Source of the DNA: Methanoregula sp. PtaU1.Bin051
GTDB lineage: Archaea; Halobacteriota; Methanomicrobia; Methanomicrobiales; Methanospirillaceae
NCBI GenBank assembly: GCA_002067895.1
Contig: MVRE01000005.1
Span: forward strand, 1 to 38,525
Length of the DNA stretch: 38,525 nucleotides
Direction: 5' to 3'
Shown: piece by piece, positions 1 to 38,525 of the stretch
How the letters are laid out: every line of letters starts with the position of its first letter
Position numbering within the stretch: position 1 is the first letter of the stretch
Program-made: the position numbers and the translations under genes
The notes under the pieces: generated by a model
The model's input: only the letters and a program-made list of their open reading frames with translations
The model's database searches: none
What the model was told of the DNA's origin: nothing

Positions 1-699
1 GGCTGCCTCTTCATCCTCGTGGAACCGACAGCAGTATTCCTGTTCATAGGTGCGATCCCCCAGAGCCCGGCGCTCTTGTTCCAAGAACGCTGAAGAGATC
101 CGGGGGCATTCAGACGCCGGGATTTCAAACCTGTACCACCCCTCCGGTGGTTGCCCGCCGTCGACCCATTGCTGATAGAAGTATCCCCGCTTGCCCGCCG
201 GGGTGGAGAGCATGATAAGCCTCCCGCCGGTCGCCGTCATCGGTGTGGTTGCCGAGAAGGTTTCGTCATTGATCCGCGCCGCTTCATCCGCTATGATCAG
301 ATCCGGCCCGGAAAATCCCCGGACTGTCGAGGCGTTGCCGGGTAAGGATACGATCCGGCTCCCGTTTTTCAGGGTTGCACTTGTCTTATTATCCTCATCA
401 AGATCCGGAACATCGGAGAGTTGCGAAAGGAACCCCATACAGAGCCGGAACAACTCGCCGCTCTGTCGTTCGCTTGGTGCGACGATGAGGATCAGGCTGT
501 TTGGATGGAAGACCGCCCTGTGAACCGCGAGAAGCGCCGTTATCGTGCTCTTGCCACTCTGCCTTGAGCAATTCAATAAAACCCGCTTGTGCTCCGACCG
601 GAGAACATCCCCCTGCCAAGGATCGGGCTCAAAGTGCAATTGTTGCTGGCACCACTCCACCGGATCCAACGAGTTTAACAAATCCCTTGCTTCGGACAT
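1..699 (-). CDS. Phage/provirus terminase large subunit, N-terminal ATPase part (cut by window edge)
   Basis: The reading frame starts at an ATG at 699 behind GGAGGT and stays open to base 1, giving 233 residues with no stop, so the C-terminal nuclease domain lies outside the window. Visible are an adenine-binding-like PWQ (residues 27-29), a Walker A box SRQSGKST (45-52) and a Walker B LIIADE with the acidic pair D138-E139. The next stretch, through NDETFSATTPMM and a LSTPAGKRGYFY segment, fits the ATPase coupling region of large terminases. In this family the protein pumps viral DNA into a procapsid and cuts it. The start lies 3 nt after the stop of the upstream small-terminase candidate, as in packaging operons. 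The call rests on motifs and context. Confidence 0.85.
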   Translation of the reverse strand, partial: MSEARDLLNSLDPVEWCQQQLHFEPDPWQGDVLRSEHKRVLLNCSRQSGKSTITALLAVHRAVFHPNSLILIVAPSERQSGELFRLCMGFLSQLSDVPDLDEDNKTSATLKNGSRIVSLPGNASTVRGFSGPDLIIADEAARINDETFSATTPMTATGGRLIMLSTPAGKRGYFYQQWVDGGQPPEGWYRFEIPASECPRISSAFLEQERRALGDRTYEQEYCCRFHEDEEAA

Positions 700-701
700 T
701 T

Positions 702-1364
702 TTATTCAACCTCCGAAATGTCTTTTTTATTTCTGGTCTTTGAATCGGGCTCCGTTTGGTAATCGGAGCCCATTACACAACTTTGCGCAGAATTTCTGTT
801 CTGCGCAATCTGACCCCTTTTTATACTCTCCGTCGAGGGCTCTAACTGATCCCTCAATGCCGCAATAACGGCCGCCCGTGCGTCCGGGTACGGCACGAGC
901 GCCTGTACGATCCGGGATCGGGTTTGAATCCACGAGTCCGACGCGACGATCGATCTGTTGTCGATCTCTACGCGAGTTCCCCCCGTCTGCAACTCCCCGC
1001 TGAGTTGTGCTAGAAGTCGGAGGCCCTCCCGCACCTCCTTTGCAGCTTTGAGAAGACCCTCCGTATTCCCCGTCGCTTCAAACCTGCATACAAGCCCCTC
1101 CATCTTGGAGACCAATTCCCCGGCCCGTGCGGTCACGCTCCTGACGTTCTGTTGAGCGATCGCCGCTTCTGAAGGGGTTTGATACACCGGGACGGCTTGA
1201 ACGGGCAGGGACGCAGCTAGAACCCGTTTCATGCAGATAGCCTTGTGCCGCTGAACCTCTGACTTGGATGTCCCAAACATTGTACCGATTTTGCGGACAC
1301 TGTCCCCGGCAACAATGGCGCGGTCGATGGCTTCGCGTTGTGGATGATCGCAGACGACGCACAT
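702..1364 (-). CDS. Zinc/helix-turn-helix DNA-binding protein, probable small terminase subunit
   Basis: The protein has 220 residues from the ATG at 1364, which follows GGGAGG; a longer frame reaches 1412 but without a comparable ribosome site. The N terminus reads MCVVCDHPQREAI, followed by a helix-turn-helix-like stretch (about residues 21-41) with KIGTMFGTSKSEVQRH, then H40 and C44. C2, C5, H40 and C44 could bind one metal. This Cys-Cys, HTH, RH layout is common in small phage proteins that sit just before the large terminase, which is where this one lies. A helical middle part (residues 75-130) could oligomerise. The last ~50 residues are encoded by DNA containing two hairpins (741-808), so the C terminus may be an insertion. 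Function is inferred from position and motif. Confidence 0.62.
   Translation of the reverse strand: MCVVCDHPQREAIDRAIVAGDSVRKIGTMFGTSKSEVQRHKAICMKRVLAASLPVQAVPVYQTPSEAAIAQQNVRSVTARAGELVSKMEGLVCRFEATGNTEGLLKAAKEVREGLRLLAQLSGELQTGGTRVEIDNRSIVASDSWIQTRSRIVQALVPYPDARAAVIAALRDQLEPSTESIKRGQIAQNRNSAQSCVMGSDYQTEPDSKTRNKKDISEVE
741..771 (+). repeat. 31-bp imperfect palindromic repeat, copy 1
   Basis: A stem GGGCTCCG / CGGAGCCC with a 9-nt loop (747-771) is preceded by TGAATC. A related 31-bp sequence occurs on the opposite strand at 3593-3623, with 24 of 31 positions identical. Copy 1 lies in the 3' end of the small-terminase candidate gene. Confidence 0.6.
783..808. repeat. Perfect 10-bp inverted repeat (hairpin)
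   Basis: TTGCGCAGAA at 783-792 and its exact reverse complement at 799-808 are separated by a 6-nt loop. It lies 11 bp from the 31-bp palindromic repeat, so the two hairpins form a pair inside the end of the small-terminase candidate gene. It could be a REP-like unit or a structural signal in the mRNA. Confidence 0.6.
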
Positions 1365-1392
1365 AATTAGGAGCCTCCCGTTATCAACCGAG

Positions 1393-1421
1393 AACAACCA
1401 AGAAACAACCAAGAAACAACC
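1393..1421 (+). repeat. Three direct repeats of AACAACC at 11-bp spacing (left iteron-like array)
   Basis: AACAACC starts at 1393, 1404 and 1415, with the spacer AAGA between copies, so the unit is 11 bp, about one helical turn. The array lies just upstream of the small-terminase start (1364). The same motif in the opposite orientation and with the same period lies at 1564-1592. Confidence 0.8.
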
Positions 1422-1540
1422 GTGTTTTTTAGACGTGAAAAACGTGGTTGGTTGTAATGGTTGTTAAAAACACAGAAAGATAGGGGTTGTTGTGCAAGTG
1501 TTGTTGTTCTATACTTATTTACAATTATTACAACTAACAT

Positions 1541-2932
1541 TCAAATCACCGTCTTAAAAGGTTGGTTGTTTTTCGGTTGTTTTTCGGTTGTATCACTTAC
1601 AACCGAGAGGCGAGCAAATGAAGAAAGCCCGTCTTTAAGTTCACGGGTGATAGTCCAGACGTTATTTTGGCGTCCGGTATCACGGTTAAACTCACGGATA
1701 TAGGTAACCGGGCCTTTATCGGCCAGTCCCGCAAGGTTTTTCCTATGATCCCCGTGTAAGAGCCGGTGCGTGTTCCCCTTATCGACTTTAAGGGTTTCAA
1801 TGATCCTGCTCTCCTCGATCCCGTACGATCCCGCTTTAGCGATGATGTCAAAAACCTGTTTTTCCCGCTTGGAAAGTTTCAAACCCCATTGGTATTCTGA
1901 CTGCGGGAAGAGGTGGTTAGCGGTCTGAAAATCGTCTTCCGTTGCGGTGACATGGATAATACCGTTTTTCTCGACATACTCCCGCGTCTTATAGTGTAGG
2001 ATCGCAGAAGACCACACATAATCATAGAACAAGTTGAGCGCCCGGCGGCTCTCCATTGCCGCATCAGAGAATTCTATTCTATCGGCAAACGGTACAACAA
2101 CTCGGTAACGGGAGGATTTTATTTGCCGCATTATCTCTCGGCATACCTCAATTTCAGGAGTGACCGTCCGGGGAACCTCACCAGTTTTTGCGTGTTCTGC
2201 TAGGAATGCGACGTATTGTTTATCCAGCTCGGGGTTCTTGTCAACCGGGCAAATTACTTGCCGGTCACGGAGTTGATCGTCTATCGACGTTCCCACGGAG
2301 GTAAGGATAAAGACGGTCTCGGCGGGGATCTCGATTATCGCCACTTGTCTATCCTTGGTGACCGTTGCGTGTCGTGTTGGCTCATGAAATGCCGTCATTG
2401 ACCGCTTAAGGATATCGATCATGTCCTCATCGGGGAGCGTGTCATCGGAGAAGACAATCGTTCCGGGGTTCAAACCGGCATAATAGAGCGCTTTTGCGCT
2501 GAAAGTTCCGGTATAGATGTATTCCTCCGGAAGTAGGAACAAGGCAGCAGAGACCGCTGAGGACTTGCCAGATCCTTTGACGCCATCAAGAGCGGGATGA
2601 ATACCAAAACTATGATCGCATTGCTGACAACAGGCCGTAAGGAGAATGAGGCGCAACACATTCTCATCTCCGAGATGGAGCCGCCGGTATTGATCAAGGA
2701 AAAACGCGGCAGGATCACCGGATTTAAGTACGGAGAGCGCCTTGTCCCTGATCTGCCGGTTCTTGTCCGCTGCTTCGGTTTTTGCATCTAACTTCCGGAA
2801 GGATTCCTTTTTCTGGAGCGCTTCGTTGTTCCGCCGTGTCCGGATTTTCTTGACGTACTCGCTTTTTGTCTTCTCATCCGTTCCCGGCGGGAAAAAATCC
2901 GAAGGAAATTGAGGATCGGGCTCTTCGATCAT
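1541..2932 (-). CDS. P-loop replication ATPase/helicase-like protein of the integrated element
   Basis: This 463-residue protein has Walker A GVKGSGKSS (residues 117-125), a Walker B-like TIVFSDD (158-164), a sensor-1-like FILTSVG (208-214) and an RDR (222-224) that could be an arginine finger. This pattern fits a AAA+ or superfamily 3-like helicase domain as in virus and plasmid replication proteins. Residues ~350-445 look like winged-helix DNA-binding segments (KLSKREKQVFDII, then an HRLLH stretch). The N-terminal ~65 residues are charged and probably helical. No primase motif is visible. Its start overlaps the stop of a 36-residue ORF as ATGA, and its 3' end carries the right iteron array. 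An ATPase role is well supported; replication initiator is inferred. Confidence 0.7.
   Translation of the reverse strand: MIEEPDPQFPSDFFPPGTDEKTKSEYVKKIRTRRNNEALQKKESFRKLDAKTEAADKNRQIRDKALSVLKSGDPAAFFLDQYRRLHLGDENVLRLILLTACCQQCDHSFGIHPALDGVKGSGKSSAVSAALFLLPEEYIYTGTFSAKALYYAGLNPGTIVFSDDTLPDEDMIDILKRSMTAFHEPTRHATVTKDRQVAIIEIPAETVFILTSVGTSIDDQLRDRQVICPVDKNPELDKQYVAFLAEHAKTGEVPRTVTPEIEVCREIMRQIKSSRYRVVVPFADRIEFSDAAMESRRALNLFYDYVWSSAILHYKTREYVEKNGIIHVTATEDDFQTANHLFPQSEYQWGLKLSKREKQVFDIIAKAGSYGIEESRIIETLKVDKGNTHRLLHGDHRKNLAGLADKGPVTYIREFNRDTGRQNNVWTITRELKDGLSSFARLSVVSDTTEKQPKNNQPFKTVI
1564..1592 (-). repeat. Three inverted copies of the 11-bp iteron motif (right array)
   Basis: On the plus strand GGTTGTT starts at 1564 and 1575, and GGTTGTA at 1586, with TTTC between copies. 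On the minus strand this reads AACAACC units of 11 bp, the mirror image of the left array. The array is inside the last codons of the ATPase gene and encodes its Gln/Asn/Lys-rich C terminus. Confidence 0.8.
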
Positions 2933-3039
2933 GCCGGCATCCCCCGTTCATTCCCGGAGGAGTCCCGGCGGTCGTGATCATATTCAAGATTTCGGTCGTT
3001 CCGGTCGCCTGGTTCCGTCCATGGTTGTCGTTTCGACAT
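2929..3039 (-). CDS. Possible 36-residue ORF coupled to the ATPase gene
   Basis: The ATG at 3039 opens a very hydrophilic 36-residue frame (MSKRQPWTEPGDRNDRN...) whose TGA overlaps the ATG of the ATPase gene in an ATGA junction, a usual sign of translational coupling. It begins 9 nt after the stop of the 71-residue ORF upstream. The ribosome site is weak and the composition is low-complexity, so this may be a leader peptide or chance. A shorter frame starting at 3052 overlaps it. Confidence 0.3.
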   Translation of the reverse strand: MSKRQPWTEPGDRNDRNLEYDHDRRDSSGNERGMPA

Positions 3040-3048
3040 GATCGGGTC

Positions 3049-3264
3049 TCATGGCGCGCTGCATGCGCCGCTCCCCAAGGCCGATCCTTGAGCAGAAACT
3101 AACATTTCATCGTCAGGTACCAGAACCCAGAATCCGCGTTTGATTGCGGATATCGCGGCAAGTTTCTCCAGATCGTCGAGATGAGCCAAGGTCTCACGAT
3201 CGATCCGGAAACCCGGACGAGCCGCACGAGAGGAAAGTTTTTTGGGCGCAAGATCAGAGATCAT
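3049..3264 (-). CDS. Hypothetical 71-residue protein of the integrated element
   Basis: The ATG at 3264 follows GAGG at a short distance and overlaps the TGA of the 35-residue ORF upstream (ATGA). The sequence starts MISDLAPKKLSSRAARPGF, then has a helical, charged part (RETLAHLDDLEKLAAISAIKR) and a GFWVLVPDDEMLV strand-like stretch. I do not recognise a family. Its place between a ribbon-helix-helix regulator and a replication ATPase suggests an early accessory gene of the element. Confidence 0.5.
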   Translation of the reverse strand: MISDLAPKKLSSRAARPGFRIDRETLAHLDDLEKLAAISAIKRGFWVLVPDDEMLVSAQGSALGSGACSAP

Positions 3265-3368
3265 GTGTCAGCCTCACAGATGTCTGAAATATTCTGGGTC
3301 TGACAGACGCGCCGGGGGGTGCTTGGTAGGCTTTCCCCCGGTGCGCCTTCGTTCTCAATGTTGTTCAT
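3261..3368 (-). CDS. Possible 35-residue ORF overlapping the regulator gene
   Basis: The ATG at 3368 lies in the last codons of the ribbon-helix-helix gene, in another frame, behind a GGGGG ribosome site at a good distance. The 35-residue product (MNNIENEGAPGESLPS...) ends in a TGA that overlaps the next ATG at 3264. A good ribosome site and overlaps at both ends make translation plausible. No homologue is recognised. Confidence 0.42.
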   Translation of the reverse strand: MNNIENEGAPGESLPSTPRRVCQTQNISDICEADT

Positions 3369-3510
3369 CTTTTTCCCCCATCCTCGCGCGTAATCCGTCC
3401 CTAATCAGAATGCCGATGAAAGATGATCGGTTCATCCCGTCGGGTACCTGTCTTTCTACCTGATTTGTAATTTGTTCGTCGAGAGCGATTCCAAATCTCC
3501 TTTTCGTCAT
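3355..3510 (-). CDS. Ribbon-helix-helix (CopG/Arc-type) transcription regulator
   Basis: The 51-residue protein starts at the ATG at 3510 behind GGGGT; the frame extends upstream to 3681 but that part is not protein-like and crosses the operator. MTKRRFGIALDEQITNQVER forms the strand and first helix, and VPDGMNRSSFIGILIRDGLRARMGE the turn and second helix, the standard fold of small dimeric repressors. Such proteins bind inverted repeats with the N-terminal strand. A perfect 7-bp inverted repeat lies 17 bp upstream of the start, so autoregulation is likely. It heads the minus-strand gene run of the element and may control it. Confidence 0.72.
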   Translation of the reverse strand: MTKRRFGIALDEQITNQVERQVPDGMNRSSFIGILIRDGLRARMGEKDEQH

Positions 3511-3526
3511 ATTAAACCCCACACGA

Positions 3527-3543
3527 TATGCACGGTGTGCATA
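3527..3543. promoter_or_regulatory. Operator-like perfect inverted repeat upstream of the regulator
   Basis: TATGCAC at 3527-3533 and its exact reverse complement GTGCATA at 3537-3543 are separated by GGT. It lies 17 bp before the ribbon-helix-helix start, where a bound dimer would block transcription. The size suits two half-sites of a small dimeric repressor. Confidence 0.65.
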
Positions 3544-3592
3544 GAATGGTAGCGCATATGAGATAATAAAGTGAACGTTTATACTGTTAAGC

Positions 3593-3623
3593 GGGCTCTG
3601 ATTGCCGAATGGGACACGATTCA
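3593..3623 (-). repeat. 31-bp imperfect palindromic repeat, copy 2
   Basis: Read on the minus strand this matches the repeat at 741-771 at 24 of 31 positions, including the shared TGAATCG start and GAGCCC end. The two copies are in opposite orientation and lie near the two visible ends of the element genes. Copy 2 is upstream of the regulator promoter. Confidence 0.55.
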
Positions 3624-3800
3624 GGTTTATCTTTGATAAGAGATAGATGTCACGGCACTCATACCGACGTAAAAAAACCATTGAAGGAAGTCCTTAAATA
3701 CCCGAAAATAGAAATGTCATATAAGATAATTTATACTCAAACAATTTAGAAAGATTTTAAGGCAGATTTCCAGAATCGGAGTAAGAACCAGCCGTTTTTA

Positions 3801-3885
3801 CGCCGAGGGGGAGAGTTGAACTCCCGAGGTGCAGGGCACCAATGGTTTTCGAGACCATCGCCTTACCGGGCTAGACTACCTCGGC
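3801..3885 (-). tRNA. tRNA-Ser(CGA)
   Basis: On the minus strand the acceptor arms GCCGAGG (3885-3879) and CCTCGGC (3808-3802) pair perfectly, followed by the discriminator G expected for archaeal tRNA-Ser. The anticodon arm ATGGT-CTCGAAA-ACCAT gives anticodon CGA (codon UCG). A long variable arm (class II) and a GGGAGTTCAACTCTCCC T-arm are present, total 85 nt. CCA is not encoded. Its 3' end faces the integrated element. Confidence 0.93.
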
Positions 3886-3969
3886 ACCGGTTCTGATCAT
3901 TTATCGCTATTCTCTTAATAGTTATCGGATATTGACTGAATGTATTGTATCCATGTAAAAACTGTATTT

Positions 3970-3977
3970 AAAAAAAA
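3970..3977 (-). terminator. Oligo-T terminator of the thermosome gene
   Basis: A run of eight A on the plus strand, which is T8 on the transcribed minus strand, lies 21-29 nt after the thermosome stop. Archaeal RNA polymerase ends at such T runs without needing a hairpin. Confidence 0.6.
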
Positions 3978-3998
3978 TTGTGAAATATAGGGAGTAGA

Positions 3999-5603
3999 TT
4001 AAGCCATCGGCGTAGGTGGCGTACCAGCCGGTTTCTTGTTCTGGGTGATCATCATATCATCGACACGGACAAGCAGAGCTGCCGTCTCGGTTGCGCTTTG
4101 GATGGACTGGCGTTTGGAACGGAGCGGCTCAAACACACCTTCCTTGTGCATGTCAACAATATCGCCGGTATAGACATTCAGCCCGGCATTTTTCTTCCCG
4201 TTTGCATGGGCGTTTTTAAGGTCAACCAGTTTGTCGATAGGGTTATAACCCGAGTTCTCGGCAAGCGTTCTCGGGATAACCTCGAACGCATTGGCATACG
4301 CTTCAAGAGCGAGCTGGACCCGTCCTCCGACACTGGCTGCATAGTCCTTGATCTTCATGAGCAGTTCGGTCTCCACCGCTCCGCCACCGACGACATAGGT
4401 TCCATCCTCAATAGCATCCATGACTACACGCTTGCCATCGTTGACTGCACGCTCAAGCTCGTCGAGCAGATAATCGGAAGAACCACGAACAAGGATTGTG
4501 ATCGCTTTCGGATTCTTGCAACCGTTAATACGGATGATATCGATCTCATGGTCCTGCTCAACGGTCTCAGCTGCTCCAAGATCCTTTGACGTCAGGTTCT
4601 CGGCTTTCTGGATGATGTTGGCCGACAGAGCCTTTGATGCATTCTGCATATCGCTCTCTGGCACATCCTCAACGGCAAGCACACCGGCCTTTGCAAGGTG
4701 GAACTGGACCGGATCCGCAATGCCCTTCTGGCAGAGAACCACATTTGCTCCGCTTTCGATAATATAGTCTGCCAGCTGTTTGAGTGCATCCTGTTCCTGT
4801 GCATTGAAGGCTGCTACCTGATCTGCTGAGGAGATCTTGATTTTTGCCTTGACCTGAGTCTTGGTAATCTCTAAAGGTGTCGCGATCAGCGCAACCTTTG
4901 CCTTGGTTACCTTTCGGGGCATGCCCTCATGGACTCTGGCCTTGTCGATCACAATACCACGGATCAGCTCGGCATCATCCATGGATTGGCCGCGCTGCTT
5001 CTTGACCATTACATCGTCTTCATCGACAACCATTTTCCCGTCGGCTTTCTCAGCGACCGCCATGACAGCGTCAACGATGATCCCGTCAAGTTTTTCCTTA
5101 ACGGCTTCAATCGATTTACCGGTGATTGCAGTATCAACAATTCTGATGAGCGTCTTCCTGTCTGAAGGTTCTACTTTCAGCGCAAGGCTGTCTGCTATCT
5201 CAAGCGCTTTCTCCATCCCAAGCCGGAATCCCTGGGAAATAACTGTCGGATGGATGCCCTGTTCAAGAAGAGTCTCTGCCTGTTCCATCAGAGCCCCGAC
5301 CAGAACAACGGAGGTCGTGGTACCGTCACCAACCTGATCGTCCTGGGTTTTTGCAACCTCAATGACCATCTTTGCACCGGGGTGCTGTACCCCGATCTCC
5401 TTCAGGATAGTCGCACCATCGTTGGTGATGATGATATCCCCGGTGGAACCGACAAGCATCTTGTCCATGCCCCGGGGTCCAAGGGTTGTCCGTACCGCGC
5501 CGGCAATCGCCTTTGCTGCGGTAATATTGGAGCGCTGGGCCTCCCGCCCGTAATTGCGCTCCACATTTTCTTTTAGAATAATAATTGGCTGTCCAGCTAA
5601 CAT
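3999..5603 (-). CDS. thsA: Thermosome (group II chaperonin) subunit
   Basis: This 534-residue protein is full length for an archaeal chaperonin. [13 protein letters not shown] and NDGATIL near the N terminus and GDGTTT (~residues 93-98) form the nucleotide site; D in GDGTT is the catalytic aspartate of the family. GGGAVETEL in the second half belongs to the equatorial domain. The C terminus ends in PTPMA rather than the common glycine-methionine tail. Eight- or nine-membered double rings fold cytosolic proteins with ATP. The ATG at 5603 has GGAGA upstream and its own TATA box, so the gene is transcribed alone. The A/B paralogue number cannot be told from one gene. Confidence 0.96.
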
Positions 5604-5643
5604 GTTGGATTCTCCGATGTTGTAAAAGATGGAATTGAACTTC

Positions 5644-5651
5644 TATATAAA
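5644..5651 (-). promoter_or_regulatory. TATA box of the thermosome promoter
   Basis: On the minus strand TTTATATA lies about 45 nt before the ATG, which places transcription start near 5620 and leaves a short leader containing the GGAGA ribosome site. Confidence 0.6.
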
Positions 5652-5686
5652 TTATTGTGGTACTGACAGAAGAAAAAATTGATACC

Positions 5687-6298
5687 TTAATCAATTCTGG
5701 ATATCCTGAAGAGAGGAAAAACCGGTACTCCTTCAATATCCTTGATCCCGCGCTTATCAAAAATCACCCAGATGGCAATTGGAGTCGCACCATGTTTCTT
5801 TAAGTATTTTACCACTTCCTTCATGGTGTTTCCGGATGTAATGACATCATCAACGATAATGCACCGTTCATTCGAGACTTGTGCGAAATTCCCAGAAATC
5901 GAACCGACCGGACGCTCGCTCTGGCTCTGTTTTGCAGGGTGGTAGATCGCAAGTTCTGCATCTTCCTGAACAGCGATGATAGTGGCAAGCGGGATGCCGG
6001 AAAGTGCGATTCCGACAATCACATCAGCATGATGGATTGAAGAATCCCGGGGATCCTCCCTCTCGCTGTAATATCGTTTCAGGAGCATCAATGCTGTCTC
6101 TTCAAGGAGCGGGGCTGAGCTACTTACCGCGGTCCAGTCAATATGTACATCTTTCGGAGCTGCAGAACCCTTTGCCTGTGTCAGCAGCCATGTGACGGTC
6201 TCCATTGAGAGGGAAAGTTCATCGGCTATCTGGCCGGGGCTGTGGCCTTCGGACAGCAGGAGCTTCGCTCTCCCGATCAGGTCATCCAGCGAGGACAT
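5687..6298 (-). CDS. gfcR: PyrE-like PRPP-binding transcriptional regulator (GfcR type)
   Basis: From the ATG at 6298 the protein has 203 residues. Residues 1-45 form a helix-turn-helix ([21 protein letters not shown]). The rest is a type I phosphoribosyltransferase fold with the PRPP loop [13 protein letters not shown] (146-158). In haloarchaea the related GfcR controls sugar catabolism; in methanogens the ligand is unknown. The HTH fused to a PRPP fold argues for a sensor rather than the pyrimidine enzyme, which lacks this N-terminal domain. It is last in the prs-rtcA-nob1 operon, 20 nt after nob1, so it sits with the enzyme that makes PRPP. The ribosome site is weak; an upstream in-frame start overlapping nob1 is possible. 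Confidence 0.85.
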
Positions 6299-6318
6299 GA
6301 GAAGAAGTTTATCGGTTC

Positions 6319-6774
6319 CTATTTTATGGTTCTTTTGATCTGTGAACCGCAGACCGGGCACTCACCCGTCTCCTTTGAATACCGCCCGCACCCGGTGCAC
6401 CGGAATTTCCAGACGCGTCTCTTTGCCGGACGCTGCTGCAATGGCCGGACAAGTATGTTGAGTTCATGTGCGACATTATGGATGGCATAATCATCAGACA
6501 AGATAGTCCCGTTAACATCGAGAGCGAGGGCAAGAACGTCGGAATCGGTTTGTGACAAACGATCCGCATCGCCGACATGCCGGGCAGCCTCCTGCACTTT
6601 TACGAGACTGTTGCTACCAGGAAGGCGCACCTGAAGGCCATTGGCAAGAAGGCTCTCGAACCTGCATTTTGAGCGCAAATCGGCGAGTTCGGTGACGACC
6701 GATGGAGGAGTAACCAAATCTCCCGAAAGCGGATAATCGATGAAAAAGACCGAAGTGTCAAGCACCAGCGTCAT
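6319..6774 (-). CDS. nob1: Endoribonuclease Nob1 (16S rRNA 3'-end maturation)
   Basis: From the ATG at 6774 there are 151 residues, normal for archaeal Nob1. A PIN nuclease domain comes first: D6 in LVLDTSVF, E29, D77/D79 in [10 protein letters not shown] and D94/D95 in ILSDDYA form the metal site. A zinc ribbon follows with C126, C129, C139 and C142. Nob1 trims the 3' end of pre-16S rRNA during small-subunit maturation. The start lies within the end of rtcA (17-nt overlap), with a GGAG inside rtcA. A longer frame to 6855 is just the antisense-free overlap with rtcA and is not conserved-looking. Upstream genes deal with RNA ends and PRPP. Confidence 0.9.
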
Positions 6775-7753
6775 AAGAAAACTCCACGGTTGCTCCCTTG
6801 CGGGGCGCAATAGTGTAACCGAACTGCCTGAGCAGCCAGCAGACGGTATCCGCATGTGAGGTCAGTACAGGAGCTGTGAACTCACCGCCAAAAAGCGCGA
6901 GCGGTACCAGAAGCTGATCGGACAGATGCATATCAACATCTGCAGGGTTTAAGAACCCGGCAAGTGCAGAGTGTGCCGCATTTTCTCCTACAACTTCTGC
7001 AGGGAGCCCCGGCCTGCCATTCGCGCAGCCTCCCTTTGCGCCGCGGTATACAGTGCAGGAACTGCCGGTGCTTTTTCCGGTACGGCGGTCATATTCAATA
7101 GTGCAGGGAAAACCTGTCTCGGACGTGATGGCCAATGCAGCGGCCGATGCCTGACGGTTTGCGACGTGATCTGGAAGGTTGGAGGAGCACGAAATAATCC
7201 CGACCGGCAGGTGATTGGCATTAATGGGGAATATTGGGGGAATATTCTTTTTAACAACCTCTATTATCACTTCCCCCCCTCCTTCCGGATAATACCCTCT
7301 TTTTACTATCTCTATGATAATCTGCGCTCCTGCAGCCCTGAGTATACCGGCAAGTACATGGTCGAGATAATCGATAGTCGGGCTCCTGTTCACCTCAGTT
7401 CCGCCCGAGATGCGGAGCCTGCCCCCATAGCAGAGTGCGAGTGGCAGCCAGGCCTGGATGACAAGAGGGATGCTTCCGGCCGTTCCGACGTTAACTGTCA
7501 GGTCCTGGTATTCCGGCTCCCCAGGTGAAAATGTAAGGGACCGGGATCCGATCTTCGCACCCGTGATCCCCGCACTGCAGGTACCTGCAACCGCACTGAT
7601 AGCCGCGATGTGTTGTGCTGCGAGCCCGGGCTTTTTTCTTGCTGCCCTGATATTGGTAATTGTCACAGGCTTTCCGGTGACAGCGGAGAGCCCGACTGCG
7701 GTCCGGACAAGCTGGCCTCCCCCTTCCCCATATGATCCATTAATGGTCAGCAT
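6758..7753 (-). CDS. rtcA: RNA 3'-terminal phosphate cyclase
   Basis: The 331-residue protein begins MLTINGSYGEGGGQLVRTA, the signature N terminus of RtcA. The motif NRSPTIDYLDH lies mid-protein, and the catalytic histidine that takes AMP is probably H276 in MHLSDQLLVPLALFG. The enzyme uses ATP to turn RNA 3'-phosphates into 2',3'-cyclic phosphates. The GYYPEGGGEV motif is typical of the RtcA rather than the Rcl1 branch. The ATG at 7753 overlaps the end of prs by 7 nt; the frame extends 48 nt further but that part repeats prs sequence in another frame. It is the second gene of the four-gene operon. Confidence 0.93.
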   Translation of the reverse strand: MLTINGSYGEGGGQLVRTAVGLSAVTGKPVTITNIRAARKKPGLAAQHIAAISAVAGTCSAGITGAKIGSRSLTFSPGEPEYQDLTVNVGTAGSIPLVIQAWLPLALCYGGRLRISGGTEVNRSPTIDYLDHVLAGILRAAGAQIIIEIVKRGYYPEGGGEVIIEVVKKNIPPIFPINANHLPVGIISCSSNLPDHVANRQASAAALAITSETGFPCTIEYDRRTGKSTGSSCTVYRGAKGGCANGRPGLPAEVVGENAAHSALAGFLNPADVDMHLSDQLLVPLALFGGEFTAPVLTSHADTVCWLLRQFGYTIAPRKGATVEFSYDAGA

Positions 7754-8595
7754 CCGTCGAGCGCATGGGCGATCTGCACGGCCGCACTGTAACGGCTGCA
7801 TCCTCTTTCGATTGTATCGCTGCAGACGATCTCCCTGATCCCTGCAGATTTTAACCGTGCATATGCTCCTCCTGCCAGAACGCCATGGACGCAGGCTGCA
7901 TAAACATGCCGGGCTCCCTGCATGGTCAGCATGGACGCAGCTGTTGCAATCGTTCCTCCGGTAGAGATGATATCGTCGACAATTACAACATCACGGCCTT
8001 TTGCGTCCAGGTTTCGCGGTGCAATCCTGACCGTATCTCCCGAGAGCCTTGTCTTGTCGAGGTGGTCGCAGTCCCAGCCCCCAGTCCGGGCAACAGCCTG
8101 CGCGAAGGCAGAAGCCCCGTCATCAGGTGCGAGCACGAGGGGATTGGCTATGTTTGTCTCCTTTATATATGCCCCGATACTTTCAGCAACGGACAGATCC
8201 CTTGCCTTAGTTGAAAAGAAGGAAAGGACTTTCCTGTCATGGATATTTACCGTGAAGCACTCTTCAACACCGCGACTGAGGGCCAAAGCAATAGCCCGGG
8301 CACTGATCGGCTCGCCCTCCCTGAATTTCTTATCCTGGCGGGCATATCCCATATAGGGGATTACAAGCCTGCAGGATCTTCCTTCACAGGCATCGATGAG
8401 GAGGAGGAGCTCGATAAAAGAATCAGAATCGGTAACGCTGCCGACAACCACCATCTGATCGGAGAGGCTCCCGGCCCGAATGTATAATTCCCCATCCGGG
8501 AACTTCGAGAACTTTACGTCGATAATCTCTGTTTTTAATGCGTCCGCGATTCTGCCTGCAAGGATCTGCGACCGTTCCGTCCCGATAACCTTCAT
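7747..8595 (-). CDS. prs: Ribose-phosphate pyrophosphokinase (PRPP synthase)
   Basis: The 282-residue protein is of usual archaeal length. It contains RQDKKFREGEPISARAIA (ATP/ribose region), CFTVNIHDRKVLSFF with the catalytic-loop histidine, and the PRPP-binding loop DVVIVDDIISTGGT. It makes PRPP from ribose 5-phosphate and ATP for nucleotide, histidine and methanopterin synthesis. The ATG at 8595 is preferred; a TTG three codons upstream is also in frame. It is the first gene of an operon with rtcA, nob1 and the PRPP-binding regulator, all overlapping or nearly so. A TATA-like box lies at 8648-8656. Confidence 0.95.
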   Translation of the reverse strand: MKVIGTERSQILAGRIADALKTEIIDVKFSKFPDGELYIRAGSLSDQMVVVGSVTDSDSFIELLLLIDACEGRSCRLVIPYMGYARQDKKFREGEPISARAIALALSRGVEECFTVNIHDRKVLSFFSTKARDLSVAESIGAYIKETNIANPLVLAPDDGASAFAQAVARTGGWDCDHLDKTRLSGDTVRIAPRNLDAKGRDVVIVDDIISTGGTIATAASMLTMQGARHVYAACVHGVLAGGAYARLKSAGIREIVCSDTIERGCSRYSAAVQIAHALDGC

Positions 8596-8647
8596 AAATC
8601 TCAAGTGCTCCGGTTTTTGTAATTTTTATACGTCGGATTTCACGTCT

Positions 8648-8656
8648 CTTATATAA
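8648..8656 (-). promoter_or_regulatory. TATA box of the prs operon
   Basis: On the minus strand TTATATAAG lies ~55 nt before the prs ATG, giving a leader of about 30 nt that includes a GGAG. A second AT-rich candidate (8623-8633) is closer. Confidence 0.5.
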
Positions 8657-8725
8657 TAATATGATCGTTTCTTTCGCCGGTAACTAAATGTTTTGATATG
8701 TGGCTTCTGCCATCAGCTGAAACTA

Positions 8726-8733
8726 CTTAAATG
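8726..8733 (+). promoter_or_regulatory. TATA-like box of the lonB operon
   Basis: CTTAAATG precedes the GTG at 8769 by about 40 nt, so transcription should start near 8755. It lies back to back with the prs promoter in a 170-bp divergent region. Confidence 0.45.
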
Positions 8734-8768
8734 ATCTCTACTCATTATATGAATACCTAGGGCAGAGA

Positions 8769-10718
8769 GTGAACAGTCCGCATATGGAACAGGAAGCATC
8801 TTCCGTCGCGGTCGAACAGTCTCCGACCGCAGCTGAACAACCGGCCATACCGGAGGCTCCTGCCGGCTCATCATCACAAGTCGAAGTCCCTACGAAGATC
8901 ATCGATCAGGTTATCGGTCAGGAACATGCTGTCGAGGTCATCCGAAAGGCAGCAATACAGCGGCGGCATGTAATGATGATCGGGAGCCCCGGAACCGGCA
9001 AATCGATGCTCGCAAAGGCCATGGCAGAGCTGCTGCCAAAGGAAGAGCTGCAGGATATCCTGGTCTATCCCAATTCCGATGACAACAACAACCCGGTTAT
9101 CCGGACTGTTGCGGTCGGGCGCGGCAAGCAGATCGTCGCTGCCCATAAAGCAGAGGCAAAGCGCAAGATCCAGTTCCGGAATACACTCCTCATGCTCCTC
9201 ATAATCGGGATCATCGGGTATGCAATCATCACGTACCAGTGGTTGATGGGGATTATCGCTGCAGCGTTCGTCTTCATGGCACTTCGCTACAGCACTCCAC
9301 GCGAAGAGGCCATGGTCCCCAAGCTACTTGTTGCAAATGATAACACAACCACAGCCCCGTTTATCGATGGTACTGGTTCCCATGCAGGGGCACTTCTCGG
9401 AGACGTCCGCCATGACCCGTTCCAGAGCGGCGGGCTGGAGACTCCGGCCCATGATCGTGTCGAAGCCGGCGCAATTCACCGGGCACACGGGGGGGTGCTC
9501 TTCATCGATGAGATAAATACACTCACCCCGCATTCCCAGCAGAACCTGCTGACTGCACTTCAGGAAGGGGAATTCCCCATCACCGGCCAGAGCGAACGTT
9601 CCAGCGGTGCTATGGTCCGGACAGAACCGGTTCCCTGCAGGTTCATCATGATAGCGGCAGGCAATCTGGACGCCATTCAGGGAATGCACCCTGCGCTCCG
9701 CTCCCGTATCCGCGGGTACGGTTACGAAGTATATATGTCCGAAAACATGGAAGACACGCCTGAGAATAGGCAAAAATATATCCGGTTCATCGCGCAGGAA
9801 GTAAAAAATGACGGCAAGATCCCGCACTTCGACCCGACCGCTATTGACGAAGTCATTAGAGAGGCGCGGCGGCGCTCTAACCGGAAGGGGCACTTAACAC
9901 TTAAACTCAGGGATATGGGCGGGCTGATCCGGGTTGCAGGTGATATCGCAAGGCAGGAGGGGGCACAGCTTACAACTGCTGCACACGTGATAGCTGCCAA
10001 GAAGACAGCACGATCGATCGAAGATCAGGTGTCAGACGAGATTACCCGGCACTTGCGCGAGTATGAGATGACTGTTGTCGAAGGCACACGTATCGGCAGG
10101 GTTAACGGACTTGCTGTTACCGGAAGTGATGCCGGTTCTGTCCTGCCCATCATGGCAGAAGTTACTCCGGCACAGGGTGCAAGCGGGACTGTGATTGCAA
10201 CAGGAATGCTTAAGGAGATCGCACAGGAATCCATTAAAAATGTCAGTGCACTTCTTAAGAAATTCACCGGTAAGGATGTGAAAAACATCGACATCCATAT
10301 CCAGTTCATCGGTACTTATATGGGTGTCGAGGGGGACTCTGCCTCCATCAGCGTGGCAACTGCAGTTATCAGTGCGATCGACGGTATCCCGGTCCGGCAG
10401 GATGTTGCGATGACCGGCTCGCTCTCTGTCCGGGGAGACGTACTGCCGGTTGGTGGTGTTACGTATAAAATCGAGGCCGCAGTAAAAGCAGGGATCCGGA
10501 CCGTGCTTATTCCGCGGGCAAATATGGATGACGTTCTGATTGAGGAACGATACCGGACACAGGTTACAGTTATCCCTGTTGATACAATCGATGATGTCCT
10601 GAAGTTAGCCCTTGTCCCCCAGAACACGGAAGGTTTCCTTTCTAAGCTCAGGAAGATGGCGATGCGGTCGACAGAGGCGCTGGCAGACGTACCGCCTGCC
10701 AACCAGACTATCGCATGA
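8769..10718 (+). CDS. lonB: Archaeal LonB membrane-anchored ATP-dependent protease
   Basis: This 649-residue protein has Walker A GSPGTGKS (72-79), then an insertion with two membrane helices (about 138-172), Walker [11 protein letters not shown] (241-250), and a C-terminal Lon protease domain with catalytic S524 (GDSAS) and K567 (GGVTYK), 43 residues apart as in characterised LonB. The membrane insertion within the AAA+ domain defines the archaeal B type. It degrades unfolded and some membrane proteins on the cytoplasmic face. The GTG at 8769 is taken as start; an ATG five codons later (8784) is equally possible. The end overlaps tldD as ATGA. Confidence 0.96.
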
Positions 10719-12055
10719 ATCTGCCTTCCGGAGTCAGGTACTACGACCTGCGACAAGTAACCGGCCAAACAACATTAATCGACATCGATAACGGTGTCGT
10801 TGAATCGGCCGGTATTTCATTTTTCAACACGGCTCTTTTAAGAGTTCTTGGTCCACACGGGTGGGGTATCCTTGAGATTGATAATTTCGAACCGGGATCA
10901 AAGCAAAAGATAAACGGACTGATACAGTCTGCAGTCCGTCTGGCTGCGATCACTCAGCAGGACGTCAGACTTGCTGATGCCCCGCACCGCGCTCTGGCAG
11001 TCCCTCGGATGCAGGAAGATCCCAAGAATATCGATCTGGAGGAGAAAACCCGGCTTCTAAGTGCGGTTGAAACGGCTGCAAAATTACCCGGAATTGTGAA
11101 CCGGCGGGCTAATTATATCGAACGCATCGAACAGGTCAGGTTCAGCGACAGTTCGGATACAGAATTCTCCCATCAGATTTGTCGGTCGGGGTTCAATATG
11201 CTCGCTGTTGCATCCCGTAACGGGAATGTCCAGATGGGGTATGAACGAATGCACTCCATCCATGGTTTCAATCTGCGGCATAAGGAGGAGTACGGTAAAA
11301 AAGCCGCAGAACGTGCTCTTGCCCTGCTTGATGCCAAACATATTAAGGGAGGCAGGATGCGGGCTGTCTTGGATCCCGAGCTGGCCGGAGTTTTCGCCCA
11401 CGAAGCAGTGGGGCATGCAAGTGAAGGGGACCTTGTGCAGGAAGGAAACTCCATACTTGCCGGCCGGACTGGAGTAAAGATCGGAAATGAGCAGTTGACG
11501 ATCGTTGACGATCCATCCCTCCCCGAATTCGGATTCGAGCCATTCGATGCTGAAGGAGTGGCCGTCCAGCGCACTGAGATCATAAGGAACGGAATAATGA
11601 ATTCATATCTCCATAACCGGGAGACGCTGGCAGCGATAGGCGAAGGTATCCCTGGCCATGCCCGTGCTATGCCAGGAGAACCTCCTTTCGTGCGGATGAG
11701 TAACACCTTTATAGAAAACGGGGAGGTCTCGTTCTCTGAAATCATAGAGGTATGTAAAACCGGCATCCTTCTCAAAGGTTCCCGTGGAGGACAGGTTGAC
11801 CCCGGCCGGGGGATATTCCAGTTCAATGCAGAATACGGCTACATGATCGACAATGGCGAATGCACAGAAATGATTCGGGACGTCTCCCTCTCTGGGGAAA
11901 TCCTCTCTACCCTGCACGACATTACGCTCTGCGGTAATGACCGTGCAATGCACCCGGGATATTGTGGCAAGGGCGGGCAGAGCGTACCTGTCAGCGACGG
12001 AGCACCACATATTTTACTGGAAAATGCGTTGGTGGGTGGCCGTGGCTTGGATTGA
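10715..12055 (+). CDS. tldD: TldD metalloprotease subunit
   Basis: The 446-residue protein has the HExxxH zinc motif HEAVGH (229-234) followed by [11 protein letters not shown], and a C-terminal part with [13 protein letters not shown], both typical of TldD. With TldE it forms a heterodimeric protease that cleaves unfolded peptides inside a closed chamber; TldD carries the metal. Its ATG overlaps the lonB stop (ATGA), and the next gene tldE overlaps its end, so both subunits and Lon should be made together. This suggests a peptide-degrading path downstream of Lon. Confidence 0.93.
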
Positions 12056-13328
12056 ACAACTCTTAAAAGAAGGAGCAAAACGGGTCGATGAGATCGAGGT
12101 TTTCTATGCCAAAAGCACAACAGTCTCTGCCAATTTGAAGCGCAGGAAGGTGAACCTTGCTGTAGCTTCTGATGATTGCGGTCTGGCGGTCAGAACGATC
12201 CGGGACGGACGGATCGGCTCCTCCAATACAAACAGCCCGGAACGATGGAGAGAGTGCCTTAAGGCAGCTATCGCGAGCGGCGATCTGGCAACTCCCCAGT
12301 CCTGGAAAGGATTGCCCCGCCCGGCAACAGGTCCGGCAACCGATACGCTTTGCTTCGATCCGGCGCTTGCAGTTGAACCAGAGAATGCCTCACAACTGCT
12401 TACAGCCATGATGGAAGGATCAGAGGAACACCCTGCAGATATTACATCGGGTTCCGCCACACTTTCGTCTACATTGATCACCCTCGCAAACAATGCCGGT
12501 CTCTACCTGACAAGCCGGCATACCGGCGTGTCAGTCTCCTTGGAAGCGATCTCCGGACAATCCACGGGTTCTGAATTTGCCCAGTCCTGCTTTATGGACA
12601 TCGACCCGCGTTCGGTTGGGGAACGGGCAGCATTTTTTGCATCCCATTCTGTGGGGGGACAGGACATTCCTTCCGGCATCTATGATGTCATACTCTCGCC
12701 GATAGCTTACGCGGAGCTGCTGAGTGCTGTTTATATTCCCGCATTATCCGGCCGCAATGTCCATGCCGGCCGTTCGCGGCTGGCGACACTGCTTAACGAA
12801 CAGGTTCTAGACGCACGCTTCTCCGTTTATGATAACCCGTTGCTGGCGAAGGGGTTGGGCAGTGCCCTGTGGGACGGGGAAGGAGTCCCGACACGACGGA
12901 TCGATTTTATCAGGGACGGCGTACTCAAGGAATTTGCGTACGATCTGCGCACTGCCTACCGGTATGGCAAGACAAGCACCGGGAGCGCAATCCGGGCAGG
13001 GGCGACCGGTGGTACTGCAATCGGGCATCACAATCTTATTGTTGACGGGCCTCGAACCGATATCACCAAAGATCGTGCGATTTATATTCACTCGGTAATC
13101 GGGGCCCATACTGCCAACCCGATGAGCGGGGATTTCTCTGTTGAAATGTCCAATGCATTCTGGATGGAGGATGGATCCTTCTGCGAGCCGATCCGAAGTG
13201 CGATGCTGGCAGGCAATGTATTCGACATGCATGCCAGTGTTGCCGGTCTCTCCCGTGAAGTTCGGCAGATTGGATCTCTCGTCCTCCCATCAATAAGGCT
13301 CTCCGGGCTCCGGGTTATCGGGAAATAA
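12042..13328 (+). CDS. pmbA: TldE/PmbA protease partner subunit
   Basis: From the GTG at 12042 the protein has 428 residues and starts [25 protein letters not shown], the usual N terminus of the family. No HExxxH motif is present, as expected for the non-catalytic partner. The C-terminal half has RSRLATLLNEQVLDARFSVYDNP, then GVPTRRIDFIRDGVLKEFAYDLRTA and a conserved HNLIVDG stretch. Possible starts are ATG 12024, GTG 12036 and GTG 12042; the last has GGTGGG at good spacing. It overlaps tldD by 14 nt. The frame extends back to 11937 but only within tldD. Confidence 0.9.
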   Translation: MAWIEQLLKEGAKRVDEIEVFYAKSTTVSANLKRRKVNLAVASDDCGLAVRTIRDGRIGSSNTNSPERWRECLKAAIASGDLATPQSWKGLPRPATGPATDTLCFDPALAVEPENASQLLTAMMEGSEEHPADITSGSATLSSTLITLANNAGLYLTSRHTGVSVSLEAISGQSTGSEFAQSCFMDIDPRSVGERAAFFASHSVGGQDIPSGIYDVILSPIAYAELLSAVYIPALSGRNVHAGRSRLATLLNEQVLDARFSVYDNPLLAKGLGSALWDGEGVPTRRIDFIRDGVLKEFAYDLRTAYRYGKTSTGSAIRAGATGGTAIGHHNLIVDGPRTDITKDRAIYIHSVIGAHTANPMSGDFSVEMSNAFWMEDGSFCEPIRSAMLAGNVFDMHASVAGLSREVRQIGSLVLPSIRLSGLRVIGK

Positions 13329-13362
13329 CAAGCAGAAAATGCATAGGGAATAACATGGTTTT

Positions 13363-13384
13363 CTTTGTATCAGTCACTACAAAG
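13363..13384. repeat. 7-bp inverted repeat between convergent genes
   Basis: CTTTGTA at 13363-13369 and TACAAAG at 13378-13384 form a hairpin with an 8-nt loop, between the ends of pmbA and the PAS sensor gene. It could help end transcription from either side. Confidence 0.35.
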
Positions 13385-13428
13385 GAACTGTTATATTATT
13401 GAAATACGCCAGTTTTTACGAATTGGAT

Positions 13429-14760
13429 TTATCCAGAGTCCGAAACGGTAACAGAATTAATATAGTCTGTTATGTCCTGCACGATCCCGTTGATATAGGT
13501 GAGTTCTTTCTCCTCATCGAATTCTGCGAGTGCTGTAACACTGACCGAGATCGGTGTGCCGTCAGGTCTCTTAAGGTGGAGGATCCGGTTCTTGACAAAT
13601 CCTCCCTTGCGCAGCTCTTCAAGAAGCTGGGCCCGCCCATCTGGTTTTGAAAATATATCCGTTACATGGATTCCTTCAAGATCCGTTAGATTCCTGTAAC
13701 CCAGAATATGCAGGAGGGCAGTGTTTCCCCAGACGAACCGCCCGTTGGGGTCCCCCGTGCTCCGGTAGATTCCGACATTGAGATCCTCGACAAGCGTACG
13801 GTACTTGTCTTCGTGCTCACGGACATGCCGCCCGATCTTGTCCCGCGTGATATCCTGTATAATGGAGGATGCGCCCGTGATCTTACCATCCTCCCCCCGG
13901 ATCGGGGAGATTGTACACAGCGTATCGATGACTGCACCTCCTTTACGGATCATCTGCATCTCGTACCGCTGGAGGCATTCACCTCTCATCACCCTTCCGA
14001 GAAGATTCTCCAGATCCTGATGATATCCTTCAGGAATGAGTATGTGGATTGGCTGTTTGATGATGTCCTTTTCCTCATACCCGTATAGCTTGCATGCAGC
14101 CGGGTTCCAGCTGGAGATCGTGCCTTCCGGGGTCATACCGATGATAGCTTCTCCTGATGACTGGACGAGGCCACGATACCGCGCCTCACTGATCTCCAGC
14201 ATCTGCTGGTACCTCTTCCGGGCTGTAATCTCCTCGATGATCAGGGTGTAACCATCGCTTCCGTCTTCGAAGGCTGTCGGAATCTGCTTGATACGGAAAT
14301 GGTGCTCCTCGCCACGCACGGGACAGGAAATTTCTGTCACCAGTTCACCGTTTTCCATTGGTTTTGAGTCAAGTCCGATCTTTGCAATGCTGGCCATGAA
14401 CGGTCCTTGGATATCCTCGATCCTTTTTCCGATCAGTGACGCTTTCTTTTCATCCAGGAGTAGAGGCACCTGCTCGTTAACCTGGAGGATCCGGTGGTCG
14501 CGGTCGATCATGATGACAAGGTCGGATGAGAACTCGAGCAGCGCAGAGACCGGGACTCTCCGCGAGATAAAATATACCTTGGCAGCACCGATTACCTGCA
14601 TCTCAACCTGCCCGGAAATGAGGAGCATGTCGAGGTATTTTGCAACAAGGTTCCTGTTCATCTGCATTTTGGATGACAGGTCCGAGATCGTCATGCCCCG
14701 CGGGTGCCACTTGAGGTTCTGTTTGATCCGGTTAACCGTCTCTTCATCAAGGACTCCCAT
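13429..14760 (-). CDS. HTH-PAS-PAS-PAS signal sensor (no kinase domain)
   Basis: The 443-residue protein starts with a winged-helix-like domain (1-66; GMTISDLSSKMQMNRNLVAKYLDMLLISGQVE in part), followed by three PAS domains (about 72-183, 190-312 and 318-437), the last two each ending in a DIT motif that marks the PAS C-terminal edge. There is no histidine kinase or receiver part and no membrane segment, so it is a cytosolic sensor that may act on DNA directly. Such HTH-PAS proteins are abundant in Methanomicrobiales; ligands are generally unknown. A TATA box about 27 nt before the ATG suggests a leaderless mRNA. It converges with pmbA. Confidence 0.85.
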   Translation of the reverse strand: MGVLDEETVNRIKQNLKWHPRGMTISDLSSKMQMNRNLVAKYLDMLLISGQVEMQVIGAAKVYFISRRVPVSALLEFSSDLVIMIDRDHRILQVNEQVPLLLDEKKASLIGKRIEDIQGPFMASIAKIGLDSKPMENGELVTEISCPVRGEEHHFRIKQIPTAFEDGSDGYTLIIEEITARKRYQQMLEISEARYRGLVQSSGEAIIGMTPEGTISSWNPAACKLYGYEEKDIIKQPIHILIPEGYHQDLENLLGRVMRGECLQRYEMQMIRKGGAVIDTLCTISPIRGEDGKITGASSIIQDITRDKIGRHVREHEDKYRTLVEDLNVGIYRSTGDPNGRFVWGNTALLHILGYRNLTDLEGIHVTDIFSKPDGRAQLLEELRKGGFVKNRILHLKRPDGTPISVSVTALAEFDEEKELTYINGIVQDITDYINSVTVSDSG

Positions 14761-14783
14761 ACAGGTGTATTGGCCATGGCAGT

Positions 14784-14791
14784 CTTAAATA
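14784..14791 (-). promoter_or_regulatory. TATA box of the HTH-PAS gene
   Basis: On the minus strand TATTTAAG is centred about 27 nt before the ATG at 14760, so transcription should begin at or next to the start codon. No ribosome site is visible, which fits leaderless translation. Confidence 0.5.
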
Positions 14792-14903
14792 CATTGATCG
14801 GAATTGTTCTTCAGAGGGATTGGTTGAAGCATAGTCTGCATGGCAGATATCGGGGCAGACCCAACAGGCAAACCTTCTGGCGGCCTTTGTTTGCAAATTT
14901 TGA

Positions 14904-14910
14904 TTATATA
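14904..14910 (+). promoter_or_regulatory. TATA box of the HEAT-repeat gene
   Basis: TTATATA lies about 45 nt before the ATG at 14952, predicting a leader of about 20 nt that includes a GGGGG ribosome site. Confidence 0.5.
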
Positions 14911-14951
14911 CCCGAAAAAATTCAGGCATACCCTAAACGGGGGAATCAACG

Positions 14952-15338
14952 ATGATGAGGGCAGACAATAATTCGCTGAAAAAAAGCATAGTGGTTCAGC
15001 AGGAATCGGCGGCAGAACTGGAAAAATTCAGAAAACCCCTTCTGGAATATCTGACAAGCAGTCTCGAACACCGGGACAAGTGGGTGAGGTACATGGCCAC
15101 GGACATGCTCGGTGCGCTCGGCGACCCGCAGGCCATCGGACATCTCATGCCGTTAATCGTAAGCGATGACCAGAATTTACGGGCGGTGGCCCTGCAATCG
15201 GTTGAAAAGATCGAGAATTTCCAGATGGAACCGATTTCTCTGGGGACAGCAGAATGTAACCAATGCCTAATCCGGAGTATTGCAGAGGAGGCCTTGGAAC
15301 AGTTGAAGAATAAGGGTCCGTGTCCGTCCATAACATGA
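14952..15338 (+). CDS. Small HEAT-repeat protein
   Basis: The 128-residue protein contains about two helical hairpins of HEAT type: RKPLLEYLTSSLEHRDKWVR with ATDMLGALGDPQAIGHLMPL, then DDQNLRAVALQSVEKI. Such repeats bind other proteins; no catalytic residues are seen. Two adjacent ATG codons start the frame (14952 and 14955) after GGGGG. The C-terminal part with CNQCLI has two cysteines. It is followed by a small TPR gene, which suggests a set of scaffold proteins, but partners are unknown. Confidence 0.75.
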   Translation: MMRADNNSLKKSIVVQQESAAELEKFRKPLLEYLTSSLEHRDKWVRYMATDMLGALGDPQAIGHLMPLIVSDDQNLRAVALQSVEKIENFQMEPISLGTAECNQCLIRSIAEEALEQLKNKGPCPSIT

Positions 15339-15392
15339 CGCGGGGTAGGATTCGGGTAGAAGGAAAATGAGAAAAACTGCTGAGGTGGGTTT

Positions 15393-15719
15393 ATGGTTGG
15401 TTATATATCCAATATAATTCCTCTTGAAGCGCAGTACCGGCTCCGGCGGGGGAGGGAACTTGCAGCAAGAGGAGAGGAGAATGGTGCACTTACCTGTTTC
15501 AAGCAGGCCGCCATGATTGCGCCTTGTTATTCTACGGCTTTCAGGGAGATCGGGAATAGCCTGTGCCGGCTTGGCAGGCAGGACGATGCGGCGATTTATT
15601 ACAAGAAAGCATTACAGATGAGTGCATTATATCACGCCGCTCCCTTTATAAAACCGTACAATAAAGAACTAAAATTAAAGAACCAAAATCCTGCAAGCAA
15701 TAAACCGGATTACCATTAG
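15393..15719 (+). CDS. Small TPR protein
   Basis: The 108-residue protein has one clear tetratricopeptide unit and part of a second: EAQYRLRRGRELAARGEENGALTCFKQAAMIAP and STAFREIGNSLCRLGRQDDAAIYYKKALQM. The A/G/Y/A/P pattern of TPR helices is visible. The ATG at 15393 follows GAGGTGGG at good distance. The C-terminal 30 residues are hydrophilic and rich in Lys and Asn. TPRs bind proteins; the partner is unknown. It lies 54 nt after the HEAT-repeat gene on the same strand. Confidence 0.75.
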   Translation: MVGYISNIIPLEAQYRLRRGRELAARGEENGALTCFKQAAMIAPCYSTAFREIGNSLCRLGRQDDAAIYYKKALQMSALYHAAPFIKPYNKELKLKNQNPASNKPDYH

Positions 15720-15789
15720 GAAACAGCATTTAGAATATTCCGATGGCTTGATATTGTTCCGTTTGGAACGTATGAACAGGAGCAGGAAC

Positions 15790-16053
15790 ATGTCTGCAAT
15801 TTTAATCACGCTTGCGATCATTATTGCCGTCGTCGCGATTGGATACTATCTCGTTAAAAAATTTGCTGTATTGCTCGTCAACGCAGTTCTTGGTTTGTTC
15901 CTGTTGTTTCTCGTAAATTTTTTCCATGTCATGACATGGATGGGCAAACCGGATCTCGGGTATAGCATCCCTACCCTACTGATATGTGCCATCGGCGGTG
16001 TTCCCGGTGTAGCGATACTGATACTCCTGTCCATCTTTGGTATTACGGTATAA
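15790..16053 (+). CDS. BofA-like small membrane protein
   Basis: From the ATG at 15790, which follows AGGAG, the protein has 87 residues with two or three membrane helices: SAILITLAIIIAVVAIGYYLV, a middle FAVLLVNAVLGLFLLFLVNF and a final segment ending in GVPGVAILILLSIFGITV. The VNAVLGLFLLFLVN and GGVPGVAILILLSIFGI patterns match the BofA (sigma-K processing inhibitor) family, which occurs in archaea without sporulation and has no known role there. The frame can be extended 14 residues upstream, but the ribosome site favours 15790. Confidence 0.72.
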   Translation: MSAILITLAIIIAVVAIGYYLVKKFAVLLVNAVLGLFLLFLVNFFHVMTWMGKPDLGYSIPTLLICAIGGVPGVAILILLSIFGITV

Positions 16054-16065
16054 TTTATCAAATCA

Positions 16066-16072
16066 TTTTTTT
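16066..16072 (+). terminator. Oligo-T terminator after the BofA-like gene
   Basis: A T7 run begins 13 nt after the stop codon at 16053, in the 140-bp gap before the convergent KaiC-like gene. Confidence 0.45.
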
Positions 16073-16193
16073 ATGTCACGTTAAAAATCAGAATCGGAAA
16101 AATCCATTTCCTAATGATTGAAATAATAAAATATCCCGTGAAAATCTGTTGAAATCTGTTATACAAACGGCTCTTTTATGGTCATCTTCAGCA

Positions 16194-16892
16194 TCAGAAT
16201 ACATTTGCTTCCGAGTATACCAAAACCTGGTCCTGTTGGATTTCGTACGGCTTGATCTCCCGGGAATGAGCAGACATCCGCATCTTGACAACTTCGAGTG
16301 CCAGGTGGACATCGGTGAGATCGCTGGGACGAACGTACCTGAGCAGGATCACAGTATCGGCAAGGTACTCGATCAATGCATGCCGGCTGGAGAACGGGTT
16401 GTCCTTGTCGGTCTCCGAAGTCATCATGACCGTACATTTCTGATCACGCATCCCTTCTACGAATCGTATCATCTCGCGCCTGCGGATGGCATTAGAATCG
16501 AACAGATCTTCGAACAGGGATATGGGATCGATAACGACACGGCTTGCGTTCACCTGCTTGATGAGCTTTGGCAGCTCGTTCTTGATTCGGTTGTTAGCGA
16601 TATTGAAGTCTGTCGGATCGAGCTTGATCACAAAGAGGGATTTGTTGAGGTACTGCCTGACATCCCACCCCTTCTGGGTCATGTATTCGAGGATCCTGTC
16701 CTCCCGTTCCTCGAGGCTGATATAGATGATATGTTCGCCCCTTTTCAAGCCCTCCCAGATAAACTGAAGCGAGAATGTCGTCTTACCTGTACCATAGGTC
16801 CCGATAATAGCACAGATACTTCCGGGGATCAAACCCCCGCCCAGCATATCATCGAGCCCGATGATTCCTACCTTCATCCGTTCCTCGCTCAT
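16194..16892 (-). CDS. KaiC/FlaH-like RecA-fold ATPase (intact Walker A)
   Basis: The 232-residue single-domain protein has Walker A GTYGTGKTT (31-39) after the LDDMLGGGLIPGS entry typical of KaiC and RadA relatives, and a Walker B-like ASRVVIDPIS (~115-124). EEREDRI follows the second strand as in KaiC. Its length and layout resemble FlaH (ArlH), the RecA-fold partner of the archaellum motor. Its ATG overlaps the stop of the upstream degenerate paralogue (ATGA), so a heteromer is likely. The divergent neighbour is a FlaI/GspE ATPase with a T2SF platform, which supports a link to a surface filament or secretion motor; signalling is the alternative. Confidence 0.78.
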   Translation of the reverse strand: MSEERMKVGIIGLDDMLGGGLIPGSICAIIGTYGTGKTTFSLQFIWEGLKRGEHIIYISLEEREDRILEYMTQKGWDVRQYLNKSLFVIKLDPTDFNIANNRIKNELPKLIKQVNASRVVIDPISLFEDLFDSNAIRRREMIRFVEGMRDQKCTVMMTSETDKDNPFSSRHALIEYLADTVILLRYVRPSDLTDVHLALEVVKMRMSAHSREIKPYEIQQDQVLVYSEANVF

Positions 16893-17722
16893 ATGACCAC
16901 CCGGATGTTACTGACCTCGAATCCTTCGGAGGTCGATATCCGGACCGCGAACTTGACAAGGTCCCGCTCCTCGAGGTATGGCATAACGCCACGGAACTTC
17001 TCGAAATACATAACCCGCTGGCGGCGGGCCCCGGCCGCCTCCTCCCATCGGAAGAGCAGGACGGCGTCCACGATATCAGCAATCTCGTGCTCCTGTATCC
17101 CCTCTATGATGCCGCGGGTGAGCAGGAGGTAGATAGTCAGGTTCCGCTGCTTCGCCATACGCTGGAGACCTCGCAACAGACTTGCAAAATTCTTCCAGTG
17201 ATTTGCAGAACGGCACTGGGTGGCGATATCGGTGAGTGCATCGATCACAACAAGTCCGTTCTCTTCAGCGGCATTAATCGCCCTGGCAAGCTGGCTGAGG
17301 ATTCCCGGATGATCGGCCCGTTTCTGGAGCCGGGTGATGATGTCCCCTTGGCTATACCATTCATCTGGTACGACGCTGTTATCAAAATAGATCTCAGAAA
17401 GGTCATCGAATCGCATTTTTTCTGTAACGGCATTAATATCTGCTGACGGAAACGATTTTGCCATTTCCTGCATGATATCGTCCTTCATCCGGGTGAAAGT
17501 GATGTAATGGATTTGTGCAGGAAGAATTACGGAGGCGGTATCGGCCGCAGGGTACCGGGAGCCGGCCAAAAGATTGACAATCGAACTGTATACAAACTCG
17601 TAACTCCCGGACCCGATCTCTCCAAGAAGCAGGATGACGGAGCCCGGAGGGACCCCCCCATCGAGGATAGGATCCAGTGACGAGATTCCGGTTGGTATCC
17701 TTCGGATTGCCTGCGAAACCAT
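16889..17722 (-). CDS. KaiC-like RecA-fold protein with degenerate Walker A
   Basis: The 277-residue protein starts with the KaiC-type entry RIPTGISSLDPILDGGVPPGSVILL but its P-loop reads GEIGSGSYEF (34-43), with serine in place of the essential lysine, so nucleotide hydrolysis is unlikely. A Walker B-like LVVIDALTDIA (~165-175) remains. It is followed directly by an intact paralogue with an ATGA overlap. A pair of one active and one inactive subunit suggests a regulatory heteromer. A strong GGAGAGGAG ribosome site precedes the ATG. The gene runs away from the FlaI-type ATPase gene across a 197-bp divergent promoter region. Confidence 0.75.
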   Translation of the reverse strand: MVSQAIRRIPTGISSLDPILDGGVPPGSVILLLGEIGSGSYEFVYSSIVNLLAGSRYPAADTASVILPAQIHYITFTRMKDDIMQEMAKSFPSADINAVTEKMRFDDLSEIYFDNSVVPDEWYSQGDIITRLQKRADHPGILSQLARAINAAEENGLVVIDALTDIATQCRSANHWKNFASLLRGLQRMAKQRNLTIYLLLTRGIIEGIQEHEIADIVDAVLLFRWEEAAGARRQRVMYFEKFRGVMPYLEERDLVKFAVRISTSEGFEVSNIRVVI

Positions 17723-17770
17723 CTTTTAGCTCCTCTCCTGATTCTGACATTGACTCTTTTGACGATTTAT

Positions 17771-17781
17771 GATAAATATAT
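17771..17781 (-). promoter_or_regulatory. TATA box of the KaiC-like gene pair
   Basis: On the minus strand ATATATTTATC lies about 54 nt before the ATG at 17722. The predicted start near 17750 leaves the GGAGAGGAG ribosome site in the leader. Confidence 0.5.
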
Positions 17782-17851
17782 CTGTCAGATCGATTATAAT
17801 CAGGACGTGGATCATCGGTGAAAAGCGATCAGAAACAGACTGACCGCATAC

Positions 17852-17858
17852 TTATATA
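17852..17858 (+). promoter_or_regulatory. TATA box of the pilus-type ATPase operon
   Basis: TTATATA lies about 65 nt before the ATG at 17920, so the leader would be about 40 nt. It is back to back with the promoter of the KaiC-like pair. Confidence 0.5.
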
Positions 17859-17919
17859 GAATTGTTCCTTTACAGTAATTCGATAAGGATTAGAGGGCAG
17901 AAGGATTTCGTGGTCGGTC

Positions 17920-19650
17920 ATGCATATAAAAGAATGGATCAATACCCTGGGCAGGAAAACAAAGCCGGTCTCTCTGAACCCATCCCCCCAAACAGAGGAT
18001 CAAAAGGCAGCAACACTCTCTCATTCGGACCGCGGATCTGAGGCGCCGACCCCTGTCATAGCGCCGGAGATGAAAAAGAAGGGCCTGCTGGATCGCATCA
18101 TTGGCAGGAAAAAGCGACCGCTTATCAAATATGATTTTGTCCGTCATGGGCCGCTTGTCGAAGCTTTAGTTCCTGAATGGTACGAGATCCTTGAACAGTA
18201 CTGGATAGAGACCGGAAGATCGCTCATTATCATTGCACTGAACCGGAAGACGAACCAGAAGGAATACCTTCTTTATGAACCGGTGCTTTCTGACTTCGAA
18301 TATGAGCTGCTTGAGCGGATCCACGAGGACCTGCGGGATATCCTGATCCTGTCGACCGACGAACTGGACATGGATAAACAGAATATCCTGCTGGATAAAG
18401 TGTATACCCTCCTGGATGATTACGGGCTTGTTCTTGACGATAAAACCCTTTTCAAACTCCAGTACTACCTGATCCGTAACTATATCGGGTGGTCGCGGAT
18501 TGATCCACTGATGAGAGATCCAAATCTTGAGGATATTTCCTGCGATGGCACTGCGATTCCGCTGTTTTTGTATCATCGGAAATACCGGAACATCAGGACC
18601 AACATCTCGTTCGAAACCGATGTTCTCAATTCGCTTGCCATTACCCTTGCCCAGCGATCCGGTAAACATATCTCGACCGGTTCTCCTATGCTGGATGCAA
18701 CGCTCCCGGATGGTTCGAGGCTCCAGCTGACGCTCGGCACGGAAGTGACGACGAGGGGAACTTCCTTTACAATAAGGAAGTTCCGGGAAGATCCCTTCTC
18801 ACCGATAGAACTCCTAGATATCGGTACATTCAACGCGGACTCACTCGCGTATTTCTGGCTCGCTATCGAGAACAATAAAAGCCTGATCTTCGTAGGGGGC
18901 ACAGCGTCTGGAAAGACCACGTCATTGAACGCAGTTTCCATGTTCATCCCGCCGGCTGCAAAAGTCGTTAGCATTGAGGACACCCGTGAAATCACCCTGT
19001 ATCACGAGAACTGGATTGCCAGCGTCACTCGCCCTGCACTGACTGAAGGGGGCACAGCAATAAATATGTTTGATCTCCTCCGGGCGGCAATGCGGCAGCG
19101 CCCGGAGTTTATCTTGGTCGGTGAAGTAAGGGGTGAAGAGGCCCAGACGCTTTTCCAGGCGATGAATACAGGGCATACGACATTCTCTACCATGCATGCC
19201 GGAAGTGTGGATGCAGCCATTCACCGGCTAGAATCCGAACCGCTGAACGTACCGAGAAATATGATTCAGGCACTCAATATCATCAGCGTTCAGGCGCTAG
19301 TCTTCCATGGAACTGAAAGAGTCCGCCGCGTGCAGGAGATCGTCGAGATTGCCGGGATCGATCCGTCGACCGGAAACCTGCGGGTCAACAATGTCTTTAC
19401 CTACGATCCTATCCATGACCATTTCATGTATACCGGCCGCTCACAGATATATTCCGAGATTGCGGAACGGCGGGGGTGGTCACGGGATCAGCTGGAGACT
19501 GAAATTAGGGTCCGCAGGGAAGTCCTTGAAGCCATGCAGAAGCAGGGAATTTATGATTATATCTCGGTAGCCTCGCTATTCCACCTCTTCAATATCGACC
19601 GGCAGAAGATTATAGAAAACCTGCCCGACCTCCGCAAGGTATTCCGATGA
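17920..19650 (+). CDS. Type II/IV secretion ATPase, GspE/FlaI family
   Basis: The 576-residue protein has Walker A GGTASGKTT (326-334), an Asp box VSIEDTREI (350-358), Walker B FILVGEVRGEE (397-407) and a His box GHTTFSTMHAGS (418-429), the full set for hexameric secretion ATPases. The N-terminal ~70 residues are charged and probably flexible; 70-310 is the usual N-terminal domain. It powers assembly of archaella, type IV pili or secretion together with a T2SF membrane protein, encoded next with an ATGA overlap. No pilin-like gene is nearby, so which structure it serves is open. The ribosome site is weak. Confidence 0.92.
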   Translation: MHIKEWINTLGRKTKPVSLNPSPQTEDQKAATLSHSDRGSEAPTPVIAPEMKKKGLLDRIIGRKKRPLIKYDFVRHGPLVEALVPEWYEILEQYWIETGRSLIIIALNRKTNQKEYLLYEPVLSDFEYELLERIHEDLRDILILSTDELDMDKQNILLDKVYTLLDDYGLVLDDKTLFKLQYYLIRNYIGWSRIDPLMRDPNLEDISCDGTAIPLFLYHRKYRNIRTNISFETDVLNSLAITLAQRSGKHISTGSPMLDATLPDGSRLQLTLGTEVTTRGTSFTIRKFREDPFSPIELLDIGTFNADSLAYFWLAIENNKSLIFVGGTASGKTTSLNAVSMFIPPAAKVVSIEDTREITLYHENWIASVTRPALTEGGTAINMFDLLRAAMRQRPEFILVGEVRGEEAQTLFQAMNTGHTTFSTMHAGSVDAAIHRLESEPLNVPRNMIQALNIISVQALVFHGTERVRRVQEIVEIAGIDPSTGNLRVNNVFTYDPIHDHFMYTGRSQIYSEIAERRGWSRDQLETEIRVRREVLEAMQKQGIYDYISVASLFHLFNIDRQKIIENLPDLRKVFR

Positions 19651-21575
19651 TCCTGCGCAGTTTTTTCCGGGATCGGATTTACCGTAATCCGATAAAGTAC
19701 CACTCCTTGCATAGGGATATGGTCTCGGCTCGCATGGGGATGACTGTAGAACAGTATATCTGGCGCTCTGTTCAGATTGCATTCTTGTGCGGGATGCTTT
19801 TCGCTGTGTTTGGGTACCTTTTCGGAAACGTGATCATTACACTCGTTAGGAACCGGGAGAGCGGGTTATACAATGTCTTCAACCTTCAGATACCCGAAGT
19901 TTTCAACACTCCCACTTTAGGAATATATTTGCAGATCATGGCAGGGCTTGCCGGTCTGGTTATCGGGTCTTATGCGATCTACAGGGCGATGCTCAGCCTT
20001 CCTGGCATAGAAAAGAGGAACCGCGCTATCCGTATCAACATGACGCTTCACAACGCTATTGCATATATGTATGCAATGCGACGGGGCGGGACCCAGCTGA
20101 TGGTTATCTTCCGGTCGCTTTCCGACAATTCCCGGATTTATGGGGAAGTGGCACTTGAATTCCGGCAGATTGTACGGGATGCTGAGTTCTTCGGGTATGA
20201 TATAATATCAGCGATCCGGCATCTTTCGGAGACGACCCCTTCGGATAAGATGAAGGTATTTCTGGAAGATCTTCTCTCGGTCATCGAGAGCGGGGGAGAC
20301 ATGGCGGAGTTCCTCTCGATGAGGGTACGCCTCTACCAGGAAGAGGCGGGTTTCGAACAGAGGCAGTTCTTAAGCTTCCTATCGATCGTCGCAGAATCCT
20401 ATGTTACGATTTTTGTTGCAGGACCGCTCTTCCTGATTATTATCATGGTCGTTATGGGTATGATTGGTACGACCGCTGTTGGTCAGCTGTCAGTAATAAC
20501 CTATGCAGTCATCCCGATCGGATCACTATTTTTTATTCTCGTCCTTGACCTTATCTCTGTCAAGGGAGAGAAATCCGGCCGGTACATGAGGTCAAAGGTG
20601 CTAAATGAATACTCCGATGTGAAAATCGAGCAGCGTATCGGGGAAGAGTCGCTCTTTGAGCAGCTCGTGAAGTACGACAGGATCCGGAACATTACCCACC
20701 ATATCCGGCACCCGTTCGAGAGTTTTGTCAACAACGTCGACCATACGTTCTATATCACCGTGCCTCTCGCCCTCATCTATATCCTCGCTACCCTGCTCTC
20801 TACCCCCCGCTATACGGACATAGAGCTGTTCATCGATGTTGTCGATGACCATATCATTATCGCGTTCCTCATGGTCCTTATCCCTTATGCCATCTTCTAT
20901 GCAATCTGGATGCGGAAAGTGCAAGGTATCGAAGCTATGGTCCCTGACTTTCTGGAACGCATGGCTGGGATCAATCAGGTGGGTCTTACGATAGCCCAGG
21001 CGATCTCGATCATGGTGAATACAAACCTCGGGGTACTCAGTTACGAGATTCGTAGGATAAAAAGGGATATGGACTGGGGAGCGAATTTTACCGAAGCGCT
21101 GATACGGTTTGAAGAAAGGGTCAGCACCCCGGCAATTGCCCGCACGGTGACCCTTATCACAAAGGCCTCGGAGATGAGTGGGCAGATCGGGGAAGTTCTT
21201 ACGATTGCTTCGTCTGATGCCAAGATGGGCGAGGGTCTGAAGAGGGACCGGCTCGCTGAGATGTTTATTTATACAGTTATTGTGTACCTCTCGTTTCTTG
21301 TGTTCCTGTTTGTTGTTGCCGTTCTTGTGACCCAGTTCCTTCCGGTGCTTGCGAATATCCCGACAACCAGTCTCGGCAGTGTAGGTCCGCTCGCAAATAT
21401 CGGGATGGTACAGATCAGGACATTCGACCGGCTTCTCTATCACACATGTCTCATGCAGGCCATCTTTTCCGGTCTTATTGCAGGACAGATGGGCGAAGGA
21501 TCACTTAGCAGCGGGGTCAAGCATGCCTGCATCCTCCTTATTATCGCACTTGTTACGTTCAACTATCTCATCTGA
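19647..21575 (+). CDS. Type II secretion F-domain membrane platform (TadC/FlaJ/PilC-like, two domains)
   Basis: The 642-residue protein contains two T2SF-type domains, one around AYMYAMRRGGTQLMVIFRSL...SGGDMAEFL (~residues 135-220) and one around MAGINQVGLTIAQAISIMV...SEMSGQIGEVL (~430-530). About eight or nine membrane helices are seen, for example near 35-60, 88-112, 250-300, 375-395, 410-430, 545-570 and at the C-terminal end. This long, two-domain form is the archaeal version that anchors the FlaI/GspE hexamer in the membrane. Start and stop codons of the two genes overlap (ATGA). The substrate is unknown. Confidence 0.9.
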   Translation: MILRSFFRDRIYRNPIKYHSLHRDMVSARMGMTVEQYIWRSVQIAFLCGMLFAVFGYLFGNVIITLVRNRESGLYNVFNLQIPEVFNTPTLGIYLQIMAGLAGLVIGSYAIYRAMLSLPGIEKRNRAIRINMTLHNAIAYMYAMRRGGTQLMVIFRSLSDNSRIYGEVALEFRQIVRDAEFFGYDIISAIRHLSETTPSDKMKVFLEDLLSVIESGGDMAEFLSMRVRLYQEEAGFEQRQFLSFLSIVAESYVTIFVAGPLFLIIIMVVMGMIGTTAVGQLSVITYAVIPIGSLFFILVLDLISVKGEKSGRYMRSKVLNEYSDVKIEQRIGEESLFEQLVKYDRIRNITHHIRHPFESFVNNVDHTFYITVPLALIYILATLLSTPRYTDIELFIDVVDDHIIIAFLMVLIPYAIFYAIWMRKVQGIEAMVPDFLERMAGINQVGLTIAQAISIMVNTNLGVLSYEIRRIKRDMDWGANFTEALIRFEERVSTPAIARTVTLITKASEMSGQIGEVLTIASSDAKMGEGLKRDRLAEMFIYTVIVYLSFLVFLFVVAVLVTQFLPVLANIPTTSLGSVGPLANIGMVQIRTFDRLLYHTCLMQAIFSGLIAGQMGEGSLSSGVKHACILLIIALVTFNYLI

Positions 21576-21597
21576 AACGAAGTCCCCCTGTAAGATA

Positions 21598-21606
21598 CCC
21601 TTAAAT
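21598..21606 (+). promoter_or_regulatory. TATA-like box of the zinc-ribbon gene
   Basis: CCTTAAATAG lies about 40 nt before the ATG at 21641 and follows the end of the T2SF gene by about 25 nt, so the zinc-ribbon pair probably has its own promoter. Confidence 0.45.
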
Positions 21607-21640
21607 AGATATCCAGAGATGTTGTGCTGAGGTGAATGAA

Positions 21641-21793
21641 ATGTGTTCAGTTGGCGGGCCAATGGATATCGAATTCTCGGATCGGGTAAAGGGCAAGGAC
21701 TACAAGTGCAGGGACTGTGGCGAAAAATTCAAGGGCATTGGTAAGAACCCCGTCTGTCCTAGCTGCCAGTCGGATAATGTTGCCGCTGCATGA
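21641..21793 (+). CDS. 50-residue zinc-ribbon protein
   Basis: The frame MCSVGGPMDIEFSDRVKGKDYKC... gives 50 residues. Two CxxC knuckles, CRDC and CPSC, about 17 residues apart form a rubredoxin-like zinc ribbon (YKCRDCGEKFKGIG, then VCPSCQS). It is preceded by GAGGTG at suitable spacing. The TGA overlaps the ATG of the next gene (ATGA), so the two are translated together. Small ribbons of this sort serve as protein adaptors or nucleic-acid binders; no specific role can be given. Confidence 0.8.
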   Translation: MCSVGGPMDIEFSDRVKGKDYKCRDCGEKFKGIGKNPVCPSCQSDNVAAA

Positions 21794-22308
21794 TCGTCCC
21801 CTTCGGTGATGAAATTCTCATCATCAAAAATGAACCCTCTTTTCTGATGGTTGGAAGAGTCGTTCACCGTTTCTCACTCTGTATCGAAACGCCATCCGAT
21901 GAATACTGCCAGACAGTGGACGCCGGTGACCTTATCGTGGTATCGGCACCAGAAGGCGGGGAGCCAGATGCTGCTTTCATGTTAATCGAGCTTGTACGGC
22001 GCCATCACGCCCCTCTCATTGTGCTCAATAAGGACCACCCGGGAAGCCAGAGACTCCGTTACGTTGTCTCAGTTGGTTCATTAATCGAGACGAACTGCAG
22101 CATCAGGCGCGGGACACACCCAGAGCAGCACCTGATCTGTTCATCTGAGAAACTATCCGGCATAACCCTGGCAGGGGTACCACGGGGGTGCGATATCCGC
22201 AATATACCTTATGGGGCATCAGTTGAATTGTTCAAAGCGGAAGTAAACATCTTGCCATCCGGTCGTCCTGTTGCATTGCCCGAAAGTCACGGCCGGAAGC
22301 AGGAATAA
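21790..22308 (+). CDS. Unknown 172-residue protein coupled to the zinc-ribbon gene
   Basis: The protein begins MIVPFGDEILIIKNEPSFLMVGRVVHRFSL and is mostly beta-strand and short helix, with no membrane segment. It has a GDLIVVSAPEGGEPDAAFMLIELVRRHHAPLIVLNKDHPGSQRLRYVVSVG centre that resembles a small alpha/beta fold and an RGTHPEQHLICSS stretch. I do not recognise the family. It overlaps the zinc-ribbon gene by 4 nt and is 123 nt before the ATP synthase operon. It may be specific to methanogens, judging from the context only. Confidence 0.7.
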   Translation: MIVPFGDEILIIKNEPSFLMVGRVVHRFSLCIETPSDEYCQTVDAGDLIVVSAPEGGEPDAAFMLIELVRRHHAPLIVLNKDHPGSQRLRYVVSVGSLIETNCSIRRGTHPEQHLICSSEKLSGITLAGVPRGCDIRNIPYGASVELFKAEVNILPSGRPVALPESHGRKQE

Positions 22309-22379
22309 GAAACGGCGGGCAGATGCCACGTATCTTCCCTATTCAATAAAATCCCCTATTCCCGACTAAAAATAACAAT

Positions 22380-22387
22380 ACATATAT
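22380..22387 (+). promoter_or_regulatory. TATA-like box of the ATP synthase operon
   Basis: ACATATAT lies about 48 nt before the first ATP synthase start codon. A strong GAGGAGGG ribosome site follows at about 22420-22428. The match to the TATA consensus is moderate. Confidence 0.4.
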
Positions 22388-22431
22388 GGAATTTTTTACA
22401 AACTACTCTAATGCCGTGAGAGGAGGGTTGG

Positions 22432-22761
22432 ATGAGAACAGAGGTCTTACGGGACATCAAGAAGACAGAAGAAGAGTACCGAACCATGATCCAGGCAGCC
22501 CAGGATGAGCGTAAGCACAGGCGCTCGCAAGCTGAGCTGGAGGCTGACAACCTTGTCACCAAGGCACAGGGCAATGCAGAGGAATACAAGAAGCTGAAAC
22601 TGGAAGAAGCACGGCGCCAGGCAGCATCCCGGCACGCTGAGATCATCAAAGAGGGTGAATCGAAGGCGGCGGCACTGAAGCAGAAAGGAGCACAGCGCCT
22701 GTCTCAGGCAGTGCAACTCCTCGTAGTACGGTTCAAGGAGCAACTGCATGTTAACGCCTAA
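22432..22761 (+). CDS. ahaH: A-type ATP synthase subunit H (peripheral stalk)
   Basis: The 109-residue protein is almost entirely a charged coiled coil (RTEVLRDIKKTEEEYRTMIQ..., rich in Glu, Lys, Arg and Ala), as expected of subunit H, which pairs with subunit E in the peripheral stalk. It is the first gene of the operon, as in Methanosarcina. The ATG at 22432 follows GAGGAGGG. Its last codons overlap the start of ahaI by 14 nt. Confidence 0.88.
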   Translation: MRTEVLRDIKKTEEEYRTMIQAAQDERKHRRSQAELEADNLVTKAQGNAEEYKKLKLEEARRQAASRHAEIIKEGESKAAALKQKGAQRLSQAVQLLVVRFKEQLHVNA

Positions 22762-24739
22762 GAAGATGAGCCGTCTGCTCATCGTGGCGTCTAAAGACCA
22801 GCTGGCCCCCATTACCCGGGCTTTGTACCGTTCCCGCCTGTTTCATATTGAAGACTATGTCGTTGACGGGCGCGAGGGTTATGACGGTTTTGTGATAGGA
22901 AAACCGCTCGAAGGTGCGAGTGAAGCATCTGAGAATCTCATTAAAGTCAGGTCGATCGCAAATATATTTGCGATTTCAGCTGATGCTATCGAACCTGCCG
23001 GCCGGCAACGCCAGGCTGACCTGAAAAGTGTTATCGAACGCGAACTTGCATCTATCGGCAACGAGGTCGAAGGGCTCACCGCACGCCGGTCATTACTGGA
23101 GGCTTCGATCAAGGAGAACGAGCAGAGGATCTCCGAGATTACGCCTTTTGTCGAGATCCCGATCGACCTCTCACTGTACAGCGGGTATGAACGGTTCACC
23201 GTCATTGCCGGGCATGTTACGAAAAATGTGACGATAATGGAGCCTGCAGAGTTCCGGATCGTCAAGGGGAAGACCAGCCACTTTGTGGTTGCAGTCGTCC
23301 CGAATGCGAACCGCAGCGAAGTGGAACGCCAGCTCGCAGAAGCCGGCTTTGCTGCGGTCCAGATTCCTGCGGAAACCGGCATGCCGCAGGCCAGGATTGA
23401 CGATTACAAGGCAAAAATCGCTCATGCTCAGGCTGAGATTGAATCGATCAACTTAAACCTTGATGCGATCCGGCAGAAACACACGAATTTCCTGGTCGCC
23501 TGCGAGGAGGTTTTAAAAAGCGACGTGGAACAAGCCGAAGCGCCGCTCCGTTTCGCGACAACCGATCAGACGTTCGTTGCAGAAGGGTGGGTGCCGGCGG
23601 ACAGCGTTGGAGGGATCACTGAGAGCATTATGAAGGCGACCGGGAACAAGGCGTTCGTGACCGAACTCCCGATCGGAGCCCATGATATCGTACCGGTTGA
23701 GTACAACAATCCGTCGTTTGCAAAACCATCGCAGTTCTTCATGGACATTTACTCCCGGCCGAAGTATACGGAGATCGACCCGACACTGATGCTTTCGATC
23801 ATATTCCCGATCTTCTTCGGGCTGATTCTCGGGGATATCGGTTACGGGTTGATCCTGCTCGTACTATGCCTTGCGTTACGCAAATACATCAAGGGCGAGG
23901 AGGGTGAGTACTTCCTCACGATCATCCGCAATGCGAGTATCTCGAGCATTTTTTTCGGCGTGCTGAACAGCGAATTTCTGGGATTTCCCATGCCATGGTG
24001 GCCGCCATTCGCGTTCTCCCGCCACCTTGCAGCTGAAGGCGGAGGCCATGGGCCATTGATCCCTGAGCTCCTGATCATGTCAGTCTGGATCGGGATCCTG
24101 CACATAACGCTGGGAAGGGTGCTGGGAATGGTAAACCACGCCCGGCAGGATCACGGGGACCATCGGATCAAGGCCGTGCTGGCGAATGCCGGCTGGCTCT
24201 CTGTGATGTGGGGCGTCCTGCTCCTGATCTGGTCCGCTATCGCGATGCCGCTTATGCCGGACCTGACATGGACGCCGCTCGTTGTAAGTATCGGCGGCCT
24301 TCCGATGGGCGTTCCGGGTATCAATCTCACCATGATCATCGGAGGAATAATGATCCTTGCGGGTATCCTGTTCATCGCCCGGGATTCAGTGCTTGAAGTC
24401 ATTGAACTTCCGACAATCATCAGTCACGTGCTCAGTTATGCACGTATCGTCGCTGTCGGGCTTTCATCAGTAGCGATTGCGATGGTCGTGAACTATATCG
24501 CGATAGGAATGCTGATCGAACCGCAGCTTACGAACCTTACGATATTCGGTGTCGTTATCATTATTGCGGGTATTGTGGTCTTTTTACTCGGCCATGCCCT
24601 CAATACCGCTCTGGGTATTCTGGGAGGCGGACTGCACTCTATCAGGTTGCACTATGTCGAATTCTTCACCAAGTTCTACAAGGGTGGAGGCTTAAAGTAT
24701 AACCCATTCGGGTTAAAACGAAGGTTTACAGAGGATTAA
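22748..24739 (+). CDS. ahaI: A-type ATP synthase subunit I (membrane subunit a)
   Basis: The 663-residue protein has a cytosolic N-terminal half (1-330) with coiled-coil stretches that joins the peripheral stalk, and a membrane half with about seven or eight helices, including SIIFPIFFGLILGDIGYGLILLV (~360-385) and the conserved LSYARIVAVGLSSVAIAMVVN (~565-585), where the arginine faces the rotor ring. It forms the ion half-channels. AAGGAG inside ahaH precedes the ATG. Length is normal for archaeal subunit I. Confidence 0.95.
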   Translation: MLTPKKMSRLLIVASKDQLAPITRALYRSRLFHIEDYVVDGREGYDGFVIGKPLEGASEASENLIKVRSIANIFAISADAIEPAGRQRQADLKSVIERELASIGNEVEGLTARRSLLEASIKENEQRISEITPFVEIPIDLSLYSGYERFTVIAGHVTKNVTIMEPAEFRIVKGKTSHFVVAVVPNANRSEVERQLAEAGFAAVQIPAETGMPQARIDDYKAKIAHAQAEIESINLNLDAIRQKHTNFLVACEEVLKSDVEQAEAPLRFATTDQTFVAEGWVPADSVGGITESIMKATGNKAFVTELPIGAHDIVPVEYNNPSFAKPSQFFMDIYSRPKYTEIDPTLMLSIIFPIFFGLILGDIGYGLILLVLCLALRKYIKGEEGEYFLTIIRNASISSIFFGVLNSEFLGFPMPWWPPFAFSRHLAAEGGGHGPLIPELLIMSVWIGILHITLGRVLGMVNHARQDHGDHRIKAVLANAGWLSVMWGVLLLIWSAIAMPLMPDLTWTPLVVSIGGLPMGVPGINLTMIIGGIMILAGILFIARDSVLEVIELPTIISHVLSYARIVAVGLSSVAIAMVVNYIAIGMLIEPQLTNLTIFGVVIIIAGIVVFLLGHALNTALGILGGGLHSIRLHYVEFFTKFYKGGGLKYNPFGLKRRFTED

Positions 24740-24742
24740 AAC

Positions 24743-25015
24743 ATGGCAGCAGAATTAGTTGGAACAGAAGTAGCAGCACAGACCGTTGAAATCGCAATCA
24801 AGTCGCAGCTGGGCATGAAGGCGCTCGGCGCCGGTATGGCCGTCGGATTGACCGGCATCGGTGCCGGTATCGCCGAAATGGCTATCGGTTCGGCAGCAGT
24901 CGGGGCGACAGCCGAGAACAAGGACGTATTCGGTCTCGTACTTATCCTGACGGTTATCCCTGAAACGATCGTCATCTTCGGTCTTGTCGTCGCACTTGTG
25001 CTGTGGTTTGTATAA
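24743..25015 (+). CDS. ahaK: A-type ATP synthase rotor subunit K (c ring)
   Basis: The 90-residue protein forms one hairpin of two membrane helices (about 25-55 and 62-90), so it is the simple form rather than a duplicated or triplicated one. The ion-carrying glutamate is E74 in the motif PET (73-75) of helix two; E45 lies in helix one in AGIAEM. Whether protons or sodium ions are carried cannot be settled from this alone, though a polar T75 next to the glutamate resembles Na+-binding rings. It is 3 nt after ahaI, with AGAGGAT upstream. Confidence 0.95.
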   Translation: MAAELVGTEVAAQTVEIAIKSQLGMKALGAGMAVGLTGIGAGIAEMAIGSAAVGATAENKDVFGLVLILTVIPETIVIFGLVVALVLWFV

Positions 25016-25029
25016 ACAGCGGGGCGACC

Positions 25030-25608
25030 ATGGGACTGGAAGCGGTTGTTGAGGAGATCAGGGGCAAAGGCAAGTTTCAAGCGGATGCGATCCGGGCAGA
25101 ATCAAAGCAGGAAGTCGATGCGATCCTTGCCGCCGCCAACAAGAAGGTGGCGGAGATCAAGCTCGCGGCAGAGCAGGAGTCAGCCAAACAGGCAGATCAT
25201 ATCACCAGTATGGAGGTGTCTGCGGCAAACCTTCTCGTAAAACGCGAGCTTTTGAACACCCAGAAAGAGCTGCTCGACCAGGTATACCGGGCGACGCTTT
25301 CCGAGATTGCCAGGCTCCCTGAGAGCTTCCATAAAGAAGCGCTTAAAAAGCTCCTTGCCGAGGTGACAAAGGAGATCCGGAAAGGAACGATCCGCTGTAA
25401 TGTTCGTGACGCCCCCGCTGTAAAAGCCATGCTTGCAGAGAACCGGGAATTCGCCGGCTTTGTACTGGGTGCCCCTGTCGATATCGAAGGAGGCATCATA
25501 GTCGAAGGCGAGGGCGGCGGGCTGCAGATTGATTACAGCTACCGCACATTCTTATCGAAGGTGTGGGAATCCGGGTTGAAGAATGCGTCTGACATCCTGT
25601 TTGGATAA
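25030..25608 (+). CDS. ahaE: A-type ATP synthase subunit E (peripheral stalk)
   Basis: From the ATG at 25030 (after GGGG) the protein has 192 residues. The N-terminal half is a long helix rich in Lys, Glu and Ala that pairs with subunit H; the C-terminal half (ARLPESFHKEALKKLLAEVTKEI... DIEGGIIVEGEGGGLQIDYSYRTFL) is the globular head that binds the top of the A3B3 ring. The frame reaches back nine residues to 25003 within ahaK, but 25030 has the better ribosome site. Confidence 0.93.
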   Translation: MGLEAVVEEIRGKGKFQADAIRAESKQEVDAILAAANKKVAEIKLAAEQESAKQADHITSMEVSAANLLVKRELLNTQKELLDQVYRATLSEIARLPESFHKEALKKLLAEVTKEIRKGTIRCNVRDAPAVKAMLAENREFAGFVLGAPVDIEGGIIVEGEGGGLQIDYSYRTFLSKVWESGLKNASDILFG

Positions 25609-25620
25609 GGGGGCCTGTGA

Positions 25621-26676
25621 ATGCCGGCGATAACAGGCGGTCCGGGACCCTATATCTATGTCTGCACGAGGATGCGGGTAAGGAAGGCCAAGCTCATCCA
25701 GAAGGATGAGTACCAGCGGATGCTGAACATGAGCCTTCCAGAGATTACACGCATCATTGGCGAGACAGCGTACAAACAGGAGATCGACGAACTCGCTACA
25801 AGCTTTAAGGGAATCGACCTTATTGAGGTTGCTCTCTCGTGGAACCTTGCCAAAGAATACCAGAAGATACTTGAGATCACGCCGGGAACCCTGAAGCAGT
25901 TCACCCGGTCTTACCTCAGGCGATGGGATATCCAGAACGTACTGACAATCCTCCGAGGAAAGACGCAGGGGATCAAACACGGAAAGATCAAGGAGATCCT
26001 GATCCCTGCCGGAAGCCTTGGCAGGGCGATGCTGGATAAACTGATTGCCGAAGATTCGGTCGACCGGATCATTGAAGCATTGCGGGGCGAGCGGATGTAT
26101 CCGGTACTTGCCGCAAAGATCGGCGAGGCAAAGGAGATCGGGTCGTTTTCGAAGATGGAGAACGAGCTCTACCGCCAGTTCTATGCAGATGTGATAGCAG
26201 AAGCAAAGAGCGGTATAAAGGGCGGAGAGTTGTACCTTTCGTTCATCCGGCTGGACATCGATGTCATGAACATAAAGACACTCTTCCGCCTGAGGGCAGA
26301 CACCTTCGAGGAAGATCCCCACGAGATGTTCATCGCCGGGGGTGTCTTAACCGTCAACGACTTCGTGCGGCTCAACGTGATCAAGGATCATGGGGAATTC
26401 ATTGATGCGCTTCGGATGAAGGTGAAGCAGAAGACGCTTGTATCGTTCCTTGACGAGCTGAAAGAGAAAAAGAAGGTACATGACATCGAGATGAGCCTCA
26501 CCCGTGTGCAGCTCGATCAGATGGAGCGTATGAGTAAACTTCATCCGTTTTCGGTTCACCCCATTCTCGTGTATCTTGAAAAGAAGAAATATGAAGTATT
26601 CAACCTTCGGGCGCTCGCCCGTGGCAAGGAATCAAAGCTCGCATCGGAAAGGATCTCAGAGCACCTGGTGATGTGA
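25621..26676 (+). CDS. ahaC: A-type ATP synthase subunit C (rotor/collar)
   Basis: The 351-residue protein is mostly alpha-helical, without membrane segments, and has the usual size for subunit C, which links the central shaft (D, F) to the K ring. Recognisable are the N-terminal YIYVCTRMRVRKAKLI and MYPVLAAKIGEAKEIGSFSKME regions, and the C-terminal HPFSVHPILVYLEKKKYEVFNLRALARGKES. GGGGG lies just before the ATG at 25621. The identification also rests on position between E and F. Confidence 0.93.
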   Translation: MPAITGGPGPYIYVCTRMRVRKAKLIQKDEYQRMLNMSLPEITRIIGETAYKQEIDELATSFKGIDLIEVALSWNLAKEYQKILEITPGTLKQFTRSYLRRWDIQNVLTILRGKTQGIKHGKIKEILIPAGSLGRAMLDKLIAEDSVDRIIEALRGERMYPVLAAKIGEAKEIGSFSKMENELYRQFYADVIAEAKSGIKGGELYLSFIRLDIDVMNIKTLFRLRADTFEEDPHEMFIAGGVLTVNDFVRLNVIKDHGEFIDALRMKVKQKTLVSFLDELKEKKKVHDIEMSLTRVQLDQMERMSKLHPFSVHPILVYLEKKKYEVFNLRALARGKESKLASERISEHLVM

Positions 26677-26979
26677 ATGGAAATTGCAGTGATTGGCAAC
26701 AGCGAGTTCATCTTGGGTTTCCGACTGGCGGGCATCCAGAAGACGTATGCCGCCGATTCCGATGAGAAGCTGAGCGAACATATCAACAAGGTGCTCCAGG
26801 ACGTAAACGTCGGCATCCTGGTGCTGAACAGCAAAGACATGGAACGGATCCCGCGACGCCTGCGGGCAACCCTCGAGGAGTCGGTGAGACCGACCGTGAT
26901 CGCCATCGGTGGCGAGGAGGGGGGCCTCTCGATGCGGGAGAGAATCAAGAGATCGGTGGGTGTTGATCTGTGGAAGTGA
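26677..26979 (+). CDS. ahaF: A-type ATP synthase subunit F (central stalk)
   Basis: The 100-residue protein has a small alpha/beta fold starting [20 protein letters not shown], with the conserved GFRLAGI motif of subunit F, and [14 protein letters not shown] in the middle. It binds subunit D in the rotor. It starts directly after the ahaC stop and overlaps the ahaA start by 10 nt. Confidence 0.94.
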
Positions 26980-28730
26980 AAGACAAGAAAACAAAAGAAA
27001 AGGGAATTCTCAAACGAATTGCCGGCCCTGTCGTGACGGCAGTCAACCTTGACGCCCACATGTACGATGTGGTGAAGGTCGGCAACGAAGAGCTGATGGG
27101 AGAGGTAATCAAGATCTCCGGTGAGGATATCATCATCCAGGTGTACGAGGATACGTCCGGGATCAAGCCCGGCGAGCCGGTCATCAATACGGGGCTCTCG
27201 CTCGCGGCCGAACTCGGGCCGGGACTGCTTACCAGTATCTACGATGGTATCCAGCGCCCGCTCTCCGTACTCGTGGACAAAATGGGCGACTTCATCCAGC
27301 GGGGCGTATCCGCGCCGGGGCTCTCTCACGAGAAAAAGTGGACCTTCAAACCGGTCAAAAAAGCCGGGGACAAGGTGGAAGCAGGCACGATCATCGGCGA
27401 GGTGCAGGAGACCAACATCGTCCACCGCATCATGATCCCGCCCAATGCGAAGCCGGGCACGATCAAGACAATCAAGAACGGCGACTTTACAGTCGACGAA
27501 ACTGTCTGCGTGCTTGAAGACGGGCGGGAGTTCCCGATGATCCAGCGCTGGCCGGTCCGTGTACCGAGGCCTGTGAAAGAGAAGAAGAACCCGACGATCC
27601 CGCTGATCACCGGCCAGCGGATTCTCGACGGCCTCTTCCCGATCGCAAAAGGTGGCACCGCGGCGATCCCCGGTCCGTTCGGGAGCGGGAAGACGGTTAC
27701 ACAGCAGCAGCTGGCCAAGTGGTCGGATGCCGAGATCGTGGTCTACATCGGCTGCGGTGAACGCGGCAACGAGATGACGGAAGTTCTTACGGAGTTCCCG
27801 CACCTCGAAGACCCCAAGTCCGGAAAGCCGCTCATGGAGCGGACGGTGCTGATTGCAAATACGTCCAACATGCCGGTGGCCGCCCGTGAAGCGTCGGTGT
27901 ATACCGGTATCACGATTGCAGAATACTTCCGTGACATGGGATACGATGTCTCGCTGATGGCCGACTCGACATCGCGGTGGGCGGAAGCGATGCGTGAGAT
28001 CTCTTCACGGCTCGAGGAGATGCCGGGCGAAGAGGGCTACCCGGCGTACCTCGCGGCACGCCTCTCGGAGTTCTACGAGCGGGCAGGACTTGTCACGACC
28101 TTAAACGGGCAGAGCGGATCTGTCTCGGTCATCGGCGCAGTATCGCCGCCTGGCGGGGACTTTTCGGAGCCTGTCACGCAGGGCACCCTGCGTATCGTGA
28201 AGGTATTCTGGGCGCTCGATGCCAAGCTCTCCCAGAGACGGCACTTCCCGGCCATCAACTGGCTGAACTCGTACTCGCTCTACCTCGACTCCCTCCATGA
28301 CTGGTATGACAAGGAAGTCTCCCCCGAATGGAACAAGATCCGTTCCTGGGCCATGGAAGTCCTCCAGAAGGAAGCCGAGCTGCAGGAGATCGTGCAGCTA
28401 GTCGGCTCCGATGCCCTGCCTGAAGCTGAGCAGGTGACCATCGAGGTGGCCCGCATGATCCGCGAGATCTTCCTGCAGCAGAACGCGTATGACGCGGTCG
28501 ACACATTCTGTGACATGAAGAAACAGTACGATATGATGAAGACGATCCGGCTCTATTCGGAGCTTGCCTATGCCGCACAGGCGGCCGGTGTCTCGCCGGC
28601 CCAGATCAATGCGACCAAGAGCAAGAACGACCTGCCGCAGATCAAGTTCATCAAGGACTACAAACCGGCGCTTGAGAAGATCGAAAAGGAGATGGACGCC
28701 GAGTTTACTGCACTGAGGTCGGCAGCATGA
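26970..28730 (+). CDS. ahaA: A-type ATP synthase catalytic subunit A
   Basis: The 586-residue protein has the catalytic P-loop GPFGSGKT (235-242) and the long non-homologous insert (about 115-190) that separates A from F-type beta. Further conserved parts are [38 protein letters not shown] and [11 protein letters not shown]. It makes ATP from ADP and phosphate in the A3B3 ring. No intein interrupts the P-loop region, as occurs in some archaea. The start is a GTG at 26970 (another GTG follows two codons later). Its end overlaps ahaB. Confidence 0.97.
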
Positions 28731-30115
28731 AGGAATACAGAACGATTAACAAGATTGCCGGCCCGCTCCTCTTTGTCGAGAAGACAGAGCCGATCGGGTA
28801 CGGTGAGCTCGTCAACATCGTACTTTTCGACGGATCGATCAAGCGCGGGCAGGTACTGGACACGAGCGACGAACTGGTAGTCGTGCAGGTGTTCGAGACC
28901 ACTGCCGGTATCGGCAAGGACAGCGGCGTACGGTTCACAGGCGAGACCATCAAGATGCCTGTCGGCCGTGACATGCTGGGCAGGATCTTGTCCGGCGGGG
29001 GTAAGCCGATTGACGGAGGTCCCGAGATTGTGCCGGAAAAACGGCTCGACATCACAGGCGCTGCGATCAACCCGTGGGCGAGAGGTTCACCAAACGAGTT
29101 CATCCAGACCGGTATCTCAACAATCGACGGGACGAACACCCTTGTGCGTGGCCAGAAGCTCCCGATCTTTTCGGGTGCAGGACTCCCGCACAACACTATT
29201 GCGCTCCAGATCGCACGTCAGGCAAAGGTGCTTGGCGCAAAAGAGGAGTTTGCCGTTGTATTTGCTGCAATGGGTATCACGAAGGAAGAGGCCAACTATT
29301 TCATGCAGGACTTCGAGCGCACGGGAGCGCTCGAGCGGGCTGTCGTGTTCCTCAACCTTGCGGACGATCCTGCAGTCGAGCGTATCATCACGCCGCGGTT
29401 GGCGCTTACAACCGCCGAATACCTTGCGTTCGACCTCGGTATGCACGTGCTGGTCATCTTAACCGACATGACAAACTACTGCGAAGCGCTCCGCCAGATC
29501 GGTGCCGCCCGTGAAGAGGTTCCTGGCCGGCGCGGTTACCCCGGGTACATGTACACCGATCTTGCAGGCATCTACGAGCGTGCGGGTATCGTCAAGGGCA
29601 AGAAAGGCTCGATCACGCAGTTCCCGATCCTGACGATGCCGGGCGACGATATCACGCACCCGATTCCTGACCTTACGGGATACATCACCGAGGGACAGAT
29701 CGTGGTGTCGCGCGAGCTGCACCGGAAGGGCATCTACCCGCCCATCAATGTGCTGCCGTCGCTCTCGCGGCTGATGAACCTCGGTATCGGCGCAAAGCAC
29801 ACAAGGGAGGACCACAAGAAGGTCTCCGACCAGCTCTATGCTGCATACGCGGAAGGCAACGACCTGCGGGGTCTCGTGGCCATTGTCGGGAAGGACGCAC
29901 TCTCCGAGCGGGACCGGATGTTCCTTGAGTTCGCAGACCTCTTTGAGAACCGGTTCGTCCGGCAGGGGTATGACGAGGACCGTACAATCACCGGGACGCT
30001 TGACCTCGGCTGGGAGCTGCTCGCGACCCTGCCGGTTGAACAGCTGGTCCGTATCGACCGCGAGCTGATTAACAAGTACCACCCGAAGTTCCGGAACGTC
30101 CCGAAGGCAACGTGA
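28727..30115 (+). CDS. ahaB: A-type ATP synthase regulatory subunit B
   Basis: The 462-residue protein lacks a true Walker A; the equivalent region reads SGAGLPHN (149-156), the marker of non-catalytic B subunits. Other conserved parts are [20 protein letters not shown] and [17 protein letters not shown]. It alternates with A in the hexamer and helps control ATP turnover. The ATG overlaps the ahaA stop (ATGA). Confidence 0.97.
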
Positions 30116-30121
30116 TGACCC

Positions 30122-30751
30122 ATGGCGCTGCGTGACATCAAGCCGACAAGGTCGGAACTGATCAACTTAAAAAGGAAGATCAGGCTCTCCGAGCGCGGCT
30201 ACAAGATCCTCAAGATGAAGCGCGATGGACTGATCCTTGAATTTTTCAAGGTGCTTACCGAAGCAAAGGATACCCGGGGAGACCTGCTGGACAAGTACGC
30301 AAAGGCGGTCGAGACGATGGCGCTTGCGAACACCGTCGAAGGTGCAATCGGCGTCAAATCGGCGGCATTCTCGGTTGCCGAAATACCGGAGATCAAGCTC
30401 AAGAGCAAGAACATCATGGGCGTGATTGTGCCGGAGATCGAGTCGTCCAAAGTGAAAAAGAGTCTCGTGGACCGTGGCTACGGAGTGCTCGGCACCTCCA
30501 CGGTCATTGACGAGACGGCAACGGCGTTCGAGGAACTCGTGGAGGCGATCATCGAGAGCGCCGAGATCGAGACAACCATGAAGCGGCTCCTTGACGAGAT
30601 CGAGAGCACGAAACGGCGGGTCAATGCGCTTGAATTCAAGGTAATCCCCGAACTCACCGAGGCGCAGGACTTCATCAAGATGCGGCTTGACGAGATGGAG
30701 CGTGAAGAGCTCTTCCGCTTAAAAAAGATCAAGGCCCGCAGTGCAGCCTGA
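30122..30751 (+). CDS. ahaD: A-type ATP synthase subunit D (central shaft)
   Basis: The 209-residue protein is two long helices with a short middle part: MALRDIKPTRSELINLKRKIRLSERGYKILKMKRD at the N terminus and ETTMKRLLDEIESTKRRVNALEFKVIPEL near the C terminus, the paired-helix shaft of subunit D. It turns inside the A3B3 ring with F. It starts 6 nt after ahaB. The operon ends here without an obvious terminator, and pgk follows. Confidence 0.95.
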   Translation: MALRDIKPTRSELINLKRKIRLSERGYKILKMKRDGLILEFFKVLTEAKDTRGDLLDKYAKAVETMALANTVEGAIGVKSAAFSVAEIPEIKLKSKNIMGVIVPEIESSKVKKSLVDRGYGVLGTSTVIDETATAFEELVEAIIESAEIETTMKRLLDEIESTKRRVNALEFKVIPELTEAQDFIKMRLDEMEREELFRLKKIKARSAA

Positions 30752-30760
30752 GGAATGGAT

Positions 30761-31975
30761 ATGGCAATCGGAACCGTAAAGGAGCTGGGATGTGCCGGAA
30801 AGACCGTGCTGCTCCGGCTCGACCTCAACTCCCCCATCGACCCATCCTCTCACCTCATCCTCGATGACAAGCGGTTCCGCGAGCACATTCCGACTATCAG
30901 GGCGCTGTCCGATGCGAAAACTGTAATCATCACCCACCAGAGCAGGCCCGGGAAAAAAGACTTCACATCCCTCCAGGCACATGCTGAAAAGCTGGAACAG
31001 CTTCTTGGCACCCCTGTTACCTATGTTGACGGCATCTTCTCTAAGCACGCACGCGAGGTTGTTGCCACAGCTAAAACCGGCGATGTCGTGATGCTGGAAA
31101 ACGTCCGGTTCAATGCCGAAGAGAACATGACGCTGAAGCCTGAAGATGCCAAAAAAACCCACATCGTGAAGAAACTTGCTGCCATGGCGGATCTCTTTGT
31201 CAATGATGCGTTCGGCACCGCACACCGGTCCCAGCCTACTGTTGTCGGCCTGCCGCTCGTCCTGAAATCAGCAGCAGGGCTCCTGATGGAAAAGGAAGTC
31301 ACCCAGCTTTCAAGAGTCTTTTCCGGAGCTCCCCGGCCTGTACGGGTAGTTCTCGGCGGAACTAAGGTTGACGATTCGATCGATGTTGCAGCCCACATGC
31401 TTGCAAACGGGATCGCCGACCAGATTATCGTAATCGGTGTCGTAGCCAACGTCTTTTTACTTGCCGACGGGTTCGATATCGGGCAGCCTTCAAAAGCCCT
31501 CATAACGCAGCTGAAATACGAGCCGGAGATTGTAAAAGCGAAGGAGATCCTCGCGAAATACCGCGACAGGGTGATCATGCCGGCATGGGTCGCGGTCAGG
31601 GAGAACGGCAAACGTGCCGAATACCCTGTGCAGAAGATACCGGCTGACGCCCCGGTACTTGACCTCGGCATGGACGCGATTGCTGCAATCTCGGAGGAGA
31701 TCCGGAGCGCCGGGACAATCGTCTTCAACGGGCCGGCCGGCGTATTCGAAGAACCGGATTTCGCGACCGGGACCTATGAACTGATACGGGCGGCGTCAAA
31801 GACCGAGTTCTCGGTCGTCGGCGGGGGGCATACCGCGGTCGTGATCGAAAAACTTGGTCTTGCCTCCGAGTTCACTCACATATCGACCGGTGGAGGGGCC
31901 TGCATTGAGTTCCTGACCGGCAAGAAACTGCCCGCAGTCGATGCGCTCGAGCAGTCAAAAAAACTTTTCTGGTAA
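30761..31975 (+). CDS. pgk: Phosphoglycerate kinase
   Basis: The 404-residue protein has the substrate region VLLRLDLNSPID, HQSRPGKKD, the VLGGTKVDDSIDVAAHML and VFNGPAGVFE motifs, and a GGGHTAVVIE nucleotide segment; the length is usual for archaea. It interconverts 3-phosphoglycerate and 1,3-bisphosphoglycerate with ATP, mainly in gluconeogenesis in methanogens. GAGGA lies 6 nt before the ATG at 30761; an ATG at 30755 touches the ribosome site and is less likely. Only 9 nt separate it from ahaD, so it is probably co-transcribed with the ATP synthase genes. Confidence 0.96.
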   Translation: MAIGTVKELGCAGKTVLLRLDLNSPIDPSSHLILDDKRFREHIPTIRALSDAKTVIITHQSRPGKKDFTSLQAHAEKLEQLLGTPVTYVDGIFSKHAREVVATAKTGDVVMLENVRFNAEENMTLKPEDAKKTHIVKKLAAMADLFVNDAFGTAHRSQPTVVGLPLVLKSAAGLLMEKEVTQLSRVFSGAPRPVRVVLGGTKVDDSIDVAAHMLANGIADQIIVIGVVANVFLLADGFDIGQPSKALITQLKYEPEIVKAKEILAKYRDRVIMPAWVAVRENGKRAEYPVQKIPADAPVLDLGMDAIAAISEEIRSAGTIVFNGPAGVFEEPDFATGTYELIRAASKTEFSVVGGGHTAVVIEKLGLASEFTHISTGGGACIEFLTGKKLPAVDALEQSKKLFW

Positions 31976-31986
31976 TACTTTATTCG

Positions 31987-31992
31987 TTTTTT
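31987..31992 (+). terminator. Oligo-T terminator after pgk
   Basis: A T6 run begins 12 nt after the pgk stop, in the 62-bp gap before a convergent gene. It may end the long ATP synthase-pgk transcript. Confidence 0.45.
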
Positions 31993-32037
31993 CAGTTCGC
32001 GGCGGCCCCGTTAATACCTGAAAAATAACAATGTCGA

Positions 32038-32529
32038 TCAGTCACGCCGGAGAAGGGAATTGATAAGGAAGTTCCCTGACGGGCGCCGGCGGATTTGCCC
32101 GGCAGGCGGAATATCCCTCCTTTCAGGTTTTTGTGGAACAACGGTCGGATGGGTCACCGTTTCCGTCATAATGACCGGCATTACGTCCTTGTCCCGGTTG
32201 ATCTGGTGCCGCATCGTACTGTACACAGCAAAGGAAAATACGAGTGCTGTTATGATGAACATGCAGATGGAAAAGATCGTCGTGATGCCTGCGATCAGCA
32301 TGAACGTGCTCCCCTGCATAAGGGCATATGTTCCCATCCCGAAGAGCAGCCAGAAGATAACGACAAAGATCCGCGTCGATTCAACCGGGCTCGAGAGGCT
32401 CCTCTCCCGGTACTCTTCCCTGTCGGTCGGAAACCTGTCGATGATTATGCCCATCTGCAGGAGCGCTAAGCTTGAGAGTATCGAGAAGATACCGACGATT
32501 CCCAGACTAAAAACGATAAGTTCGTTCAT
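32038..32529 (-). CDS. Small membrane protein of unknown function
   Basis: The 163-residue protein has three membrane helices (about 5-27, 55-75 and 80-103), a charged loop after the first helix (DRFPTDREEYRERSLSS), and a basic cytosolic tail ending RRRPSGNFLINSLLRRD. No family is recognised. A GGCGG-like ribosome site precedes the ATG. It is convergent with pgk and divergent from the ribbon-helix-helix gene. The tail may bind nucleic acid or membrane lipids, but that is a guess from charge only. Confidence 0.65.
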   Translation of the reverse strand: MNELIVFSLGIVGIFSILSSLALLQMGIIIDRFPTDREEYRERSLSSPVESTRIFVVIFWLLFGMGTYALMQGSTFMLIAGITTIFSICMFIITALVFSFAVYSTMRHQINRDKDVMPVIMTETVTHPTVVPQKPERRDIPPAGQIRRRPSGNFLINSLLRRD

Positions 32530-32677
32530 TAACCGCCTTCCCTTACGATCTCCTGTTGTTCCAGTGTCTATAAAAACGTATTCTTTATGTATTACAAAAG
32601 AAATCCAAATCGGGCAATTCGGATTACAAAAAGAAATTAAGAGCCTATTAATAGTATTCCGGGCAATATTAGGGAGA

Positions 32678-32992
32678 ATGGTGGAAAAAATACCGGCCGG
32701 CCGGGGTGAGCGGGTAGCAATTTCTTACAAGATGCCCCCGAACATTTATGAGAAGGTTAATAAGCTGGTTTACGAGGAAAAGAAGTTCTCTACCATCTCG
32801 GACTGCATCACACAAGCTTTATTATCATTTGTCGACAATCACCACGACATGGGACAGTTCAGGGAACTGTTCAAAGAGTACATGACTACAGACGAAGGCC
32901 GGGAATTCTTCAAAACGATGATGAGGGAAGTGCTGGTGGACGTTCTCTCATCCCAGAAACTCGAACAGAACGATAAGAAAAGTAATTCATAA
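32678..32992 (+). CDS. Ribbon-helix-helix regulator with C-terminal helical domain
   Basis: The 104-residue protein starts MVEKIPAGRGERVAISYKMP; AISYKMPPNIYEKVNKLVYEEKKFSTISDCITQALLSFVD (in parts) is a CopG-like strand-helix-helix. The second half, from HHDMGQFRELFKEYMTTDEGREFF, is a helical domain that may set oligomer state or bind a partner. The start is the ATG at 32678 or the following GTG at 32681; GGGAG is very close. The frame upstream runs through non-coding sequence and is not used. Target genes are unknown; the divergent membrane-protein gene is a candidate. Confidence 0.72.
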   Translation: MVEKIPAGRGERVAISYKMPPNIYEKVNKLVYEEKKFSTISDCITQALLSFVDNHHDMGQFRELFKEYMTTDEGREFFKTMMREVLVDVLSSQKLEQNDKKSNS

Positions 32993-33074
32993 GTATTCTT
33001 TTCGTCCCCCAAAAGCCCGCAGGATACGGGACGCGTTTTTATCTGATGTTAACCTATGTTCCTTGTTAAATTTC

Positions 33075-33551
33075 ATGCATATCCAGATTATCACAGTCGG
33101 GAAGATCAGGGAGCGCTACCTTGCCGATGGTATCGCCCAATATATGAAACGGTTCCGTCCCTATGTTAAGCTCAGGATATTGGAGGTTGACGATGATCGG
33201 CGGCCGGTCAACCTCTCCGATGCACAGCTGGAGCAGATCCTGGCACGGGAAGGAGAAAAGATCCTTGATGCGATTCCTATAGGGGCATTTACCATTGCGC
33301 TTGCAGTTGACGGAAAGCTATACTCGAGCGAAGACCTGGCTGCACTCATGAAGAAACGCGAGATCAGCGGGGGCACCGTTGCGTTCATCATTGGAGGGGA
33401 TCTCGGGCTTTCCCGATCTGTTCTTGAGCGCTGTGATCTCCGGCTCTCCCTCTCCCCAATGACATTCACGCACCAGATGGCGCGGCTTATACTGCTTGAG
33501 CAGGTCTACCGGGCATTCCGGATAAACCGGGGCGAACCGTATCATAAATAA
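33075..33551 (+). CDS. rlmH: 23S rRNA pseudouridine-1915 N3-methyltransferase RlmH
   Basis: The 158-residue protein is almost the same length as bacterial RlmH (about 155). The SPOUT knot is visible in AFIIGGDLGLS (103-113) and the C-terminal QVYRAFRINRGEPYHK, which matches the bacterial QxYRAxxINxGxPYH ending closely. The enzyme methylates pseudouridine in helix 69 of 23S rRNA after subunit joining. It is rare outside bacteria, so lateral gain by a methanogen ancestor is likely. The ATG at 33075 is used; a TTG four codons upstream is possible. It converges with the macrodomain gene, 3 nt apart. Confidence 0.93.
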   Translation: MHIQIITVGKIRERYLADGIAQYMKRFRPYVKLRILEVDDDRRPVNLSDAQLEQILAREGEKILDAIPIGAFTIALAVDGKLYSSEDLAALMKKREISGGTVAFIIGGDLGLSRSVLERCDLRLSLSPMTFTHQMARLILLEQVYRAFRINRGEPYHK

Positions 33552-33554
33552 GCC

Positions 33555-34391
33555 TTAAGGCCCGGTCCGTGCAAGGATCCGCCGGATTACTTCTGCTGGT
33601 ATTTCTGCATCCCCGGTAATCCCGTTCACTGCAACCCAGCTGTTGAGTGCCGCAGTGATCCGGGATGCATGACCGGTATCGCGGGCAGCATCTATGATTT
33701 TATCGAGGAGCCGGTCCCGGTTTACGATCCGGATCCCGTGAACGCTCTCGATCATCAGGAGCTGTCCGTCAACCTGTCTTCGGATCTCCCCGGATATGCC
33801 GGACGATTCCCGGTCTTCGCTCGTACTTGTACTCATCTCAGGTTGCCGGCTTGGACTATCTTTACCGGCAAGGGTCCTTAGAGCATCGTTATATATCCGG
33901 AATGCCCGGTCGCCATGGCAGACAAATACGACCTGTTCAATGCCGGGTGACTGTGAAAGAAATTCCAGGACGGTTCTTACTGCGATCAATGTCGCCCGGG
34001 CGAGCGGAAACCCGTACGCACCGGTGCTGATAGCCGGGAATGCGATAGTTTTCATGTCGTGGGATTCGGCAAGCATTAACGATTTCCGGTAACATGATGC
34101 AAGCAGTTCGTCCTCGCCAGCCAGTCCTCCGCTCCAGACAGGGCCTACCGTGTGGATTATATATCCTGCAGGCAAACGGTATCCTTTCGTAATCTTTGCC
34201 TCACCGGTCCGGCATCCTCCAAGGGATCTACACTCTTCCAGCAGCTCCGGCCCGGCGGCCCGGTGGATCGCCCCGTCAACCCCTCCGCCACCAAGGAGGG
34301 TCTGGTTGGCGGCATTCACAATCGCATCGACCTGCTGCTGCGTGATGTCGCCTTCGACAACTGAGATACGGTCAACGATCCGTACAGGCAT
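33555..34391 (-). CDS. Macrodomain ADP-ribose hydrolase with extra C-terminal region
   Basis: Residues 1-175 form a MacroD-type domain: [19 protein letters not shown], then [16 protein letters not shown], and later [16 protein letters not shown]. This type removes ADP-ribose from proteins or O-acetyl-ADP-ribose. The protein is 278 residues, about 100 longer than a bare macrodomain. A Ser/Glu-rich linker (about 178-200) leads to a C-terminal part with [33 protein letters not shown] (in part), which I do not recognise. The ribosome site is weak. Confidence 0.88.
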
Positions 34392-34513
34392 TACAGGGAA
34401 CCTGAGACTGCAAGGTTATAGTCTTTGTTCAGGGAATGATAGTCCGGGATTGCTCCGAAGGGGCTCAGGATAAATTTGCAACAGGATTATCACCAGAATA
34501 TCGCTTCCGATAT

Positions 34514-34521
34514 TTTATATA
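34514..34521 (+). promoter_or_regulatory. TATA box of the three-gene membrane operon
   Basis: TTTATATA is centred about 17 nt before the ATG at 34535. Archaeal transcription usually starts 22-27 nt after the box centre, so this ATG may lie upstream of the mRNA and a GTG (34538 or 34553) may be the real start. Confidence 0.55.
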
Positions 34522-34534
34522 GGCTGATGAAGAA

Positions 34535-34891
34535 ATGGTGATTGGAATTCCCGTGATTAACCAGGTATTTTCATACCCTCAGAGCATCCTCAATCCCCTG
34601 TTGAAGATCCTAATCCTGATTATCTTCGGGATCGCGACGTATTATTATTACCGGGCCTATAAAAGGTTCGGGGGGAATTTAAAGAAGATATCCTGGGCCC
34701 TCATGTGGGGAGGAGTCGCGGGATGCATTGCGGCCGGCTTCCGGCTTCTCGGGGATTACTGGACCGAGTTCAAGTGGATCGAGAGTATCGGAGGCCTCAT
34801 CTTTGCCGTTGTAAGCGTCTTCGTTGCCTACCTCGTCTATACCAAATTGGAAGAGATAGCAGAGGCCTTCGGGCTTGCGGGGGAGAAATAG
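34535..34891 (+). CDS. Small membrane protein, first of two tandem paralogues
   Basis: Up to 118 residues with three or four membrane helices: ILIIFGIATYYYYRAY after NPLLKILI, a second around WALMWGGVAGCIAAGF, and one near SIGGLIFAVVSVFVAYLVY. NPLLKILILIIF and IAAGFRLLGD match NPALKIIIPLIF and IAAGLRYFGD in the next gene, so the two are duplicates. Aligning them and the TATA box position favour a GTG at 34553, but the ATG is kept here. The stop directly abuts the next ATG. Function unknown. Confidence 0.68.
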   Translation: MVIGIPVINQVFSYPQSILNPLLKILILIIFGIATYYYYRAYKRFGGNLKKISWALMWGGVAGCIAAGFRLLGDYWTEFKWIESIGGLIFAVVSVFVAYLVYTKLEEIAEAFGLAGEK

Positions 34892-35224
34892 ATGGAAATC
34901 CTGCTCAACTATGATACGAGCCCGCTCAACCCTGCCCTGAAGATCATTATCCCCTTAATCTTCGTCGCCGTTGTCGGGATCTATCTCTATGTCCGGCGCT
35001 ATTATTCGCTGAAGATAAGGAACGTCCTTGATATCCTGCTCCTCTTTGCAGTCTTTATCGTCATTGCGGCGGGACTCAGGTATTTCGGCGACGGCACCCA
35101 GTTCGGGTTCACGAAGGATTACTCCCTGAGATGGTTCCAGAGCCTGGCATACGTCGCAGCTGCCGGCTTTTTTGTCCTTGCAGGGTATAAGCTGTTTCAC
35201 TTGTACGAGGGGGAGGAGAAATGA
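34892..35224 (+). CDS. Small membrane protein, second of two tandem paralogues
   Basis: The 110-residue protein has three membrane helices (about 17-35, 47-63 and 85-103) and the shared IAAGLRYFGD motif. Residues from MEILLNYDTSPLNPALK line up with the start of the preceding protein. Charged stretches alternate with the helices (VRRYYSLKIRNV, LFHLYEGEEK). It starts right after the preceding stop, with a weak ribosome site (GGGGGAGA at a short distance), and overlaps the next gene (ATGA), so all three are one operon. No known family is recognised. Confidence 0.7.
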   Translation: MEILLNYDTSPLNPALKIIIPLIFVAVVGIYLYVRRYYSLKIRNVLDILLLFAVFIVIAAGLRYFGDGTQFGFTKDYSLRWFQSLAYVAAAGFFVLAGYKLFHLYEGEEK

Positions 35225-35448
35225 CGGAATACTCGGAGCGGATCTTGGGTATTCTGGAACCGAAGATCGGTCATGAGCTGGCGCTTTCCGCACTTAGAAT
35301 CAAGTGCAAGAAGCTTGGCATCGCTCTTGAAAACATAACCGCGGACAAAGTCCCTATCCTCGCGGACGATCTGTACGAACCGCTCAAGATTTTTGCCGGG
35401 GAAGAGTTTGCAAGGACATTAACGAGCCAGATAAAGGCCATTGCCTGA
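35221..35448 (+). CDS. Small helical protein, third gene of the membrane operon
   Basis: The 75-residue soluble protein has about four helices: SERILGILEPKIGHELALSALRIKCKKLG, then a turn ENITADKVPILADDLYEPLKIF and a final helix FARTLTSQIKAIA. The LSALRIKCKKLGIALENIT pattern resembles a small helical domain seen in archaeal and bacterial signalling proteins, but I cannot name it. The ATG overlaps the stop of the second membrane gene. It could be a cytosolic adaptor of the two membrane proteins. Confidence 0.7.
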   Translation: MTEYSERILGILEPKIGHELALSALRIKCKKLGIALENITADKVPILADDLYEPLKIFAGEEFARTLTSQIKAIA

Positions 35449-35490
35449 TCTGATCCTGCTACGACATCCAGTTTATACGATGGTTATGTT

Positions 35491-37365
35491 TCAGTCTGTT
35501 TTCCGGCCGGCTGTCCGACGGTAGCTCTCCTTTGGGATAGACAGTTCGAAGCGGGCACCTTTTCCCGGTATTCCCGTCTCGCGAATCGCAATCCCGGTAA
35601 TCGAGAGGATCTCGCGTGCAAGGAAGAGGCCAAGGCCGGTGTTCTTCCCATACCCCCGCTCGAAAATTCTCTCTTTCTCACCGGCCGGGATCCCATCCCC
35701 GTCATCCTCCCAGACGAGTGTGAGTCCGTTGCCACTGTTATTGAATGAGACCCTGATCTCGCGTACGGTCCCGCCGTGCCGGACCGAGTTGTCAAGGAGG
35801 TTGAAGAACACCCTCTCGAGCATGGGGTCCGCAAATACCTCGATGCCGTCGATATTCACATGGAACCGGATGGTCTCCGGCACGTTGGCGGCAGGAAGGA
35901 TGCGGGAGACCTCCTGCCAGCGGGAGACCCCGCTGCCCAGATCCTGGTACACCCGGCTGAACCGAATCTGGGCCTGGATTGCCCTGTTGGCAGCTGAAAT
36001 TTTGTCAATGTACGGGTCGATCTCCGGGGATGCGATTTTGTTCCGGATCAGGGTAAGGTTGCCATCGATGATTGCGGTCTTGTTCTGGATATCGTGGCGG
36101 GTTATGCTGGAGAGCAGGTTGAGTTTCCTGTTCGCCGTTCGGAGGGCCTCTTCCGCCATGACACGGGAGGTTATGTTCAGGGCGGTAAGCGTCGTTCCTT
36201 CAGAGGGATGCTGGGGATCGAGCGGGGTCGTACTCAAAAGCACCGTGATGATCGTTCCGTCCTTTTTCCGCCACCGGGCCTCCGTCTGCATGGCTTCCGG
36301 TTCTTCACGATCCCCGTTTTCAGATCTGACGACCTCCGCTGCATCTGCTTCGATGATACCAATGGGTTTACCTGTCAGGTCATCCCGTGAATACCCGGTC
36401 ATCTCGCAGAACCGGTCGTTCATTTCCGTAATGACACGATCCCGCAGTATCGCAATACCGGTCGGCGTGGTGCGCAGAATGCCGCTCAGCCGCTCCTGGC
36501 TCCTGCGCAGTTCCCGCTCCTGCCCGCCCAGCTGTTCGTACTGCTGCCGGAGTTCCTCCTCGGTCGCAGCCAGTTCCTCGTACGCGTTTTTCAGGCTCGT
36601 CTCCGCTTTCTTGCGTTCGGTGATGTCGGTTCCCTGGGCAATTGTGGCAACGGGGGTGATTCCGTCCGGGCCATAGATGTTTGCCGAGTTCCAGATCACG
36701 GTTCGGATGCCACCGTCGGCTGTCCGGATGGGGATCTCGACAGCCTCCCATTTCTCGCCGAACAGCGCCCGGCAGATGAGGTCGAGGGACTTCGCGCGGG
36801 AATCTTCCGGGAAGAGTGTGTCGAAGTCCTTTCCCAGCATCTCGGCCTCGGTAAAACCGGTCAGCTTCTCGAACGCCCGGTTGAACCGGGTGATCTCCGA
36901 ATTGATATCATACGTCACGATCGGGCCGCTTGCGTAGGTGATGAGGTTGTTTAAGTAGACGTTGGTCTCGCGGAGGATCTCGTCGGCCTTCCGTTTCTCG
37001 ACTGCCTGCCGGACCTTATGGGCAAGCTCGGCAAACTGTGATTCAGGGTCACCTCCTTTCTGGAGGTAGAAGTCGGCGCCGTTGTTGATGGCCTGGATCA
37101 CGACCTCTTCCCTGCCACGGCCGGTGAAGAGAATAAAGGGCAGGGTCGTGTTTTTTGCGCGGAGTTCCTTTAAGAGGGTGATGCCGTCCATTCCCGGCAT
37201 CTGGTAATCGCAGATGACGGCATCGTATTTCTTCTTATCAATGTCCTTGAGCCCCTCTATTGGTGAATCGACTATATCGACGGAGAACTCCCTCTTCTCC
37301 TCGAGGAAGATCTTGCACAGGTCGAGGAGGCCGGGTTCGTCATCGATATAGAGGACGTTGAGCAT
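35491..37365 (-). CDS. Hybrid signal protein: receiver-PAS-PAS-histidine kinase
   Basis: The 624-residue protein opens with a receiver domain (1-125; D53 is the phosphate acceptor in VICDYQMPG), then PAS domains at about 130-250 and 290-400, and a histidine-kinase part with H424 in RHDIQNK and an ATPase domain with DNSVRHGG, EDDGDGIP and GLGLFLA motifs. A coiled coil (255-295) joins the PAS domains. No membrane segment exists, so it acts in the cytosol, receiving phosphate from another kinase and/or sensing by PAS. Such receiver-first kinases are frequent in Methanomicrobiales. The ATG at 37365 is used; a GTG directly upstream is also in frame. Confidence 0.9.
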   Translation of the reverse strand: MLNVLYIDDEPGLLDLCKIFLEEKREFSVDIVDSPIEGLKDIDKKKYDAVICDYQMPGMDGITLLKELRAKNTTLPFILFTGRGREEVVIQAINNGADFYLQKGGDPESQFAELAHKVRQAVEKRKADEILRETNVYLNNLITYASGPIVTYDINSEITRFNRAFEKLTGFTEAEMLGKDFDTLFPEDSRAKSLDLICRALFGEKWEAVEIPIRTADGGIRTVIWNSANIYGPDGITPVATIAQGTDITERKKAETSLKNAYEELAATEEELRQQYEQLGGQERELRRSQERLSGILRTTPTGIAILRDRVITEMNDRFCEMTGYSRDDLTGKPIGIIEADAAEVVRSENGDREEPEAMQTEARWRKKDGTIITVLLSTTPLDPQHPSEGTTLTALNITSRVMAEEALRTANRKLNLLSSITRHDIQNKTAIIDGNLTLIRNKIASPEIDPYIDKISAANRAIQAQIRFSRVYQDLGSGVSRWQEVSRILPAANVPETIRFHVNIDGIEVFADPMLERVFFNLLDNSVRHGGTVREIRVSFNNSGNGLTLVWEDDGDGIPAGEKERIFERGYGKNTGLGLFLAREILSITGIAIRETGIPGKGARFELSIPKESYRRTAGRKTD

Positions 37366-37507
37366 CACCCAGAGATTGACAGCCCGGATTTTAATACGTT
37401 ATTATGTTGACTTCAGGATCCAGCCGTTTGTCATGCAGGCCCCCGGCATCAGCCGGAAAGGTGGAAAAGATTAGCAGGGAGGGGATACCCCCACCCCCCC
37501 GGCCTCA

Positions 37508-37517
37508 GGGGATCCCC
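37508..37517. repeat. Palindrome GGGGATCCCC
   Basis: Perfect 10-bp palindrome, the first of the short palindrome family in the tail region, with C runs on its right side. Confidence 0.6.
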
Positions 37518-37607
37518 CCTACCCCCCCGCCTCCAGTCCCGTTTACCCCCCCTCATTTCCCATGGCACGAGGTCGATTCCCGGCAAGCCTCCGACGAGAG
37601 CAGGGAT

Positions 37608-37640
37608 GGGTACCCCCACCTATAGCTGGAGGGTATACCC
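37608..37640. repeat. Palindrome pair GGGTACCC and GGGTATACCC
   Basis: GGGTACCC at 37608-37615 and GGGTATACCC at 37631-37640, 15 bp apart and each followed by extra C, are self-complementary. Confidence 0.6.
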
Positions 37641-37651
37641 CCCGCTCCCGG

Positions 37652-37684
37652 CTGACAGGGGGACCCCCCTCCCCCCCCTGTCAG
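37652..37684. repeat. 11-bp perfect hairpin with C-rich loop
   Basis: CTGACAGGGGG at 37652-37662 and its exact reverse complement at 37674-37684 enclose an 11-nt loop. The CTGACAGGGG part returns at about 38096, next to one of the GGTCT hairpins. Confidence 0.7.
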
Positions 37685-37730
37685 GGGTCATGGGTATGGT
37701 GACCGGCCCCCCCGCCCGGGAGAGGGGGGT

Positions 37731-37742
37731 GGGGGTACCCCC
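37731..37742. repeat. Palindrome GGGGGTACCCCC
   Basis: Perfect 12-bp palindrome preceded by another G run. A shorter member, GGGTACCC, lies at 37936-37943. Confidence 0.6.
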
Positions 37743-37935
37743 CTGTGGGCGATTTTGAGTCTCCGACGGGACTTCAACAGTCAAACCATCATTTCCGGTG
37801 GAAAATGAGGGGGTACACCCCATCGGGTGGGGGAGGGTATCCCCCCACCCCTCTGGATCGCGGACACCCCCCTACCCCCCCGGAGGGGGGTCGGCCCTGC
37901 TTAGGGTGGCACCCCCCGCTTGGGTATGGGGAGGG

Positions 37936-37943
37936 GGGTACCC
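37936..37943. repeat. Palindrome GGGTACCC
   Basis: Perfect 8-bp palindrome inside GAGGGGGGTACCCTC, the last of the GGGTACCC family in the tail. Confidence 0.55.
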
Positions 37944-38003
37944 TCTCTAAGATCGGAAAAGGGGGTCTCCTACCCAACCCCCCCGCCGCTCAGCCTGATG
38001 GGG

Positions 38004-38029
38004 GGAGGGGTCTTACCTGAGACCCCTCC
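38004..38029. repeat. GGTCT-N6-AGACC hairpin, unit 1
   Basis: Perfect 10-bp stem, GGAGGGGTCT at 38004-38013 with AGACCCCTCC at 38020-38029, and a 6-nt loop TACCTG. The core GGTCT / AGACC with a 6-nt loop recurs three more times downstream. Confidence 0.75.
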
Positions 38030-38101
38030 GCATGGCCCTTACCTAATCAATTTCTCATAAAAATCACGTCGCAGCACCCACCCGGTGCCAAATGTCTGAC
38101 A

Positions 38102-38124
38102 GGGGTCTCGTACGAGACCTCCCC
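38102..38124. repeat. GGTCT-N6-AGACC hairpin, unit 2
   Basis: The core GGTCTCGTACGAGACC at 38104-38119 is a perfect 16-bp palindrome; the middle six bases are CGTACG. G and C runs extend it on both sides, with one bulged T. Confidence 0.75.
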
Positions 38125-38170
38125 CCCTTGGTGCCACCCCCCTTACCCCCCTCCGGATTTTTTGGAAGCA

Positions 38171-38194
38171 GGGGGGTCTGAGGCGAGACCCCCC
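38171..38194. repeat. GGTCT-N6-AGACC hairpin, unit 3
   Basis: Perfect 9-bp stem, GGGGGGTCT at 38171-38179 with AGACCCCCC at 38186-38194, and the 6-nt loop GAGGCG. Confidence 0.75.
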
Positions 38195-38301
38195 ATCTTC
38201 TCCGGCCAAATGAGACCCTCTGCTGCAACCGGGCGACCGGTTGTTCGTATGGAGTTTCAGACGGTGGGTGTTGAATCGTGATTGTCCTGAAAAGCGGAGG
38301 A

Positions 38302-38324
38302 GGGGGTCTCAGATCAGACCTCCC
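38302..38324. repeat. GGTCT-N6-AGACC hairpin, unit 4
   Basis: GGTCT at 38305-38309 and AGACC at 38316-38320 enclose CAGATC; G and C runs extend the stem after a bulged T, as in unit 2. Confidence 0.75.
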
Positions 38325-38525
38325 CCCACCCTTGGCCGGATGAGACCCCCCAACCCAAAGGCATCCTCCCTTTGGCCCGGATTTTTTGCGAGAGATGGGG
38401 GAAGTAAGGGAAGGACTCTTTTCTTAGGTAATATAAAATGAGAAAGGATCGGCTCTGTAGAATTCCTCAACAAGAACCAGAAATGACAAAGTAGAGATCA
38501 TTCTTGAGAGGTTATAGAGGATCAC

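Follow-up and report, generated by a model that had tools for sequence, protein, structure and literature searches.

What are the four hairpin-like sequences that share the core GGTCT-N6-AGACC and lie close together toward one end of the window? The window is the whole stretch of DNA analysed here, 38,525 nt long, and it constitutes all of contig C5 of the genome of Methanoregula sp. PtaU1.Bin051 (G000; 2.31 Mb in 23 contigs). The palindromes, none of which is assigned a strand, are found at 38009..38024 (GGTCT-TACCTG-AGACC), 38104..38119 (GGTCT-CGTACG-AGACC), 38175..38190 (GGTCT-GAGGCG-AGACC) and 38305..38320 (GGTCT-CAGATC-AGACC), with the positions, the loops and the extension by G/C runs that the initial annotation had given them. 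These are exactly the matches to the core in the window, four in comparison with 0.06 expected from dinucleotide shuffles, and the number was reached by none of 100 such shuffles.

In the window, the four sequences form one portion of a larger non-coding repeat. It is assembled from a single short DNA motif in inverted pairs, and its copies are dispersed through the intergenic regions of a group of methanogens. It looks like undescribed palindromic repeat DNA, not structured RNA. The initial annotation knew of no such archaeal repeat, and searches of the literature, covering open-licence papers, likewise gave no description. The interpretation I consider somewhat better than even is that the Methanoregula lineage has a family of dispersed intergenic repeats that do not code for protein, that these are or once were mobile DNA, built as a mosaic of palindromes, and that the palindromes are putative sites for a dimeric protein.

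Anatomy of the element

The bounds originally drawn around the palindromes, 38004–38324, are too narrow. The element extends from about 37470 to about 38400, is non-coding and intergenic, and consists of two modules, both given on the plus strand. Module A (approximately 37470..37943, some 470 bp) has palindromes of the GGTACC or GGTATCC type and the conserved linkers CTCTCCGACGA, GTCTCCGACGG, ATTTCC-GTGGAAAA and GATCGCGGACACC. An open reading frame of 91 amino acids (37745–38020) was rejected as coding, as it lies inside the repeat and the aligned copies differ by many indels.

All four GGTCT palindromes lie in module B (approximately 37990..38400), together with two single half-sites, written ATGAGACC, and two blocks consisting of a C-run, GGATTTTTT and a G-run. 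The first single half-site, in the TGAGACCC region (38211..38218, plus strand, AGACC core at 38213), is separated from an upstream GGGTCT by 33 bp, a spacing that recurs in the copies within the same genome, and the second, in the TGAGACCCCC region (38341..38350, plus strand, AGACC core at 38343), aligns with its counterparts in the other full-length copies of module B. The alignment of copies also defines the two conserved occurrences of GGATTTTTT, at 38155..38163 (C-run before, G-run after) and 38379..38387, both on the plus strand.

Other repeats are found within and near elements of this kind. Small inserts made of two hairpins, GAAGATATC..GATATCTTC and a variable one, occur inside the element's palindrome centres in this genome and in related ones (L021, in its first 300 bases; L016, about 4759–4830; L017, about 5080; L075; L080). 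The last 75 bp of the window (38451–38525) are a contig-end repeat beginning GGCTCTGTAGAATTC, which also ends several other contigs and is probably the end of an insertion sequence or MITE.

Copies in the genome and in its relatives

A scan of G000 for GGTCT-N6-AGACC, as the initial annotation had proposed, shows the pattern to be enriched, with 17 matches as compared to 7 for a reversed control. Thirteen of the 17 fall inside copies of one dispersed intergenic element (four each on C2 and C5, one on C9, three on C12 and one on C18). The remaining four lie in unrelated sequence and look like background, because their flanks have no G/C runs.

Similarity searches, on which the copy counts rest, find one or both modules at no fewer than 11 loci in G000, some of them partial, with identities among the copies of about 70–78%. 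The two modules occur together on C5, C12 and C18. Module A stands alone on C13, C3, C20 and C23, and as a fragment at C12:60983; module B stands alone on C2, on C9 and at the end of C12. The copies of module A on C13, C3, C18, C20 and C23 are 74–78% identical and the one on C12 is weaker, while collinear copies of module B are found on C2, C9, C12 (two) and C18, and two further genomes of the genus contain homologues. In several of the G000 copies the third palindrome has degenerated. At the end of C12 (L020), different-looking sequence abuts a truncated copy of module B, a possible insertion or chimeric join.

The core was called invariant by the initial annotation, and so it is in all four copies in the window; outside G000, the same-genus homologues keep the frame but have different cores (GGTACC or GGTTC..GAACC). 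The related genus g5 mixes GGTCT/AGACC with GGTAT/ATACC, at a spacing of 5 rather than 6. The idea that the family as a whole keeps the exact core was rejected, GGTCTCNNNNGAGACC having shown no enrichment in 60 relatives. The pattern GGGGTCT-N3..8-AGACCCC is present in 11 of 108 family genomes, at 21 places versus 1 for the control, and 16 of those places are in genera g1 (to which G000 belongs) and g5, within elements of the window's kind.

What is kept in two genera, in accord with the conservation that the initial annotation asked for, is a repeat unit consisting of a single half-site, a spacer of about 90 bp with a CGTC-GGAA-TCCA-like core, and a palindrome. A covariance model of this unit (R1, 141 positions), built from 13 g5 sequences only, matches the minus strand of the window at 38168–38310 over 141/141 positions (39.1 bits, E = 8.8e-10). 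Since it was the palindrome that led to the seeds, and a palindrome by itself scores about 20 bits, approximately half of the window's 39 bits come from the spacer and half-site. R1 also matches G004 and G005. In all, 22 of the 108 Methanoregulaceae genomes contain matches, every one of them in two of 17 genera (g1 and g5), often with at least 20 matches per genome and as many as 31 or more (30 candidate stretches scored in each). A viral origin was rejected: the bare palindrome appears on 59 IMG/VR contigs, with no full unit and no score above 21 bits. Another repeat (GGTTGTACC..CTTTT-CCTCA ... GGTGAGGT..GTTACA) adjoins the element in both genera (L021, about 750–1000; L168; L222).

The same gene gap may be filled in one species and empty in another. 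In G000, the gap between the convergent prefoldin-beta and leuA-like genes is 928 bp long and holds module B; in G004 and G003, which lack the element there, it measures 43 and 49 bp (the two short lengths obtained by combining the end of leuA and the prefoldin stop from two separate searches). In G006 the same gap contains an element of about 140 bp with GGCTCTGTAGAAATC inverted ends. The histidine kinase gene neighboring the element in the window has its best two orthologues in Methanoregula MAGs (72% and 69%), and the element is absent upstream of both. The repeat is a family of multiple copies, genus-restricted, and a given gene gap may hold it in one species and lack it in another. A mechanism of mobility and a binding protein are what I infer from these observations: the element may have spread as non-autonomous mobile DNA or through recombination at its palindromes.

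Close paralogues in g5 genomes are 93% identical over 314 bp (L222/L226), 94% over 240 bp (L234/L235) and 96% over 222 bp (L262/L264), and the similarity ends inside or beside half-sites with G/C runs. Inspection by eye of six paralogue pairs found neither a target-site duplication nor consistent outer ends. The most similar paralogues are often 5–50 kb apart (L222/L226, L234/L235, L229/L231, L242/L245 and L262/L264, in G063, G069, G032 and G143), a distance that suggests local spread, local duplication or gene conversion. Insertion linked to tRNA genes was considered and dropped, as tRNAs lie near few loci only, at about the rate estimated for chance.

Several copies remain at the same gene gap in two to four related species; they may be functional or slow to be lost, or one site may have been used repeatedly. 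The gap behind tRNA-Ser is occupied in G063, G096, G069 and G143, by element sequence that diverges strongly between the species, so that turnover at preferred gaps and use by the host are both possible. When G063 copies were checked in G096 for empty sites, L220 proved occupied and L211 ambiguous, and the other flanks were incomplete. Copies retained in this way, the tRNA-Ser gap and L220 in G096 among them, are what one would expect if the palindromes bound a chromosomal protein concerned with the nucleoid or with the organization or segregation of the chromosome and were kept for the benefit of the host, and strand symmetry and fixed spacing would suit such a dimeric site. Nonetheless, I consider this explanation unlikely, given that the prefoldin/leuA gap is empty in two relatives, that R1 has no matches in most family genomes or in 15 of the 17 genera, and that the sequence in the tRNA-Ser gap differs so much from species to species.

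Half-sites, spacing and the choice between DNA and RNA

The palindromes were described initially as a fixed stem with a free loop. The pattern is there, but a pair of inverted half-sites held at a fixed spacing describes it better. In g5, close inverted pairs of the half-site (GGGTMT, inverted AKACCC) occur at a spacing of 5 bp only (55 cases), and in G000 close pairs of GGGTCT..AGACC are separated only by 6 bp (8 cases); a second peak there, at 33 bp, represents the downstream single half-site. Moreover, the half-sites vary almost independently of one another: the combinations found in 123 palindrome cores are A.T (23), A.G (21), C.G (20) and C.T (8). The core pairs beside the fixed T..A pair are Watson-Crick slightly more often than in shuffles (49 vs 39.1, sd 5.0, and 72 vs 61.2, sd 3.6), so the symmetry of a hairpin or palindrome may extend to some degree past the half-site.

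Pairs of half-sites at fixed spacing, together with single sites, have the anatomy of a predicted dimer site accompanied by single sites. On the interpretation of mobile or formerly mobile DNA, the palindromes would be recognized in trans by a dimeric protein (a transposase, a recombinase or a domesticated descendant of one), and the spacing would be the distance between its two subunits, with no need for the loop.

The same features bear on whether the element is simply decaying repeat DNA, its palindromes maintained without selection by mutation, i.e., by template switching at quasi-palindromes and slippage in G/C runs. G/C runs do dominate the element, and the copies, 70–78% identical and in several cases with a degenerate third palindrome, are mostly old. 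But mutation alone would not hold the half-sites to one exact spacing, nor are the single half-site and linker motifs, kept across two genera, expected of it, and this explanation seems to me improbable, more so than that of sites kept for the host.

The part of the initial annotation that fares worst is the RNA hairpin; a repeated unit, a protein-binding site and a recombination unit, which it also proposed, all fit the data. The stems would be required if the element encoded a non-coding RNA with a defined structure, or if untranslated regions carried it as RNA hairpins, and on either strand the consensus does fold far more stably (z of −8 to −13) than column shuffles, as is expected of any palindromes. 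A small CYCA..TGRG helix beside the palindrome has also changed in both arms (at one pair, in 25 cells), with the same symmetry of mismatches. That symmetry is instructive: RNA would favor G.U, yet across 150 aligned matches the helices contain as many G.T mismatches (46) as A.C (47), which counts against a conserved RNA, and no plus-strand excess of G.T was found in strand-neutral pairs. Mixed pairs of half-sites, such as TAT/AGA, are common, and a search of Rfam gave no family match. With respect to genes, the units in tandem gaps are oriented with the gene strand 11 times and against it 10 times (by rough gene calls); the gaps that hold units are convergent (16), divergent (8), tandem (21) or without clear assignment (12). 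Mismatch symmetry, near-independent half-sites, unpaired single half-sites and strand balance together make the RNA hairpin very improbable. The case shows that spacing and the symmetry of mismatches can distinguish an RNA-like hairpin pattern from a DNA site.

Comparison with known repeat systems

Bacterial REP/BIME/REPIN sequences, which are associated with RAYT, resemble the element in being intergenic, dispersed palindromic units with conserved linkers and mosaic arrays. When mobilized by RAYT they usually exceed 100 copies per genome. The elements considered here are archaeal and about 0.2–1.1 kb in length, and the GTAG or CGTC foot tag of REP/BIME is not consistent among them, with GTAG or GTGG preceding the palindrome in some units only (alignments read by eye). 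No Y1 (HUH tyrosine) transposase of the RAYT/IS200 type (PF01797) was found in seven genomes (G000, G004, G032, G063, G069, G074 and G143), although five of 14 control genomes were positive, and a REP mobilized by RAYT was rejected for lack of it in those seven. For archaea, PMC6006769 reports the IS200-like subclass of TnpA only, not the REP type.

Bacterial and archaeal MITEs are likewise short, non-coding and multi-copy, and fill a site in one species that is empty in others. They are moved in trans by the transposase of a related autonomous element. Unlike MITEs, the element has no pair of terminal inverted repeats to set its ends and no visible target-site duplication. Structured repeats and RNAs of the kind collected in Rfam share its many predicted hairpins but not its mismatch statistics, which are not RNA-like, and no family matched it. 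The element works like BIMEs or MITEs and yet lacks, of the features tested, RAYT and the tag of the former and the terminal repeats and duplication of the latter.

A more specific proposal, which I put forward tentatively and think doubtful as it stands, is that this is an undescribed archaeal repeat system in which the genus-specific half-site spacing of 5 or 6 bp marks the sites of a dedicated recombinase or transposase other than Y1/RAYT. With the repeat family as such, archaea, in which systems like REP/BIME are poorly described, would gain a lineage-specific family of palindrome-mosaic repeats. The sites, their spacing and their host range, now defined, point to a protein that can be sought.
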